Positions 1 through 64,000 of a DNA stretch of 64,000 nt are shown piece after piece; the first letter of the stretch is position 1, and each line of letters starts with the position of its first letter. The notes beneath the pieces were generated by a model. That model was given only the letters and a program-made list of their open reading frames with translations. It had not been told where the DNA came from and did no database searches. The stretch is from Peribacillus frigoritolerans. Its GTDB lineage: Bacteria; Bacillota; Bacilli; Bacillales; DSM-1321. A program made the translations under genes and the position numbers. The stretch covers positions 2,840,501 to 2,904,500 of the forward strand of contig JAUPFL010000001.1 in assembly GCA_030562215.1 (NCBI GenBank). Reading direction: 5' to 3'.

Positions 1-567
1 CAAAAGATTTTAATTCAAGCTGGGGCTGGTGGTGTCGGTACCTTTGCTATTCAACTGGCCAAATTAATGGGTGCCACTGTTGCAACGACTGCCAGTGAAG
101 CTGGTGCGAATTTAGTAAAATCTCTTGGTGCAGATGAAATTATCAATTACAAGACAGAAAAATTTGAAGAGATACTGAAAAACTATGATGCCGTATTTGA
201 TACACTTGGGGGTGAGATACTCGAAAAATCATTCGAAGTGATAAAAAACGGAGGGAAAATTGTTTCCGTTTCGGGATTACCGAATGCTCGTTTTGGTAAA
301 GAATATGGTTCCGGATTTTTTAAAACGTTGTTGTTTTCTGCAGCAAGTTATAAACTTACTGTACTTGAAAAAAAGCATAATGTTCAATATACGTTTTTGT
401 TTATGAAGCCGAGTGGAGAGCAATTACGTATAATTGCAAACTTTATTGAGACTCGTAAAATTACACCTATAATTGATAGAGTTTTTCCTTTTGAAGATGC
501 TCAAGAAGCGATGGAATATGCGGAGTCAGGAAGGGCGAAAGGGAAAATAATATTAAAAATCAGGTAG
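1..567 (+). CDS. NAD(P)-dependent zinc-type alcohol dehydrogenase/quinone oxidoreductase, C-terminal part
   Basis: The reading frame is open from base 1, so the gene begins before the window; 188 residues are visible. It starts inside the Rossmann nucleotide-binding fold with the glycine-rich motif GAGGVGTFAIQLAK, followed by an acidic strand end and the C-terminal sequence GRAKGKIILKI that is typical of medium-chain dehydrogenase/reductase (MDR) quinone oxidoreductases. The family reduces quinones or enones with NADPH in the cytoplasm. The catalytic N-terminal GroES-like domain lies outside the window, so zinc dependence cannot be judged. Substrate unknown. Confidence 0.85.
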   Translation, partial: QKILIQAGAGGVGTFAIQLAKLMGATVATTASEAGANLVKSLGADEIINYKTEKFEEILKNYDAVFDTLGGEILEKSFEVIKNGGKIVSVSGLPNARFGKEYGSGFFKTLLFSAASYKLTVLEKKHNVQYTFLFMKPSGEQLRIIANFIETRKITPIIDRVFPFEDAQEAMEYAESGRAKGKIILKIR

Positions 568-920
568 TTGTCAAACGAAGTAAAAAATATTTCCCAACTT
601 TAATCAGTATGGAGTCTTTTGTATGGATGTTAAATAATAGGGTAAAGGTAACTTTTCAAAATCTTTATTCTAAAGCTACAAATGATCTTCAACGAACAGG
701 CGCTTTAAAGAAGTAACCAAAGCCTAAATTCACACTTATAACACCGGGAATTTAGGCTTTATGTATTGTGGCTTCATTAACTTTGTAAATCCTTTCCTGA
801 CGCTACCCCTTAATGAACTCCCTCAGTTTAATAGATAATGCTCACGAATACTCATAGAGGATAAAACTAAAATGAAATACGAACCTATATTATTATTTAT
901 TTGAAGTAAAGGAGGATAAG
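568..920. other. Intergenic region with an inverted repeat
   Basis: No gene is supported. Bases 722-758 hold an imperfect stem (AGCCTAAATTC ... GAATTTAGGCT) with a long loop and only three following T, a weak terminator at best. Bases 905-920 carry the GGAGG site of the next gene. Confidence 0.5.
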
Positions 921-1390
921 ATGAATACATATTGTAAGAGTGCATTGAATCAAATTAAAGTAGCTGTAACGACAATTATTGAGATGATAGAAAAATTAGA
1001 AGAAAACGACTTACAAAAAGACCTACACCTAATAAGCATTCCATAGGAGAGCTGTTAGAACACATTGCTATTATTGGTGAAGCTGATTCGCTTATATCGG
1101 ACGGGGCATCCCAAGATATGATGAATAAATTTTATTCAAGTGTTTCATATAAAAGCCTAAATGAGATGAAAGGAGCGTTGATAAAAAATCATCAATTTTT
1201 AGAAGATAAATTTATGAATTTTACAGAAGTCGAACTTCAAGAGAAAATTACTTCTTATTGGGGTGTTACTTACTCACGATATGAATGGTTGTTAGAGATT
1301 GTTGCTCACGTTTATCATCACAGAGGACAATTACACTCTATGCTTGTTCATTGTTATGGGAAAGACCCAAAAGTTCCATTATTTGAATAG
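921..1390 (+). CDS. DinB family protein (one frame break)
   Basis: The start ATG at 921 follows AAAGGAGGATAAG. The frame breaks at the A5 run at 1015-1019: with one more A the protein reads through as LQKRPTPNKHSIGELLEH and continues to the stop at 1390, about 156 residues, the usual DinB length. DinB/YfiT-type proteins are four-helix bundles binding a divalent metal through three histidines; here the candidates are in LLEHIAI and VAHVYHHRGQLHSML. Many are thiol-dependent S-transferases (bacillithiol in Bacillaceae), but the substrate here is unknown. A short repeat copy begins 13 bases after the stop. Confidence 0.8.
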
Positions 1391-1402
1391 AATTTACTAA
1401 TC

Positions 1403-1428
1403 AACTAACGGGTGGTTTAGTTTATTAA
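1403..1428 (+). repeat. Dispersed repeat, minimal copy (single hairpin)
   Basis: The left end AACTAACGGGTGG is joined directly to the right end TTTAGTTTATTAAG, with the central terminator hairpin missing. This is the shortest version of the family in the window. Confidence 0.7.
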
Positions 1429-1485
1429 GGAAGACAAAAAAGATCAGCGTTTTTATAAAAGAATAATCCAATTTAATAGTAGTAT

Positions 1486-1528
1486 AAGGGCATGTTTTGA
1501 TAATCTTTTTCAAACATGCCCTTTCTAT
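1486..1528 (+). terminator. Rho-independent terminator after the DinB gene
   Basis: AAGGGCATGTTT pairs with AAACATGCCCTT around a loop of about 15 bases; TTTCTATTT follows. Confidence 0.75.
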
Positions 1529-1651
1529 TTATTTATTTATTAAAGTTTTTTGTTTAGGTACTCTAAATAATCCTAGTGCTTTTCTAGTTCCATTAGATTA
1601 AGATGGATTAGTTAGTATTTACTATATGAGAGAAAATGGGGAAAAATTGTT

Positions 1652-2332
1652 ATGAGAAATTATTTTATTTTAGCAGCAAGTGTTATCTCAATTGGATTGC
1701 TTGGTGCATGTATGCAAGAAGAAAAAGCAGTAGATAAAAAGGCTCCAGTCGAAGAAAGTGCACATGCTGAGGAACCGACAGATGTTGAAGAGCTCTCTTC
1801 AGAAGAAGTAAACGAAACTAAATCTCTTTATACGGTGGACAGTTATATGAAGTCAGTCGAAGAAAACCTTGATGCAAAATCGGAAACATTAATCAGTAAT
1901 ATAAAGGAGTTACATAAATACACCATTTACTCTAAAGTGGAATTATTGGATTTTGTAGCATTTGTAGAAGATCCTTCCGAGTTTAACTTATCCATTACTA
2001 TGTTCTCAATGGATAGACAAGCTAATGAAGTCTTTAACGAGAGTAAGGATTCTTCTATCTTTGCAGGTAGTCTGGGTATGATTGAAAATGTAAGATACAC
2101 CCACCTTTTAGGTAATCAAACAGATGACTTTTGGGATTTCTACGAAAAAAATGAAGAGGAACTTAACCTTGCAGAAAAACAAGCGTTTGCTACTTGGGTC
2201 GCAGATTGCTGGAAAAAAGCAGATGGACAAGCAATCCCATTGCCAGCCTACTTTTCTCTACATGATGATTATGAATCCTTTGATTTAAAGAAAAATCAGT
2301 GGGTTACAGATGATGAGAAATGGTCTTATTGA
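1652..2332 (+). CDS. Lipoprotein of unknown function
   Basis: A 226-residue protein with a short positively charged start (MRNYF), a hydrophobic stretch and a clear lipobox LLGAC at about residue 20, so it should be lipid-anchored on the outer face of the membrane. A low-complexity acidic linker (residues 25-55, rich in E, K, A) precedes a soluble domain of about 165 residues with many acidic and aromatic positions. No catalytic motif is recognised. The start is supported only weakly by an upstream purine-rich stretch (GAGAAAATGGGG). It is followed by a strong terminator at 2379 and a repeat copy. Confidence 0.8.
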   Translation: MRNYFILAASVISIGLLGACMQEEKAVDKKAPVEESAHAEEPTDVEELSSEEVNETKSLYTVDSYMKSVEENLDAKSETLISNIKELHKYTIYSKVELLDFVAFVEDPSEFNLSITMFSMDRQANEVFNESKDSSIFAGSLGMIENVRYTHLLGNQTDDFWDFYEKNEEELNLAEKQAFATWVADCWKKADGQAIPLPAYFSLHDDYESFDLKKNQWVTDDEKWSY

Positions 2333-2378
2333 TACATTAACGGAGGGGCATTTATCCACATTGTTCCTCATATGAGTA

Positions 2379-2404
2379 AAGACCTTCAATTGAAGGTCTT
2401 TTTT
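2379..2404 (+). terminator. Rho-independent terminator after the lipoprotein gene
   Basis: AAGACCTTCAA is directly followed by TTGAAGGTCTT and a T tract. Confidence 0.85.
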
Positions 2405-2460
2405 GTTAGTACATTGGTTACATAGTAAACCTGCAATAAATTAATATACTATTCTTGTTC

Positions 2461-2532
2461 AACTAAGGGTGCGTTAGCTGAAAATCGGAGCTGTCTTTAA
2501 GGCAGCTTTTCCTTATGGAACTTTCCATAAGG
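2461..2532 (+). repeat. Dispersed repeat copy
   Basis: Contains the left end, the stem GAGCTGTC/GGCAGCTTTT and then ATGGAACTTTCCATAAGG in place of the usual right hairpin; the substitute is itself a small palindrome. Confidence 0.85.
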
Positions 2533-2734
2533 AGTGCTATTATAAGACCTATTGTAAAATGCCAAAAACGATGTGCATTGGTGGACGGAATTATATCCTC
2601 TGACGTATTTATATTACCTCTTACTAAAATGCCTTACAGAGCCATTTAAGTAGTGAATCATTTCCACTTTTTAGTTTTTTCTTTCCAGAAATAATGCTAT
2701 TATTTGTAAAATACATATAATAAGGCGGGATCTT

Positions 2735-2982
2735 ATGAATAAAAAACTCAATTAGCTTTGATTTTTCTCTTAATACCTCTGGCAATATCAATTTATTTTT
2801 GGTTTTCGGATTCAGCCTTATCACGAGGCGGATATGACTTAGCTATAGATGGTTTTGTAGTAGCCAGAGTCTTAATGATCATTTACACATTACATTTATT
2901 GGGGAAATTAGGGAATTTATCATTAAAAACAAAAAAGATTAGCTATGAGCTAACCTTTATGTTTTATAGATTGATGGATTAA
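2735..2982 (+). CDS. Small membrane protein of unknown function (one frame break)
   Basis: ATG at 2735 gives only six codons before a stop. Adding one A to the A6 run at 2741-2746 opens the frame to 2982 and produces MNKKTQLALIFLLIPLAI..., 82 residues. It has two likely membrane helices (about residues 7-22 and 38-55) and a charged cytoplasmic tail with the sequence SLKTKKISYELT. Upstream spacing (AAGGCGGGATCTT) fits a weak ribosome binding site. Not recognised as a known family. Confidence 0.5.
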
Positions 2983-2990
2983 ATACTTTA

Positions 2991-3043
2991 ATAAGGGAGG
3001 TTGCTGAAGCAACCTTTTTCTTAATTAACCGGGTGCGTTAGCT
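2991..3043 (+). repeat. Rearranged dispersed repeat copy with terminator
   Basis: The order is inverted relative to other copies: a terminator stem (GGTTGCTGAAGCAACC then TTTTTC, 2999-3020) comes first, and the left-end sequence CCGGGTGCGTTAGCT follows at 3029-3043. The stem sequence is unrelated to the common GAGCTGTC stem, so only the structure is kept. Confidence 0.75.
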
Positions 3044-3074
3044 CCATAGGATACACTTTAGAGACCACAATAAT

Positions 3075-3127
3075 GAACTGCACCCCAATTGTTAGACACC
3101 ATCAAACAATTGGAGGTGCTATTTTTG
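3075..3127 (+). mobile_element. IS3-family-like element end, remnant
   Basis: GCACCCCAATTGTT pairs with AACAATTGGAGGTGC and T residues follow. This is the form of the left ends of IS150-like members of the IS3 family, which carry a terminator just inside the inverted repeat. No transposase frame follows, so it is a solo end or a decayed copy. Confidence 0.45.
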
Positions 3128-3681
3128 TAGGAATAGCACGACGAAACGAGTCTTATTGTCCAAAAAAGTCCAAGTATCAACCCCTTTAGCAGCATAGAAA
3201 TAAAACATTAGTTATATAAAAAGTATGATTTTATAATAGTCAACTTTAATTTTGAATGTTGTCTTATTCGTAGGATTTCAAATATGTACGGAGTACCAGG
3301 TTTCTTGAACAAAAGGGCACTGTGACCCATCAGGTTAGCATAACTGGCCTCCACCCCTTGGATAGGCATGACGAAGGAATGAGAGGGCAATTGACCCGTT
3401 GAGACATGGGAGGAAAGCCTCCAGGGGCGGCGTGGAGATGTACATTATATGGTAAAATATGGAGTGGCAGCTGACTCCTTTATTTAACTATGCCTTCACG
3501 AAGCCTAACTGATCTGAACTCATTTCATTTACCCGTAAGTCTAATTAAAAGGGTTATGAAATCCTGCGAATAAGTGAGCATTCGAGAGATATTCGCATTA
3601 AACTGAGGGAGTTGAATAACAATTGTTGAATTTATTAAGAAAAATAAAATTGACTAGAGAAAAAGTTAATGTTAAATTTAC
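3128..3681. other. Gene-free stretch with decayed, structured non-coding DNA
   Basis: No coding frame is supported. Bases 3290-3440 are unlike the AT-rich neighbourhood and rich in short complementary segments (for example GGGAGGAAAGCCTCC at 3409-3423 and GGAGTGGCAGCTGACTCC at 3461-3478). This resembles the non-coding end of an IS110-family element but there is no transposase beside it. A decayed structured RNA is an alternative. Confidence 0.35.
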
Positions 3682-3699
3682 CTTACGACCGTTCGTAAG
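3682..3699. promoter_or_regulatory. Probable repressor operator upstream of the SMR pair
   Basis: CTTACGACCGTTCGTAAG is a palindrome with perfect 7-base arms (CTTACGA/TCGTAAG) and a 4-base centre, upstream of two multidrug-type transporter genes. Its form suits a TetR-family dimer, but no such regulator is encoded in the window. Confidence 0.5.
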
Positions 3700-3753
3700 T
3701 TTGATGAAATGACGTCAGAGCGAATTAAGGGAAATGGGATTGGAGGGAATTTA

Positions 3754-3834
3754 ATGAATCGAAAGTGGGCGTATATTATTATAGCCGGTATTATTGCTTG
3801 GTATTTGCATTTGCGTGGACTTTCTAATGATTAG
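3754..3834 (+). pseudogene. Truncated duplicate of the start of the SMR gene
   Basis: The sequence from TGGAGGGAATTTAATGAATCG onwards repeats, with a few changes, the ribosome binding site and first 15 codons of the gene at 3854 (MNRKWAYIIIAGII against MNRNWANVIIAGII). It then diverges and stops after 26 codons. It is either the remains of a third SMR gene or a short leader peptide read just before the transporter pair. Confidence 0.55.
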
Positions 3835-3853
3835 TGATCTTGGAGGGGATTTT

Positions 3854-4195
3854 ATGAATCGAAATTGGGCTAATGTTATTATTGCCGGTATTATTGAGAT
3901 AATGTGGGCAATGGGATTGAAGTATTCAAATAATTTGATTTCGCGGGCGGGCACATTTTTTCTTATCTATGTATCCTTTGTTGTTTTGATGAAAGCTACA
4001 AAAAAACTACCCGTTGCTACTGTCTATGCTGTCTTTACAGGAATAGGAACAGCGGGAACAGTCTTGGTGGAAATGGTGGTTTTTGGAGAAGCTTTCAGTT
4101 GGACAAAAATATTGTTTATTCTCCTCCTTCTGTCTGGTGTAGTAGGATTAAAACTTGTCACAACTGAATCAAGCAAGAAAGAAGGTGCAGTATAA
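3854..4195 (+). CDS. Small multidrug resistance (SMR) transporter subunit, YkkC-like
   Basis: 113 residues with four predicted membrane helices. The essential membrane glutamate is at residue 15 (AGIIEIMWAMGLKYS), and the later motif TVYAVFTGIGTAGTV is diagnostic of the SMR family. SMR dimers exchange protons for cationic drugs or guanidinium-type compounds. The ATG at 3854 follows GGAGGGGATTTT. The stop TAA directly abuts the ATG of the next gene, so the two are co-translated and probably form a heterodimer, as YkkC/YkkD and EbrA/EbrB do. No guanidine riboswitch is seen upstream; a palindromic operator is found instead. Confidence 0.9.
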   Translation: MNRNWANVIIAGIIEIMWAMGLKYSNNLISRAGTFFLIYVSFVVLMKATKKLPVATVYAVFTGIGTAGTVLVEMVVFGEAFSWTKILFILLLLSGVVGLKLVTTESSKKEGAV

Positions 4196-4510
4196 ATGGC
4201 TTGGTTATATCTTGTCTTGGCTGGGGCTTTTGAAGTGGTTGGGGTTACGGGTATGAATAAAGTTGTTAAAGATAAAAACTTACAGTCGTATATAGTATTA
4301 TTTATGGGATTTATAATTAGTTTTGGTTTTCTAAGTTTAGCAATGAAAACTCTCCCTATGGGAATCTCCTATGCGGTATGGACAGGGATTGGAACTGTGG
4401 GAGGAGTAATTATTGGAATGTTGTTCTATGGAGAATCAAAAGATTGGAAACGAATTTTATTTATAGGGGCAATTTTAGTAGCAGTAGTGGGTTTGAAATT
4501 GACATCATAA
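4196..4510 (+). CDS. Small multidrug resistance (SMR) transporter subunit, YkkD-like
   Basis: 104 residues, four membrane helices, glutamate 13 in LAGAFEVVGVTGMNK and the SMR signature SYAVWTGIGTVGGV. The C-terminal half (GESKDWKRILFI ... VVGLKLTS) is close in form to B. subtilis YkkD. It begins on the base after the stop of its partner and has no separate promoter space, so both subunits belong to one operon. Substrate not deducible from the sequence. A repeat copy begins 17 bases after the stop. Confidence 0.9.
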   Translation: MAWLYLVLAGAFEVVGVTGMNKVVKDKNLQSYIVLFMGFIISFGFLSLAMKTLPMGISYAVWTGIGTVGGVIIGMLFYGESKDWKRILFIGAILVAVVGLKLTS

Positions 4511-4526
4511 ATATCATACGTTGTTG

Positions 4527-4604
4527 AACTAACGGGTGCGTTAGCTGAAGAATCGGAGCTGTCTTTAAGACAGCTTTTTCTTATGGAACTAGAGGGGAGT
4601 TTAT
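4527..4604 (+). repeat. Dispersed repeat copy
   Basis: Complete left end and central stem (GAGCTGTCTTTAAGACAGCTTTTTC, here with a perfect GCTGTC/GACAGC pairing). The right hairpin has drifted. A TATAAT box follows at about 4619. Confidence 0.85.
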
Positions 4605-4696
4605 TTGAAAAAGAAATGGTATAATTATCCTTGAAAATATAATAACTCTCTATTTTATTTGGTATTTTTTATAATTATCGTAAAGGAATGACATAT

Positions 4697-5057
4697 ATGA
4701 AATTAATTAAACGATTTTAAACCGTCCTGCTGAAAAGCGACTTGCATATTTTTATGGAATGGTTGCGACAGATGAACAGGTGTGGTTACTACACGACGAA
4801 AATGGCGACTTATTACTATTGGATGATGATGATGGAGACTATCCATTTTTACTACCTGTTTGGCCAAGTCGAAGTTTTAAATGGAGTCTGCCAATATAGA
4901 TAAATCATACGAAGCGTTCAACATACCACTTTTGAATTTTTTCGATTTACTAGTTGATATTGAAAATGACGGTGGTGCCACAGCGATTTTCCCAAATAAA
5001 AACGATACAACGATTCAAAAACGTGATGAAATAAAGGAAATGATTCGCAATTTATAG
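4697..5057 (+). CDS. DUF2750 family protein (two frame breaks)
   Basis: ATG at 4697 follows TAAAGGAATGACATAT. The frame breaks at the T4 run at 4715-4718 and at the A3 run at 4879-4881; adding one base at each gives one protein of about 120 residues ending at 5057. The features are RPAEKRLAYFYGMVATDEQVW, an acidic LLLLDDDDGDYPFLLPVWP stretch and a C-terminal DLLVDIENDGG region; the pattern of VW...L followed by PVWP matches DUF2750. The function of this family is unknown. It forms a single-gene unit between two repeat copies. Confidence 0.6.
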
Positions 5058-5192
5058 CAATTAAGATACTCCCACACATTAATTTGGAAAATTGTAATAT
5101 TTATAAAATAAATAAAACCGCAATTAGACTAGTAAAAGAGAATCCTATCATTATTAGGTCCAATTCTTTAGTAGAAATTGATTTTGTTATTT

Positions 5193-5276
5193 TACTAACG
5201 GGTGCTTTACTTCATTATAAGGAGCTGATTAGCAGCTCCTTTTGTTATGGAACTAAAGGGGCAGCATTCCTGTAAT
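5193..5276 (+). repeat. Dispersed repeat copy, variant stem
   Basis: The middle stem is GGAGCTGATTAGCAGCTCC followed by TTTTG, fully paired although its sequence differs from the common form. The right end changes to GGGGCAGCATTCCTGTAATAA, a tail variant also seen near 19467 and 60252. Confidence 0.8.
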
Positions 5277-5438
5277 AACTGAAAATGAGGTTTGAACGAA
5301 AAAAGCACTCTTATTTGCAGGGAGTTAACCGTTGATGCGCATCCATAAACCATTTTGATTATGATTAGATGCTTGTCCATTTCGTTTTCATTTTCTTTAC
5401 ATAAAATATAGTATCTCTACGAAAAGGAGGTGAATAGT

Positions 5439-5720
5439 ATGATCAATAGCATATTTCAATTTATTCAAGCTATATTGGAAAGTGCCATTAATTTGATAAA
5501 TTCACTCCTTGCGACAGTTACTGATAATTTAGAGGAAGTAATTAATTCTTTAATTCAATTACTTCAATCTCTGCTACAATCTATCACTGCTTTTCTTACT
5601 TCACTTATTCCCATAATTGGTGAAGTTTTAGAGGGAGTAGTCACTGCATTGCTCCAATTCTTCCAATCTGCTGTGCAAGCTCTTATTGATTTACTGGGTT
5701 CACTTCTTTCCCCTGCATAG
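5439..5720 (+). CDS. Small amphipathic protein lacking all basic residues
   Basis: 93 residues from the ATG at 5439, which follows a near-perfect site AAAAGGAGGTGAATAGT. The composition is extreme: almost only L, I, S, Q, A, V, N, T and F with a few E and D, and no K, R, H, C, W or Y. Hydrophobic and polar residues alternate as in long amphipathic helices (for example SLIQLLQSLLQSITAFL), and a PIIG break at about residue 60 divides two such segments. There is no signal peptide. Possibilities include a membrane-surface or lipid/polyester-granule coating protein, a surfactant-like secreted protein or a leaderless bacteriocin, although the last are usually cationic. A terminator follows. Confidence 0.7.
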   Translation: MINSIFQFIQAILESAINLINSLLATVTDNLEEVINSLIQLLQSLLQSITAFLTSLIPIIGEVLEGVVTALLQFFQSAVQALIDLLGSLLSPA

Positions 5721-5754
5721 TAGGACAAGCCCATTTATAAGATGAATTTTGTTG

Positions 5755-5800
5755 GATAAAGCTCGTTGAATTAGAATAATTCTCTGAGCTTTATCTTCTT
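5755..5800 (+). terminator. Rho-independent terminator
   Basis: GATAAAGCTC pairs with GAGCTTTATC across a 20-base loop, then TTCTT. Confidence 0.7.
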
Positions 5801-6011
5801 AAATTTTCATTATGTTAACTGGATTGATATTTCTGTAATAGACAAATGGGCTAGATCTAACCCAATTTTTCATCCCTATAGGGACTAGATGAGTATTTGT
5901 AAATGAATATTCCACGTTTGTTGAAGGAAACCGTTTAACGTACGTAAATAACTTGGTATTGAGTGAATACATACTTGTTAAAGGTGAATTGAGCGGAAAG
6001 GAACGGAAAAT

Positions 6012-6202
6012 ATGGGCGAAGAGCACATCGTAAAACGGTGGATGGATAATTTACTGTCCCTATACCCAACGCTATGTAAATCACGAAATTTCTTATGTAG
6101 GGACGGATGAAAAGGAAGAAAGGTTCGCTACTTGTACGGGTATCGATGATTGCTGCGGCGATTGTTTGTTTCTTCTTGGTTCTCAAGCCTTGGATGGGAT
6201 AG
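6012..6202 (+). CDS. Possible small single-pass membrane protein (one frame break)
   Basis: ATG at 6012 follows GAAAGGAACGGAAAAT. It reads MGEEHIVKRWMDNLLSLYP and would stop at 6110, overlapping an ATG at 6107 that opens a 31-codon frame (KRKKGSLLVRVSMIAAAIVC...). One extra G in the GG at 6105-6106 would join them into about 63 residues: a soluble helical head and one membrane helix near the C-terminus. This layout is like small anti-sigma or toxin-type proteins, but no family is recognised. Alternatively these are two coupled tiny genes or chance. Confidence 0.35.
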
Positions 6203-6299
6203 AAAAGAAAAGATCAATTTTATCCATTCAAATATCCAAAAAGTAAAATTATGTAAATTCATTTAGAGAACGCAAGTTGCATTTCTAATCTCATTTTAG

Positions 6300-6327
6300 A
6301 ACCGTCCCAAAAATGGACGGTTTTTTC
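6300..6327 (+). terminator. Rho-independent terminator
   Basis: AACCGTCC and GGACGGTT enclose CAAAAAT and are followed by TTTT. Confidence 0.85.
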
Positions 6328-6328
6328 G

Positions 6329-6400
6329 GTGTGTAGCTGAAGATTAGAGCTGTCTTTAAGGCAGCTTTTTCTTTATGCAACTAAAGGGGAGGATAGTTCC
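6329..6400 (+). repeat. Dispersed repeat copy
   Basis: The left end is reduced to GTGTAGCTGAAG. The central stem is standard and the right end reads AACTAAAGGGGAGGATAGTT. Confidence 0.8.
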
Positions 6401-6734
6401 ATTAGGAATACCTAATTATTAGATCTAACGAGGAACTTATTTTAAGGAGGATAACATGAGCTTGGAGCATGATTTTTACCTTATTTACTAAGACAACAGA
6501 TAGGATTATCAACAAGCAGAGGATTTGACCTTTGTAAAGGCGTATTTATATCATAAATCATTTAATCAGTATTCAAGTTAAAAAATCTTTAACGGGAGGC
6601 TAGATATCCTGAAGCACAATCAACAAATTAATCACTCGGATGTCTGGTTCTTACGAACGTTTTAACTTCCTTTATTTTCATTTTACTTTCTTTTTCTCAA
6701 TCCCTATACTGATTTAAAGGGAGGAGGAAATAGT

Positions 6735-7562
6735 TTGATTTTTTTATTCTTTATGTTGATAATTCTCGTTTATTTTATATATAGGGCGAATAAAAATACA
6801 CATGAGGCAATCGTTAACACTGTAGCTCCCGTTTCTGCAAATGTGACTACCCCCAACTGTTCTAATCTACGCGTTCTTCAATTATCAGATTTGCATTTAG
6901 AAAACTTATCGATTTCTCCAGAAAAACTATATAATCAATTAAAGAAAGAGAATTTTGATTTGATTGCTTTAACAGGCGACTATTTAGATCGAACGAAAAG
7001 TATTCCTAAAATAATTCCTTATCTAGAAGTAATACAACAATTCAATCCAAAATATGGCATATATGCGGTCTTCGGAAATCATGATTATATTTTAAGAGAG
7101 GACAGTTTTGGACGTTTAAAGGAATTATTTGAACGATATAATATCAAAACAATGCAAAATCAGAATGATACGATAATTGTGGAAGGAAACTTAATTTATA
7201 TTATCGGAATTGATGATTACCATACAAAAAGGAGCGATCTAAGCTTAGCATATAATGGCTTGATAGAAAAAGGTTATCGACTTGTTTTAACTCATGATCC
7301 CAACCTTGTTCTACAAATGGAAAAGTTCCACTTTGATTATCTACTTGCCGGACATTTTCATGGCGGTCAAATTTGTTGGCCGAAACCGTACCACTTAAGA
7401 AAGTTCGGGAAACTTGTTCGTCTCAACTTAATTAAGGGGCTTATTCATTACCAAGGGAAACTTTTCTATATAAATGAAGGACTTGGACAAACCTTGTTTA
7501 ATATTCGTATAGGGAGCAGACCGGAAATTACAATTCATGAACTAACAATTCCTAATCTTTAA
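6735..7562 (+). CDS. Membrane-anchored metallophosphoesterase, YkuE/YpbG-like
   Basis: 275 residues from a TTG at 6735 behind GGGAGGAGGAAATAGT. An N-terminal membrane helix (residues 1-17) is followed by a calcineurin-like phosphoesterase domain with all metal-binding motifs: LSDLHLE (about residue 50), TGDYLD, FGNHDY, LTHDP and AGHFHGGQ. These bind two metal ions and hydrolyse phosphate ester bonds; related Bacillus proteins are associated with cell-envelope lipid metabolism. The final segment FYINEGLGQTLFNIRIGSRPEI is typical of this subgroup. Single gene with its own terminator at 7638. Confidence 0.9.
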   Translation: MIFLFFMLIILVYFIYRANKNTHEAIVNTVAPVSANVTTPNCSNLRVLQLSDLHLENLSISPEKLYNQLKKENFDLIALTGDYLDRTKSIPKIIPYLEVIQQFNPKYGIYAVFGNHDYILREDSFGRLKELFERYNIKTMQNQNDTIIVEGNLIYIIGIDDYHTKRSDLSLAYNGLIEKGYRLVLTHDPNLVLQMEKFHFDYLLAGHFHGGQICWPKPYHLRKFGKLVRLNLIKGLIHYQGKLFYINEGLGQTLFNIRIGSRPEITIHELTIPNL

Positions 7563-8020
7563 AACAAGTACAGAGGAAAATTTAGTTTGAATCTAAAAGT
7601 AAAAAACAATTAAAATTTCCCTTAGTGTTTTTCGGAAATACCTTCACCTTCACCTCTTTGAGGTGAAGGTATTATTATATTTTCTACTATTGCTTGGAAT
7701 ATGATATATACATGTTGCCCAAAATTTGAAAAGATTATTTTTAGATTATGTTATTGGTCCAAAAATAGAAAGCCCAATTTGGAACAAAATAAGCAATAAT
7801 CACCTAGTTATCAGTCAACTAAAGCCAAGGTTAAGACTATTGGGAGATTCCGGTATGAAGCGTCTACAAGTATACATATTAGAAATGCTTACAAGCATCT
7901 ATCAACGGGTGAAATTGGTTAAGTTTCAAAAGTCATCGTTAGAATCAGGAAGTCCTGTAGATTTTCCACCATTATAGAAGGAAAGCCATTTTTACATTTG
8001 GCTTTTTTGCATAATTTCGA
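7563..8020. other. Intergenic region, no supported gene
   Basis: Contains the terminator at 7638 and a second small stem (GAAAGCCATTTTTACATTTGGCTTTTTT, arms AAGCCA/TGGCTT near 7982-8007). An open frame from a TTG at 7726 (83 codons) has no ribosome binding site and no recognisable content. It may be debris of a lost gene. Confidence 0.4.
7638..7673. terminator. Bidirectional hairpin terminator
   Basis: AATACCTTCACCT pairs perfectly with AGGTGAAGGTATT; AT-rich tails on both sides. Confidence 0.75.
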
Positions 8021-8678
8021 ATGAAGAAAGGAAATTTAATTAAGAAATCTTAGCGAAAGTTGGTGTAGGGCATATTTTAACCGAATTTTTCCCGCAATTA
8101 TATCATAACTTAGTACGTCCTAAGTGGTTTACTGAAAAGTATATACATCTTTATTTACAAGAGGAATTTGAATTTAATGATAAAACTGTCTTAGATTTCG
8201 GTTCCGGGACAGGGGTAAACTGCACTTTATTTTCTTCTGAAAGTTATATGGGTGTAGAGCCTGACGAAAAAAGAGTTATGTATTCGAAAAAGCTATATTC
8301 AAATTATGAATTCAAAGTTTTAGAAGAATATTCTCTGCCAGTTGAAAATGAAAGTATTGATTATATTCTCATTATTTCCGTGTTACATCACATCTCTTGT
8401 GCTGAGATAAAAACCTATACGGAAGAATTTAAGCGAGTATTAAAACCAAATGGGAGAGTCATTGCAATTGAGCCTTGCATGTACCAACATAAACCTTTTT
8501 GTAACTTCTTTATGAACTGGTTAGACCAAGGACGTTTTATCAGAGATGAGAAAGGATATATAGATATTTTCATAAGAACGGTTATAAATGCGATGTTTTA
8601 AAGCGTTTTAGAAAATGTTTTGTATACAACGAACTATTTTTCTCGGCCTGCTTAAAAGAAGCTGTCCCATCGCCATAA
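8021..8678 (+). CDS. Class I SAM-dependent methyltransferase (two frame breaks)
   Basis: Read from an ATG at 8021 (or a later non-ATG start behind AGAAAGGAAATTTA). It breaks at the A3 run at 8044-8046 and at the T4 run at 8567-8570; one base at each restores about 219 residues ending at 8678. Motif I is VLDFGSGTGVN (about residue 55), followed by GVEPDEKRV, then IDYILIISVLHHIS and LKPNGRVIAIEP, the standard Rossmann-like methyltransferase motifs. The substrate is not evident; small-molecule and lipid methyltransferases share this form. No partner gene is adjacent. Confidence 0.7.
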
Positions 8679-8975
8679 ACTAAGGTGAAATTGGTTTCTC
8701 CATAACCCCCAAAAGTTATTCTTTTTGTAGGAATATACTGGAAGGGTCTCTTTTCTCAGGAACTTCGAAACACCTTCTTCATCGTCTTTTTAAGAATTAG
8801 CTAAAGAGTAAATGTCTGCTGGACCCCCTATAGGGGGTCCAGCAGAAAAATATGGATTTTTACAAACGATAAGCATTTGATACAGATCTTATGAGGCATT
8901 ATGAATTCTAATTTAAAGGGTTTGATTATGTACCAATAGGTTTTACTCTATTAAGATTGTGAAGGTTTCTACTTA
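8679..8975. other. Intergenic region with a 32-base perfect palindrome
   Basis: TCTGCTGGACCCCCTA followed by its exact complement occupies 8815-8846. It is not followed by a T run on either strand, so it is a poor terminator. Bases 8953-8975 (AAGATTGTGAAGGTTTCTAC) also precede the repeat copy at 34391, suggesting an extended repeat unit. Confidence 0.6.
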
Positions 8976-9054
8976 AACTAACGGTTCGTTAGCTGAAGAG
9001 CGGAGCTGTCTTTAAGGCAGTTTTTTCTTATGGAACTATCGGGGCAGTTTAGTT
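8976..9054 (+). repeat. Dispersed repeat copy
   Basis: All three parts are present; the middle stem is GAGCTGTCTTTAAGGCAGTTTTTTC and the right end is AACTATCGGGGCAGTTTAGTT. Although the next gene is on the minus strand, this copy is in + orientation. Confidence 0.85.
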
Positions 9055-9119
9055 CAACAAGAAATGGATAAAAATGTGACAATAAAAGAAGGAACGATAA
9101 ATTAATAACATACCTCGAT

Positions 9120-10333
9120 TCATATTATCGTCATAAGTGAGCCACCAATAGCTCCGGTTATTACTATAACCCAAGACGGCAATTTCAGTACACAAGCATA
9201 CTGAATAAGATCGCAGCAAAAGCAAAGTCTATAGGAGCTATGATGGAGCTGGTCCAAATGGGATTATAAAATGCCGCAATCAAGATGCCTACAACTGCTG
9301 CATTTACTCCCATTAATGCCCCTTTTACTTTAGGATTACGGCGTAATGTGTCCCAAAATGGCAATGTCCCTAAAATAAGGAGAAATGCAGGTAAGAAAAT
9401 AGCAATTGTTGCTAATAAGCCACCTTGCCATCCATTTATCACGGCGCCAATGTACGCTGCAAACGTAAATAATGGTCCTGGAACAGCTTGTGTTGCACCA
9501 TATCCAGCAAGAAATGTCTCTTTGTCTAGCCATCCAGTAGGGACAAATTCACGTTCAAGCAAAGGCAAGACTACGTGTCCACCACCAAACACTAAAGAAC
9601 CAGACCGATAAAAGCTATCAAACAAAGCAATCCAATTTGATGAAGTAACTTCCCGTAAAATTGGAAGTAGAAAAAGTAACCCGAAAAATAATGCTAAACT
9701 AACAAATCCAACACCCCGGGAAATCGGAAAATGAATGTTAGATTCATAACTTTCGTCGTGTTGTTTATAAATTAGAAAACCAATTAATGCGGCCAGTATA
9801 ATAATACCTACTTGCACATAGGCAGTCTGCCACATCAAGGTCCCAATCAAGGCTATTAATGCAACTGTTTTTCTCTTTATATCTGGAGTTAAATTTTTTG
9901 ACATCCCCAAAATGGCGTGTGCAACTATGGCTACGGCTACTATTTTTAATCCGTGTATCCAGCCTGCATTTGAAACATCCATTCCTTGGAGAAATAATGC
10001 TAATATTATTAATGCTATCACCGAAGGCATTGTAAAACCAAGGAAAGCTAAAATTCCACCGATGATACCTCCCCGCATAACTCCGACTCCAATTCCAACC
10101 TGACTGCTAGCTGGACCAGGCAAGAATTGACACAAAGCAACTAAATCAGCATAGCTTTTTTCATCCACCCATTTTCTTCTTCTAACATACTCATTATGAA
10201 AGTAACCTAAATGTGCTATTGGTCCACCAAACGATGTTAAACCAAGCTTTGTTGAAACAAATAGTATTTCAAATAGTGACTTAAAACTTCTGTTTGTTTT
10301 GTTTTGATCCACTTCATTATTCCTCCTATTCTT
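9120..10333 (-). CDS. chrA: Chromate transporter ChrA (one frame break near the C-terminus)
   Basis: A two-domain CHR family membrane protein of about 400 residues. Each half has the CHR core: FVSTKLGLTSFGGPIAHLGY and LCQFLPGPASSQVGIGVG in the first, SFYRSGSLVFGGGHVVLPLL and AVPGPLFTFAAYIGA in the second. It exports chromate using proton or sulfate gradients. I place the start at a GTG (MDQNKTNRSFKSLFE) 9 bases after AGGAGG; the frame continues upstream to 10381. It stops early at 9185, but one extra G in TACTG restores YWKLPSWVIVITGAIGGSL and a natural end at 9120. The PadR-like gene lies just upstream. Confidence 0.85.
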
Positions 10334-10389
10334 TAAAGTCTTTAAAAAAGCTTTCTTTCTAGCTTCCATATCCTTTTTCAATTGTCGAA

Positions 10390-10590
10390 TAATAATACTT
10401 TCTTATTTTTCCCATCGACGTTTCGTTCTTCTTTTACTAAAAGTTCATCAGATTCCATTGTGTGAAGAATCGGATATAAAGTACCCGAACTGATGTTATA
10501 TCCGTGTTCTTTAAGTTCTTCGAGAATCCAAAGACCGAAGATAGGGTGTTCTTTAAAGAGATGTAAGATATGTATCTGTATAATTCCAAT
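10390..10590 (-). CDS. PadR-family transcriptional regulator, damaged or short
   Basis: The frame encodes LHLFKEHPIFGLWILEELKEHGYNISSGTLYPILHTMESDELL, the winged-helix core of PadR regulators (GTLYPILHTME is the recognition helix and wing). The start is unclear: no ATG/GTG/TTG precedes the conserved part in frame and a stop lies just upstream. The end also needs a one-base correction (in the A5 run near 10412) to give KYYYSTIEKG, the usual PadR C-terminal strand. It probably regulates the adjacent chrA. Homologues are about 105-110 residues. Confidence 0.6.
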
Positions 10591-10620
10591 GTTTTACCTA
10601 CTGACTATCAACACTATATG

Positions 10621-10643
10621 TCAATATCGATTATCTATATTGA
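10621..10643. promoter_or_regulatory. Possible PadR operator
   Basis: TCAATAT and ATATTGA form an inverted repeat with 9-base spacing just upstream of the PadR-like gene, where autoregulation is usual. Confidence 0.35.
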
Positions 10644-10732
10644 AGTATAATTGTTAAAAATGTTTAATTTTAAATTCTAACAATAAATTTACACACTCTT
10701 AATATTTGATCATTTAAAAATATTCCTTTTTG

Positions 10733-10815
10733 AACTAACTGGTGGCGTTAGCTGAAGATCAGAGCTGTCTTTAAGGCAGCATTTTTCTTTATGCAACTCT
10801 AGGGGCAGGATAGTT
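10733..10815 (+). repeat. Dispersed repeat copy
   Basis: Full three-part copy. The right end reads AACTCTAGGGGCAGGATAGTT. Confidence 0.85.
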
Positions 10816-10876
10816 TAAAAACACAAAATGCGTTATTGTACTATCCTGTCTACTGTTATAGTAAAACATAAATAAA

Positions 10877-10893
10877 AGGTCAACCAGAAATAT
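10877..10893 (+). repeat. Left half of a hairpin split by the IS3 element
   Basis: GGTCAACCAGAAATAT before the element and AAATATCTGATCGACC after it together rebuild a hairpin very like the intact one at 52532-52560. AAATAT (10888-10893 and 12362-12367) is the probable target duplication. Confidence 0.6.
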
Positions 10894-10989
10894 AAACTGT
10901 ACCCTATAGAGTAGACACTAAAAAAAGGTCTGCTCTGTAGGGTACTTTTATGTATAATGAAAAAAATGGGAGAATCGGAGAATAATTAA

Positions 10990-11394
10990 ATGCCAAAAAA
11001 ACTCTTTACTGAGAAAGAAATACAAATACTATCTAATAATCCATATGTTAAATCTATAAGTTCAAAGGGTGTTACATATACAGACGAATTTAAGAGGATT
11101 TTTATAGCTGAAAATGAAAATGGTAAGTTGCCAAGGCAGATTTTCGAGGAGAATGGTTTTAATATTGAAGTCATAGGTATTGTCAGAGTACAAAGGGCAG
11201 CCTCCAGATGGCGTACTGCTTATAAAAAATCAGGAGTATTGGGACTTAGGGATACGCGTAGTGATAATTCGGGGAGACCAACTCAGAAGGAGCTTTCTCT
11301 AGAAGAAAAGAATGCTAGATTAGAAGCACAAAATCAATTGTTGAGAGCTGAGAATGAGTTACTAAAAAAGTTAGACATGATGGAAAGGGGATGA
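10990..11394 (+). CDS. IS3-family transposase OrfA
   Basis: 134 residues with helix-turn-helix DNA-binding content in the middle (ASRWRTAYKKSGVLGL) and a C-terminal leucine-zipper-like helix (LEEKNARLEAQNQLLRAENELL) used for dimerisation. The heptamer AAAAAAG at 11364-11370 lies in the correct phase (A-AAA-AAG) for programmed -1 frameshifting into orfB. Its stop overlaps the probable orfB start as ATGA (11391-11394). Confidence 0.9.
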   Translation: MPKKLFTEKEIQILSNNPYVKSISSKGVTYTDEFKRIFIAENENGKLPRQIFEENGFNIEVIGIVRVQRAASRWRTAYKKSGVLGLRDTRSDNSGRPTQKELSLEEKNARLEAQNQLLRAENELLKKLDMMERG

Positions 11395-12325
11395 AGAAAA
11401 ACGAGTAAAAGTCTCTGCTGAACAGAGGTTTCTTTTAATACGTTCAGTAATAGAAAAGTATCTACTTAAAAATATGGTGAGTTTCTTATGCGAAATTGCG
11501 GGAGTTTCTCGCTCTGGTTTTTATAACTACTTTTCTTTACAAGCTCAGGAAAGAAGAGAGCGAAGAGAAGAAAAAGACTTGATACTTAAAGAAAATATTA
11601 TAAATGCTTTTCATTTTAAACGCCGCAAAAAAGGTGCACGCCAGATTAAGATGACGTTAGAAGGACAGTTTCGAATTACATATAACTTGAAGCGAATCCG
11701 AAGGATTATGAGGAAATACAAGATTGTTTGTCCTATTAGAAGAACCAACCCTTATCAGAAGATGTTGAAAGCCACTCAAGAACACACCATTCTGCCGAAC
11801 TTATTAAACCAAGAGTTTAAACAAGCAATTCCAGGAAAAGTATTACTTACTGATATTACATATTTATATTATGACAATAGACAAAAGGCTTATTTATCCA
11901 CGATTAAAGATAGTTCAACGAATGAAATACTTGCCTATAATGTGTCTAGCCGAATGACATTAGATTTAGCTACAGATACATTAGTAAAGTTAACGAAGAA
12001 TAAACGAGTAAAGTTTGCCGAAGGGGCCTTTATTCACTCTGATCAAGGAGTACACTATACTAGTCCCACTTTTCAGAAACACGTAAAAAAACTAGGACTT
12101 GGGCAATCCATGTCTAGAAGAGGGAACTGTTGGGATAACGCTCCCCTAGAGTCCTTCTTTGGTCATTTCAAAGATGAAGCATATATTAAACCTTGTAATA
12201 CTATAGAAGAACTTAAAAAGGAAATAAGAAGATATATGACGTACTATAACAATTTCAGATATCAATGGAACTTAAAGAAGATGACTCCTGTTCAATACAG
12301 AAATCACCTTCTCCAAGTGGCATAA
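11391..12325 (+). CDS. IS3-family transposase OrfB, DDE integrase core (one frame break)
   Basis: The catalytic DDE residues are visible in LLTDITYLY, IHSDQGVHY and NAPLESFFGHFKDE (rve/integrase core), with an N-terminal HTH_21-like segment (KENIINAFHFKRRKKGARQI). The long open part starts at 11474, but one more A in the A5 run at 11397-11401 extends it in frame to the ATG at 11391 (MKKKRVKVSAEQRF) and places it in the -1 frame required for OrfAB fusion. It cuts and joins the element ends. Confidence 0.88.
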
Positions 12326-12413
12326 CCTTTTTAAAAATGTCCTTTACATAGGGTACAGTTTAAATATCTGATCGACCTTACTAAAATCTTTAGCAAATAA
12401 AAGCAATGAGTTA

Positions 12414-13500
12414 TTACGACCCTTTTATATCTAAGTTTATATTTTTAGCTTCTGCAATAATATTTTTAATTAATATTTCAACGGTTTGACTTTTGGCTAA
12501 TCTTGGACTCTGTCCAGACCAGAGGACATGAAATCTTGATTATTTTGTCCACTGCACGTTTTTCTAATTACTTGAGTTAATAGGTTTTGAACAGGAAAAT
12601 CGGGTACAAGCAATTCATGCTCCAGCATATCTGCAATAAATTTGTTTTTAATACCTCTTGCCCATTTACCAGAAAAGGCACGAGTATAGGTTGTCTGATC
12701 TTCAGTAGCATTCAAAATGGCTTCTTTATGTACCTTATGTGCCCCACTTTCTATACAAGTCAGGAAAGCAGTACCCATTTGTACACCTTGTGCTCCTAAG
12801 AAGAGTGAAGCCATTAATCCTCTTCCATCCATAATTCCTCCTGCAGCAATAACAGGTATGCTAACATTGTCAACAACCTGCGGAATAAGTGACATTAAAC
12901 CTACTAGGCTCTCCTGATGACCATCAATAAAGTTCCCGCGATGCCCGCCAGCTTCACTGCCTTGCATAACAACCATATCCATTCCCGCTTTTTCATTTTC
13001 AACTGCTTCCCTTACCGTTGTTGCTGTTCCTATAAGAGTGATGTTATGCTGTTTTAATTCATCCATCACTTCCTTAGGAGGAATACCAAATGTAAAGGAA
13101 CAAATAGATACATTCTCTTCAATGACAAGCTTAACTTGTTCAATGAAGCTTTCATAAATTTTTTATACTCAGGAATGTCAAAGCTGTCTGTTTGTTCTAA
13201 ATTTAATTGCTTACGAATTGTGTGTAAAAGCTGGTTAGCTGATTGGACTGCGTCAGGCGTTACGTTAAATTCATTTGGCACGAATAGATTGATGCCAAAC
13301 GGGTTTGACGTTAACTGCTTGATTTCTCTAATCTGCTCTCTTGATTGTATGGGTGTCTGATAGCCTGCTCCGATCATTCCAAGTCCCCCAGCATTGGATA
13401 CCTCGGCTACTAATTTCGAAGTGGTGATCCCGCCGGCCATAGGAGCTTGTATAATAGGATTCCTAATCTTCAAATGCTCCATCATTTCATTATTTAACAT
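12414..13500 (-). CDS. Nitronate monooxygenase (two frame breaks)
   Basis: An FMN-dependent TIM-barrel enzyme of the 2-nitropropane dioxygenase family. It begins at ATG 13500 (MLNNEMMEHLKIRNPIIQAPM) behind GGGGGAG. Motifs: PIIQAPMAGGITT at the N-terminus, VMQGSEAGGHRG (flavin phosphate/catalytic His region), PVIAAGGIMDGRG and GTAFLTCIESGAH. Two breaks, near 13150 (TTT to TTTT) and near 12523 (CC to CCC), restore a continuous protein of about 362 residues with the usual ending MSLWSGQSPRLAKS. It oxidises nitronates such as propionate 3-nitronate. It is probably expressed with the small genes downstream of the LysR gene. Confidence 0.85.
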
Positions 13501-13530
13501 CAATGACTCCCCCAATTTTGTATTTTAATC

Positions 13531-13757
13531 TTAATTAATTCTCTTCTGTTTTTTTATATTGGATGGATGAACGATAGGGTTGATCTCGAAATGAATCCCA
13601 CTTGAAAGCAATATTGCCCCAAAGAAGACAACACTTGCTGCGCCAATAAAAGCAGCATTAATATCATGTGTGAGTGATGATATAACTCCAGCAAGGGTTG
13701 GTGGGTGATTAAAGAAAAGATTCCCCCTATTAAAAAAAGATAAGTTTGTTTCTTCAA
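13531..13757 (-). CDS. Small membrane protein, MFS C-terminus-like (one frame break)
   Basis: From a TTG at 13757 behind GGAGGAGAATC. With one T added near 13735 it reads KKQTYLFLIGGIFFFNHPPTL and continues through AAFIGAASVVFFGAILLSSG to about 75 residues, with two hydrophobic helices. The second half resembles the last helices of drug-efflux MFS proteins, so this may be the surviving end of a deleted transporter. It lies between tautomerase and nitronate monooxygenase on the same strand. Confidence 0.4.
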
Positions 13758-13803
13758 AGATTCTCCTCCAATGAAATTGTATACTATAAGCACACCTTTA
13801 TAG

Positions 13804-14192
13804 CTATAATGAACCTGTTAGAAACTGTGCTTCTCCTAGCCCAAAACTCCAATCAGCATCGCTGTTTTCTGTTATAGAAACCATCAAGTCCTGTGGAGAA
13901 ATCCCACACTCTGCTTCAAGTTTAAGTGCAAGAAGTGAGTATAATGTTTCTTTCTGTTTTTCAGTTCTTTTTTACTTACAATACTGATGATCACTAGGTC
14001 TCTGCTTCTTTTAAACCCCAGACCAGTATCCTCGATTATTAGCTCATGCGACGGGTGCTGATGAATTATTTGATAACGATCACTTTCAGGCACTTGGAAA
14101 GCTTCCACCATCGCATGGTGAGCCGAATCCAATAATTTTTTTAACGTTTCTTCGTTTCTTCCTTCTACCAAATCAAAACGTAATAATGGCAT
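13804..14192 (-). CDS. Tautomerase family protein (one frame break)
   Basis: Begins [12 protein letters not shown], giving the N-terminal catalytic proline of the 4-oxalocrotonate tautomerase/MIF superfamily after removal of Met. The frame breaks at the A6 run (plus-strand T run at 13968-13973). One more A gives [22 protein letters not shown] and an end at 13804, about 129 residues, matching the longer YusQ/MIF-like subgroup with a double beta-alpha-beta unit. Conserved [14 protein letters not shown] follows. It faces the LysR gene divergently. Confidence 0.8.
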
Positions 14193-14357
14193 TTTTTGTA
14201 TCTCCCCTCAAAAGAATAATGTTTTTAGAGTGTCCAATTAAAATGTAGGATATTATAAGCATATCTTTTCTCTGCTATATGGTATAATACTTAAAATTTA
14301 TATTTGGTATCAATATTAATGATGGCTAAAAGATAACTCAACTAAGGAGAGATTATT

Positions 14358-15242
14358 TTGGATTTGCATTCATTAAAAATTTTCCAGAGTGTTGCTAAGA
14401 TGGGGAGTATTTCTCAAGCAGCAAGGGAACTTCAATATGCACAGTCAAATATCACGATGAAAATACAGCAGCTGGAATCGGATCTTCAAACAACTCTTTT
14501 TTATAGACATAATCGTGGCACTGCATTGACTGACAAAGGAATCATGTTGCTAAAATATACAGAAAAGATATTCGACCTCATAGAAGAAACCAAAAATATG
14601 ATGAATGATGATCAAACACCTAGAGGCCCGTTAAATATTGGTTCAATGGAAACAACCGCAGCAGTTCGCTTACCAGTCTTGTTTTCAAAGTATCATAAAG
14701 ATTTTCCAGAGGTCGATTTAACTTTAAAAACAGGCTCTACTGAACAAAATATTCAAGCAGTCCTTCAGAATGAACTTGATGGAGCATTTGTGGCTGGACC
14801 CATTAATCATCCGGATCTCATTCAGAAAGAAGTATTCGAAGAGGAACTAATTCTCATTACAGATACAGTTCACCCTCCTATATCTTCTATCAAAGATATT
14901 CAAGCAAGGACGCTGCTTGTCTTTCATGCAGGATGTGCTTATCGGGAAAAGTTTGAACTATGGTTAAAACAAGAGAAGATGATACCCAATAAGATAATGG
15001 AATTTGGCACTATAGATGGGATTATCGGTTGTGTCGCAGCTGGTCTAGGTATAAGTATGCTTCCACAAAGTGTTATTGCAAAGCATGAACAAGACGGCCT
15101 AAGACAACATACAATTCCGAATCTATACGGAAAAGTCAAAACGGTATTCATTTATCGAAAAGATAAGTATGCACCTGCGTCTTTAATAAAATTTATCAAT
15201 ATGTTAAGTGATGAGGAGGAATTGTTAGATATTAAAATTTAA
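14358..15242 (+). CDS. LysR-family transcriptional regulator
   Basis: 294 residues, full length. Winged HTH at residues 1-60 (LKIFQSVAKMGSISQAARELQYAQSNITMKIQQLE) and a periplasmic-binding-like effector domain with RGPLNIGSMETTAAVRLP at about residue 90. TTG start at 14358 after AAGGAGAGATTATT. It is divergent from the tautomerase/nitronate monooxygenase genes over a 165-base region containing TATAATACTT near 14282, the classic arrangement for a LysR activator of its neighbours. The effector is unknown; nitronate or a similar electrophile would fit. Confidence 0.88.
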   Translation: MDLHSLKIFQSVAKMGSISQAARELQYAQSNITMKIQQLESDLQTTLFYRHNRGTALTDKGIMLLKYTEKIFDLIEETKNMMNDDQTPRGPLNIGSMETTAAVRLPVLFSKYHKDFPEVDLTLKTGSTEQNIQAVLQNELDGAFVAGPINHPDLIQKEVFEEELILITDTVHPPISSIKDIQARTLLVFHAGCAYREKFELWLKQEKMIPNKIMEFGTIDGIIGCVAAGLGISMLPQSVIAKHEQDGLRQHTIPNLYGKVKTVFIYRKDKYAPASLIKFINMLSDEEELLDIKI

Positions 15243-15429
15243 TTTAAGTGGGTAGATATTTTCTTTAATGTACAAAGGTTGTGAAGAAAGGTACTTAAAC
15301 TAAACCAGCCAATAGTTTGTCATCATTTTTCACTAAACACTTAAAATGTTTCATGATATAGCGTATACCAAATAACCGTCCAAGATTCTGTGTTTGGAAA
15401 GTTTTGGGCTGTTTAGTTATACGTTAAAA

Positions 15430-16130
15430 CTAGGCTAGAACTTGGAAAGTCGATTTGCTTTTTAAAAGTGAATAAATCCAATGTAAGAATTTATTGGCAC
15501 ATGCTATAATGGCTACTTTAAAGGCTTTCCTTCCTCACGTTTCTTATCATAAACTCTCGTAATCGCTTGTTACGAGGAATGATTTCATCTGTCGTTTTCT
15601 TTTTGCGACCACGTATGGCACATTTTACAGCCATATACAAGGCGTGTCGTAGCCTACTAGAACCTCTTTTGGTAATTCGATTTAAAGTACCTTTGAATGT
15701 ACCAGATTCAAAGACAATTGGATCGATTCCGGCAAATGCAAGCAGTTTCTTAGGATGATTAAACGATAAATTTCCCCAATTTCTGAAATTATCGTGGCAG
15801 CGATTTTTTCTCCGATACCAGGGATCGATTGGATAATCTTACACTCTTCAATACCTTTTGCTAAAGCATCTATCATCTTCAAGCTTGGATAGATGCTTTT
15901 TGTATTCAGAAGCATATTAATATACATACCCAGGCTTAAAATCAGACTATGATATAGGTTTTTCTGAAATGGATTTTCAGCTGCGGCGGCCATTAATTTT
16001 TCTGCCTGACTGTCTGCCCATTTTTGCGAGCGACTTTTACATAATTCTTTCATTTTCTTGGCGATTGTCTCTTCACTAGTATCCAAGATTTTTTCGGATG
16101 TAAGAAATGCTTGTAAAGTTAGTAAGATAA
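15430..16130 (-). pseudogene. IS110-family transposase, C-terminal half only
   Basis: Encodes the Tnp IS116/IS110/IS902 domain: CKIIQSIPGIGEKIAATIISEIGE, FAGIDPIVFESGTFKGTLNRI and the C-terminal RGSSRLRHALYMAVKCAIRG region with the nucleophilic-serine domain. The N-terminal DEDD (RuvC-like) domain is absent: the frame begins at 16130 without a start, so the element is truncated. Two additional homopolymer-type breaks (about 15762 and 15521) occur. It differs from the complete IS110 element at 21.6-23.1 kb. Confidence 0.8.
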
Positions 16131-16149
16131 TGCTTTAGGGGGAATGGTG

Positions 16150-16646
16150 ATGGAGGAGAATAGTAGGAAATCTTATTATGCTATATTTTTTGTTTAGCAA
16201 TCACCTTACACAATTTAGAAGAAGCATTGTGGTTACCTCAATGGTCACAAACTGGAGCATCATTCCAACAGCCTGTAACACCTAATGAATTTCATTTTGG
16301 AGTATTCATTATTACTGCATTTGCCTATTTAGTTTCCTTTTTATTTCTTAGTTTTCCAAAATCAAAAATTATAAAATGGGCGTATATTGGATTTTTAGGT
16401 TCTATGATTCTTAATGCGTTCTTTCCTCATTTAATTGCTACCATTTTGATGAAAACATACGCTCCAGGACTTATTACAGCTTTATTATTAAACGTACCTA
16501 TTAATGCCGTAATACTTTATACACTACATAAGCAAAATTATATTCGAGTAAAAGAAATTATTATGTCAACAGTAGTTGTGGGGATTATTTTAGTAGCAAT
16601 GATTCCATTTTTATTCACTCTTGGAGATAAATTCATACATTTGTAA
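16150..16646 (+). CDS. HXXEE domain membrane protein (one frame break)
   Basis: With one T added to the T3 run at 16193-16195, the ATG at 16150 reads MEENSRKSYYAIFFVLAITLHNLEEALWLPQW and continues to 16646 (about 165 residues). The motif HNLEE in the first membrane helix defines the HXXEE family (PF13787). Later helices contain NEFHFGVFIITAFAYL and HLIATILMKTYAPGLITALL, with further conserved H and E positions suggesting an intramembrane metal or enzymatic site. Function unknown. A terminator follows at 16682. Confidence 0.75.
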
Positions 16647-16659
16647 TAAGGATATTGAA

Positions 16660-16677
16660 CAGTGCGTTAGTTTAAGA
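16660..16677 (+). repeat. Dispersed repeat fragment
   Basis: AGTGCGTTAGTTTAAGAAG resembles the left-end half joined to the right-end tail, placed 14 bases after a stop codon. Confidence 0.5.
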
Positions 16678-16681
16678 AGAA

Positions 16682-16717
16682 AGGGGAACCTCGACAAATG
16701 AGGTTCCCCTAATTTTT
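16682..16717 (+). terminator. Rho-independent terminator
   Basis: AGGGGAACCTC / GAGGTTCCCCT with a 7-base loop, then AATTTTT. Confidence 0.9.
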
Positions 16718-16822
16718 GTATAAAAATCAACATTTAAATTTAACAGAGCCTATTGATTAAATAGAGGGTTTTTAATAATAAATATTGAAAACATAGGTGA
16801 TTTGAAAAGGGGGAAGGTAATC

Positions 16823-17565
16823 GTGGTCGATAAGGTAGTGTTGGTTGATAATACGTATAAAAGGGCTTTTTTGAAATAGAAGAAACGGATGAGTTCATCA
16901 ATATCAGTGCTAATCAAGATGTTGCTAAGGTCTTTTATACGCTATATAACCGATGTAAAAGATTGTTCATTACCATGCTGTATATAAAAGAGGCACCAGA
17001 CAAAAATGTCACATGTTATGAAGCATTGCCATTGTTAAGAACATTTATCGAAGCCTATTTCCATTTAACTTATGTGATGTCTGAAACAAACAACACAGCG
17101 ATTAAAGAGGGTTATGAAGCTTTAGAAAAGAATTCACACGCCAAGCGTGCAGCTAAATTAAAACATGCAGAAGGTTTAACTGTAGAAGATATGGAATTCA
17201 TTGAGGAATATCAAGGCTTTAAAATGCCAAGAGAGTATGAATTTTTAGATGATATGAGAAAATTATCTGCTAAAACCAATCAACTACAAATATACCGGAC
17301 ACATTATACTGATCTTAATTCATATATACACTTCAATCCTAGTACGGTTTTGAACCATGGACAGGTGCAGGGCAATAAATTCATTTTTAATTTTAATGAG
17401 ACTCAAAATAGAGAGGATTATACATATATTGAAAGAGTCATTTATGCTCTTGGCTGTTTGTTTATATGCGAAGTCAATAACTTTTTAAATAATAAGGAGT
17501 TAGAGGGGAAAATCGGTAATTTAATCGGGAATATTCATAAAGAAGTCTTTGGTATAAAGGACTAA
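16823..17565 (+). CDS. DUF5677-like protein (one frame break)
   Basis: From a GTG at 16823 behind AAGGGGGAAGGTAATC. The frame breaks at the T6 run at 16867-16872; one more T gives MVDKVVLVDNTYKRAFFEIEE and a protein of about 247 residues. The helical core has ALPLLRTFIEAYFHLTYVM and IYRTHYTDLNSYIHFNPSTVL, the arginine/glutamate and Y...H pattern of DUF5677 and related HEPN-like all-alpha proteins. Function unknown; these often occur in accessory and defence-associated regions. Confidence 0.65.
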
Positions 17566-17619
17566 ATAATGTTGATTGTACTTTTGCTAATACTCTATAA
17601 ATATATTTTTGCAAGTGAG

Positions 17620-17647
17620 AACCTTTCCGTTTTCGGAGGTTTTTTTA
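17620..17647 (+). terminator. Weak terminator
   Basis: ACCTTTCCG/CGGAGGT with a TTTT loop and following T7. Confidence 0.55.
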
Positions 17648-17770
17648 GTCTAGAAGTTAAAACTTTAAGACACTTTTAAAATCTAACATATTATTTGTTA
17701 ATTTATCCTTGTTTACTGTCTAAAAGTTAGTCTATAATTAAATGTATAAAAGTTTTAAGACTTATAGACA
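17647..17770 (+). other. Putative resolvase recombination site (res-like)
   Basis: Three related imperfect dyads precede the resolvase gene: 17647-17671 (AGTCTAGAAGTT with AACTTTAAGAC), 17717-17739 (TGTCTAAAAGTTAGTCTATA) and 17745-17770 (ATAAAAGTTTTAAGAC, then TTATAGACA). Tn3-type res sites have three dimer-binding subsites immediately upstream of the resolvase gene, overlapping its promoter. Confidence 0.45.
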
Positions 17771-17784
17771 AAGGATGATACATA

Positions 17785-18351
17785 TTGTTAATTGGTTATG
17801 CGAGGGTTTCAACTACTGGCCAAGATTTAGAAACACAAAAGGAAATTTTGGAAAGTGAAGGGTGTAAAAAGCTTTTTGTTGAAAAAGTAACAGGAACAAG
17901 TACAAAACAAAGAGCCCAACTTTATGAAGCTATTGAATTTGCACGAGAAGGAGATACATTAGTTGTAACTAAAATAGATCGTTTAGCTCGTTCTATTATG
18001 GACTTGAATAAAATAGTTCAGGGGTTGGCTGAAAAAGGGGTTAAAGTTAGATTTGTAAAAGAGGATATGAAGTTTGATGGTTCAAACGAAGGAAATAGCT
18101 TACAAACACTCCTTTTTAATATTTTAGGTTCTTTTGCACAATTTGAACGTGATCTTATTGTAGAAAGAACTACAGAAGGTCGGGAGAGAGCAAAAAGGCA
18201 AGGAAAACATATGGGAAGACCAGGACAAGATGAAAAGACTTTAAAACGAGCTATTAAGCTTTATAATGAACGTGAAACAAACGGAATGAGTGTAAATGAC
18301 ATAGTAAAAGCCACAGGAGTTCCACGTTCCACGTTATATGCTAAAAGGTAA
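17785..18351 (+). CDS. Serine recombinase (resolvase/invertase family)
   Basis: 188 residues, the usual small resolvase length. Catalytic serine in LIGYARVSTTGQD (residue 9), active-site arginines in VVTKIDRLARS, the helix-E region LLFNILGSFAQFERDLIVERT and a C-terminal HTH (MSVNDIVKATGVPRSTLYAKR). It would resolve cointegrates or invert segments through a site probably just upstream. TTG start at 17785. No transposase of a Tn3-type element is nearby. A repeat copy begins at the stop codon, so it also forms one unit of the repeat-bounded series. Confidence 0.92.
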   Translation: MLIGYARVSTTGQDLETQKEILESEGCKKLFVEKVTGTSTKQRAQLYEAIEFAREGDTLVVTKIDRLARSIMDLNKIVQGLAEKGVKVRFVKEDMKFDGSNEGNSLQTLLFNILGSFAQFERDLIVERTTEGRERAKRQGKHMGRPGQDEKTLKRAIKLYNERETNGMSVNDIVKATGVPRSTLYAKR

Positions 18352-18410
18352 TGGGGTTGCTGTGGCAGCTCTTTTCTTATGGAACTAAAGGGGCAGGTTA
18401 GTTCATTAAG
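18352..18410 (+). repeat. Dispersed repeat copy lacking the left end
   Basis: Starts directly after the recombinase stop with the stem GGTTGCTGTGGCAGCTC, TTTTC and the right hairpin AACTAAAGGGGCAGGTTAGTT. The stem sequence differs from the common one but still pairs. Confidence 0.8.
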
Positions 18411-18479
18411 AATTCCGTCAAACTGATGGTGATATATGATAAAATCCAGTCAATAGATGACTATTGAAGGGGAGAAATA

Positions 18480-18728
18480 TTGTTGGAGAAACAATTTGAA
18501 AAAGCACATCGTTTTTGCAAACATAATAGAAAAGACTTAGAAAGTGATACTATATGTGGATGCTTTTATTGTTTGAAAATATTTAATCCCAATGAAATTG
18601 ATGAATGGTGGGACGACGATGACACAGCAGTTTGTCCTTATTGTGGAATTGATTCTGTAATTGGGGAGAGTTCTGGGTTTTCCATCACAGAACTGTTTCT
18701 AAAAGGAATGAATAAGGAATGGTTTTAG
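18480..18728 (+). CDS. Small cytoplasmic protein with two CxxC zinc-binding motifs
   Basis: 82 residues from tandem TTG codons (18480/18483) behind GAAGGGGAGAAATA. Pairs of cysteines in CGCFYCLKIFNP and AVCPYCGID flank an acidic stretch (EWWDDDD), the layout of a zinc ribbon. The remainder (GFSITELFLKGMNKEWF) is conserved in form in small bacterial proteins annotated as cytoplasmic proteins of unknown function. One-gene unit between two repeat copies. Confidence 0.75.
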   Translation: MLEKQFEKAHRFCKHNRKDLESDTICGCFYCLKIFNPNEIDEWWDDDDTAVCPYCGIDSVIGESSGFSITELFLKGMNKEWF

Positions 18729-18746
18729 TGTTTAAGCTGTTGTTTC

Positions 18747-18825
18747 ACTAACGGGTGCTTTAGCTGAAGATCGGGGCTGTCTTTAAGGCAGCTTTTTCTT
18801 ATGGCACTAACGGGACAGAATAGTT
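18747..18825 (+). repeat. Dispersed repeat copy
   Basis: Full copy, 18 bases after the preceding stop; left end CACTAACGGGTGCTTTAGCT, right end CACTAACGGGACAGAATAGTT. Confidence 0.88.
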
Positions 18826-18854
18826 GAAGAATCAATAACAAGGAGTGAGTCGAA

Positions 18855-19265
18855 ATGAGTTTGGCTTCCTACATTGGTTGTAATGTAGAAATACCGAATA
18901 ATGATGAAGAATATACGGAGGATTTTTTTTATATTGGTAGTTGTTTTGCAGGTGAGTATGAACTACTAAATATAAAGAAACATCAATTTACTACCCCTTA
19001 TGTTTATGAAGTATCTAGTCATTGGGGCATTAAGATTTCAGAATATACGACTTCAGAAATCTGTTCCGAATCGAAAAAGAAGCTAATGGAACTATGTAAT
19101 ATTATGGACAGTTACCTTGAAAAAGGAGATTTTTTTGAACTGTACAGTTGTTGGGTTGGAGAAGAAGCTGAAAAGCGAGAGGGTGAGATCATCCTACAAA
19201 TCAATAATTTTGATATTAACCAAATTGAAATTCCTGAAAAAACCTTAGTTAGATTCGAAAAATGA
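18855..19265 (+). CDS. Acidic hypothetical protein
   Basis: 136 residues from ATG 18855 behind AAGGAGTGAGTCGAA. Soluble, acidic, with several aromatic residues (EDFFYIGSCFAGEYELL, SSHWGIKISEYTTSE, FFELYSCWVGEEAEKREGE). No signal peptide and no recognised catalytic motif. Size, acidity and an orphan position resemble contact-dependent immunity-type proteins, but I cannot assign a family. Confidence 0.7.
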   Translation: MSLASYIGCNVEIPNNDEEYTEDFFYIGSCFAGEYELLNIKKHQFTTPYVYEVSSHWGIKISEYTTSEICSESKKKLMELCNIMDSYLEKGDFFELYSCWVGEEAEKREGEIILQINNFDINQIEIPEKTLVRFEK

Positions 19266-19376
19266 ACTCAAATTATTAAACTACCATGAAAGTACAAAAC
19301 AGTGAAAATCTAAAAATGACAATACTAAAGTAGACCCAGCAATATATATATTTTTAAAAACTGAGCCGTAAATTAA

Positions 19377-19467
19377 ACCTCATGTCGCCAATATCAGTAT
19401 GACCACAAAAACCCTACTTTCATTCTCTGTGGTGCAACAACTATTTTTCAGCTGCATGGATGGCTAA
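19377..19467 (-). mobile_element. IS110-family left-end remnant
   Basis: Matches with changes the outer non-coding end of the complete IS110 element at 23065-23147: AATATCAGTATGACC against AATCAGTATTGACC, CATTCTCTGTGGTG against CCTTCTCTGTGGTG, and the same junction CATGGATGGCTAACGGG. It thus abuts another copy of the dispersed repeat at the same position. No transposase remains here. Confidence 0.6.
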
Positions 19468-19490
19468 CGGGACAACATTCCTGTAATAAG
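19463..19490 (+). repeat. Dispersed repeat fragment, tail variant
   Basis: CTAACGGGACAACATTCCTGTAATAAG, the same tail variant as at 5260 and 60252, joined to the IS110 remnant. Confidence 0.6.
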
Positions 19491-19510
19491 TACGTGAATA
19501 AATGTACTTA

Positions 19511-19575
19511 AACAAACGGGTGCGTTAGCTGAAGATTGGTACTGTCTTTAAGGCAGCTTCTTCTTTATGCAATTA
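19511..19575 (+). repeat. Dispersed repeat copy, truncated right end
   Basis: AACAAACGGGTGCGTTAGCT, the central stem with mismatches (GTACTGTC/GGCAGCTTC), then ATGCAATTA where the right hairpin should begin. Confidence 0.75.
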
Positions 19576-19838
19576 TTTGCGAATGTGGAGTTAAAATACT
19601 TAACTTAATAAAAAAAAGGACCTTGGGTATCCAAGATCTTTCTGAGCAGCATAATATTATAATTTTAAGTGGTCATTTTCTTTCTAATTCTTCTTGGTAT
19701 AAATATGCTATTGAGAATACTATACCACATATAAAAAAGCCAAAGTAAAGGTCGATACTCCTGTAAAATGTAGACTAATAAGTGTCGATAAAAAAGTAAA
19801 TAAAAGCCACTTTAAAGAGTCTTTAAATAATTTCCTCA

Positions 19839-20992
19839 TTATCCGTTTACCTCTTTAGCTTTATTTTCTTTCCAATAGACGTCTGAAAACACTTCAGAAA
19901 ATGCATCAATACTTCTATCTAGTTCTTCAAAGTTATTATCTACGCCACCTACTTCAATTAGAATAGCCTTTTCAGAGATATTTTGGTTATAAACCCCATT
20001 ACCCATACTATTAGGTTTAAGGAATATCCCCCGACTTATACCTGGATATCTTTTTTCAAGCTCTGTATTTAATTTTTTACAAACTGTAGGTTTTTTTTCA
20101 TATTTTTCATTTCCTTTTCCGACTACAAAAAATAGCTTCGCGTAATCTTTTCCATTTAGAGTTTTGGTTGTTATATCTCTACGTGAGGAATCACGATGAA
20201 TGTCTATATAATACTCCAATTTTCCATTTTTGTTTGCATTAGCTTCAATTATAGCTCCAGACATACTATAAGATTTAGTTGATTTCCATTGTCTCTTATT
20301 CAACTCTTCAGTCATGTTAGTTTGATCATGTTCGGTTCCTATACCTTGCTCATTCAATTTATTACTTAATCGACTTCCGAGGGCAACAACATTAACTCTA
20401 TTGTCGTTACTTATTGCATCATCTGGAACTTTAGCATCTCTTAGCAGAGGTAGGTAAGACTCCCAACTATGAGTTTGATAAATAAATACTGTTTTATTTT
20501 GAATTTCAGGACTATTTTTTATTGGTGAATCATCTTCATGCCCTTTATTTTGTAGTTCCTCTTCTACTACATCTCTTTCTTTTAATAAAACATCTGTAGG
20601 CGGTGAAGATTCTAAAGGTAATGTAGTAAGATCAGTCCCTTCTCCGGCAACTGCAATTTCATAATCGTAAGCTGATAGTCCAGGTAGTTCACTTCCTAAA
20701 AAGGTTCTAATATCATCTGGCCTTATATTTACACCTAACTCCATTAGATACATTGAAACGTTTCCTAATGTTAACCAATTTTCACCGGTATCTTGAAAAA
20801 ATAATGATTTTCTGTACGCATCATTTGAGAAAATAATTGCTCTGATTTCACTTCTTTTAAAGTGTCTTGAATAAGTTTATATTGATAGCTTATGTTTAAA
20901 CTGATTATGATTCCGGTAATAACGAATGATAATATAATCAATAACGTTGAACTAGTTATTATTAAAAACGCAAACCTCCTAGATTTTTTCAT
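19839..20992 (-). CDS. spoIIP: Stage II sporulation protein P-like peptidoglycan hydrolase (one frame break)
   Basis: About 384 residues once one T is added to the run near 20797 joining NHYFFQDTGENWLT. N-terminal membrane anchor (residues 8-32, FLIITSSTLLIILSFVITGI) and a C-terminal amidase/endopeptidase domain with TVFIYQTHSWESYLPLL, YIDIHRDSSRRD and KAILIEVGGVDN. SpoIIP cleaves stem peptides and cross-links during engulfment and works with SpoIID and SpoIIM. ATG 20992 follows GGAGGACTGCT. Bacilli normally carry spoIIP near gpr; this copy lies in accessory DNA, so it may be a paralogue. Confidence 0.85.
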
Positions 20993-21135
20993 AGCAGTCC
21001 TCCATGGTTCATTTATATGCTAGAGGGTAGAAAATATTAAAGCTTATTTAAATAGAGTTTAATTTTCGATTACTTTTAAATAAAGTTGAATAGGACAAAT
21101 TTTGATTTGTAGATTCTAGGCCTTTTCCTTAATTT

Positions 21136-21215
21136 AACTAACATGTGCGTTAGCTGAAGATCGGAGCTGTCTTTAAGGCAATCTTTTCTTATGGAACTAA
21201 CGGGGCAGGATAGTT
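21136..21215 (+). repeat. Dispersed repeat copy
   Basis: Full copy with right hairpin AACTAACGGGGCAGGATAGTT. It lies between divergent genes (spoIIP on the minus strand, the next gene on the plus strand), so here it does not follow a + strand gene. Confidence 0.85.
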
Positions 21216-21268
21216 CATTACAGTTTATAATATGAGTAGACTTTGATTTAAATTGAAGAGATAAAATA

Positions 21269-21637
21269 ATGCGTTCTTTTTTGAGAAAAGAATTTTGGGA
21301 TGATAGAAATAAACCTATTCTGTTTATACAGTGGGCATTGACACTCTTTGCAATAATATTATATTTCCAAACTTATGACAGTATAGATTACTTTTACTCT
21401 GGAATTTTAAGACTAATTGCAGGAATAATCACCCTTTTAATAGGAATTGAAAACTACATTGTTAAAAAAAGAGAATATATATTTTGGTTCATCCTATCGA
21501 TTTTGTTTTGTGGAATGGGGATAGACATATTAATGAACTACCATGAAAATAGACTTCTGGAATTTAGGGAAAAGGCAATACTTAAGAAGACGCAGCTCAT
21601 TGTTTTTTTAAAAAGGGGAGAGCGCCTAATTTACTGA
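21269..21637 (+). CDS. Hypothetical membrane protein, stop codon altered by IS110 insertion
   Basis: 122 residues with three hydrophobic helices (LFIQWALTLFAIILYF, LRLIAGIITLLIGI, IFWFILSILFCGMGI) and a charged C-terminal tail. No strong ribosome binding site is seen. The IS110 element starts within the last codons: the present stop TGA is at the junction, while joining the two flanks would give TAC TAA CGGG, a stop inside the repeat. The protein is therefore essentially unchanged by the insertion. Family not recognised. Confidence 0.65.
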   Translation: MRSFLRKEFWDDRNKPILFIQWALTLFAIILYFQTYDSIDYFYSGILRLIAGIITLLIGIENYIVKKREYIFWFILSILFCGMGIDILMNYHENRLLEFREKAILKKTQLIVFLKRGERLIY

Positions 21638-21661
21638 TTTATTGTAGGTAAGTGGACTGGA

Positions 21662-22884
21662 TTAAGATGCTTCAGTTTCTTGTAATGTAACTGTGTATCC
21701 TAAACTTTCAAGTCTTCTTAGTGAATGCCGAAAAATTGATTGTTGTCTCTGTTTATCAAAGTAGTCTTCGCCTAAGTCTACATACATTTCTTTCCGAGTT
21801 AAGAGATAATAGGAGATACGTAACATGGCATGAGCGACTACTATTCCTGCTCGTTTCTTACCTTTTCGTGATGCTGTACGCCTATACAGTGCTCCGAGAT
21901 AGTTTTTAGATCCTCTTACAGAATGAGCTGCTTCTGTTAATGCTGATCTCAAATACTTGTTTCCTTTTTTGTTTTAGCCGATTTTCTTTTTCCCGCACTT
22001 TCGTTATGCCCAGGAACTAGTCCTGCCCAAGAACACATATGAGCTGCACTTGGAAACTGTTTCTTAATATCAGTCCCAATTTCAGATAAAATTTGCTCAG
22101 CCATTCTTGTAGCTATACCAGGAATAGAGTCTAATCGTTCCACATCTTCTTGATAGGAGCTTACTCTTTCCTCGACCTCTTGGTCGAGCATCTCGATTTG
22201 TTCTGTTAAAAAATCAATATGCTTTAAAATGGTTTTTAACATGAGGCGTTGATGCGAATTGATATAACCTTTAAGGGCGAGTTCTAGTTCATCTTTCTTC
22301 TTTTTCATTGTGCGTCGGGCAAAGTTTGCTAGTTTTTCAGGATCTTCTTCACCTTCAGCAATTGCGTTAAGCATGTCTCGAGCTGAAACACCCATAACGT
22401 CTGAAACGACAGAGCCTAGCTTAATATTTGCGCCCTCTAACACTTTTTGGATTCGATTATGTTGTCTAGCACGTTCTTCAATGATACTTCTACGGTACCG
22501 AACTAGTTCACGTAGTTCCCGTTGATTTCGATCTGGAATGTAACTAGCTTTTAGAAGTCCATGACGAAGAAGTTTGGCAATCCATTCTGCATCTTTAACA
22601 TCTGTTTTACGCCCTGGCACTGCTTTCATATGTTGAGCATTCACAACTAAAAATTCAATCTCTTCAGCTTCTAATAAATTAACAATAGGTTTCCAATATA
22701 CACTGGTACTCTCAATGGCAACGTGAGTACAGTTATTCTTTTTAATCCAATCCACTAACTGTATTAGAAAAACAGTTTTTGTTGAAAACGTTTGAATCTC
22801 CTTTCCTTCTGGTGTCATAATACATGCAGTAATATTGTCCTTATGGACATCCATACCACATGCTCTTTCAATGACTACTTCCAT
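21662..22884 (-). CDS. IS110-family transposase (one frame break)
   Basis: About 407 residues from ATG 22884 behind AGAAAGGATG. The N-terminal DEDD (RuvC-like) domain shows GMDVHKDNITACIM, HVAIESTSVYWKP and RKTDVKDAEWIAKLLRHG. The C-terminal Tnp domain has LDSIPGIATRMAEQILSEIG, then AGLVPGHNESAGKRKSAKT and the region KGNKYLRSALTEAAHSV containing the conserved serine. The frame breaks near 21968 and one more A (AAAAA to AAAAAA) restores it. These recombinases are guided by a bridge RNA transcribed from the element's non-coding end. Confidence 0.88.
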
Positions 22885-23143
22885 TGAAAACATCCTTTCT
22901 ACGGCTCTCAATACAATTGGAGGCTGGTGCAAAAACCAGAATAGGATTAATCTACCATGTGTGCTTCCCGTAAGGGAGCGACAGTCAGTGGTGCACCTTG
23001 GTCGTTGGAGTCAGACTAACGGATGGGCTCTAACGCACCATAGTTCATCGACCTTCCTCTCCCAGCCGTAGAATCAGTATTGACCGTTCTGAACCATTTT
23101 CCTTCTCTGTGGTGAAGCGCTGATTTTTGCGCTTCATGGATGG
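22885..23143 (-). ncRNA. Probable IS110 bridge RNA region
   Basis: Upstream non-coding end of the element, in the position of the IS621-type bridge RNA. On the + strand it contains ACTAACGG at 23015-23022 and CTAACGCACC at 23030-23039. Read as RNA from the minus strand these give GGTGCGTTAG, then CCGTTAGT: one segment identical to the target (GGTGCGTTAG) and one complementary to it (ACTAACGG). This is the arrangement expected of left and right target guides in a target-binding loop. Further stems include CGCTCCCTTACGGGAAGC (22966-22980). Confidence 0.6.
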
Positions 23144-23165
23144 CTAACGGGTGCGTTAGTTGATT
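23143..23165 (+). repeat. Dispersed repeat remainder beyond the IS110 element
   Basis: CTAACGGGTGCGTTAGTTGATTAAG. With ACT from the other side of the element it forms a minimal copy like that at 1403. Confidence 0.75.
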
Positions 23166-23253
23166 AAGTATCAAAAAATGATCAAGCTTTTTAATAAAAT
23201 AAGCAAGAAGATTAAAAAATAAGTTGTGTTCGAAAAAGGGGGGTATAGATATT

Positions 23254-23477
23254 GCCTTCCTCTTTGTGTTTACAGATAAATTTATATAGCTGTATTGTTT
23301 ATAATGTACTCGATTTTGTATCTCAAAACAGTTAGAGATTGAATTGGTGCGGTTTTGAGTGGATTAATAACTCTATGTACTCAAATTCATGTCCCCAATG
23401 TAATTATCTTTGTGTCTTCGTACAGCGTCCTATTAGCTGGTTCATTTCGAATAGATATATGGAAAATGACTAAATAA
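23254..23477 (+). pseudogene. Remnant of a small membrane protein gene
   Basis: The stretch reads IAVLFIMYSILYLKTVRD, a stop, then IGAVLSGLITLCTQIHVPNVIIF and SVLLAGSFRIDIWKMTK to a stop at 23477, with an additional frame break near 23284. Two hydrophobic helices are evident. A GGGGGG run at 23241-23246 may be its ribosome binding site. Decayed or affected by sequence errors; not identified. Confidence 0.35.
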
Positions 23478-23537
23478 AAAAGACAGCCACTATAATCTGG
23501 CTGTTGTGTAGTAGCAATAAAGTTATTTTAACGAATT

Positions 23538-24573
23538 CTAGGGAGAATTGCTTAAGGATGGTTCTTTAATTTTCATCGTACCACTAACCTCCTCTGCTAT
23601 TAATTTATAGGACTTTAAACGATCTTCAAAGTTGTGTGTGTTTGTTACTATCATTATTTCGTTAACTTGGTGTATTTTCTTAATTTCTAGAAGTTGTTTT
23701 TTTACTTCCTCAGGGTTACCAATAATCATTTGCTTTTTTCTTTCTTTGATATAAATTTCTTCTTCTTTATTGAATATGTACTTTTAACTTCTTTCATTGA
23801 CGGTATTCCTTTTCCGCCCTCTCCTTTTGCAATGTTAATTTCCCATAATAGACTACTTAACGCAATATCCCCCGCATTTCTACTTGTCTCTGAACAAATT
23901 ACAGAAACTGCAATTAAAGGGTTTGGGTGTTTCAATAACCCATTTGATTTGAAATTTTGAATATACGTGTCTATTATCATTTGTCCTTCACTGTTATTAA
24001 TAAAATGTCCAAATGCATATGATATCCCATTTTGTGCTGCAAGGTAGGCACTTTTTTTGTAGTTCCAAGAATCCAAGGCTGAGGAGAGATATTTGGTACA
24101 GGGTGTGCACTTATATTTGCATATTCGTGGTCAGGTGAAAATTTATTATTGAGAAAACCTAATAACTCATTAATAGAAGTAGGCATTTTTCGTACTTGTT
24201 CTAAAAAGTCATCTGAGAGAACAAGTTTAGCTTTATCAGAGCCACCAGGACCTCTGCCAATTCCAATATCAAACCGCCCAGGGAAAAGCGTCCCAAGCGT
24301 ATTGAAAATTTCAGCAACTTTGTAGGGTTTATAATAGGGTAGTAGAAGCGCACCAGAACCCAGACGAATTTTTTCTGTATTTGCTCCAATGTATGCTAAC
24401 ATGACTTCGGGACACGAGCAAGCAAGCTCTGGTGTATTATGATGCTCTGCTATCCAGTATCGAATATAACCAAGCGTCTCTGCAACTTTAGCTAATTCAA
24501 CAGATTCTAATAATGTCTCTCGATTAGTCCTACCTTCAGATCTTGCAGCTATATCCAATACACTTAATTTCAA
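23538..24573 (-). CDS. Luciferase-like (LLM) flavin-dependent monooxygenase (two frame breaks)
   Basis: About 345 residues from TTG 24573 behind AAAAGGGGAATTTT. The N-terminus LSVLDIAARSEGRTNRETL, then YIRYWIAEHHNTPELACSCPE and LRLGSGALLLPYYKPYKVAE, LFPGRFDIGIGRGPG, are typical of the bacterial-luciferase TIM barrel of the CmoJ/YvbT-like group (F420/FMN). Breaks lie at the A7 run near 24050 (restoring GTTKKSAYLAAQNGISYAFG) and near 23780 (restoring EVKKYIFNKEEEIYIKERK). Last gene of a minus-strand cluster; in that setting it may oxidise a peptide product. Confidence 0.85.
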
Positions 24574-24616
24574 TAAAATTCCCCTTTTCTTGATGGCATA
24601 GTTCGTGAAAATTACC

Positions 24617-25494
24617 TCAGATGGGCGATGGCAGAATGTCTCTAAATAATTCCTCGCTTTTTTTCATAATAAATCTATAAGTGTCTTCTCCAAAAAGGGT
24701 TATTAACGCTTGTTTTTCTTGAACGTACATAGGCTTGTATGAATCTAATAAAAATACATTGTCTGGTAATGATCCCTTAGTTAATTGGTTTGGAGCTTCT
24801 TTAGTTTCTAAAATGTGTTTTCTGTCTTTCTTATTTACACAAACAAATTGTAAGTCTAAACTGTTCCATCTACTAAATCCAGTATTGTTAGATTTCAGAT
24901 TTAAACCCTTGCTCGTTTTAACAACATCAATTGCAGTGTCCTCATTTATTCCAAAAACAAATTTACTACCATCTGTTAAATCCAACATATCAAGAGGATA
25001 CATCATACAACCTTTTGGCTTAAATTTGGTATAGTCTTTTTATTGTTAATAGCAAAGCTATGAATTGCACATACGTGTGCACCAATATTTTCATTTTCAA
25101 CAAAGAATACGCATTTTCCACAATTTTCTGTAAAACTACCATTTTCATCAACTAATCCTTGATCTTTAATAAAGCCTTCAATTTGTTCATAAGCCTCATT
25201 TGAAAGAGTTTCTTTAAATATATCTTCTGCGATATTTACAACCTTTTCTATATCCCTTGTTAAGGGTGGATATGGGGAGCCGTCACAACAAAGTCTGTTG
25301 TGGGCATGGTGACAATTTAGACAATCTAAATTGACAGGTCTATTAAGAGAGTTTATATCAAATAAGTTTCCTTTGAATTCAAAAATTGTTTTATTTAAAT
25401 GGGATTCAATATATGTGTTAGCATTGCTTTTGTATATACTATGCATCGGAAATTCAATAAAAGAAAAGCTCTGTACTTTTTTTGTGATTTGCAT
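24617..25494 (-). CDS. Cysteine-rich DUF3109-like protein (one frame break)
   Basis: About 292 residues. ATG 25494 follows AGGGAGGCACT. The conserved cysteine pattern is CLNCHHAHNRLCCDGSPYPPL (residues 58-78), ENCGKCVFF, GAHVCAIHSF and, after restoring one A near 25055, KFKPKGCMMYPLDML. This matches DUF3109/YkgJ-like proteins thought to bind zinc or an iron-sulfur cluster through eight Cys. The residues AAA-AAG at the break could also allow a -1 ribosomal shift, but a one-base deletion explains it equally. Sits between the HExxH gene and the flavin enzyme on the same strand. Confidence 0.7.
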
Positions 25495-25554
25495 AGTGCC
25501 TCCCTAAATATAAATTTAAGCTCAGAAAGATTTACTCAATCTGAGCTATGAAAT

Positions 25555-26268
25555 TCAACTATTTAAAGTTAATGTTATGTTTTCAAAATCATATAAAGTT
25601 ACAAACTTATTCATCTCTTGTAAAATTTCAATTCCTCTTTCTCCGAAAAATCTGCTTCTTTCATTTAATTCATCTATTGTTCTTTTTAAATCCTCATTAT
25701 ACATTTTGCTTTTCTTATTATCTCCCAACATATAATACATGTGCATGATCCCAATAGACACATTTGCTGCGTGGAAAGCTCGATCCATTGACCTTTTCTT
25801 TTTCAATATAGTCGAAGTAGTTAATGCTTCCTCTATATAACAATCATCTGGGTTTGGAAAAATACCATTTACCATATCATCTAAAAATAATGTATTATGG
25901 ATAAATTCATGATAAAGAGCTTCTGCATAGTCTACTACTGTCCATTTTTTAGGTGGATTTAACCAAAGTAATCCTAATAGGCTCGAAACTGTTCCTCCAC
26001 CATAACCAGTCCTTTTGGCTAAGTAAATTGTCCCGAAATGTCTTATTATTAAAGAGTGAAGATTAGGATGTAATAATTTAATTAATTCTAAACCCTTTTC
26101 AATTTTGTATGTTATTGCTGCTCGTTCTTCATGAGGAAAAATATGTTTGTTGTCAATTATATCTTCTTTAAAAAGTACTTGATGCTCTATTAAATGCTCA
26201 CACATCAAATCATTTTCAAAGTATATTTTGATTTTATTAGGTTCGTGAGGAATTTGTGAGGATTGCAT
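25555..26268 (-). CDS. HExxH protein, aKG-HExxH-type peptide beta-hydroxylase-like
   Basis: 237 residues. The centre reads WTVVDYAEALYHEFIHNTLFL, giving HEFIH as HExxH, followed by DD and, 37 residues later, RSMDRAFHAANVSIGIMHMYY, where FH could be the third metal ligand. This order (HExxH, then an R...FH...A helix) is that of the family named HEXXH motif domain, in which 2-oxoglutarate-dependent peptide beta-hydroxylases of RiPP pathways were found. A zinc metalloprotease is the main alternative. Starts seven bases after the stop of the 52-residue peptide gene. Confidence 0.6.
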   Translation of the reverse strand: MQSSQIPHEPNKIKIYFENDLMCEHLIEHQVLFKEDIIDNKHIFPHEERAAITYKIEKGLELIKLLHPNLHSLIIRHFGTIYLAKRTGYGGGTVSSLLGLLWLNPPKKWTVVDYAEALYHEFIHNTLFLDDMVNGIFPNPDDCYIEEALTTSTILKKKRSMDRAFHAANVSIGIMHMYYMLGDNKKSKMYNEDLKRTIDELNERSRFFGERGIEILQEMNKFVTLYDFENITLTLNS

Positions 26269-26273
26269 ACTAT

Positions 26274-26432
26274 TTAAAGATTTAAAATAGTACTCCTTTT
26301 TTGTGCGTCATTATTGATATTATCCGAAGTGGATTCTCCAAAAAAGTAATCAATTAGAGAATCAACATTTTTATTAATTATAGATTTATTCAAAAACGGA
26401 AAATTTGTTCCGGTTATAGTTGTTGTATTCAT
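26274..26432 (-). CDS. Small peptide (52 aa) next to the HExxH gene
   Basis: ATG 26432 follows AAAGGATGGGTTT. The peptide begins MNTTTITGTNFPFLNKSI, contains VDSLIDYFFGESTSDN and ends DAQKRSTILNL. No Cys and no membrane helix. Its position directly upstream of a putative peptide-modifying enzyme makes it a candidate precursor or leader-like partner protein, but it has no repeated core. It may instead be a recognition subunit. Confidence 0.55.
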   Translation of the reverse strand: MNTTTITGTNFPFLNKSIINKNVDSLIDYFFGESTSDNINNDAQKRSTILNL

Positions 26433-26466
26433 AAACCCATCCTTTCTTTTTATTAAAAAATGAAGT

Positions 26467-26493
26467 AAAGGATACTAGTATTGCAGTATCCTT
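26467..26493 (-). terminator. Hairpin between the 40- and 52-residue peptide genes (possible attenuator)
   Basis: On the minus strand GGATACT and AGTATCC enclose GCAATACT and are followed by TTTAC and a T6 run 10 bases later. A partial terminator here would give more precursor transcript than enzyme transcript. Confidence 0.5.
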
Positions 26494-26508
26494 TTACTAT
26501 ATTATGGA

Positions 26509-26631
26509 TTATTCTTCTTCTTCTTCATCATGGATTTGCATTACAAATACAGTTACATTCGTTTTGAATTTTCCATCTTTCCCAAAATGTTGAGAAGCAA
26601 ATCGTTGGATATTCTCATTAATTTTAGACAT
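26509..26631 (-). CDS. Candidate RiPP precursor peptide (40 aa, poly-Glu C-terminus)
   Basis: ATG 26631 is preceded by a very strong site (GGAAGGTGGAGGTGAAATT). The peptide runs MSKINENIQRFASQHFGKDG, then KFKTNVTVFVMQIHDEEEEE. The polar N-terminal half could be a leader; the C-terminal half combines a hydrophobic strand (TVFVMQ) with His-Asp and five Glu at the very end, residue types used by peptide hydroxylases. Strong translation signal, small size and position ahead of modifying enzymes fit a ribosomal peptide precursor. Not recognised as a known family. Confidence 0.6.
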   Translation of the reverse strand: MSKINENIQRFASQHFGKDGKFKTNVTVFVMQIHDEEEEE

Positions 26632-26862
26632 AATTTCACCTCCACCTTCCTTCCCCTTAGTTTCCTTTTTATGTAATAAAAGGAACTATCTATATGATTA
26701 CAGAGTATTCAGAATTAAACAAGTATTTTTGGTAATGAATACAATAAATAGTAATATATACCAGTTTTTTTAAAAAAACTACGAAAGATCATGTGACAAC
26801 ATTACTATTATTTGTAAATTACCGAAATAAAAACCAACGTATAAACGTTGGCTAATAAATAT

Positions 26863-28124
26863 TTATATTCCATTATCAAATTTTTCACTAGAATTAGTTA
26901 TATTCATTGTTAGATACTTTCTAGAGGTAATAAGATTAATAAACGAAAAACATAAGGATATCGAGGCAATAATAAAGACCACTACTATACTATATCGCTG
27001 GCCCAGTATCCCCATCATAAGAGTTGATATTCCGAATGTTACCATTATTAAAGAACTCTGTACTGCATAAACCTTAGCCAAAAGCTTTTCTTTAACTAAA
27101 CTTTGGATGATTGTATGTATAGAAATCATCCTCAGCTCTTCGAATAAACCAAACATACCAATAAGCAAAAGAGAAAGTATCGGATTTACATTTATTCCAA
27201 ATAAAAGAGTCATTAGAAAGACCATAAAGCCACCAAACAATAGCACAATCTGAATATTTTTGTTAATGAAATCAGATTGTCTATATGCAAGTATTCCTGC
27301 TAGAAATAATCCTAATAATAAAGAGGTATTAATATAACCCCACCACTCAGTTCCTACACCTAATCTTATGTCTATAAAAGGATATAGAATGGATGATACC
27401 CAAACTGGACTAGCTATAGAACCAAAAATTAAGGTTAAATGGAGAACACGTAATTTCTTATCTTCTAAAATAATTCTCCAGCCTTCAAACATTGAGGCCA
27501 AATTACTTTCCTTTACTGATAACTCTTCTTCTAGTTCTTCAGATGGTTTCTTTTCATTGACTTTAACGAATGCCAATATGCATGTAGATAATACATACAA
27601 TGTAAACGTTAATATTAATAGGCCGTTTGAATGCAAAAATGCTGCTAAAATACCACCTGCAGCCCATCCACCCATCTGGATAAATTGGTGAAGAGAAGAC
27701 ATAAGGCTATTTGCCTTTAATAAGTTTTCTTCCGAAACAAGTAGAGGTATTAATGCACTACTTGCAGGATTAGCGAAACTATCTAAAAAAGTGATAAAGA
27801 AAATAATTATATAAATCGTCACAATCGTATTTTGAGATAATAATAATGATACGTACAGGGTTAGCATAAGTAAGATACAAGTTTTAATTAATTGAGAGTT
27901 AAATAATATTTTTTTAACTTGTATCGATCTATGAGAAGTGGTGCTAACAAACCACCTAAAAAACCTCCAAGCATATTTATAACAGGAACTAACGAAACAT
28001 AAAATAAGGAATTTGTTACGTTATAAACACTTGTTATGAGCGCCACAATATAAAATACGTCTCCAGCATTAGCTAATGATTGTCCTGATATCAATACTTT
28101 AAATGATTTTCCCAATGTAAACAT
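26863..28124 (-). CDS. MFS transporter, DHA3-like (one frame break)
   Basis: About 420 residues with 12 hydrophobic helices. N-terminus LGKSFKVLISGQSLANAGDV, then FLGGLLAPLLIDRYKLKK; the frame breaks at the A7 run near 27913, and one more A restores KKILFNSQLIKTCILLMLTLY. Later features (FLDSFANPASSALIPLLV, MFGLFEELRMISIHTIIQSLV) match the macrolide-efflux/MefA-like MFS group. A TTG at 28115 is better spaced from AAGGGG than the ATG at 28124. First gene of the minus-strand cluster; likely exporter or self-resistance for its product. Confidence 0.82.
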
Positions 28125-28399
28125 CCCCTTAAATTTATTTCTGAAGAGAAAGTAAAGTTTACATTGGTTTCACTCCTTAAAGTTTTATTTTTATTTTATT
28201 CCTGGAAAAGAAAAGATATTCACTAGGTGTGGAAATATTTGTATACAATAATAGCATATTGGAAATTTTTTTAGAAGTGTCAATTAGACAATTGTGTACA
28301 GCACTCGGTTAACGCATGCCATCTGGGGAAGTATTACAAGAATTTATGAGTGCATAACTAAAATAATCAAATTACAAGTTTACGATTTTTAATAATCAC
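28125..28399. other. Intergenic region between clusters
   Basis: No gene is supported. It holds the leader of the MFS transporter gene and AT-rich spacer before the next repeat copy. Confidence 0.5.
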
Positions 28400-28471
28400 T
28401 TTTCTTAGCTGAAGATCGGAGCTGTCTATAAAACAGCTCTTTCTTTATGTAACTATCGGGGCAGGTTAGTT
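28400..28471 (+). repeat. Dispersed repeat copy
   Basis: Left end reduced to CTTAGCTGAAG; stem GAGCTGTCTATAAAACAGCTC, an alternative but fully paired arm; right end AACTATCGGGGCAGGTTAGTT. First copy of the densest array. Confidence 0.85.
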
Positions 28472-28571
28472 TAATAAGGGAGTCAGTCTATCGGTCGGGT
28501 AAACTACCTATAAATGAAAAAATGGTATAATTATGTAAAATTCAAAAAAGGAACGGAGGTTAAAATCTCAT

Positions 28572-29146
28572 ATGGTGAAAAAAACATTAGTTATTTATTT
28601 TCTCAGTATTTTTTATTAGTAGGGTGTACAAACAATTCACCTAGTGAGTCATCAAATAACATAGAAGTCTCAGATGATAATAAAACATCTGTAAAAAATT
28701 CTGAAAAATCCATAAAACCCGAGAAGTCTGAACAAGTCGAAAGTAGTAACGAAAAAATTAAGCTGACCAATTTAGTAGATTCTCAATTTATTCGATTACC
28801 ATACAATGATAAAGGTGAATATAAAATTCTGGATCATTTAGAATTAAATAATGGTGGAATTATTATATTTGAATCTTTGTATTTACAAAAATCAAATAAA
28901 GTAACTATAGAGTTTCAATTACAAGCTAATAGTTCGCCGAGTCGTATGACTATAGGAATAATTAAAGATTATTCTCCAGATCCTAATGTGAATTATGAAA
29001 TAGAAAACATTTACTCAGAGTCTATTAATGATAAATTAAAAGTAACTTATACATCTCCAGAAGACTCAAGCTATTCGATTTGTATTTTAGGGACAATGGC
29101 AGTTCCTGTGGTAGTGAAAAACGGAAAAATAATCACATCAAAATAG
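28572..29146 (+). CDS. Lipoprotein (one frame break)
   Basis: ATG 28572 lies after GGAACGGAGG. With one T added to the T6 run at 28609-28614 the start reads MVKKTLVIYFLSIFLLVGCT, a complete lipoprotein signal with lipobox LLVGC; without it the signal is broken. A Ser/Lys/Glu-rich linker (residues 25-60) leads to a beta-rich domain containing NGGIIIFESLYLQKSNKVTIEFQ and SSYSICILGTMAVPVVVKNGK. About 192 residues. Function unknown. First of ten consecutive one-gene units separated by repeat copies. Confidence 0.7.
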
Positions 29147-29165
29147 CTAGTGAAACAATACACTT

Positions 29166-29250
29166 AATCTAACGGATGCGTTAGCTGAAGATCGGAGCTG
29201 TCGTCTTTAAGTCAGCTTTTTCTTATGCAACTTTCAGGGCAGGGTAGTTT
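29166..29250 (+). repeat. Dispersed repeat copy
   Basis: 20 bases after the preceding stop. It carries a 3-base insertion in the middle stem (CTGTCGTCTTTAAGTCAG) that keeps most pairing. Confidence 0.85.
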
Positions 29251-29353
29251 CATAACGAAATGAGGACTAATGTGTAAATTTATACCATAAAATTGAAACT
29301 ATAGTGGACTTATAACGTCAATAATATTAAACCTAAATATGAAAGGAGAAATA

Positions 29354-30021
29354 ATGAAAATACACTATTTTGTTGTTATAGTTTTTTCCTCAGTTTTATT
29401 GTTTGGCTGCTCTTCCAATCAAAAGAATGACAATGTAGCAAAAGCAGAAGTACAATATGGCCTAAAGAAACAAGGTATTAAAGCAAATTCAAGTTCTAAC
29501 ATTATTTCACCTAACCAAAACTCAATACAAACACCAACATTCACAGTAAATGAAAAAGTAAACGATGTAATAATGGTATATGAAATAAGGGGTGAAAATC
29601 GGAAATTTGGTTATTTCGATAAACCTTTGATAATGGAAAAAGAAAATAAGTTGGAATGGCTTTTTGGACAATGGATGAACAGCTTCCGTTAGGTGAGTTA
29701 AAGGTAAAAGCCGTTCAAGATGAAAGTGGTAAGAGTATAATAGCTAAAGGAGAGATAGTTAAAAAAGAGACACCTTTAAAAGAATTACCTAAGGATTATA
29801 CCCCAAAGCCAGTTAGTATTAATAAAAATAATGAAGAAAATATAGAAAAAGACATAGAAATTAATTTTAATTTTCCTGTATCTATATCATCCACTTCAAT
29901 TAAATTCAACGAGTCAGGTATTTGGGAATTGCAACTATTTTTAAATGATAAACCTTTAGGAAATATGAACGTTTATGTAACTAAAGAAAACGAAGCTAAT
30001 ATATATTATCTTGACAATTGA
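29354..30021 (+). CDS. Lipoprotein (one frame break)
   Basis: ATG 29354 behind AAAGGAGAAATA. Signal FVVIVFSSVLLFGCSS contains lipobox LLFGC. The frame breaks at the AA at 29655-29656; one more A gives ENKLEMAFWTMDEQLPLGELKV and a protein of about 221 residues ending at 30021. The C-terminal half is beta-rich (ISSTSIKFNESGIWELQLFLN and KPLGNMNVYVTKE) like an immunoglobulin-fold domain. Function unknown. Confidence 0.7.
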
Positions 30022-30060
30022 GGTTTAAATATTTAATCCAAATTTAAGGGTCATTACTTC

Positions 30061-30120
30061 TTTATGGGGCTGGAAACAGCTCCTTTCTTATGGAACTAAA
30101 GGGCAGTTTAGTTGAACAAG
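30061..30120 (+). repeat. Dispersed repeat copy lacking the left end
   Basis: Stem GGGGCTGGAAACAGCTCC, TTTC, then right hairpin AACTAAAGGGCAGTTTAGTT, whose arms AACTAAA/TTTAGTT are a compensated version of AACTAAC/GTTAGTT. Confidence 0.8.
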
Positions 30121-30160
30121 AAATCATGGTAAAATTCATAAAAATTGTCGAGGTGATTGT

Positions 30161-30421
30161 ATGAAATATACTTGTCCTTGTTGTGGATATAAAACTTTAG
30201 ATGAAGAACCTCCAGGAACGTATGATATTTGTGAAATCTGTTTTTGGGAAGATGATGGTTACCAATATGAACATCCAGATGAGGATGGAGCAAATTATGT
30301 TTCCTTTAGAGAAGCACAACTAAATTTTTAAAAATTTGGGGCTAAAGGTGAAAGAAGTTTACAATTTGTAAGAAAGCCAAATAAATCCGATATAAAGGAT
30401 CCTAATTGGAAACCGTTATGA
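30161..30421 (+). CDS. CPCC-type cysteine-rich protein (in-frame stop)
   Basis: ATG 30161 after GTCGAGGTGATTGT. It begins MKYTCPCCGYKTLDEEPPGT and YDICEICFWEDDGYQYEHPD, the CPCC family signature (PF14206) with two Cys pairs likely binding zinc. A TAA at 30329-30331 stops the frame after 56 codons, but the same frame continues as KFGAKGERSLQFVRKPNKSD to 30421, the length usual for the family. The stop sits in a T5-A5 run; T4-A6 would give Lys, so it may be a sequence error. Function unknown. Confidence 0.8.
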
Positions 30422-30441
30422 GTTTACATAGGGAATTATTA

Positions 30442-30530
30442 AACTAACAAGTGCGTTAGCTGAAGATCGGAGCTGTCTTTAAGCAGCTCTTTTCTTTATG
30501 GAACTAAAGGGGCAGTTTAGTTCATTAAGA
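30442..30530 (+). repeat. Dispersed repeat copy
   Basis: Full copy. Right hairpin AACTAAAGGGGCAGTTTAGTT again shows the compensated AAA/TTT arm end. Confidence 0.88.
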
Positions 30531-30613
30531 ATTCACACCTATATTGGAAATCATTGTTATAATGAAGTGACTAATTTCAGTAGGAAGGTTGCTGTTCAAG
30601 GTGGAGGATAGAT

Positions 30614-31081
30614 ATGAAATCTAAAAAAGACAGTAGTGATTATTGCCTTTGGTATAATATGTATAGCTATCTTTATAAATCTATTAAAGAAGGATTTATG
30701 GGATGTAAACGAAGAGTTATTAAAAGAAGAAGTGCTATCAATTGGACATTCTGTTGAAACAATAAATTTATTAGATGTAACACCGTTTGACTGGATGTAG
30801 TATATTCATTTGGACCATATACACCGAAAGATGATATATATGAAACAGTAGGTTATAAATGGGATACTATTAGCGAAACTGTAAATGAAGGAATGAATCA
30901 AATTGTATTTTTGAAAGATGGAAAAGTGGTCTGCTTTTTATATGGTTATCCAGAGAATAATGGATATGGTATATCTTTTGAATCTGAGAATTATAAAGAT
31001 GCTGGTAATATGCTTAATAGTAAGGATGATTTAAATTTTCAGGTAGAAAGAAGCGACAATGTCGTACATTTGAAAAACTAA
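30614..31081 (+). CDS. Membrane-anchored hypothetical protein (two frame breaks)
   Basis: ATG 30614 lies behind GTGGAGGATAGAT. Breaks at the A6 run near 30625 and at GG near 30796 (to GGG) separate three pieces that together read KKTVVIIAFGIICIAIFINL, EELLKEEVLSIGHSVETINL, FDWDVVYSFGPYTPKDDIYE and the C-terminal VFLKDGKVVCFLYGYPEN to 31081. One N-terminal membrane helix, then a soluble domain of about 130 residues. The pattern DxVYSFGPY is reminiscent of small Bacillus proteins of unknown function. Confidence 0.55.
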
Positions 31082-31100
31082 ACAAGGATATGATTTCTTC

Positions 31101-31186
31101 AACTAACAGGTGCTTTATCAATAATGAAGGTTGTTACGGCAACCTTTTTCTTACGGAACTGACGGGGCAGGATAAAATTGAACAAG
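31101..31186 (+). repeat. Dispersed repeat copy, divergent middle stem
   Basis: Stem AGGTTGTTACGGCAACCT followed by TTTTC replaces the common stem. Right end AACTGACGGGGCAGGATAAAATT. Starts 19 bases after the stop. Confidence 0.8.
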
Positions 31187-31226
31187 CTAATGTATATTAT
31201 ATATCTAACAATTCGGGAGGATTAAT

Positions 31227-31442
31227 ATGTTTAATGGTGGTACATTGTTTGCATCGGATGGTGTATTTGTTCTTTTAACTTTTTTACCTATTATTTTCTA
31301 TTTAGTTCTTACTGTTTTTGGCATTTATTTTGTAATTAAAGTAATTAAATTCATGAATGCGAAAACAAAATCAGACCAAGAAAGAAATGAAAAGATTGAT
31401 GAATTAATTAAGGTTGTCAATCAAGGTAAGAGGATTGAATAA
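31227..31442 (+). CDS. Small membrane protein
   Basis: 71 residues from ATG 31227 behind CGGGAGGATTAAT. One long membrane helix (residues 14-40, VLLTFLPIIFYLVLTVFGIY) followed by a charged coiled-coil-like tail (NAKTKSDQERNEKIDELIKV). The layout is common among small Bacillus membrane proteins of unknown function such as the DUF4083 type. One-gene unit between repeat copies. Confidence 0.7.
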   Translation: MFNGGTLFASDGVFVLLTFLPIIFYLVLTVFGIYFVIKVIKFMNAKTKSDQERNEKIDELIKVVNQGKRIE

Positions 31443-31504
31443 TTTTATGTTTAGTTGAAATTTCGTGTGGCATTACTTTATAGCGAGTAATGCTTTTCTT
31501 ATAG

Positions 31505-31591
31505 AACTAACGGTTGCTTTAGCTGAAGATCGGAGCTGTCTTTAAGACAGCTTTTTCTTATGGCACTAACGGGGCAGGTTAGTTCATTAAG
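31505..31591 (+). repeat. Dispersed repeat copy
   Basis: Full copy; middle stem AGCTGTCTTTAAGACAGCT is perfectly paired; right hairpin CACTAACGGGGCAGGTTAGTT. Confidence 0.9.
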
Positions 31592-31699
31592 TTTTGTAAG
31601 TCTTATCTAATGATTGTATATGCCATTTCCAATAAACGGTAATATAATAAATGAATTATTCATAACCTTAAAAAAGTGATTTATTTTTAAGGAGGAATG

Positions 31700-32815
31700 A
31701 TGAATAAATTTCAACCATTAATGTGGGTAGTTCTTACAATATTTTCTGTAATTTTAGTAGTACCTTCTCTTTTAGTAGTTTCATTTTCAAACAATCCAAA
31801 ACAAGCATCTACAAAACAGAATATTGTTGCTTCAACTGACATTAAAGAAAGTAAAATTGATAAAAATTCGACTGATCCATCCCTCGACGTGTCAGTTTAT
31901 AGGACAAACACTAAAGAGATTGAAAATATTCCTTTAGAAGAATATGTTGTGGGTGTTGTTGCTTCAGAAATGCCAGTTACTTTTGAATTAGAGGCATTAA
32001 AGGCTCAATCTTTAGCAGCTAGAACATTTTTAGTTAAACAAATGCTTTCTAATTCTAAAATTAATTTACCAGACGGTACTGATATAACTGATAATATTCA
32101 ATACCATCAAGTCTATAAAAATAAAAAAGAACTAGCTAATGAGTGGGGAGAAAATTATAAATCAAATATCTCAAAAATACAAAAAGCAGTTGAAGCGACC
32201 AAAGGTCAGATTTTAACCTATGATGAGAAACCAATCGATGCTTCTTTCTTTTCGACCAGTAATGGATATACGGAGAATTCTGAGGATTATTGGGGTAATA
32301 AAACGCCATATCTTAAAAGTGTTGAAAGTCCTTGGGACATACAATCTCCTAAATTCCAATACCAAACAACTATTCAAATAACTAAATTTGAAGATTTGCT
32401 GGGAATTAAATTGAATAATGATATTAATATCGGCAGGGTTATCTCAAAATCCAAAGGAAATCGTATAAAGTTTTTTGAAATTAACGGTAAGAAATATAGT
32501 GGAAAGACGATCAGAGATAAGCTAAAACTTAATTCTTCCGATTTCACATTTAAAAGAGAAGGTAATAAGGTAATTATTATTACTAAGGGAAATGGTCACG
32601 GAGTAGGTATGAGTCAATATGGTGCTAATGGATTGGCACAAGAAGGTAAAAATTATAAGGATATTGTAAATTATTATTATCAAGATGTAACCATTTCTTC
32701 TGTTGATCCCTTTATAAACAAAATGTATGTAAAAGGTAAAAAATACACCTCTACTAAAAGGTGCACTACTACAATAAGGGAGTTGCTTCGGCAGCTCTTT
32801 TTCTTATGGAACTAA
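31700..32815 (+). CDS. spoIID: Stage II sporulation protein D-like lytic transglycosylase
   Basis: About 371 residues after AAGGAGGA. Membrane anchor at residues 8-28, then the SpoIID/LytB domain with IPLEEYVVGVVASEMPVTFE, where the Glu of ASEMP corresponds to the catalytic residue, AQSLAARTFLVKQ, FSTSNGYTENSEDYWG and the C-terminal GNGHGVGMSQYGANGLAQEG. SpoIID cuts glycan strands after SpoIIP removes stem peptides during engulfment. The last 18-20 residues (TKRCTTTIRELLRQLFFLWN) are encoded by the repeat copy, and its stop is the TAA of GGAACTAAAG. Confidence 0.88.
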   Translation: MNKFQPLMWVVLTIFSVILVVPSLLVVSFSNNPKQASTKQNIVASTDIKESKIDKNSTDPSLDVSVYRTNTKEIENIPLEEYVVGVVASEMPVTFELEALKAQSLAARTFLVKQMLSNSKINLPDGTDITDNIQYHQVYKNKKELANEWGENYKSNISKIQKAVEATKGQILTYDEKPIDASFFSTSNGYTENSEDYWGNKTPYLKSVESPWDIQSPKFQYQTTIQITKFEDLLGIKLNNDINIGRVISKSKGNRIKFFEINGKKYSGKTIRDKLKLNSSDFTFKREGNKVIIITKGNGHGVGMSQYGANGLAQEGKNYKDIVNYYYQDVTISSVDPFINKMYVKGKKYTSTKRCTTTIRELLRQLFFLWN

Positions 32816-32836
32816 AGGGGCAGGTTAGTTCCATAA
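32752..32836 (+). repeat. Dispersed repeat copy overlapping the end of spoIID
   Basis: Degenerate left end ACTAAAAGGTGCAC, stem GAGTTGCTTCGGCAGCTC with TTTTTC, right hairpin AACTAAAGGGGCAGGTTAGTT. Unlike the others it lies inside the coding frame. Confidence 0.8.
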
Positions 32837-32946
32837 GAAATTGGTTTATTATGGTATAATATTTGGGTTATTGTCTTCAACACTCAATGTTAGGGTGGAT
32901 AATTTAATGGTTCGAAATTTTCATCCATCTTTTAGGGGGCAGGCCT

Positions 32947-33429
32947 TTGTTTACTTTGAAAAAGATCACAGTGGGGCTCCTGCTTTTAGGTAGTCTTGCT
33001 GCTTGTGAGACAGAACAAGTCAAACATACTGAAAAGGTAGATACCCAAGAAGGAATAACTAAGGAAGAACCCACAAGAACTAACAGCGTTCCATCTTATG
33101 AAGTAACCAAGTATCATATTTACGGCGGTTGGATGACAGATAAGTCATACATAGTGATTTCATCTAATGGCGATGAGCTAAAGTACGAAAATATCAAAAA
33201 GAAAAATGAAAAAAAGGATATCAGATACTTTAAATTAGCAGAATCCACGGGACACAAAATGACTGCGGTATTATACAGCAAAGAAAAGACCAATCGGACT
33301 TCATTCATAACTTTAGAGTTAAACAAGGATAGAACAGAATTAACTATCACTATGCCGAACGAAAAACCGGTCACCTACACAAAAGCAATGATGGATCCGG
33401 AAGAGTTTAATCCTGAATTTGAGTGGTGA
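32947..33429 (+). CDS. Lipoprotein of unknown function
   Basis: 160 residues from TTG 32947 behind TTAGGGGGCAGGCC. Signal LKKITVGLLLLGSLAACE with lipobox SLAAC. The mature part has a short Lys/Glu/Thr linker and a beta-rich domain (YHIYGGWMTDKSYIVISSNG, MTAVLYSKEKTNRTSFITLE). Function unknown. Followed 25 bases later by a minimal repeat copy. Confidence 0.75.
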   Translation: MFTLKKITVGLLLLGSLAACETEQVKHTEKVDTQEGITKEEPTRTNSVPSYEVTKYHIYGGWMTDKSYIVISSNGDELKYENIKKKNEKKDIRYFKLAESTGHKMTAVLYSKEKTNRTSFITLELNKDRTELTITMPNEKPVTYTKAMMDPEEFNPEFEW

Positions 33430-33453
33430 AAAATTATTCGAAAAATGGTACTG

Positions 33454-33480
33454 AACTAACGGGGCAGGATAGTTGCATAA
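33454..33480 (+). repeat. Dispersed repeat, right hairpin only
   Basis: AACTAACGGGGCAGGATAGTT and the tail GCATAAGAAA, without left end or middle stem. Confidence 0.75.
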
Positions 33481-33528
33481 GAAACAAGAATTATTTATGT
33501 AATAATTCTTAAAAGGAGAGATGTACAA

Positions 33529-33918
33529 GTGAATTTAAGACTTGAATTATTTGTTGAAAGTATAGAAAAATCAGTGGGATTTTATAGAGATATACTAGAA
33601 TTTAATGCACCAAAAGAGATTATACATACTTACGTTCCAGTTAAAAAAGGAAGTGTTACATTAGGGTTGGGGGAAATGAAAAGTTTACCTGAAAACCATC
33701 CTCTTAAAGTTTCTAATAGTAGTCAACAAACAGGATTAGGGGTTGAAATAGTATTAGAAGTTGAAGATATAAATGATATTTATAACAAAGTAGTTGAAAA
33801 AGGGTACTCTATACAGACTAAGTTAACCAAAAGATCGTGGGGATTAGAGGATTTTAGATTAATTGACCCAGATGGATATTATTTACGAATTACATCAATG
33901 GCAACTATTGAATCCTAA
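33529..33918 (+). CDS. VOC (glyoxalase/bleomycin resistance) family protein
   Basis: 129 residues from GTG 33529 behind AAAAGGAGAGATGTACAA. Two beta-alpha-beta-beta-beta modules: LRLELFVESIEKSVGFYRDI and GVEIVLEVEDINDIYNKVVE, ending WGLEDFRLIDPDGYYLRI, the standard VOC C-terminal signature. The VOC fold covers metal enzymes and antibiotic-binding proteins; the usual metal His/Glu set is incomplete, so a binding or resistance role is as likely as catalysis. One-gene unit between repeat copies. Confidence 0.82.
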   Translation: MNLRLELFVESIEKSVGFYRDILEFNAPKEIIHTYVPVKKGSVTLGLGEMKSLPENHPLKVSNSSQQTGLGVEIVLEVEDINDIYNKVVEKGYSIQTKLTKRSWGLEDFRLIDPDGYYLRITSMATIES

Positions 33919-33936
33919 CTACCAACTTTTTTAATG

Positions 33937-33965
33937 AACTAACGGGTGCGTTAGCCGAAGATATT
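33937..33965 (+). repeat. Dispersed repeat, left end only
   Basis: AACTAACGGGTGCGTTAGCC and GAAG, 19 bases after the VOC stop. Confidence 0.75.
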
Positions 33966-34002
33966 TTTAAGGATTAAACAAACATAATATCCGGAGGGAA
34001 AA

Positions 34003-34308
34003 ATGGTTGATTATAGTTATGAGAAACAACATCTGAAAAAACTCAGGACTTTTATTTTTATCACGATAGCATTAATTTTTTCAATGATATTTATATTTAT
34101 TAGCATTTTTCTTTTGTACTTTTCTATGTCAGGCATTTTAGACGTTGCGTATTTCCCACCAAAACTAGCAATTTTTTCATTCTTAATTTCTATTGTATTT
34201 TCTGTTTTAGCAATAAAAAATCTCTTTGGTAAGATATTGTTAGTATTAAACATATTTCTAATGCTATTTATGATTTTTTTGGACCATAAATATATACAAG
34301 AAGACTAA
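34003..34308 (+). CDS. Hypothetical membrane protein
   Basis: 101 residues from ATG 34003 behind ATCCGGAGGGAAAA. Three membrane helices (FIFITIALIFSMIFIFI, LAIFSFLISIVFSVLAI, ILLVLNIFLMLFMIFL) with short charged ends. No recognised family. Its own terminator follows. Confidence 0.7.
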   Translation: MVDYSYEKQHLKKLRTFIFITIALIFSMIFIFISIFLLYFSMSGILDVAYFPPKLAIFSFLISIVFSVLAIKNLFGKILLVLNIFLMLFMIFLDHKYIQED

Positions 34309-34324
34309 CTTAGGGTGTAATAGT

Positions 34325-34351
34325 CAGGCTGTTGTTTAGACAGCCTTTTTT
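34325..34351 (+). terminator. Rho-independent terminator with adjoining repeat tail
   Basis: AGGCTGT/ACAGCCT with loop TGTTTAG, then T6. AATGGGGCAGGTTAG follows immediately, a trace of the repeat's right end. Confidence 0.8.
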
Positions 34352-34390
34352 AATGGGGCAGGTTAGCAAGATTGTGAAGGTTTGTACTTA

Positions 34391-34472
34391 AACTAACGGG
34401 TGCGTTAGCTGAAGATCAGAGCTGTCTTTAATGCAGCTTTTTCTTTTAAGAAACTAAAGAGGCAGGATAGAT
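34391..34472 (+). repeat. Dispersed repeat copy
   Basis: Full copy preceded by AAGATTGTGAAGGTTTGTAC as at 8953. Right end AACTAAAGAGGCAGGATAG. Confidence 0.85.
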
Positions 34473-34567
34473 AAAGTAGGCTATTCAACTTTTTAAAAAT
34501 AAGGGACATAAAATAGATAGAACCCCACACAATAAATAAAGAACTAATATAAAAGAGGGGTTTTAAA

Positions 34568-34963
34568 ATGGTGTTGAAGGTAACTTTGAAAAGAGTACTT
34601 CTTTTAAGTGCAGTATTTTTAACTTTTTCACAAAGTGTTCAAGCAGAAGAAAATAATAATCAAGAAGGGAAAGTAATTTATCAACTCCACTATGATTATG
34701 AACCAATCTATAATTTGCTAAAGGTTAATAAGAAGGAATATGACCAATACTGGAAAGAGGGTCTTTCTATTGCTGAAATGGCAAAGAAACAGGGTATTTC
34801 AAGAAGAGATGTGGAAGGCTATTTTATAAGTTTACACTATAAAGAAATGCAAAAGTGGAGAAAAAAAGGTGCCCTTTCAGAATTTGATTATTTCGACCTT
34901 GTCTATAGGTTAAAAGAACATGAAATCGAGGAGTTTATTGATCGCAATCCAAATAATCCTTAA
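34568..34963 (+). CDS. Secreted protein of unknown function
   Basis: 131 residues from ATG 34568 behind AAAAGAGGGGTTTTAAA. A signal peptide (KRVLLLSAVFLTFSQSVQA, cleavage before EEN) is clear. The mature protein of about 105 residues contains LSIAEMAKKQGISRRDVEGY, which looks like a helix-turn-helix, and an Arg/Lys-rich stretch. A truncated relative lies at 57440. Function unknown. Stop is three bases before a repeat copy. Confidence 0.7.
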   Translation: MVLKVTLKRVLLLSAVFLTFSQSVQAEENNNQEGKVIYQLHYDYEPIYNLLKVNKKEYDQYWKEGLSIAEMAKKQGISRRDVEGYFISLHYKEMQKWRKKGALSEFDYFDLVYRLKEHEIEEFIDRNPNNP

Positions 34964-34965
34964 TC

Positions 34966-35051
34966 AACTAACGGGTGAGTTAGCTGAAGAACGGAGCTGC
35001 CTTTAAGGCAGCTTTTTATTATTGAACTAAAGGGGCAGTTTAATTCAACAA
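34966..35051 (+). repeat. Dispersed repeat copy
   Basis: Begins three bases after a stop codon. Middle stem GGAGCTGCCTTTAAGGCAGC with a perfect GCTGCC/GGCAGC arm; right end AACTAAAGGGGCAGTTTAATT. Confidence 0.9.
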
Positions 35052-35095
35052 GATGATAAAATATTATAAGAACAAAATTAACAACGGGGTAAAAT

Positions 35096-35218
35096 GTGAA
35101 GTTAAAATTGGCAACAAATGAAGAAATTAATATGCTGCATTCAAAGTTTAAAAAATTCAATGCTCATCTTATTGAAGAACAAAGTGAGTTATTGGGGAGA
35201 AGTCATAATTTAAAGTAA
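35096..35218 (+). pseudogene. Short fragment, possibly the N-terminus of an acetyltransferase-like gene
   Basis: GTG 35096 (after AACGGGGTAAAAT) encodes 40 residues, MKLKLATNEEINMLHSKFKK, then FNAHLIEEQSELLGRSHNLK and a stop. The beginning resembles the start of GNAT-type proteins but nothing follows. Bases 35219-35476 hold further short open pieces (for example RDMEALIFLTKLSVDELYFA) that may be debris of another gene. Confidence 0.35.
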
Positions 35219-35727
35219 TCTTTTTCATATAGTAGAGAATGAGGTGTATGTACACATTTATAAAAAAGTTTGGGAAAAGAAGTGTTCAAATATATATTAA
35301 GTTGCTTAAATCGAGTAGAGGCGAATATCTTTCGGAAATTGTTTTCCACTAGTAAGGGAATTTACAAAATACGTGATATGGAAGCCCTTATCTTTTTAAC
35401 AAAACTTTCAGTGGATGAACTATATTTTGCAAACTTTTTCTTTCCTTCTCTTGATACAGTGATAATTGGGAATTAGAATAAAATTTCTTCAATATTTGAA
35501 TGAAATAAATGTTTCTTATACAAAAATTAAAAAGGATGCACCAACCATCCGAAGTTACATACCTATGTATATTTTGATAAAATTCACAACCGATCAACCC
35601 CTTTGTTTTAGTTGATATACAGGGTTTTTTCAATTTTATCTCATCAAACAATCCCTAAATATTTTAAAATAATTGAGATAATCACGGATTGAAATAGAAA
35701 ATGTAAAACTTTATTTAAAATAATATA

Positions 35728-35769
35728 AAAAAGCCTAACTTTTTCTTTAAAGAGAAAGTTAGGCTTTTT
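35728..35769. terminator. Bidirectional terminator
   Basis: AAAAAGCCTAACTTTTTCTT pairs with AAGAGAAAGTTAGGCTTTTT; T runs on both strands. It ends the minus-strand operon that follows. Confidence 0.88.
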
Positions 35770-35809
35770 CATTTTTATGTTTGGGTCCGTCCTCGGCCCC
35801 AAACCCTTA

Positions 35810-37648
35810 TTAGAAAGCAAAGCAAGTACAACCTATACCCCATTTAGTTCCATCTTTTCCTATTACGGTATGAGTGTGTTGATGGAGAGGGTTACTGCAA
35901 CTATGTTTGTGATCATGGGTATCGTGAGAAAGTATATTGTGGGCTAGGTTAGCACCACCATAACCATAAACTCCCGTCGGTGACCAATCAGGTGATGCTG
36001 GCGGCAATTCAGGTGATAAATTTTTAAATTCATCATTTCCATAAACAACCTGCCCATCCATAATGGTGAGTAATGATTCAAGGTCTTTGATTTCTTCTTC
36101 TGGCACAGTAAAGTAGTCAGAAGACAATACAGCAATATCAGCAAACTGACCTACTGCAAGGGTTCCTTTTTTATCTTCATCACCAGAGAACCATGCACTT
36201 CCTTTAGAATATAATTCCAGAGCTACTTTTCTATCAAGTTTATTCTTTTCATCGTATATCGAAAGACCACCAATGGTTTTTCCTGCAACCATCCAGTAAA
36301 GAGCAACCCAAGGGTTATAGCTGGAAACCCTCGTTGCATCACTACCAGCGCCAACAGGTATACCCAGGTCCAGCATACGATGAATTGGAGGAGTACGCTC
36401 TGCAGCTTCCTTTCCGTATAAATCAACAAAGTATTCACCTTGGAAAGCCATGCGGTCTTGGATGGCAATGCCGCCATTTAAAGCCTTAACACGTTCCATA
36501 CTACGATCTGAGATTGTTTCTGCATGGTCAAACCACCAGCGTAGACCATTAAAAGGAATTTCTCTGTTGACTTCCTCAAAAACATTTAAGAAACGCGTTA
36601 TTGACTCGTCATACGTTGCATGTAAACGGAATGGCCAACGGTTTTCCACCAATAGAGAAATTACTTTCTTTAAGTCCTCTTCCATCACTGTATCTAGGTC
36701 AGGTCGCGGCATTTGAAATTTTTCGAAATCGGCTGCCGAGAATACTAACATTTCTCCGGCACCATTCATTTTATACTTATCATTTCCTTGACCAGGAGAC
36801 ACAATTTTTGCCCATGAAGCAAAGTCTTCATATTCATGATTTGGATTTTGTGTAAATAGATTATAAGCAATACGCAAAGTTAATTGATCATTCTCGGCTA
36901 AATGTTCAACAACTTTGTAATCATCAGGATAATTTTGGAATCCACCACCTGCGTCAATGGCACTTGTGATACCTAATCTATTTAATTCACGCATAAAATG
37001 GCGAGTTGAGTTAATCTGGTCGTCAATATTAAGTACTGGAGCTCTACCCAAACTTGAATATAGAATAGAAGCGTTAGGATTGGCAATTAAAAGACCCGTT
37101 GGATTACCTCGTTTATCTCGCTGAATTAAACAGCCCGGAGGGTCTGGGGTATCTTTTGTGTATCCCAGTGCACGCAAACCTGCACGATTTACAAGTGCTC
37201 TATCGTAAAGATGTAGCACAAAGACAGGTGTGTCTTCAGAAACAGCATTAATCTCTTCCAAAGTTGGCATCCGTCTTTCTTTAAATTGAAATTCAGACCA
37301 ACCTCCAACTACTCTTACCCACTGGGGAGCAGGTGTACGCCTTGCCTGATCTCTAAGCATTTCCAGAGCAATAGCAAGTGACGGCACACCTTCCCAGCGC
37401 AATTCCATATTATAATGAAGACCGCCACGAATAACGTGTATATGAGAGTCATTCAAGCCCGGAATAGCTCTCTTTCTTTTAAGGTCTATTTTTTTGGTTT
37501 TTTCTGTGGCACTATTAAGAAGCTCATCTCCACCTACTGCAGTGATTAAACCATCAGTTATGGCGATAGCCGATACCTCAGGTTGAGATGGGTCAAGAGT
37601 AGTGATTTTTCCGTTATATAAAATCATATCCGGTACATTCATGTTCAC
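35810..37648 (-). CDS. Amidohydrolase family 3 (YtcJ-like)
   Basis: 612 residues. N-terminal MILYNGKITTLDPSQPEVSA and the metal motif PGLNDSHIHVIRGG, then RLHATYDES, WWFDHAETISD and GAGSDATRVSSYNPW, the conserved zinc and active-site positions of the YtcJ/exoenzyme-regulatory AepA-like group; C-terminal GTLAVGQFADIAVLSSDYF. Hydrolyses an unknown amide or ester in the cytoplasm. The last 40 residues form an unusual His/Cys-rich tail (HDTHDHKHSCSNPLHQHTHT and a final GCTCFAF) that looks metal-binding. First-order neighbours upstream are an ABM protein and an isochorismatase-like hydrolase. Confidence 0.88.
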   Translation of the reverse strand: MNMNVPDMILYNGKITTLDPSQPEVSAIAITDGLITAVGGDELLNSATEKTKKIDLKRKRAIPGLNDSHIHVIRGGLHYNMELRWEGVPSLAIALEMLRDQARRTPAPQWVRVVGGWSEFQFKERRMPTLEEINAVSEDTPVFVLHLYDRALVNRAGLRALGYTKDTPDPPGCLIQRDKRGNPTGLLIANPNASILYSSLGRAPVLNIDDQINSTRHFMRELNRLGITSAIDAGGGFQNYPDDYKVVEHLAENDQLTLRIAYNLFTQNPNHEYEDFASWAKIVSPGQGNDKYKMNGAGEMLVFSAADFEKFQMPRPDLDTVMEEDLKKVISLLVENRWPFRLHATYDESITRFLNVFEEVNREIPFNGLRWWFDHAETISDRSMERVKALNGGIAIQDRMAFQGEYFVDLYGKEAAERTPPIHRMLDLGIPVGAGSDATRVSSYNPWVALYWMVAGKTIGGLSIYDEKNKLDRKVALELYSKGSAWFSGDEDKKGTLAVGQFADIAVLSSDYFTVPEEEIKDLESLLTIMDGQVVYGNDEFKNLSPELPPASPDWSPTGVYGYGGANLAHNILSHDTHDHKHSCSNPLHQHTHTVIGKDGTKWGIGCTCFAF

Positions 37649-37655
37649 ACCTCGC

Positions 37656-38248
37656 CTACTTCCTATTATTCTGTAACCATGGATGAAATATTTTACCGAA
37701 AATCGGCATTACTACCCATGATAGCAAGGAAACTATACATACAGATACCAAAAAAGATGCTATAACAAGGTTCATATTTTTTATGATAGGCCCTATCACT
37801 ATAGGAACCAACTGGCTAAGAGGCCATACACCAAGAACGGTAACAATAGACATTTTCCATTTTGGAGGTGGAACTGGCGTTTTCGGAGTAACAAACCAAT
37901 AAGCCAAACTGCTTTCAGTTTTGTAAGTTGGATTAGTAGCTTGAAATGGTTCTGCCTTTTTAACAAATCTCGACGAATATCTGATTCTTGCCAAGCACGT
38001 AGATGCTTATACGTATCAAAGCGAAAAATAACAGTATACTCTCTGGATCCGTTATTGGGGACTATTAGATTTACGCCTAAATGCCCTGGAAATTTAGTAG
38101 CGGCAGCTTCGACTTCATGTCTCCACGTTTCAAACTGTTTTTCCATACCTTCTTGGATTTCCCATGTAACAATTGTTGTTACTGGACCACCTGCATCCAT
38201 AGTGTTCCCTTTATGAGTTTCTCCGACAGTTACTCTTTCTTGATTCAT
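37656..38248 (-). CDS. Antibiotic biosynthesis monooxygenase (ABM) domain membrane protein (one frame break)
   Basis: About 198 residues. The N-terminal ABM domain contains VTTIVTWEIQEGMEKQFETW, LGVNLIVPNNGSREYTVIFR and HLRAWQESDIRRD. The frame breaks near 37968; one more G gives DLVKKAEPFQATNPTYKTES and continues through PPPKWKMSIVTVLGVWPLSQ and a second helix to 37656. ABM plus two C-terminal membrane helices is the COG3224-type architecture. The start overlaps the stop of the gene upstream by ATGA, so they are translationally coupled. Confidence 0.75.
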
Positions 38249-38889
38249 ATTTTCCTGCTTGGAGGCGCGCCATGTACCATAGTATATGCGTATTCCACGC
38301 CTTGACCATAAGCGCCAGTGTGTTCTTTTACAATTTCCATAACAGCATCATAAGTGTCTTTGCGTGCCCAGTCACGTTGGTATTCAAGTAAAACTTGAAT
38401 TGCTGTCACTGGAATTGCTCCAGCTTGTTCTACACGACGCATAGCAGCGTTATGTGCTGTCAAACTAGTACCACCTGAAGCATCATCAACTGCATAAACT
38501 TCATAGCCAGCTTTAATTGCTTCAAGCACAGGGAATGCAAGGCAAACTTCAGTCCAAAGTGCTGCAAATATCAATTTCTTTCTACCTGTTGCTTTAACTG
38601 CCTCAACAAATTTTGAATCTTCCCAAGAGTTCATTGAACTACGTTCTATAATTTCATGGTTTGGGAATATGTCAAGAATTTGTGGCCAAAAATAACCAGA
38701 AAAGCTTTGTGTTTCAACGGTAGTAAGAATAGTAGGTACGTTAAAAGCTTTGGCTGATTTAGCAAGCAGCATAACGTTATTCATTAATGTTTGTCTGTCA
38801 ATGCTTGCAACTCCAAAAGTCATTTGAGGCTGAAAATCAATCAAAATTAATGCACTGTTCTCCGGAGTTAACAATTCTAAATTACTCAT
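38245..38889 (-). CDS. Isochorismatase-like (YcaC-type) cysteine hydrolase
   Basis: 214 residues. Catalytic set of the family: Asp in ALILIDFQPQM, Lys in TGRKKLIFAALWTEVCLAFP and Cys in TEVC. YcaC-type members hydrolyse unidentified amides. ATG 38889 follows AAAAGGAGTG. Head of a probable three-gene operon with ABM and amidohydrolase genes. Confidence 0.85.
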   Translation of the reverse strand: MSNLELLTPENSALILIDFQPQMTFGVASIDRQTLMNNVMLLAKSAKAFNVPTILTTVETQSFSGYFWPQILDIFPNHEIIERSSMNSWEDSKFVEAVKATGRKKLIFAALWTEVCLAFPVLEAIKAGYEVYAVDDASGGTSLTAHNAAMRRVEQAGAIPVTAIQVLLEYQRDWARKDTYDAVMEIVKEHTGAYGQGVEYAYTMVHGAPPSRKI

Positions 38890-39008
38890 AATAAAACACT
38901 CCTTTTTTTAAAATAATAAAGTTTTTTGAAACAATTTTAATGTTTTCTTAAAGGCAATTATTAATTTCATCGTAAAAATAAAAGCCCTGCTATACTTCTT
39001 ATTTAAAA

Positions 39009-39031
39009 GGAGCGCTGATTAAATCAGCGCT
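39009..39031. terminator. Hairpin between the two isochorismatase-like genes
   Basis: AGCGCTGATT/AATCAGCGCT is a perfect 20-base palindrome, followed on the + strand by AAATTT; weak T tract, so termination is uncertain. Confidence 0.5.
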
Positions 39032-39088
39032 AAATTTATGCTATCCACTTTTAAAAAAGTGATTGATAGCTATTCCTTAGGAAAAAAT

Positions 39089-39733
39089 TTATGCATTTTG
39101 TTTACTAAGATCTCGCTGAGCTCCCATATAGCTTCCAATTACATTTTGATAACCTGGAAGATTACTAGCAAGCAAATTGCCAAAACCTTCGACATCGTTG
39201 CGCCAATCGCGTTGTAGTTCGCACGCTACGCTAAACCAGTTCATAAGTTGCACGCCATTATGTGCCATACGCGTATTGGCAGCTTCTGCAACTTGTTTAC
39301 TGAAAGTGCCTGAAGCATCAGTAACAGCAAATACTTCATACCCAGCTTTTATAGCCGAAAGTGATGGGAACGCAACGCAAACATCCGTAACCACGCCCGC
39401 GATGATAAGTTGTTTTTTTCCAGTTTTTTCGATTGCTTTTACAAAATCATCATTATCCCATGCGTTAATTTGTCCAGGTCGAGCTATTTTTGGTGCATCA
39501 GGAAAGAGATCAACCAATTCTTGCATTAATGGTCCATTAGGTCCGTGTTCAAAGCTTGTTGTTAAAATAACTGGTAAATCAAAAAACTTAGCAGTGTGAG
39601 CAAGAGCCAAAACATTGTTCTTAAATTCATCAACACCATAGTCACGAACTAGTCCAGCCATAAGGCCAGTTTGATGATCCACTAAAAGAACGACAGCATC
39701 ATCTTTGCGAATACGAGAATAGAGATCAGACAT
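39089..39733 (-). CDS. Isochorismatase-like (YcaC) cysteine hydrolase, second copy
   Basis: 214 residues, the same length as its neighbour and about a third identical by eye. VVLLVDHQTGLM supplies the Asp, KKQLIIAGVVTDVCVAFPSL the Cys, and INAWDNDDF and TDASGTFSKQV are YcaC hallmarks. ATG 39733 lies after TAGGAGGAATACATA. Separated from the next gene by 200 bases that include an imperfect stem (GGAGCGCTGATTAAATCAGCGCT, 39009-39031), so probably transcribed alone. Confidence 0.88.
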   Translation of the reverse strand: MSDLYSRIRKDDAVVLLVDHQTGLMAGLVRDYGVDEFKNNVLALAHTAKFFDLPVILTTSFEHGPNGPLMQELVDLFPDAPKIARPGQINAWDNDDFVKAIEKTGKKQLIIAGVVTDVCVAFPSLSAIKAGYEVFAVTDASGTFSKQVAEAANTRMAHNGVQLMNWFSVACELQRDWRNDVEGFGNLLASNLPGYQNVIGSYMGAQRDLSKQNA

Positions 39734-39906
39734 TATGTATTCCTCCTAATAATTAAGGTAATGAAGAAAGTTTAAACATTGGAGTATTTATCATAAATTT
39801 CTTCATTTTCCCAATCAGTTTATAACTAAACTTATATTGACGTCAATAATTTTCTTGAAAATCAGAAAAAACGTCAGATTTATTTTTAAAAATGCTTGCT
39901 CTACTT

Positions 39907-40467
39907 CTATTTATCTAAAACAAGAGTTTTATCTATCCAATTTATAAATTGTTGTAAATAACGCTGAAGATAACGTTTTGTTTGTTCGTCAGTAAGCACT
40001 TTCCGATCGGAATCAATCTTTTCATGTACTTGAGAAATCAGCACTTTTTGAAATGGAAGAACATGAACTTGCATAGTTTCTAGTATTTCTCTGATTTGCA
40101 TCTGAGCATAAACAGTACCTAACCCCCCAGGAGTTGCTCCAATTAGGCCAACCGGTTTTCTGCTAAGAACAGCGGATTCCCGAGGTCTTGATGCCCAGTC
40201 CAATGCATTCTTTAATACGCCTGGAATTCCAGAATTATACTCTGGGCTTACAATAATGATACCGTCAACGTCCTGGATAGCAGATTTAAATGATGTCACT
40301 GTTTCTGGAACACTTATTTCTAAGTCTTCATTAAAAAAAGGTAGATTATTTATCTCAATCCAACGAAATTGATGGGAATCATCCATCTCTGTTAATGATT
40401 GTGCAATGATTCGATTATAAGAGTTTTGTCGTAAACTACCACAAATAAGGCCAATGGTCTTAGTCAT
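39907..40467 (-). CDS. NADPH-dependent FMN reductase family protein
   Basis: 186 residues. Flavodoxin-like fold: GLICGSLRQNSYNRIIAQSL binds the FMN phosphate, SPEYNSGIPGVLKNALDWAS is the family signature, and GLIGATPGGLGTVYAQMQIR follows. It reduces FMN, quinones or azo compounds with NAD(P)H. ATG 40467 follows AAAGGAGGAAATAT. Neighbours of similar redox theme (MarR, ring-cleaving dioxygenases) suggest a role in quinone or electrophile stress. Confidence 0.9.
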   Translation of the reverse strand: MTKTIGLICGSLRQNSYNRIIAQSLTEMDDSHQFRWIEINNLPFFNEDLEISVPETVTSFKSAIQDVDGIIIVSPEYNSGIPGVLKNALDWASRPRESAVLSRKPVGLIGATPGGLGTVYAQMQIREILETMQVHVLPFQKVLISQVHEKIDSDRKVLTDEQTKRYLQRYLQQFINWIDKTLVLDK

Positions 40468-40730
40468 ATATTTCCTCCTTTGTTAAAATCACCTCATCCT
40501 ACCATGATATTCCAAACTGAAAAAAGTGGCATTATGCCTAATCTTAAACTGTTTAATTTTATGAAGTATTTATTACAAAAAATCTAGGGTGTAAGGATTT
40601 CTCATTAGTTTTCTTATTATTGTATAGTCTTTGTGACTATGACAAATAGACTGTGTCTATATTATTTTTCTTCCAATTACTTTATATTTCCAGCATACTA
40701 GTAACTATAAAAATTGGAGGGAGTGCAGAA

Positions 40731-41741
40731 ATGGAAGAAAAGAAAGTCACGTGGTTAGAACTCTTTTATGATTTGTTATTTGTGGCGGCGGTTGCGGCTG
40801 CAACTCATGTTTTACTTCATGTTGAAGATGGTCATATCCATGTAGAGTATTTAGTAAAGTTTGTCTTAATTTTTATTCCGATCTGGTGGGCTTGGGTAGG
40901 GCAAACCATCTTTGTTAACCGTTTCGGAAAAGATTTATTTCATCAACGGCTATTTTTGATCCTGCAAATGTTTTTTGTCCTAATTATGACATCGAGCTTA
41001 TCTGTTGATTTTGATCCTTATTATCTTTCTTTTTTAATTGGCTATATTGGCTTAAGAGCCGTGACGGCCATCCAATATCTTATTGTACAGCGGATAGAAG
41101 AGGGAGTTCGAAAAAAGGCAGCACTCTTTTTGGGAAGGTATTTTTGGGTTGGGATCGTCATTTCATTATTCTCCGTCCTTTTTGATTCTTGGCTTCGCTA
41201 TGCTGTGCTGTATTTGGGCATCCTGATCGATATCATCATTCCAATTCTTGGAAGAAAGTGCTTGGAAAAGGTTCCTACAAATACGGCCCACTTGTTGGAG
41301 CGCTTTGGTTTATTCACCATCATTCTCTTTGGGGAAGCTCTTGTGAGCACTCTTGCGGTCATACAACCTAAACAAGGAAATTGGGACTCGATAGCCTTTT
41401 CCATCATTTCATTTGCCCTGATAATAGCTATGTGGTGGCAATATTTCGATAACATTGAGAAAAAACTCAACAAGTCTAGACAAACTTCTGGTCAAATTAT
41501 TATTTACGGTCATCTGTTTATTTTAATGTCTTTGAGTATGGTTGCAGCATCCATTAGATTATTATTTTTAGATGAGATCCAATATTCTTTTATCCTATAT
41601 TTTGTTTTTGGTTCTGTATTGCTCTATTTCCTGTCAACTACAATTGTTTTTCATCAATACAGGTTTGAACAACACCGTTTGAAAATTTATCATTTATGCT
41701 TGTTTTTAGGGATTTTAGCAGTCTTTTTGTTATTAATTTGA
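40731..41741 (+). CDS. ltrA: Low temperature requirement protein A (LtrA) family membrane protein
   Basis: 336 residues from ATG 40731 behind TTGGAGGGAGTGCAGAA. About ten hydrophobic helices. The N-terminal VTWLELFYDLLFVAAVAAAT and the central ERFGLFTIILFGEALVSTLA with its intramembrane Glu are the LtrA hallmarks. Function unknown; first named in Listeria for growth in the cold. A -10-like TATAGTCTT stands at 40623. Confidence 0.88.
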   Translation: MEEKKVTWLELFYDLLFVAAVAAATHVLLHVEDGHIHVEYLVKFVLIFIPIWWAWVGQTIFVNRFGKDLFHQRLFLILQMFFVLIMTSSLSVDFDPYYLSFLIGYIGLRAVTAIQYLIVQRIEEGVRKKAALFLGRYFWVGIVISLFSVLFDSWLRYAVLYLGILIDIIIPILGRKCLEKVPTNTAHLLERFGLFTIILFGEALVSTLAVIQPKQGNWDSIAFSIISFALIIAMWWQYFDNIEKKLNKSRQTSGQIIIYGHLFILMSLSMVAASIRLLFLDEIQYSFILYFVFGSVLLYFLSTTIVFHQYRFEQHRLKIYHLCLFLGILAVFLLLI

Positions 41742-41950
41742 TTGTAGTAATACCAAATATTATGATAATAGGACAATTAACCCTGTTTTTTATCATCTAT
41801 GCTAAATTAACAACTACATAAATAAAAGCATCAATTAAACCAGTATCAAATTATAGTGCTGGTTTATTTGTATATAGTATTTTTTACATTTGACATTAAA
41901 TCTGTTTATCCATAATTTGATTGTAATAAAATTAGAAAGAGGTGACATTC

Positions 41951-42402
41951 ATGAAAGATAATATAACGAATCGCTCATCAACTAAAAAAGAGGAACGACT
42001 AGGATTAATGTTATGGTTTCGAATAACACGAATATATAACCAGAGTATCCGGGAATCCAATCAACATTTAAAGAAATGGAATCTAACGACAGCACAATTC
42101 GATATCTTGGTTCAAGTGGGTTCGCATGAGCGCTTGTCTCAACAAGAACTTGCAAACAAGCTTTTTGTGACGAAAGGCAATATCACTCAACTATTAAGGA
42201 AAATGGAAGAGTTGGGATTGATTAATCGGGAACAGGAATGGAAAACAAAATACCTTTCATTGACTGAGGTTGGAAAAAGAGTTTTTTATGAAATTGTTTC
42301 AAAACAAGAACAATTTCAGGCATCACAATTTTCCAACTTAAATTACAAGGAAAAAAACAGCTTCTAGATTTACTAAGGAAAATTCAAAACCATAGGAGGT
42401 AA
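41951..42402 (+). CDS. MarR-family transcriptional regulator (one frame break at the end)
   Basis: ATG 41951 behind AGAAAGAGGTGACATTC. Winged helix: KWNLTTAQFDILVQVGSHER, LSQQELANKLFVTKGNITQL, LRKMEELGLINREQEWKTKY. The frame stops at 42367; one more A in the run near 42355 gives KEKKQLLDLLRKIQNHRR and a stop at 42402 (about 151 residues). It lies upstream of the ring-cleaving dioxygenase and MhqD genes, as MhqR-type repressors do, and may control them in response to quinones. Confidence 0.85.
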
Positions 42403-42950
42403 TGACATATCAGCATTAATGGTAAAAGCACCTGTAAACTTAAAAGCACTTTTCAATTTCTGGTAAGTGATAAAAAGGAGTTTTGTTGTTGAAGCTATCT
42501 ACTTCTCTGATTGAATAAAGGTGAATTTTCTTGCTATTTCAAATAGTAATCGCTAATTCAATATAGCTTCCTGTGAAAACTTCAATAATATCAACCCCAA
42601 CTATAACTTTTTCTCCTTCTGACCTATTTCATATGAATCATTGGAAATCATATATCATTAATACTCACTTTGATATCCAAAATGTTGGGCGATACTCCCT
42701 TTATTATCTTAATGTTTTACGAATGGCTAATAACTAACTTAATAATAGATATTGTGAATAATTTTCATGATTCTGTTTTCAATAAAAATAGAGATCCAAT
42801 ATTTATAGAAATAAAAAACTTCAGACAAAGGAAAAACTTCAGAAAGAGGAAAAAACACCCTAAAAGTCGTATATACAATTATCGACAAATTGGCGATGCT
42901 TTTTTAAGGTTAGTTGTCTAACCAAAAATAAAAATAGGAGTGAAAATAAA
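42403..42950. other. Gene-free stretch before the dioxygenase genes
   Basis: No coding frame is supported. ATG 42403 directly after the MarR stop opens a decayed frame that with one base corrected reads MTYQALMVKAPVNLKALFNFW, a remnant. Bases 42834-42905 hold the likely promoter region of the next gene; CGTATATACAATTATCG (42868) is a partial palindrome and a candidate regulator site. Confidence 0.4.
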
Positions 42951-43891
42951 ATGAGTAAAACAACGATGGGTATTCACCACATTACTGCAATTGTTGGTCA
43001 TCCTCAAGAGAATGTTGATTTCTATGCAGGTGTATTAGGTTTACGTTTAGTGAAAAAAACTGTCAATTTTGATGACCCAGGTACCTACCATCTTTATTTT
43101 GGTAATGAGGGTGGAAAACCAGGAACAATCATGACATTTTTTCCATGGGCAGGAGCTAGTCAAGGGAAAATTGGTGATGGTCAAGTAGGCGTTACATCTT
43201 ATGTTGTTCCAAAAGGATCTATGAAGTTCTGGAAAAAAGACTGGAATCCTTCAATATTCCTTTTACTATAAAGGAGCGCTTTAGTGAGGAATACTTGGAA
43301 TTTGATGACCCTCATGGGCTACACTTGGAAATTGTTGAAAGGGAAGAAGGGGAAGTAAATACATGGACCTTTGGCGGGGTAACACCTGAGGTAGCTATTA
43401 AAGGCTTTGGCGGTGCTACTTTATTATCGACCCATCCTGACAAAACGGCTGCATTGTTAGAAAACATATTGGGACTAGAATTAATCGGCAAGGAAGGCGA
43501 CTTTGCACGTTACCGTTCTTCAGCAGAAATTGGCAATGTCATTGACTTAAAATTGACGCCAATAGGACGCGGGACAATGGGCGCTGGAACCGTACACCAC
43601 ATTGCATGGCGGGCAAAGGATGATCAAGACCAATTGGAATGGCAAAAATATGTTGAGGAAAACGGATATGGGGTAACTGCTGTACGAGATCGAAACTATT
43701 TTAATGCGATTTACTTTAGAGAACACGGGGAAATTCTCTTTGAGATTGCAACAGATCCTCCAGGATTTGCCCACGATGAATCCGAAGCGACGATGGGAGA
43801 AAAATTAATGTTGCCAAAGCAGTACGAAGAGTTTAGAGGGCAGATTAAACAAAGTTTATTACCATTTGAGGTAAGGGAATTAAAGTTGTGA
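42951..43891 (+). CDS. Ring-cleaving dioxygenase, MhqA/MhqE/MhqO-like (one frame break)
   Basis: About 314 residues. Four VOC modules: TMGIHHITAIVGHPQENVDF and FYAGVLGLRLVKKTVNFDDP at the N-terminus, TVHHIAWRAKDDQDQLEWQK and GEILFEIATDPPGFA in the C-terminal half supply His, His and Glu metal ligands. The frame breaks at the A6 run near 43234; one more A gives WKKRLESFNIPFTIKERFSE. In B. subtilis these enzymes detoxify quinones and catechols. ATG 42951 follows AATAGGAGTGAAAATAAA. Confidence 0.88.
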
Positions 43892-43957
43892 GTTGGTTAG
43901 CTGGACAAATTATGCAAAATTAGGTGAGATTTTTTCTAGAGAGACCTAATTAATTTC

Positions 43958-44939
43958 TTGATCAAAGTAATGAAAAGAATGGGAATGGTGAGGTTGCAAA
44001 AAACAACAGGGATCCATCATATAACAGCAATGGTGAACGATGCCCAAAGAAGTATTGATTTTTATGCTGGCATACTGGGGTTAAGACTTGTAAAAAAGAC
44101 GATAAACTTTGATCGTCCAGAAGTCTATCATCTTTATTTTGGAAATGAAACTGGTCAACCTGGGTCTGTTATAACTTTTTTCCGTGGCCAAAGCAGGTAA
44201 AAGGTCGAATTGGAACAGGACAGGTTGGAGTAACCAGTTTTATCATCCCGAATCAATCAATTAAATTTTGGGAAAATCGTTTGAAAAAATTTAGAATTAG
44301 GTTTATTCAATCAGTACGTTTTGGAGAAAAATATTTACAATTTCAAGATCCAGATGGTCTCGAAATTGAATTAGTGGAACGAAATGAAGGACCAAAAAAT
44401 AATTGGAGTTTTGGAGAAGTTGATTCAGAGGTTGCAATTAAAGGGTTTGGTGGAGCTATTTTAATTTCAACTCAGCCTAATAAAACTGCGAATGTGCTTG
44501 AAAACGTATTAGGCTCGAATGTCTTGGGCAAGAAGCGAGCTTCCTTAGGTTTAAATCGGATGGTCAGTTTGGAAATACAATTGATATTAAGCTAACTCCT
44601 TCGGTTCGCGGGTTAAAAGGGGCTGGAACTGTTCACCATATCGCATGGAGGGCAAAGGATGACCAAGATCTTTTGAGATGGAGAACACTTCTTCAAGATA
44701 AGGAGTATTATCCGACTGAGATTCGTGATCGAAACTACTTCAAAGCTGTGTATTTCCAGGAACAAGGCGGTATCCTTTTTGAAATAGCGACCGATCCTCC
44801 AGGCTTTTCCGTTGATGAAGCTGTCGCTGAGCTTGGTAATAAACTGATGTTACCATCTTGGCTGGAGCCAAAACGTGAAGAATTAGAAGAAGCCTTACCT
44901 ACTGTGGAAGTTCGCGTTCTGGAGGGAGATCAAACATGA
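43958..44939 (+). CDS. Ring-cleaving dioxygenase paralogue (two frame breaks)
   Basis: Closely related to the preceding gene (TTGIHHITAMVNDAQRSIDF, VHHIAWRAKDDQDLLRW, GGILFEIATDPPGFS). The frame breaks near 44183 (CC to CCC, giving ITFFPWPKQVKGRIGTGQ) and near 44550 (G to GG, giving KKASFLRFKSDGQFGN), leaving about 325 residues. Start is uncertain: TTG 43959, ATG 43964 or ATG 43973. It overlaps the ATG of the hydrolase gene by four bases (ATGA, 44936-44939), showing an operon. Confidence 0.82.
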
Positions 44940-45547
44940 AACATATATTTAATAAGGGTAAAGATTCAACGAAACCAACGTTTTTATTACTACATGGTAC
45001 TGGCGGAAATGAATTAGATTTATTACCTATTGCGGGAAGAATTGATGACGAGGCTTCAGTGCTGAGTGTCCGCGGAAATGTATTGGAAAATGGAATGCCT
45101 CGATTCTTTCGGAGATTAGCTGAAGGTGTATTCGATGAGGAAGATCTGATTTTCCGTACAAAAGAATTAAATGAGTTTCTTGATGATTCTGCTGTAAAGT
45201 ATAATTTTGATCGAGAAAACATGATTGCTATTGGTTACTCAAATGGAGCTAATATAGCTGCTAGTTTATTATTCCACTATCAAAATGCATTAAAGGGAGC
45301 AATTCTCCATCACCCGATGGTACCGAGAAAAGGAATTGTTCTTCCTGATTTGTCAGGAAAGTCAGTATTTATTGCTGCTGGTAAAAATGATCCCATATGT
45401 TCGCCGATGGAATCTACTGAACTTCAATCCTTATTTGAAAAGGCTAATGTAAAAGTTGAAATTCATTGGGAAAATAGGGGGCATCAATTGACTGTTGATG
45501 AAGTTGAAGCTGCGGCTCACTGGTATCGTAGGGTTTTTAAACTTTAG
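44936..45547 (+). CDS. mhqD: Alpha/beta hydrolase MhqD-like (carboxylesterase)
   Basis: 203 residues. Phospholipase/carboxylesterase fold: TFLLLHGTGGNELDLLPIA, nucleophile in MIAIGYSNGANIAASLL, Asp in FIAAGKNDPICSP and His in WENRGHQLTVDEVEAA. MhqD is the hydrolase co-induced with the ring-cleaving dioxygenases by methyl-hydroquinone in B. subtilis, and here it is coupled to such a gene. ATG 44936 follows GGAGGGAGATCAAAC. Confidence 0.88.
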   Translation: MKHIFNKGKDSTKPTFLLLHGTGGNELDLLPIAGRIDDEASVLSVRGNVLENGMPRFFRRLAEGVFDEEDLIFRTKELNEFLDDSAVKYNFDRENMIAIGYSNGANIAASLLFHYQNALKGAILHHPMVPRKGIVLPDLSGKSVFIAAGKNDPICSPMESTELQSLFEKANVKVEIHWENRGHQLTVDEVEAAAHWYRRVFKL

Positions 45548-45843
45548 GGATACAAATTGAATTTTTGTAATAACTTAAAATTTGCAGAATGAATTGACAA
45601 ATAAGCCTTGATGTTTTAGGCAGGGGTGTGATTCCTGATTCCAACTATTTGGAGTTGCTTTGAAATCTAATATATTAATTGATTTAATGCACTTACATAA
45701 TTTTGAAATTTTGATAGTAGGGAATATAATAACCCTATAAACATTTTGCAAAAAAATATTTTAAATGTTTTGGAGTAAAAAGTTTTTTTGATCAGAAAAG
45801 TAAGAATATAGGTTTAATAATGAAAATATGGGAGGTAATTTTT

Positions 45844-46680
45844 ATGGCAAAATTTACTGTAGGTAATGAAAATCATGCTCCAATTGAACTTTATTATGAG
45901 GACCATGGTTCAGGGAAACCAGTTGTCTTAATACATGGTTGGCCTTTAAGTGGGCGATCTTGGGAATATCAGGTGCCAGCTCTTATTGAAGCAGGTTACA
46001 GAGTCATAACATATGATCGTCGAGGCTTTGGAAAATCATCTCAGCCGTGGGAAGGATATGAATATGATACATTTACTTCTGATTTACATAAACTGTTAGA
46101 ACATTTAGATCTTCAAAATGTCACACTTGTTGGTTTTTCTATGGGTGGGGGTGAGGTTGCTCGATACATTAGTACGTATGGAACAGATCGTATTGAAAAG
46201 GCTGTTTTTGCTGGAGCAGTTCCTCCTTATTTATACAAATCAGAGGATCATCCTGAAGGAGCATTAGATGATGCAACAATTGAAGAATTCAAAAGTGGCG
46301 TGATAACTGACCGCCTTGCATTTCTTGACAAATTTACGAAGGGATTTTTCGCGGCTGGTAATCAAACAGATTTAGTTAGTGAGCCATTCCGTTTATATAA
46401 TTGGGATATTGCAGCTAGTGCCTCACCTAAGGGAACGCTCGATTGTATAACGGCCTTTAGTAAGACAGATTTTAGAAAGGACTTGGAAAAGTTCAATATT
46501 CCTACTCTTATTATTCACGGTGACTCTGATGCAACTGTACCTTTTGAGTTAAGTGGAAAACGTACATATGATTCCATTCCTGGTAGTAAGCTGGCTCTAA
46601 TAAAGGGTGGTCCGCATGGATTAAACGCAACTCATCCAAAAGAATTTAATGAAGCGTTACTAACATTTTTAAAAGACTAA
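45844..46680 (+). CDS. Alpha/beta hydrolase (non-heme chloroperoxidase-like)
   Basis: 278 residues from ATG 45844 behind ATGGGAGGTAATTTTT. Motifs: VVLIHGWPLSGRSWEYQVPA, ITYDRRGFGKSSQPWEGYEY, nucleophile VGFSMGGGEVARYI, acid IIHGDSDATVPF and base GGPHGLNATHP. This is the cofactor-free haloperoxidase/esterase group. Terminator at 46754. Single gene; substrate unknown. Confidence 0.9.
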   Translation: MAKFTVGNENHAPIELYYEDHGSGKPVVLIHGWPLSGRSWEYQVPALIEAGYRVITYDRRGFGKSSQPWEGYEYDTFTSDLHKLLEHLDLQNVTLVGFSMGGGEVARYISTYGTDRIEKAVFAGAVPPYLYKSEDHPEGALDDATIEEFKSGVITDRLAFLDKFTKGFFAAGNQTDLVSEPFRLYNWDIAASASPKGTLDCITAFSKTDFRKDLEKFNIPTLIIHGDSDATVPFELSGKRTYDSIPGSKLALIKGGPHGLNATHPKEFNEALLTFLKD

Positions 46681-46753
46681 TAAAGAAATGACAGTTTTAC
46701 TTAAAAAAGAAGCGCCATCTTTCTTTTTTACAAGGTTGTTATGAGGATAAATA

Positions 46754-46796
46754 AAACCTAAGTGTCAACTTTCGTTAGGTTGCCACTTAGGTTTTA
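46754..46796 (+). terminator. Rho-independent terminator
   Basis: AAACCTAAGTG and CACTTAGGTTT with an inner CAAC/GTTG pairing, then TTTT-like tail. Confidence 0.8.
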
Positions 46797-46940
46797 AAAC
46801 ATATCCAATTTATTCTAATGCAAGAAACAATAGATGAAGGATATGAAGGTTCCCTTTCAAAAGAGTTTGAAGCTAAGAAGCTATAGTCATTTTAATCATT
46901 TTAATAATCAGTTTATTCTGATATCATAAAATGGATAAAT

Positions 46941-47372
46941 ATGGGAGGAGGGGATGATATAAAAAACTTATTTGCATTATTAAGTACCTTTGTGTTAGTT
47001 CTGGTAGGTGGAATGGTATTAGGCAATTCTTCTGCTCAAGCAAGTGTACCTCAGTATTCTTTTCAAACAGAAGATGGAAAATGGGATGGTGAAATTGGAA
47101 ATCCTAACAGAGGTAGTGACTTACAGGTAGAACTGGTTTCCCCAATCTATTTAAAGACTTCTTCTGGAAGTAAATTGTTGACTAATTATAGTAACATATG
47201 GTCCCGTCTTTGCAATGCCAGTACTGGAAAGTGCACAGGCTATCATAGCTTAGCTGGTGGAAAGACATTATTCACAGATATGAGAATTGGTAAATTTTAT
47301 GTAGATGTGAAAGATGGATACTCTTCTGAAGAGTATCTGGAAAACTACAAATTGTTTTCAAATAATATGTAA
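46941..47372 (+). CDS. Secreted protein of unknown function
   Basis: The open frame begins at ATG 46941, but the sequence GGGAGGAGGGG just inside it looks like the true ribosome binding site. With one T added, ATG 46954 reads MILKNLFALLSTFVLVLVGG and MVLGNSSAQA, a perfect signal peptide cleaved before SVPQYSF. The mature protein (about 110 residues) is YSFQTEDGKWDGEIGNPNRG and later SRLCNASTGKCTGYHSLAGG with two Cys probably in a disulfide. No known family. Terminator at 47377. Confidence 0.65.
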   Translation: MGGGDDIKNLFALLSTFVLVLVGGMVLGNSSAQASVPQYSFQTEDGKWDGEIGNPNRGSDLQVELVSPIYLKTSSGSKLLTNYSNIWSRLCNASTGKCTGYHSLAGGKTLFTDMRIGKFYVDVKDGYSSEEYLENYKLFSNNM

Positions 47373-47376
47373 TACT

Positions 47377-47406
47377 AGCTACCCACTTTTAATGGGTAGC
47401 TTTTTA
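47377..47406 (+). terminator. Rho-independent terminator
   Basis: AGCTACCCA/TGGGTAGCT with loop CTTTTAA, then TTTT. Confidence 0.88.
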
Positions 47407-47605
47407 TCATGAAAAGTTTTAAATATAGATTAATATCTCAATATTTCTAAAATTGAACTTCATCACTGCCCTTTTTCCCTGAAAAGAAGTGCTGAATTGA
47501 CTAGTACGTTCACAAACGGAAACAAAGGGTACGAGCCATAATACTACAAGATACAGTAAATGGAGTTTGTGTAGCCATGAAATAAAGTTTGATACTTTGT
47601 TAATG

Positions 47606-47632
47606 AACTATCGGGGCAGGATAGTTCCACAA
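47606..47632 (+). repeat. Dispersed repeat, right hairpin only
   Basis: AACTATCGGGGCAGGATAGTT: arms AACTATC/GATAGTT are perfectly paired, a compensated alternative to AACTAAC/GTTAGTT. Preceded by ATGAAATAAAGTTTGATACT as at 60170-60250 in reverse context. Confidence 0.75.
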
Positions 47633-47801
47633 GCACAGTGTATTCATACTGTGCGACTTGCGAATTAAATTTGGTATATAAGTGAAAAATAAAGTAACTA
47701 TATTAACCAAATTTAAGGATGTGCAACTTGTTAATAAAAAAATTGTTCCTCACAGCCACATTGTGCTTTACGGGGATCCTATATAAATTATATGTAAATA
47801 T

Positions 47802-47842
47802 AAAAACACCACTATGCTGAGTACGCTGGTGGTGTTTTTTTC
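47802..47842. terminator. Bidirectional terminator
   Basis: AAAACACCAC and GTGGTGTTTT, 20 bases apart, with inner AGC/GCT pairing and T runs on both strands. Confidence 0.8.
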
Positions 47843-47849
47843 TGTAAGG

Positions 47850-48636
47850 TTAAGTATTACCTATTCTAAGTTCCTTTTGCATTTCAGTTCTTAGTGAAAT
47901 TCGATTATTAGGAAGAATCTCTTCAAACATTTGTTGTTTATAATTAGATTCAAATGATTGTAAATCGTTCAATTCAGTACCTCTAAGATCGTTAAGCCTT
48001 AAAAGTCTCAAATATTCAAGTAGGTTATCACGTATGACACTACATGCTTTACTAACATCATCCGAGAAATAAAGTAGATTATTAATATAATAATTATTTG
48101 CTTCCGTCCATTTTTCGCTTGCTAGTGCGTATTGTACATCTTTATCAATTTTCCTAATTTCATCGATTGCAGATTGTTTATCGACTTCCAATTTTTCTAA
48201 AAGCTTTTCTTTCTCGGAACTCGACAGCTTTAAATAATCAAAATATGAATTTAAATCTTCTTTGTTTAGCTCTTCCACCAGAATAGACAAACCCTGTTCA
48301 ATTTTCATCTGTACAGAAAAAATAAAACCATATGTAGTTTCCCAATGAGTATACATTTCCGGATACTTTTCGTGTTTTTTTGAAGTAAATAACTCAAAGT
48401 CTTTAAAGTTTTTTTGTTGTTTAAATTTTAGATTTTCTAGATCTCCGGATATTTCTTTTTGATAGTCCGCCATTTCTTTGATATTTCTTTTGATGGTCTG
48501 CCATCCTTTGGTTAAAAAATTGTTTTACTATTAGCTGAGATAGATAGACTGAAATCGCAATCAGTATTCCAAAAAAGGAAAGTCCTTTAATTACCTTTAA
48601 ATCATTTGTTAAATAATTGATTATTTCCGCCGCCAT
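47850..48636 (-). CDS. Membrane-anchored coiled-coil protein of unknown function (one frame break)
   Basis: About 260 residues. One N-terminal membrane helix (LSFFGILIAISVYLSQLIV, residues 19-37) then a long soluble helical domain with strong coiled-coil character (DYQKEISGDLENLKFKQQKN, LSSSEKEKLLEKLEVDKQSA). The two open pieces overlap near 48450-48480; removing one base or adding two in the A-rich run joins ADHQK to NIKEMADYQKEI. No enzymatic motif. Lies 66 bases downstream of a second membrane protein on the same strand, next to a mobilization module. Confidence 0.6.
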
Positions 48637-48702
48637 CCTTTTTCCCCCTGTGTTTCCATTTACATTTTCCCTCCCATGATCGAATAGGACCCCTTATAAA
48701 GG

Positions 48703-49581
48703 CTATTCAAGTAATGTTTTCTTATCAATTTTAAAATTTACCTCTGGATATTTTTCCTCAGTCATTTTTTCCAAATCATCTATAAATCGCAATGCAACAT
48801 CCTTATTATTCTTTTGACTTTTTTCAGATGTTTGTTAATTTCACTCACACTTTTTTCCCCCTTAGATACTGGTACCGAGCACTTAAAAAGGAAACTCTTT
48901 CATCCACTTGGTAGTATAAAGAAATAAGCTCTGAATAGCTTTGCAACATTTCTTCTGGATCGGTAGACTGAAAGGTCAAATCTTTATATATCTCAGAAAT
49001 AGAACTCGTATCAGCTGTAGTATTCAGCATTAACCCTCCTTGTGTATAGAATTCAAAATCGAGAGAAGAAGATCTTACATCACTTTCGTTGTACACACTA
49101 AGCTGTTTTCTTACATAGAATTTTCTTTTTCATTTCCGTTATTGTGTTCATCAAATAAGACAGTTCGAAAATCAATTATTGTTCTTTCAAGTCCATCTCT
49201 CTGCGCCACCAAATCATTAGATAAATTAAATAAGATTAATGTAAGCTTAGTTTTTTCCTCTGCGTTCTTCACCATTTCTTGAAAGGAGGCTGACAAAGTA
49301 AAACCTACAAATGAAACAATAATACCTAAGGTAATAACCCATATGGGGTGGCTGTAATTGCTAAGTCTTTGTTGCAAAAAAATAATTATAATAGCTACCA
49401 ATAATATTAAACTAAAGGATACTAATAAAAATGCTGTACTTATCTCTACTGCATATTTGATTAACTGTACAGAGAATATCCACATCACCACGGCTAGGCT
49501 TACCACGATTAGTCCGTACATAAGAAGAGTGTTTTTTGTTTGATACTTCGGAAAATATGACATTTTTTTCTTTGTTAACAC
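48703..49581 (-). CDS. Multi-helix membrane protein of unknown function (several frame breaks)
   Basis: Starting at 49581 (or ATG 49563, MSYFPKYQTKNTLLMYGLI), three or four membrane helices occupy the first 110 residues (LIVVSLAVVMWIFSVQLI, FLLVSFSLILLVAIIIIFL, VITLGIIVSFVGFTLSAS). A cytoplasmic helical domain follows. One A near 49127 (GNEKEKFYVRKQLSVYNESD) and corrections near 48858 and 48828 give a single protein of about 290 residues ending DKKTLLE at 48703. With the gene downstream it forms a two-gene unit without known homology; a defence or surface-exclusion role is only a guess. Confidence 0.5.
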
Positions 49582-50077
49582 TTTCTTTCTAAGCGTGATG
49601 TGTCCTTTTTGGGAACTGTTGGTCTTCGTAATTTTCTCTTTGGTTTATTTACCATAACTTATCTCCATTTACATTTTATCTCACTATAAGGCTTGGTGAC
49701 AGGGTTTCTGCTATGAACCGCAAAGTAATCCTCCATTTAGGAATCATTTTTGTTAATGAATGACTAGTTAATAAAAACAACTGTTTTTGTAATGTATCTC
49801 GAATCTATTAGTCTCATTTATAGCATAGTTTTTAGGGTTTACAATAAAACATTACCAAAAGTTTTACCAAATACCTTTACAATAATGCTGTGTTTATTTA
49901 TAAACTGTTTACCTTGCGGTCTAGAACAAGAACCTTGTCACTAGGCCTATAAGGTTTTTTTATGGATATATGCTGATCTAGGAAGTGAGTAATTCACTTT
50001 ACAAAAAATAAACAAGCGTACCATAAGTGTGTATAATGGGTACGCTTGCAAGTGTAAGTGTGTATAGGTTATTAATG
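49582..50077. other. Intergenic region with hairpins
   Basis: No gene is supported. CGGTCTAGAACAAGAACC / AAGGTTTTTT around 49917-49960 and GTACCATAAGTGTGTATAATGGGTAC at 50019-50044 are imperfect stems; the latter (AAGCGTACC/GGTACGCTT, 50015-50048) could terminate transcription of the xis-like gene from the right. Confidence 0.45.
50015..50048. terminator. Terminator-like hairpin downstream of the xis-like gene
   Basis: AAGCGTACC and GGTACGCTT are perfectly complementary with a 16-base loop; on the minus strand TGTTTATTTTTT follows. Confidence 0.65.
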
Positions 50078-50296
50078 TTAAATCAATTTATGTGATCCCT
50101 CGTTTGCAATTAGCTTTAAATGTTCAAAACCTTGTCTTGTAATAAGGAGTGTACTTCCTTTCATTTGGACGCTGTCTTTCAGCAGCACGTCAGATCCGCG
50201 TCTCCAAAGAAGGTAAACATACTTAGGGTTTTTTCCAAGTTCAACGCTTGCTTCCCGAGCTGTCATAATGTCGTCCCACACCTTAATAATCCGCAC
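50078..50296 (-). CDS. Helix-turn-helix (excisionase-like) DNA-binding protein
   Basis: About 70 residues. IMTAREASVELGKNPKYVYL is a MerR/Xis-type HTH; the rest (WRRGSDVLLKDSVQMKGSTL and LITRQGFEHLKLI) matches small helix-turn-helix proteins of plasmids and integrated elements. The start is uncertain: AGGAGG precedes GTGCGGATTATTAAGGTG, so a GTG or ATT start is used. Part of the mobilization module on the same strand. Confidence 0.65.
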   Translation of the reverse strand: MRIIKVWDDIMTAREASVELGKNPKYVYLLWRRGSDVLLKDSVQMKGSTLLITRQGFEHLKLIANEGSHKLI

Positions 50297-50366
50297 CTCC
50301 TGATTTTAAATATCCCTCCCCGTAATTAAATTTATACCACAAAGTATCTTGATTTACTCTTAATTT

Positions 50367-51693
50367 TTATCTTTCGTCCAAGCGTTTTCTTCGCTGCAAT
50401 TCCCTTCTTTCTCGTTCTTGACCCTCCAATTCTCTTGCTCTTTCATTCCGTTTTCCAAGGCTGCCATAAAGTAAATTACGCTCATTTTTCATCAAAGACA
50501 ACTTATAATGAAAACTCGATTCTTCATCAATCCCATAATGCTTTTTAAGAAAATTGATATTCCTTTTAGCCATATCATATTGCTTAAATTGATAATAATT
50601 TTCTTGCTTAAATTTTGTTTTATCATCAGACTTTTTATAGTCTGTAATTAAAGGATAACTATTTTTATAAATAGAAAAACAGTCCTTCATTTTTTCAAAA
50701 TCAAATATTTCATCATCAATGGCAGTTAGCTGTTTTTCAAAGTTATCTATAAGGTTTTCCGTTTTAATTTCAACCTCATTTAATTCTTCCAGTGAAATAT
50801 TTTCTTTATAAAGCTTGCTGCTTATTTCATTTAAATAATTAATATTTTGCTTTGTAGCCCACTTATGCAATCCTTTATTATTTTTAAATTTCTCCTGCGA
50901 TTTATCAATCCATTGTTTATCAATAATATTTTGTTTAATTGGCACAAACTCTTTATTTTCTATTCTGTAACGAATGGATGATTCAAAGTAATTTAACCCC
51001 AATGTTTTTGTTCTCATAAATTTGTTTGACTTTGGATTTTTAAAAGATAAATATTTACCTTTTTATGTTCATATCCTTGTTGATCCATCAGCTCTAAAAA
51101 GTTTTCAAACGAGTGGGCCTTTTTAATATTTTCGTCAATAACTCCTTCAATTTTCCCTTTGAAAGATTGTTTTTTGCTCTCGTTACATACTCATTAAAAG
51201 CTAAATATTTATCCTTTTTTCCTTCTTTTTCGATAATCGTTAGCCCATGTTCTTTTGAAACATTGTCATTTTCCCTTCTTAGATCATAAAGGGTATGTTG
51301 TCTTTTAGTATCAAACATTTTTAAGTCTTCGAAATTAATGGAGTTAAAAATAATATGGTTATGCAAATTTTCCGTTTCTATATGAGTAATAACCGCATAC
51401 TGGTGCTTGCCTTTAAAATAATTATCTGCTAATTCAACACCATATTGATGTGCCTGTTCAGGCGTTAAATTATCATCACTGTTGAAGGATTGAATGATCA
51501 TTCTTGCTGCCATATCTTTGTTGCTATTATTCTGTTCATTGTAATCAAATAAAATATCATTAAAATCTCTTTCAATTGTTTCAACATTACACCCATAAGT
51601 TGTTACTAATTCTTCGTTTGTTTTGTGATCTTGAAGGCTATATTTTATTACTGCTTTTAAATCTTTAACCTTTTGTATTTTCACGATTGACAT
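50367..51693 (-). CDS. MobA/MOBP-type relaxase (two frame breaks)
   Basis: About 440 residues from ATG 51693 (MSIVKIQKVKDLKAVIKYSL). The relaxase domain has the three-His metal motif HQYAVITHIETENLHNHIIF, with the upstream ARMIIQSFNSDDNLTPEQAH region. Breaks near 51180 and 51062 are each repaired by one A, giving TRAKKQSFKGKIEGVIDENI and EHKKGKYLSFKNPKSNKFMR. The C-terminal 200 residues are a Lys/Glu-rich helical domain ending in an Arg-rich tail. It nicks oriT and pilots the strand during transfer by a helper conjugative system. It follows the MobC-like gene. Confidence 0.8.
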
Positions 51694-51718
51694 TAAAAAC
51701 AGCCCCAAACCTTTTTAA

Positions 51719-52411
51719 TTAATAAACCTCATATTCATCTAATATATCTTTCAAATCAAACCAATCATCATCATCAAAAATATTATCTAATTTTAGCAAT
51801 TTCATTTTTAATCTTTGCGTATATAAAAAGATTCTATCAGCAAATTCTATTAGTCGTTTTTCATCCAATTCAAATAGTGTATCACCATATAAATATTGCC
51901 AAAAATATTCCGCAATATCTTGATCCTGTTCGGGTGAATTTTCAACAGCTTGACCAATGTATATAAAGTCATCTTTTATTTGTTCATATATTTCTTCTAA
52001 CAATACCTTTTTAGGAACTTCAATTTGATTTTCCTTCAATGCTTTTATCAGATTCTCTTTATCTTTTAGATTTAAAGATTCACTGGTAAAATTCATCTTT
52101 AAATCAAGTAAACGATCATACTCTTTATTCATTAAATCAATGATAAATTTTTGATTAGTTTTTAAAAAATCTATGTCATTATCTGAATAAGTACCCAATG
52201 TATTAACCTTGCGAATTAAGCTATTAATATTTTTTCCAATGTAATTTATTTCGCTTGTTAGTTTTCTATATACGCTCATATCAATATTTAAACGAAAGTA
52301 ATTCCTTGCACTTTCAACTAGGAAAGCAGAAACAGATTTGTACCCCAATTCTTCTGCCTTATTTTTTATAAATAACAATAACCCAAAGATTATGTATTGT
52401 TTAATCATCAA
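51719..52411 (-). CDS. MobC-like mobilization accessory protein
   Basis: 230 residues. Residues 15-75 (KNKAEELGYKSVSAFLVESA, then INYIGKNINSLIRKVNTLG) match the bacterial mobilisation (MobC) pattern with an N-terminal ribbon-helix-helix-like part; the C-terminal 150 residues are acidic and unfamiliar. The first 12 residues (IKQYIIFGLLLF) do not look like a normal MobC start, so an undetected frame break near 52375 is possible. MobC binds oriT beside the relaxase, whose gene begins 26 bases downstream. Confidence 0.65.
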   Translation of the reverse strand: MMIKQYIIFGLLLFIKNKAEELGYKSVSAFLVESARNYFRLNIDMSVYRKLTSEINYIGKNINSLIRKVNTLGTYSDNDIDFLKTNQKFIIDLMNKEYDRLLDLKMNFTSESLNLKDKENLIKALKENQIEVPKKVLLEEIYEQIKDDFIYIGQAVENSPEQDQDIAEYFWQYLYGDTLFELDEKRLIEFADRIFLYTQRLKMKLLKLDNIFDDDDWFDLKDILDEYEVY

Positions 52412-52531
52412 GATTCACCTCATATTATTTTATCTACTCCTTATTCTTCACAATTTGTTATTCTTTATTAAACTAAACTAGAAACATATGAATGTAAGTA
52501 ACGGTATTCAGGAAACACTTGAATAAAGAAT

Positions 52532-52560
52532 GGTCAACCAGAAATATTTTCTGGATGACC
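52532..52560 (+). repeat. Hairpin related to the one disrupted by IS3
   Basis: GGTCAACCAGAAATA and TTTTCTGGATGACC; near-identical to the reconstructed hairpin around 10877-12377. It is followed by a dispersed repeat left end. Confidence 0.7.
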
Positions 52561-52573
52561 TTATAATATGAAA

Positions 52574-52603
52574 GAGTGCGTTAGCTTCAATAAGAAGGCT
52601 GCC
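52574..52603 (+). repeat. Dispersed repeat fragment
   Basis: AGTGCGTTAGCTTCAATAAG, then AAGGCTGCC, the left end joined to part of the middle stem. Confidence 0.6.
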
Positions 52604-52764
52604 AATTATGTTATTCACTTAATGGATATAAAGAATAAAAAGGCTCTAAGATTGAATAAGAATATAAAGGGAGGACCTTATTAAAGATTTTTAAAACTTT
52701 GTACTTTTAGGTAATTTTTAAGACTAATAGGCTTCATTTCTTAAACGAGAAGGGAGAATGCCTT

Positions 52765-53321
52765 TTGAGCTTAAAATATGAGAAACAAATGAGGTCAGAA
52801 ATAGCTGAAAAAACTTTTTTGAATAAAGGATGGGGCTATGTTGCAGCTCTTGCACTGTTGCCGTATGCAATTTTAAAATCGCTTTGGGCATGGGGATCAA
52901 CGGTAGGACTGACAACAAAACAAGCTGTACAAAATGTAGCAGGGTTTGGTGATCCTTTAAAGGAAGGATCTGCTTTTCTATATACGTTATATACCATCGA
53001 AATAGACTTCACTGCTATCTTGGCGATACTGGCATCTTTATTTGCTTTAGCTCTCGTGACTTCCTGGGGGAGAAATTACCAAAATGGTTATTAATCATAT
53101 CAGGATGGTCAGTTGGGGTGTTGACAGTTCTAGTTAGCTTCTTGACAGCTCTTCAATTTTTAGGAGCGCTTCCAAAAGGATACGCCGAAGGATTAGCCAT
53201 TTGGGTGTATGTGGTAACATACGGAGGATTGTTCTTGTGGGGAGTAACTGCATTTATTGCGACTCTGTCGTTCCAGCATCGGATTAAAAACAAACAGTCT
53301 CCTGAAAAAAGGGTATTTTAG
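52765..53321 (+). CDS. Integral membrane protein, DUF3995-like (one frame break)
   Basis: TTG 52765 follows AAGGGAGAATGCCTT. Four or five membrane helices; GWGYVAALALLPYAILKSLW and AWGSTVGLTTKQAVQNVAG resemble the first part of DUF3995 proteins. The frame breaks at the A3 run near 53079; one more A gives WGRKLPKWLLIISGWSVGVL and joins the second piece, about 186 residues to 53321. Function unknown. Confidence 0.65.
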
Positions 53322-53429
53322 GCAATAATCTACTTCGAGTGCTTATCTTGAATATCCTTTCAGTGTTGTTGTTCCGGGATAATATTAAACAATCGGGGGA
53401 TTTTTGAATAAGGTAAGCTTGTCTTAATA

Positions 53430-53510
53430 AACTAATGGGTGCTTTAGCTGAAGATCAGAGCTGTCTTTAAGGCAGCTTTTTCTTATGGCACTAACGGGGC
53501 AGGTTACTTG
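53430..53510 (+). repeat. Dispersed repeat copy
   Basis: Full copy AACTAATGGGTGCTTTAGCT to GGGGCAGGTTACTT. The only full copy downstream of 35.1 kb. Confidence 0.88.
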
Positions 53511-53687
53511 AAGAAGGCAAATGTTAAAAGTCCAACCATTTTTACGATGTGCCCAGGAAACTTTACAAGCTTCAATCTATATTCAAAACTTAAAACAACT
53601 TATTGTAAGTGATTTTTTAGATTTTTTACTTATAATTACTTTTATTTTCGCTTAAAATAACTTATGATTAAGTTGAGGAGGTTAAAA

Positions 53688-54450
53688 ATGAATCAAGAAG
53701 AACGATTGATACGAATCCTTAACTATTTAGAAATCCACAAAACAATGAACATCAAACAGATGTGTGAAACATTTGATGTTTCACGTGATACTGCAAGAAG
53801 AGATATCGTGGAGCTTACGAACAAAAAATGGTAGTTAGAACTCATGGTGGAGTTGCATTACCATCATTTCATAAAAAAATTGATGATTATCGGGATCGAT
53901 TACACGCTGAATCAGAAACAAAGGAATTAATTGGAAAAAAGCCGCGAGTATGATAACAGACAATGAGATGATTTATTTAGACGTTTCAACCACAGTCAAT
54001 TTTATAGCTCAATTTTTAAAAGCAAGACAAGTTACCATTGTAACCAATTCAATTGATAGCGCTTATGTATTGGCTCAATCTGAAGATACAACTATACACT
54101 TTTTGGGAGGTACTCTAAATAAATCAACGCGGCATGTCACAGGATTTTCCGCCATAGAAAAACTAAAAGATTATCATTTCAATAAGGTGTTTATTGGAGC
54201 TGCAGGTATTATGGAAGATGGCATTTATTATGGGCTTGAAGAAGATATTTACTTTAAGCGAGAATTGATAAAGCATGCTGATCAAGTCATCTTATTGACA
54301 GACCACACAAAACACAATCATCGACAGAATTACAGAGGTTTGATATTTGAATCCATTGATACCATTATTACCAATAAAGCAATGCCTAATAATTTATATA
54401 GTTCTATAGAAAAACATGGTGTTGAAGTGCTAATTACAGATACAGAATAA
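53688..54450 (+). CDS. DeoR-family transcriptional regulator (two frame breaks)
   Basis: ATG 53688 behind TTGAGGAGGTTAAAA. N-terminal winged helix: LIRILNYLEIHKTMNIKQMC, TFDVSRDTARRDIVELTNKK. Breaks at A6 near 53830 (restoring MVVRTHGGVALPS) and at A5 near 53938 (restoring GKKAASMITDNEMIYLDVST) give about 255 residues. The C-terminal sugar-phosphate sensor domain has VTIVTNSIDSAYVL, FLGGTLNKSTRHVTG and KVFIGAAGIMEDGI. DeoR repressors respond to phosphorylated sugars; the HAD phosphatase downstream is a natural target. Confidence 0.85.
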
Positions 54451-54478
54451 GACTCGTTGATCGGGAGAAATATTATTA

Positions 54479-54618
54479 TGCTTAAATCCATTATTTTTTA
54501 TGTAGATGGTACATTCACCACGATTATGACCAATTGCTTTCCCGATAATGAATTTAAAAGTGGTTTTAACCAATATAACATTAGATATTCACCACGAGAG
54601 GAGTTTAAAAGACGATGA
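54479..54618 (+). pseudogene. Short HAD-like remnant between the DeoR and HAD genes
   Basis: ATG 54479 opens 46 codons beginning MLKSIIFYVDGTFTTIMTNC and ending PREEFKRR; YVDGT resembles a HAD motif I (DxDGT) with the first Asp replaced. Its stop overlaps the next ATG. Probably the trace of a decayed duplicate. Confidence 0.35.
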
Positions 54619-55414
54619 TTAAATTATTAGTCAGTGATTTAGATGGAACGTTAATTGATAAAAAGAATCAAGTGGCTTTACATGACATAAAAGCATTGAA
54701 AAAATTACGGGAACATAACGTAGACATCTGTCTTGCAACTGGAAGAATGGACAACGAAATTATGGAAGTAGCTAAAGTGGTTGGAGACCAATTCCATCGC
54801 GTAAGCCAAAACGGATCATTTGTCAGGACCAATGACCACGTTTCTCTTCACTCACAAACATTTGAGCATGGGCTCGCAAAAAAGCTGTATGAATCGGCAT
54901 ATTCAGATCGTAACATTACAATCGTTTGTTCAAATGACACCAACTTTGTAGCCCAAAAAAATGATGTCATTCACCAAATCGAAGAACGTTTTTTCTTTCC
55001 GATTGAAGAGCAAGATGACATGATAAATGCAATTGGTCACTCACTTACCCCTTCTAAAATTTCGGTATTGGGCCATCATGAGGAAATATTAGAAATGCAG
55101 CAATCTATTCAAGATGTTTTTCACGAAGAGGTGGATACATTCATTTCTGAAAAAGGCTGTCTTGACATTATGCCGAAAAACATCAGTAAAGGAAATGCCT
55201 TATTAATCCTTTTAAAACACTTGCAGCTCAAGCCCGAAGAAATCGCATGCGTAGGTGATTCTTTTAATGACATCCCTATGTTTAAACTAACACCAAATAG
55301 TTTTGTGATTTCTCATGCCCATGAAGATGTCAAAAAGAAGCAACCTATGTCGTTGAGACAGTCAGTGAAGCAGTGAAGATGATTCTTGAAAAAATACCCG
55401 TGAACAAAATATGA
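54615..55414 (+). CDS. Cof-type HAD hydrolase (one frame break)
   Basis: About 266 residues. Motif I LLVSDLDGTLID, motif II ICLATGRM, Lys in NISKGNALLILLKHLQLKPE and motif IV CVGDSFNDIPMF define a HAD phosphatase with a C2b cap (Cof/YwpJ type). Likely dephosphorylates sugar phosphates or FMN. The frame breaks at the A5 run near 55335; one more A gives EDVKKEATYVVETVSEAVKM and a stop at 55414. Confidence 0.88.
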
Positions 55415-55435
55415 TTTACTCATAAGGGTTCTGGC

Positions 55436-55931
55436 GTGAAAGAATGCAAAAAGGAAAAAGATTTTGAGAAAGTTGCTTCGAGTGTTTTTGGTTTTTTAAA
55501 TACATCAGAGCGTTTATGGATTTCCAAGTTATTCAACGAACGGGTGCGTTCGTATTGTAAGGTTAGCCAGTTTTTTAAACTGTACCCTTTTGAAGATTTG
55601 GGTCAGTTTAATATGCTGGTCTTTGGTGATGGATGCCACTATCGGGATGCATTGGAAAGTTGGATGGAAGAAGAGGGAATCTACCCAAAACGAACCCTTA
55701 AATTTGGTGCAATTGAGGCCATTATAGGTTGTGTTAAGGCTGGCATGGGAATAGCTGTTATGGTTCAATCCGTTTTAAAAGACGATCAGCAATCACTACA
55801 TGTAACGCCTTTGCCAGAAAAGTATGCAAAAGATTCCTACACATTTTATTATGCGAAAAGACGTAATGCTTTCTGCTGCTTTTCGTAAATTTGTAGAGTT
55901 TCTTAATCTAAGAGCTATTAGATGCAACTAA
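55436..55931 (+). pseudogene. LysR-family regulator, C-terminal fragment
   Basis: NMLVFGDGCHYRDALESWME, FGAIEAIIGCVKAGMGIAVM and LHVTPLPEKYAKDSYTFYYA are the effector-binding domain of a LysR regulator related to that at 14358. The DNA-binding half is missing, and the sequence before residue 45 is unrelated. A break near 55869 would extend it through AAFRKFVEFLNLRAI to 55931. Confidence 0.65.
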
Positions 55932-56058
55932 GACACCCATACCTATTCCACTGGAATTGGTTGGTTTTGTATAAATGTTACTTTAGGTAAAAATGCGATT
56001 TCTAATAACTTAAAACATAAATATAAATTAATAATTCAACCAAGGGATGGGTAAAAAG

Positions 56059-56109
56059 AAAATAAAAGCATACGTTGGTGATTTATACCATCGTATGCTT
56101 TTATTTTCA
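56059..56109. terminator. Bidirectional terminator
   Basis: GAAAATAAAAGCATACG pairs with CGTATGCTTTTATTTTC; long perfect arms, loop of 17. Confidence 0.85.
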
Positions 56110-56143
56110 CTATTAGTTAATCAAGGAATTTTAATTTTAAATA

Positions 56144-57262
56144 TTAATATTCGTTAAAAAATTGCTGAATTTCTTTTGGATCATCTGTTTTTGTTAATGC
56201 AAGCATCGTCAAAATGCGTGCTTTTTGAGGATTAAGTGAGTCTGCCGTAACAAAATTATTTTCATCGTCAATCTTTTCTCTCGTAACAATACCATTTCCT
56301 ACACGGCTAGATCGAGTAATAATCAAGCCTTTTTTGATAGCGTCTTTAGCACCCTCAAAGGCAGTATCAGAAGTTAAACCGTTTCCTTCACCTGCTATTA
56401 TGATCCCTTTAGCTCCTGCTTTCACAGATGCATCGTAAAAATATCTACTATCATTTTGATAGCTATAAATAATGTCCACTTGAGGAAGTTTATCTAGTTT
56501 TGATACATCAAAAACCGATTTGGTTGTATGTTTACGAGTGGGTTCATTGTAGAAAAATATTTTATTACCTGCGATTGCTCCTAAATAGCCTTGTTCCTCA
56601 GATTGAAATGTATCTGTCATGGTAGTATTGGTTTTTGTGATATAACGTGCAGAACCTATCCGGTCATTTAATGAGATTAAAACACCTTTGTTCTTAGCAT
56701 CTTTACTAGCAGCAATTTTTACAGCATTATATAAGTTTAAAGGTCCATCTGCACTTATAGCTGTAGCCGGTCTCATTGATCCAACAATCACGACAGGTTT
56801 GTTGCTTTTTACGACCAGATTTAGAAAGTAAGCAGTTTCTTCTAAGGTATCTGTTCCATGCGTTACGACAATTCCATCAACGTCTTTAGATTTTAATAAC
56901 TCATTAATTCGTTTCGCCAATTTTAATAAGGTTTTATTATCCATATTATTACTGCTAATATTGGCGATTTGTTCACCACTCACATTTGCTACTTGTTTTA
57001 GTTCAGGAACAGCTTTAATTAGTGTTTCAACACGTACACCTGCTTGATAACCAGTTGTGTCAGTATTGGACGTAGCAGAACCTGCAATCGTTCCACCAGT
57101 AGCTAAAATTTTCACATTGTTTAACTTGGGATTTGTTGAAGTTGCTTCTACTTTCTCTTCTTTTGGATTACTATTTGCTGAGCTATGGATAGCAGTGATA
57201 GATCCAGAAAATAATAGTGTAACTAATAGAAACGTGATTCCAAGATATTTTTTAATGTTCAT
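56144..57262 (-). CDS. ansZ: Secreted type II L-asparaginase, AnsZ-like
   Basis: 372 residues with a signal peptide (YLGITFLLVTLLFSGSITAIH, no clear lipobox). Catalytic Thr motifs ILATGGTIAGSATSN and GIVVTHGTDTLEETAYFL, plus VVGSMRPATAISADGP and the Ser/Asp sites in NVSGEQIANISSNNMDN. Hydrolyses asparagine outside the cell. ATG 57262 follows AAGAAGGAGCTAACTAGAC. Own terminator at 56059; a terminator in the other direction stands upstream at 57384. Confidence 0.93.
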   Translation of the reverse strand: MNIKKYLGITFLLVTLLFSGSITAIHSSANSNPKEEKVEATSTNPKLNNVKILATGGTIAGSATSNTDTTGYQAGVRVETLIKAVPELKQVANVSGEQIANISSNNMDNKTLLKLAKRINELLKSKDVDGIVVTHGTDTLEETAYFLNLVVKSNKPVVIVGSMRPATAISADGPLNLYNAVKIAASKDAKNKGVLISLNDRIGSARYITKTNTTMTDTFQSEEQGYLGAIAGNKIFFYNEPTRKHTTKSVFDVSKLDKLPQVDIIYSYQNDSRYFYDASVKAGAKGIIIAGEGNGLTSDTAFEGAKDAIKKGLIITRSSRVGNGIVTREKIDDENNFVTADSLNPQKARILTMLALTKTDDPKEIQQFFNEY

Positions 57263-57383
57263 GTCTAGTTAGCTCCTTCTTTATTAAATTATGTACGACA
57301 TATGAAAATACTATACTACCATATCTGGATAGTAATATGTTGTCTATAAAGGGAAAAAGAGTAATATATACCTAAAAATACCC

Positions 57384-57415
57384 GTTCGTAAAAGTACACT
57401 TTTACGAACTTTTTT
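57384..57415 (+). terminator. Rho-independent terminator
   Basis: GTTCGTAAAAGT/ACTTTTACGAAC separated by AC, then TTTTTT. Confidence 0.85.
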
Positions 57416-57439
57416 GATTGTTACTTTTTTAAATAGACT

Positions 57440-57552
57440 CTGTGCAATGTATCTAACTTTATCACAAAGTGTTCAAGCGGAAGAAAATAATAAAAAAGAA
57501 GGGAAAGTATATCAAATCCACTATGATTATAAACCAATCTATAATTTGTAAA
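57440..57552 (+). pseudogene. Fragment of a secreted protein gene (duplicate of 34568 region)
   Basis: About 85% identical at nucleotide level to 34612-34722, covering the end of the signal peptide and the start of the mature protein. Ends at a TAA. Confidence 0.7.
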
Positions 57553-57842
57553 AGACGTCATTAGAATTTCTCCTCCTCTTTCTTTTCTTTACTAATACGT
57601 CATAGCCCTCTTCGATTCTAACTTTTCGCCTGTCACATACGGTAGTGTCAAAGTGTCATGATTTATAGGTCATAACTATAAAACTATCCGTACTACGCTC
57701 TATTTTTTCTGTCATGCATGAGGATGACGAAAGGTCACTAGCTACTATGACTTTCCGCTTGCTACACTCGGTTCATACACTGACGAACTGACTACTCGTT
57801 GTGCTAACAAAAAATTTCAATCAAATAAAGGAGCGTACAAAA

Positions 57843-59873
57843 ATGAAACAAGCAATTAACAAACTGGGGATCGTTGCAATTCTTCTTTCTTCTTCAACCA
57901 TGATTTCTGCGTGTTCCCAACAATCGTTAGAAGCAGGAAAATCAAAACCATCGGCATCCACGACTAATATCCAAATGACGAAAGGACCTAATAATAAAAA
58001 AGAAATAGAATCTTTTGCTGATCCGTTATTTGAAGAAAAAATGAAGAAGTACAATGTGAACGGTTCTAGTTTTGTCGTCGTTCATGATGGAAAGGTCGTT
58101 GTCAATAAAGGGTATGGATATGCCGATAAAGAAAAGAAAATCCCCGTCACTAAGGACACGGTCTTTCAAATCGGTTCAGTCTCGAAAACTTTTACTGCTT
58201 TGGCCGTGATGCAGCAAGTCGATAAAGGAAAGCTTAAACTAGATCAAGACGTACAACAATATTTTGGTGGATTACAAATACCTAATCAAACTGGGAAACC
58301 TCTTACCCTGTTTGATATGCTCACTTATACCAGCGGGGTAGATTTTCCCGATCTCACAAACATAACTGGACCTGAATATATTAATAATAGTATACCGATG
58401 AAAGAATTTTTCTCTAAACATATGCCAACTGTGGTACGGCCGCCGGGAGAAGTTTATACGTATGACAACGTCGCATTTGCGCTCGCAGGGTTTGCAGTGG
58501 AGAATGTTACTAACATCCCTTTCTCGAAATATATGGAAAAGAACATTTTCAAACCATTAGATATGAAATCTACAAGCATGAGCTTTACGCCTGATCTTAT
58601 CGAAAAAATGGCTACACCTTATGGTCCCACTGGCGATCCGGTTCCAACAAGTGGGAGCGGTATTAGGGATACACCACAAGGAGGCATTTTATCTACTGCG
58701 GAAGACATGTCAAAATACATGATTATGCAACTACAGAAAGGAAAGTTTAAAGACAAAGAAATTGCAAGTAAAAAAAGCATGGATATGATGCATGCCTATC
58801 AAGTTTTTGATGATAAGACGATTCCTGTTGCGACAATTGGATTTGAAACGCCTTTTAATGAATTTGCTAACGGTCAACACGTTGTAATAAAAGGGGGAAG
58901 CATGCCTGGACATCAATCAATGCTGATTTTAGTGCCTGAACAAAAAACAGCATTCTTCATGTCTTACAATAATGATTCAATGATGAGTATAGACATATAT
59001 GAAACTCTCATGGATCACTATTTCCCTGCTAAGAAGAATGAAGTAAAAACAAGTTATCTCCCGTTAGAGGAAAAAGAAGCTCATAAATACTTGGGCTTAT
59101 TCCAAAATACGCGTTTCGCTGCAATTCGCACTCATTTTACTTATGAAAATGGGAATTTGGTCATGGAGGGTGGAACAACTGGAAAACAAGTTCTCAAAAT
59201 GATTCATCCGTTGTTATTTGAAGATTCGGAAGGCAACAAAGTTGCTTTCAAAAAGAATTCAGCTGGAGAAATCGCATATTTTCACTACAACTCTCCTAAA
59301 AGCCTTGATTTTGTAGCAGATGCCCAGAGAATTAACAACAAACCACCTTTTGATGACGTTCCACAAAAGAGTAACTATAGAAGTCACATTGATAATCTTC
59401 ATGCTCTAAATATTATGGGTGCTAAAACAGGTAATCTATTCAATCCGATGGACATCATGACACAAGGAGAGTTTGCGGATACGTTGTTACTTGCTTATGG
59501 ATGGAACGGTTTTCCAGACGACTCCAAGGAGGCAAGGGAAAAAATTATGAAAGGAATTCCAGGGTATGACCGTGCTACTCCGATTACCCGACAGGTCGCA
59601 GCAACCATGATTCAAAACTTAAAGCAAATTCATGACATGAAACCGATTAGACCTGACAAAGCTATTAAAGTTAAATTACTTGATGCTGCGGATGACTGGG
59701 CAATTCAATCGATTCAGGCACTTGCCTCCCAAGGAATTCTAGACCCTGATACTTCCATCAATGCTGACGGATCCTTTACCTTCCGTCCCAAGGATCTGTT
59801 ACTGCGTCAAGAAGCGAGTGCCTTACTCGATTTGGCTTTTGGTTATCATGCTTTGCCTATTAAGCAGAAGTAA
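57843..59873 (+). CDS. Lipoprotein with serine beta-lactamase-like domain and SLH-type repeats
   Basis: 677 residues from ATG 57843 behind AAAGGAGCGTACAAAA. Signal with lipobox TMISAC. Class C beta-lactamase/PBP4-type hydrolase domain: SxxK in QIGSVSKTFTALAV, YxN in YTYDNVAFALAG, and HxG-like KGGSMPGHQSM. A DUF3471-like beta domain follows (about residues 400-500), then an SLH-like region (IMGAKTGNLFNPMDIMTQGE, QALASQGILDPDTSI, FRPKDLLLRQEASALL) that may bind cell-wall polymers. Likely an esterase or D-amino peptidase at the cell surface. Terminator at 59941. Confidence 0.88.
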   Translation: MKQAINKLGIVAILLSSSTMISACSQQSLEAGKSKPSASTTNIQMTKGPNNKKEIESFADPLFEEKMKKYNVNGSSFVVVHDGKVVVNKGYGYADKEKKIPVTKDTVFQIGSVSKTFTALAVMQQVDKGKLKLDQDVQQYFGGLQIPNQTGKPLTLFDMLTYTSGVDFPDLTNITGPEYINNSIPMKEFFSKHMPTVVRPPGEVYTYDNVAFALAGFAVENVTNIPFSKYMEKNIFKPLDMKSTSMSFTPDLIEKMATPYGPTGDPVPTSGSGIRDTPQGGILSTAEDMSKYMIMQLQKGKFKDKEIASKKSMDMMHAYQVFDDKTIPVATIGFETPFNEFANGQHVVIKGGSMPGHQSMLILVPEQKTAFFMSYNNDSMMSIDIYETLMDHYFPAKKNEVKTSYLPLEEKEAHKYLGLFQNTRFAAIRTHFTYENGNLVMEGGTTGKQVLKMIHPLLFEDSEGNKVAFKKNSAGEIAYFHYNSPKSLDFVADAQRINNKPPFDDVPQKSNYRSHIDNLHALNIMGAKTGNLFNPMDIMTQGEFADTLLLAYGWNGFPDDSKEAREKIMKGIPGYDRATPITRQVAATMIQNLKQIHDMKPIRPDKAIKVKLLDAADDWAIQSIQALASQGILDPDTSINADGSFTFRPKDLLLRQEASALLDLAFGYHALPIKQK

Positions 59874-59940
59874 GCATTCATCCAAACATGAATCATAGCA
59901 AGTATTTAAGGGGAGTACCAGTATTCTTACAATAGGAGGA

Positions 59941-59980
59941 AAAGTAGCATTTCCTATAGGAGAGATGCTACTTTTCTTCT
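59941..59980 (+). terminator. Rho-independent terminator
   Basis: AAAGTAGCAT/ATGCTACTTTT, then CTTCTTC. Confidence 0.75.
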
Positions 59981-60143
59981 TCGTAGTCCTTCATTTTTTT
60001 ATAAAACGTGTTTTTCTTTTGTTCTAACATTTCCATAAACATAACAGCTGTTATTTCTCCATTCCTCCATTTTGAATGAGTTTCTTCTATGTTTAATCAA
60101 TTCAGAAAGACTTAGTATATGATTATGGAAAAACGCATGCTAA

Positions 60144-60172
60144 GCCCTCCAAATTAACTGGAGGGCTTTTTT
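60144..60172 (+). terminator. Rho-independent terminator
   Basis: GCCCTCC AAATTAACT GGAGGGC followed by TTTTTT. Confidence 0.88.
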
Positions 60173-60243
60173 AGCTTTGAAATAAAGTCACGATGTTCAT
60201 AAAAAGATGCGAAATCAATACTTGATTTTGGTCTTCCGTAATG

Positions 60244-60276
60244 AACTATCGGGGCAGGAAAGCATTCCTGTAGGTA
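60244..60276 (+). repeat. Dispersed repeat fragment, tail variant
   Basis: AACTATCGGGGCAGGAAAGC, then ATTCCTGTAGGTAA: the tail variant also seen near 5260 and 19467. AGCATTCCTGT with the preceding ACAGGAA-like sequence (GCAGGAAAGCATTCCTG) is itself a small palindrome. Confidence 0.65.
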
Positions 60277-60548
60277 ATCTATTAAACATTCTGACTTAGA
60301 TACATATAAAAAGGGTCTAATAAGATACGTGTTAAAATAAAAAAACATACAAGGCGCTTATAAATTTAACTAGTGTGTTGTTCCAAGGAGGATTAATGCG
60401 CTTTTTTTGTTGAAAAACAGTTTAAATTTCTATAATGGTTAAAACTACTATTATGTGACTTTAACTTGTTAAGGTTGATAAACGATTTGATTAATACGGG
60501 GAAGAAGCATTTGAAAAAAACAAGGGAAATATCGAAGTTCTCCTGCTC

Positions 60549-62330
60549 CTACACGATATTCTCCGTTCGCGCCATTTTTATTGCTTCTTCACGGTTGTTG
60601 ACGTCGAGCTTCGAGTAGAGCTTCGAGCAGTAATTGCGGACCGTTCCCTCCGATAAAAATAGCTTTGCGGCGATTGACTTGTAGCGCAGCCCGTTTGACA
60701 GATGCTCCAGAATCTCCATTTCGCGTTTCGTAAGCCTGTAAGGGTAGTTTTCCTTACTTGAGCCGATCTTCTCCAACTGCTCGCGTTGACGCTTCATCTC
60801 TTCGAATACTCGCGTAGCGACCGATTGGTCGATCCAGGTTCCTCCGTTATAAATAAGTTTCAAGGCTTCCTTCATCTCCCGCGGATGAATCGACTTCAGC
60901 ATGTAGCCTTCCGCCCCACGCTCCAATGCAGTTGCCGCCTGCAAGGTATCCTCAAACGTTGTCATGAGCACAATCTTCATATCAGGCCACCGTTGTTTCA
61001 TCTCAAGTAAAGCCTCAAGCCCGTCCATTTCCTGCATGCGAATATCCATTAGCACGATATCCGGCTGCGATCGCTCACAATATTCTAATGCTTCGCACCC
61101 GTCCTCCGCCTTACCAACGACGGTAAAATCAGCATGCTGATCCAAAAGTTGCTTCAAACTGTCGGTAATGATCGCCTGGTCATCAACGATCAACAGGCGG
61201 ATTGTATCATGTACTGGTTCTGTCTGCAACAGAATATTACATATGACTAAAGTTCCTTGCCCAGACCCGGAATGAACGGACAGCGTGCCGTGAAATAGTT
61301 CAAGCCGTTCCTTCATCCCATTGAGCCCAAATCCGAATTGGATTTCTTCCATTCCGATGCCGTTATCCTCGATCTGTAACCGGAGCTGCTGACTATCGAA
61401 ATGCAGCTGAACGGATATTATGTTCGCCTGGCCGTGCCGAACCGCGTTTGTTAGAGACTCTTGAAGGCAGCGATACAGACAAAAGTTTATTTTTTGCATA
61501 ACGAGAGTCTCACTGCCGATCACACGAAATTTGACCGTTATACCTGTCGATATCATAAACTTTTCGGTTAATTGCCGCAGCGATTCACTTAACGAATGGC
61601 TTAACGGAGTATGAGAAAGCTGGTGCAGATGCTTTCGGATATCATCCAGACTGTGCTGGGCAATACCGACAAGCGAATCGACCCTCTCGATCTGCGAAGC
61701 AGGTACGGAAGATCGCAGCGATTCGACACCGAAGATGAGCGAGGTAAGTGCATGGCCAATCGTGTCATGCAGCTCATGTGAAAGCCGGCTGCGCTCCTCT
61801 ATTAGTGTAAGCTCCTCAATCCGCTTAATATGCTGCTCCAGCAACAGCTTCTGCTCTTGAATAATTTGGGCTTGCTTATGGGACTGAATTAATATATTAA
61901 ACGCGATGCCGATGGCAAAACCAAGGGTGCAGCTAACGATAAACTCATACGGGAGACGATCAGCGATCCAACCGTTCAATGCCGGGAATACGATTCCACA
62001 GAGGACACCTGTCCACATATAGGTTTTTCGACTGCTCGCCAAGCCGATAATCATCACGAGTAAAACGAAAGACCAAAGCAAACCTGGCGCTGCGTAGGCC
62101 AAATAAAGATGAAAAATGCCCGCTGCAGTGACATCGACTGCAAGATACCGGTCTTCTTTCTTATAGCGGACGATTAATGGAACGAGGTAAACGACAAAAG
62201 CAAGAGAAAGAACAATCCAAAGCGACGCATCGATTAATGAAGGGTTGATAAAATCAGCGCTTGCGATTATGACCAGCCAAAGCGTTCGTATGGCCAAAAA
62301 TATCCAATCATACCAAAACCATTTTTTCAT
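60549..62330 (-). CDS. Fused NarL-type sensor histidine kinase and LuxR-type response regulator
   Basis: About 593 residues. Six N-terminal membrane helices, then a HisKA_3 dimerisation domain with ERSRLSHELHDTIGHALTSL (phospho-accepting His), an HATPase domain (CLQESLTNAVRHGQAN, IEDNGIGM, GFGLNGMKERLELFHG), then in the same frame a receiver domain (IRLLIVDDQAIITDSLKQLL, DIVLMDIRMQEMDGLEAL, Lys in GYMLKSIHPREM) and a LuxR HTH (YRLTKREMEILEHLSNGLRY, LFLSEGTVRNYCSKLYSKLD). These are normally two genes. The GC-rich codon use (CGC, CCG, GCG) differs from its neighbours. Target unknown; the divergent beta-lactamase-like gene is a candidate. Confidence 0.88.
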   Translation of the reverse strand: MKKWFWYDWIFLAIRTLWLVIIASADFINPSLIDASLWIVLSLAFVVYLVPLIVRYKKEDRYLAVDVTAAGIFHLYLAYAAPGLLWSFVLLVMIIGLASSRKTYMWTGVLCGIVFPALNGWIADRLPYEFIVSCTLGFAIGIAFNILIQSHKQAQIIQEQKLLLEQHIKRIEELTLIEERSRLSHELHDTIGHALTSLIFGVESLRSSVPASQIERVDSLVGIAQHSLDDIRKHLHQLSHTPLSHSLSESLRQLTEKFMISTGITVKFRVIGSETLVMQKINFCLYRCLQESLTNAVRHGQANIISVQLHFDSQQLRLQIEDNGIGMEEIQFGFGLNGMKERLELFHGTLSVHSGSGQGTLVICNILLQTEPVHDTIRLLIVDDQAIITDSLKQLLDQHADFTVVGKAEDGCEALEYCERSQPDIVLMDIRMQEMDGLEALLEMKQRWPDMKIVLMTTFEDTLQAATALERGAEGYMLKSIHPREMKEALKLIYNGGTWIDQSVATRVFEEMKRQREQLEKIGSSKENYPYRLTKREMEILEHLSNGLRYKSIAAKLFLSEGTVRNYCSKLYSKLDVNNREEAIKMARTENIV

Positions 62331-62342
62331 TATGGAGAACAC

Positions 62343-62634
62343 GGATTATGTACACCTACTTGTATTTTTTTGCAAACCAATTTCCGAATGATTCAGAGCT
62401 ATCATGTACCATATCTTCCGATACGTCAAGCGAAGGAGGGGGTAATGGTTTAGAAATTGGCTGTCAACACGTCACATGAGACAGTTGACAGTTTGTCATG
62501 CGATATATGTGAAGGGGTCGAGCACGATGTCATCAAAAGTTTGGCGGTTTCATCACTGTCCGATTTAACAACTTCGGGGGTAAGGTTAGGGAGTGAAGCA
62601 ACACAACATTCCAAAATAATAGGAGCGATGCGTT
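62343..62634. promoter_or_regulatory. Divergent promoter region with an inverted repeat
   Basis: CTGTCAAC at 62461-62468 and GTTGACAG at 62484-62491 form an 8-base inverted repeat with 15-base spacing between the sensor/regulator gene and the serine hydrolase gene. It is a candidate operator for the LuxR-type regulator. The ribosome binding site AATAGGAGCGATG precedes the gene at 62635. Confidence 0.45.
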
Positions 62635-64000
62635 ATGAAATCATTCATCATTCAAAAAGGAGCAGCACTTACCTTAACAGCTATATTGGCGGGTACAATG
62701 GTATACCCTGCTTATGGAACTGTACAAGCGGTGTGTAAGACGCCAACCCAACATGCTATCGATAAAGCTGCCAATACCGACAATATTCCAGGCGTTATCA
62801 ATACCGTGAAGAATGGAGATTCGAGCTGGTCATATGCTTCCGGTGAAGCGAATATTGAAAGAAACCATAAGGTGGACGCCGACTCCGCTTTCCGGATCGG
62901 AAGTACAACGAAGTCGTTTGTCGCTACGGTTGCCTTGCAGCTTGCTGGCGAGAAGAAGCTAAGTCTCGATGATACGGTGGAGAAATGGCTGCCGGGGCTT
63001 GTGCAGGGCAAGGTTTACGACGGCAATACCATTAAGATTCGTCAATTGTTAAATCATACAAGCGGAATTCCAGACTACTTGACTCCAGAGCTCAAGACTA
63101 AATTACTCGAAAATCCAGGGAAAAATTATACACCCGAACAGTTAATTGCCCAGGCCATGGAGCTAGAGCCGGTAACGGGGTGGGCATATTCGAACACGAA
63201 TGCGGCTATTATGGGACTCATTATCCAGAAGGTCACCGGGGAAACATATGCCGAACAGATTAAGAAGCGAATTATTGAACCGCTTCAACTTAAAGAAACG
63301 TTCCTCCCTGGCAGCTCGGTAGATATTCCGAAAAAAATGCACGAGGCTACTTGAACATTGGAGGTAAATTAGTAGATATTACTGTGCTTAACCCATCATT
63401 TGCTAACGCCGGCGGGGAAATGATCTCGACAGGGGAAGACTTGACGACGTTTTTCCGCGCTTTATTAGGCGGAAAGCTATTGAAACCAGAGATACAGAAG
63501 GAAATGATGACCAGCACAGCCGACTCCCTTATGGAAAGTATGGACTTGGCATACACGGAACAAAGCTGCCGGACGGCACCATCGTATGGGGACATGGCGG
63601 GGGTATTCCCGGATTTACCAACTTTGCAGGCGGAACGGAAGACGGTCAACATGTCATCTCTATAAATATCAATGTACTAGGAAATGCGGATAAACATATC
63701 AACGATATTTTAGCGTCGGAATTCGCAAGAGAAGCCAAAAAAGAACTCAAGGAGGAGGTAAAGAAAAGTAAGCATCGGGTAGAAGTCAAATGCGTCATGG
63801 ATGAGGTTATAACCAACAAAAGAGTCCCGAGTATCGTGGCTGGTGGGCTACAGGACGGGAAACGCTGGTCCTACGCTACAGGTACAGCCAGCTACGAAGT
63901 ACCACGCCCGGTGGAGCCGAACTTTTCATTCCGTATTGGAAGCATCACGAAGACGTTCACCGCTTCAGTTGTATTGCAGTTGGCTGAGGAGAAACAATTG
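62635..64000 (+). CDS. Tandem-domain serine beta-lactamase-like protein, 5' part (two frame breaks)
   Basis: Signal peptide (KGAALTLTAILAGTMVYPAYG). First domain: SxxK in FRIGSTTKSFVATVALQLAG, YxN in GWAYSNTNAAIMGLI and WGHGGGIPGFTNF as the HxG motif, typical of Bacillales D-alanyl-D-alanine carboxypeptidase/beta-lactamase family proteins. Breaks near 63350 (TT to TTT) and 63536 (T to TT) are repaired to EATLNIGGKLVDI and ESYGLGIHGTKLPDG. After EEVKKSKHRVEVKCVMDEVI a second copy of the same domain begins (GKRWSYATGTASYEV, FRIGSITKTFTASVVLQLAE) and runs off the window. Confidence 0.8.

What the first reader, a model, noticed from the sequence alone, without database searches (positions are those of the whole stretch)
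19377..19490. Second IS110 left end at the same position of another repeat copy
A degenerate version of the outer end of the complete IS110 element abuts CTAACGGG at 19463, with the identical junction CATGGATGGCTAACGGG. Two independent junctions at one position of the repeat support site-directed insertion. The transposase is gone, so excision or deletion followed.
Basis: seen in the sequence. Interest (0 to 1): 0.5.

Follow-up and report, generated by a model that had tools for sequence, protein, structure and literature searches.

The report
Miniature IS110 element, both ends present
The sequence is not a broken-off end of a jumping gene but a complete 181-base miniature version of it, related to a family of tiny elements in this bacterial genus that probably borrow another element's enzyme and guide RNA to insert at a fixed short sequence.

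Summary
The IS110 outer end at 19391-19463 is real (profile from 73 relatives, E 6.5e-9; the only hit in the window besides the complete element). The opposite end is also there: 19283-19362 (profile from 68 relatives, E 2.7e-7), in the right order and orientation, with core CT on both sides. So 19283-19463 is a whole 181-bp miniature without transposase or bridge RNA, not a lone left end. In seven related genomes found with the full-length orthologous upstream gene the element is absent; in six an uninterrupted ACTAA sits at the equivalent place. Forty-nine near-full-length miniatures of about 201 bp occur in 19 of 36 genus genomes; the focal copy is a diverged relative. A second type, about 378 bp, keeps the guide-RNA region. 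"Excision or deletion followed" is therefore not needed, and "same position of the repeat" is wrong: the two insertions share CTAACGGG but lie in different parts of the repeat. Guide-target agreement in autonomous relatives (53 of 55) supports RNA-guided targeting. Most likely mechanism, inferred: mobilised in trans by IS110 recombinase plus bridge RNA. New variant of a known kind.

The parts
19283..19463 (-). complete miniature (181 bp) IS110-derived element, no transposase, no bridge-RNA region
   Evidence: LE and RE profiles; borders; match along its length to about 201-bp miniatures
19391..19463 (-). outer about 73 nt of the transposase-proximal end (LE)
   Evidence: LE profile E 6.5e-9
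19283..19362 (-). opposite end (RE) of the same element
   Evidence: RE profile E 2.7e-7; pairwise matches to other copies
19281..19282 (.). core CT on the RE side
   Evidence: junctions of relatives
19464..19465 (.). core CT on the LE side, start of target CTAACGGG
18855..19265 (+). 136-aa ORF (no Pfam match at E<=0.001) whose orthologues are followed by the empty site
19508..19590 (+). degenerate copy (71%) of the target repeat beside the element
   Evidence: family D1
21540..23143 (-). complete IS110-family element (1604 bp), transposase split by a frame change
22922..23067 (-). predicted bridge-RNA region of the complete element (absent from the focal element)
   Evidence: consensus fold of alignment A1, columns 20-172; coordinates derived by counting
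23042..23049 (-). 5' target guide GATGAACT
23016..23023 (-). 3' target guide TCCGTTAG
22952..22959 (-). donor guide CATGGTAG, identical to RE end plus core at 21538-21545

Best explanation
19283-19463 is a complete, old, non-autonomous miniature IS110 element. It consists of about 73 nt of one end and about 80 nt of the other end of an IS110-family element, with a short stretch between; transposase and bridge RNA are missing. It inserted at the CT of an ACTAACGGG sequence just downstream of the gene at 18855-19265. Inferred mechanism: an IS110 recombinase loaded with bridge RNA, both supplied in trans by an autonomous copy, paired with the two ends (donor loop) and with ATGAA-CT-AACGG-type sites (target loop) and exchanged strands at the CT core. 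Shown here: both ends, core at both borders, empty orthologous sites, a multicopy family of the same layout, guide-target and guide-end agreement in autonomous relatives. Inferred: mobilisation in trans, and that this copy arrived as a miniature.
For: Independent LE and RE profiles each give one extra hit in the window, adjacent, in order and in the same orientation. Core CT at both borders. Seven same-genus genomes found with the full-length orthologous gene (80.6-87.1% identity) have no LE or RE profile hit at E<=0.01 in the DNA held (1500 bp downstream); in 6 of 7 an uninterrupted ACTAA puts the CT 12-15 nt past the aligned end (focal: 15), and 3 of 7 read ACTAACGGG (offsets derived from the printed ones). 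Miniatures: 69 matches to one 201-bp copy in 23 of 36 genomes, 49 near full length in 19 genomes: 36 at 88% identity or more, 1 at 82%, 12 at 73-78% (my count of its rows). The focal element matches short miniatures along their length; 10 of them, and L163, score above the best autonomous end. In one search the matches of the miniature to autonomous and long elements run 1-74 in 19 of 20 listed rows (one runs 1-49), i.e. stop about 3 nt before the first predicted pair of the bridge RNA. Guide-target: 53 of 55 exact, shuffle mean 31.7, maximum 42 in 10,000; donor guide against RE terminal base: 59 of 59 parsed of 62 autonomous elements. Transposase copies are few: 14 in 9 of 36 genomes at E<=1e-90. 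Published work moved ISEc11 (IS1111 type) with its centre replaced when transposase and RNA region were supplied in trans, and the RNA region of ISEc21 (IS110 type) worked in cis or in trans (PMC11187229, passages).
Against: The focal copy is diverged (the 201-bp query does not find it at E<=1e-20), so it could descend from a separate internal deletion; only one other copy sharing its inner sequence was seen (L163, itself degenerate at the LE). In one search autonomous ends were split by a spacer, which lowers their score against full-length miniatures, and the best autonomous LE (L045, 2.6e-8) outranks many miniatures. No transcription or mobility data. The genome's only near-complete transposase of this kind is split by a frame change. 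RNA structure shows little covariation: 1 of 36 pairs. The genomes with the empty site are other species, not strains. One of seven orthologues (L112), a partial match (L114) and the genome's own paralogue (L156) show no ACTAA there.
Confidence: 0.88

Rival explanations
1. A full IS110 element inserted here and later lost its transposase and guide RNA by an internal deletion at this locus.
For: The focal copy is diverged from the 201-bp family and has its own inner sequence.
Against: Elements of the same layout with the same LE boundary recur at many other sites, the focal element matches them along its length, and L163 in another genome shares its inner sequence.
Confidence: 0.09
2. One reading: a lone left end left behind by excision or deletion.
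For: The LE end and the junction are real.
Against: The other end is present and bordered by core CT; the orthologous sites found are without any trace of an end.
Confidence: 0.02
3. Similarity limited to the target repeat, or chance.
For: The target repeat is abundant (15 CTAACGGG).
Against: The matches lie inside the element, outside the repeat, and come from profiles of other species with E 6.5e-9 and 2.7e-7.
Confidence: 0.01

Closest known systems
IS110 elements with bridge RNA (IS621; PMC11208160, abstract and passages)
   Same: IS110 recombinase with a structured RNA encoded in the LE; a first loop that pairs with the target and a second that pairs with the donor; covariation of RNA with target and donor; REP elements among IS621 targets
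   Different: The focal element has neither recombinase nor RNA. That the IS621 core is CT is recalled, not read in a passage
ISEc11 (IS1111 type) and ISEc21 (IS110 type) with seekRNA (PMC11187229, passages)
   Same: RNA-guided target choice; the RNA region works in trans; ISEc11 ends with a replaced centre moved when transposase and RNA region were given in trans; ISPa11 targets REP
   Different: There the ends-only donor was an engineered construct; here ends-only copies are natural and multicopy
Bacterial MITEs such as MITEPye1 (IS1182-related, 159 bp; PMC11578231, passages)
   Same: Short non-autonomous copies related to an IS through their ends and presumed to be mobilised in trans
   Different: The IS110 miniatures lack long terminal inverted repeats, sit at one motif and would also need an RNA in trans

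Membership tests
IS110 family (element 21540-23143) | DEDD_Tnp_IS110 and Transposase_20 domains | tested here: met
   PF01548 E 1.9e-40 and PF02371 E 1.3e-13 in the first frame of the split gene; the second frame alone gave no match
IS110 family (element 21540-23143) | bridge RNA with target and donor guides | tested here: met
   guide-target 53 of 55 and donor guide-end 59 of 59 parsed, of 62 autonomous elements including this one; two-loop consensus fold but 1 of 36 pairs covaries; no Rfam match; expression not tested
IS110-derived miniature element (focal) | both element ends in correct order and orientation | tested here: met
IS110-derived miniature element (focal) | core dinucleotide at both borders | tested here: met
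IS110-derived miniature element (focal) | empty orthologous site | tested here: met
   7 of 7 full-length orthologues found lack the element; 6 of 7 have ACTAA at the place
IS110-derived miniature element (focal) | multicopy family | tested here: inconclusive
   met for the about 201-bp relatives (49 near-full-length copies in 19 of 36 genomes); for the focal inner sequence only one more copy was seen (L163)
classical MITE | terminal inverted repeats of notable length | tested here: not met
   the ends CCATCCATG... and ...TTTCATGGT share by eye only a short subterminal inverted CCATG; no formal search was run; hence 'MITE-like'
IS110-derived miniature element (focal) | mobilised in trans by recombinase and bridge RNA | not testable with these tools
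   needs an experiment

The most novel reading that the evidence does not exclude
Two natural classes of RNA-guided miniature elements exist in this genus: ends-only ones (181-204 bp, the focal copy among them) that need both recombinase and bridge RNA in trans, and about 378-bp ones that carry their own bridge RNA, whose donor guide (ATGGGAG in 37 of 38 parsed) fits their own end (CATGGG) rather than that of the window's autonomous element (ATGGTAG with CATGGT). The latter would be protein-less mobile guide RNAs that borrow only the recombinase.
Probability: 0.5. Interest if true: 0.68.

Novelty: new variant of a known kind. Interest (0 to 1): 0.5.

Why it matters
Bridge-RNA recombinases can be reprogrammed for DNA rearrangement (abstract of PMC11208160). 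Natural ends-only and RNA-carrying derivatives would show which DNA ends suffice as a donor (about 74 nt plus about 80-128 nt), suggest that the guide RNA acts in trans in nature, and give ready-made minimal donors to test. My searches for IS110 miniature elements in print turned up none, but they cover open-access PMC only and one search listed 30 of 567 papers. A 2024 review of prokaryotic MITEs (PMC10969869) is listed with zero occurrences of IS110 (listing only).

Tried and rejected
Rfam on 15000-24000: no match at E<=1. A first RE query was cut at the wrong place and gave mostly flank hits; repeated correctly. RNA structure covariation as evidence: too conserved to help, 1 of 36 pairs. 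The 5' target guide test is weak: mean 5.27 of 8 against 4.93 shuffled, though 0 of 5000 shuffles reach it. Of the paper leads holding IS110 and MITE, three were looked at by passages and concerned other families. The shuffles ignore relatedness and no tree was built; the minority guides CCTAT and CCTTT recur in several genera by the record titles, which argues against a single inherited change.

Dropped rows: of 80 relatives 73 gave an LE and 68 an RE, 62 both; one of the 62 (L078, RE taken from a different copy) was dropped and the window element added, giving 62; L078 had stayed in the RE profile. Of the 62, 55 had a parsed 6-nt guide and an AG-ended flank. Of 100 miniature loci a strict pattern parsed 76 (34 short, 42 long), 24 not; it demands AG after the RE end, so AG there is by construction, but CCCGTTAG before the LE end is not (24 of 34 short, 39 of 42 long). 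First-look candidates were capped per genome and some lists were cut, so copy counts are lower bounds and further orthologues may exist.

Full report
The finding. The match is real: 54 nt at 81% including the flank, E 1e-7 in the whole genome. An LE profile made from 73 elements of other species finds two places in the 64-kb window, the complete element (23143-22885) and 19463-19391 (E 6.5e-9).

The other end is there too. The first hints were a 26-nt repeat (19269-19294 with 21526-21551) and other copies in the genome, which run from a CCCATGAAAATT end to a CATGGATGG end. An RE profile made from 68 relatives finds the complete element (21670-21540) and 19362-19283 (E 2.7e-7); the next hits have E 0.36 or worse. 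Order and orientation are those of an intact element, and CT lies at both borders, 19281-19282 and 19464-19465. The element is thus 181 bp and complete. The complete neighbour is 21540-23143, 1604 bp; of 62 relatives with both ends called, 59 are 1563-1611 bp long, the others being one miscalled RE and two longer ones.

Empty sites. Full-length orthologues (80.6-87.1%) of the gene at 18855-19265 were found in 7 of the 36 genus genomes searched (the 36 include the window's own; the list was cut at its weak end). None has an LE or RE profile hit at E<=0.01 in the DNA held. In 6 of 7 an uninterrupted ACTAA follows, its CT beginning 12-15 nt past the aligned end, against 15 in the window; three read ACTAACGGG. 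The seventh (L112), a partial match (L114) and the window genome's own paralogue (L156) have no ACTAA there. The simplest reading is insertion in the window's lineage.

A family of miniatures. One 201-bp miniature used as query gives 69 matches in 23 of 36 genomes; 49 of them are near full length (my count of rows covering at least positions 2-199), in 19 genomes: 36 at 88% identity or more, 1 at 82%, 12 at 73-78%, the last perhaps separate deletions. One is in this genome (C2, L017). Twelve of those 19 genomes have no match to this transposase at E<=1e-90. Of 7 further genomes of the family outside the genus, 3 have a match at E<=1e-15. Matches of the miniature to autonomous and long elements run 1-74 in 19 of 20 listed rows, ending about 3 nt before the first predicted pair of the RNA (position 77 by counting). 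The focal element aligns to the short miniatures along its length, best to L184 (E 3.6e-12); 10 of them and L163 score above the best autonomous end (L045, 2.6e-8), others below. L163, in another genome, shares the focal inner sequence but is degenerate at its LE. The focal copy is therefore a diverged relative, not a close copy.

A second type of about 378 bp has the whole LE, RNA region included, and a more diverged RE. Five such copies are in this genome (L009, L010, L011, L013, L014), and by my count of rows 48 near-full-length ones in 16 of 36 genomes. Parsed long copies end in CATGGG or CTTGGG (last base G in 42 of 42), parsed short ones in T (33 of 34).

RNA guidance. In autonomous elements the four nucleotides before AG in the 3' target guide equal those before AG in the target in 53 of 55 parsed cases (of 62), against a shuffle mean of 31.7 and a maximum of 42 in 10,000; of 14 minority guides 13 match, for example CCTAT with CCCTATAG and CCTTT with CCCTTTAG. 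The donor guide base agrees with the RE terminal base in 59 of 59 parsed autonomous elements and in 37 of 38 parsed long miniatures; the exception, L208, is one of this genome's own. The 5' guide test is weaker. The consensus fold has two arms whose loops hold the guides, but only 1 of 36 pairs has changes on both sides. Published IS110 elements work this way (PMC11208160, passages; PMC11187229, passages).

Two targets, not one. The 23144 insertion sits at CTAACGGGTGCGTTAG, the palindromic end of the repeat; the focal one at CTAACGGGACA, resembling the repeat's other end. Both contexts are used in the genus: of 42 parsed long copies 23 have the first, 13 the second, 6 another; of 34 short ones 18, 5 and 11.

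The organism.

Verdict. A complete, old, ends-only miniature IS110 element, most likely inserted at a guide-RNA-defined site by factors supplied in trans. New variant of a known kind; interest 0.5, mainly for the family it reveals.

Noticed in passing
L018:2093-2201 and L100:860-969 (window genome, C1 about 1762200 and 1365465): Two long miniatures at different sites lack the outer 118 nt of the LE and are joined to the target flank at CCGTTAG, which is both target sequence and 3' target guide: deletion between short direct repeats, or self-targeting of the guide's own DNA.
   Followed up: partly
window 1405-59067 (15 sites): CTAACGGG occurs 15 times against 0.59 expected, 14 of 15 on the + strand; short matches elsewhere in the genome also keep one strand over long stretches.
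   Followed up: no
window 15682-16086 (-): Remnant with a weak C-terminal IS110-type transposase match (PF02371, E 2.9e-4, just over the cut-off).
   Followed up: no
window 23726-24573 (-): A luciferase-like monooxygenase gene appears split over two overlapping frames (PF00296 in 23977-24573; the second frame was not scanned).
   Followed up: no
window 21949-22932 and 21662-21952 (-): The only near-complete transposase of this kind found in the genome is split by a frame change near 21950.
   Followed up: partly
RE-side flanks of L193, L213, L224 and others; window 19494-19520: Insertions at different places share a second flank type, AGTTTAAGTACATTTnTTCACAA, apparently another repeat used as target; a similar stretch lies beside the focal element.
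   Followed up: no
window 19839-20753 (-): SpoIIP-type sporulation protein (PF07454, E 2.6e-74), the next listed ORF after the focal element.
   Followed up: no
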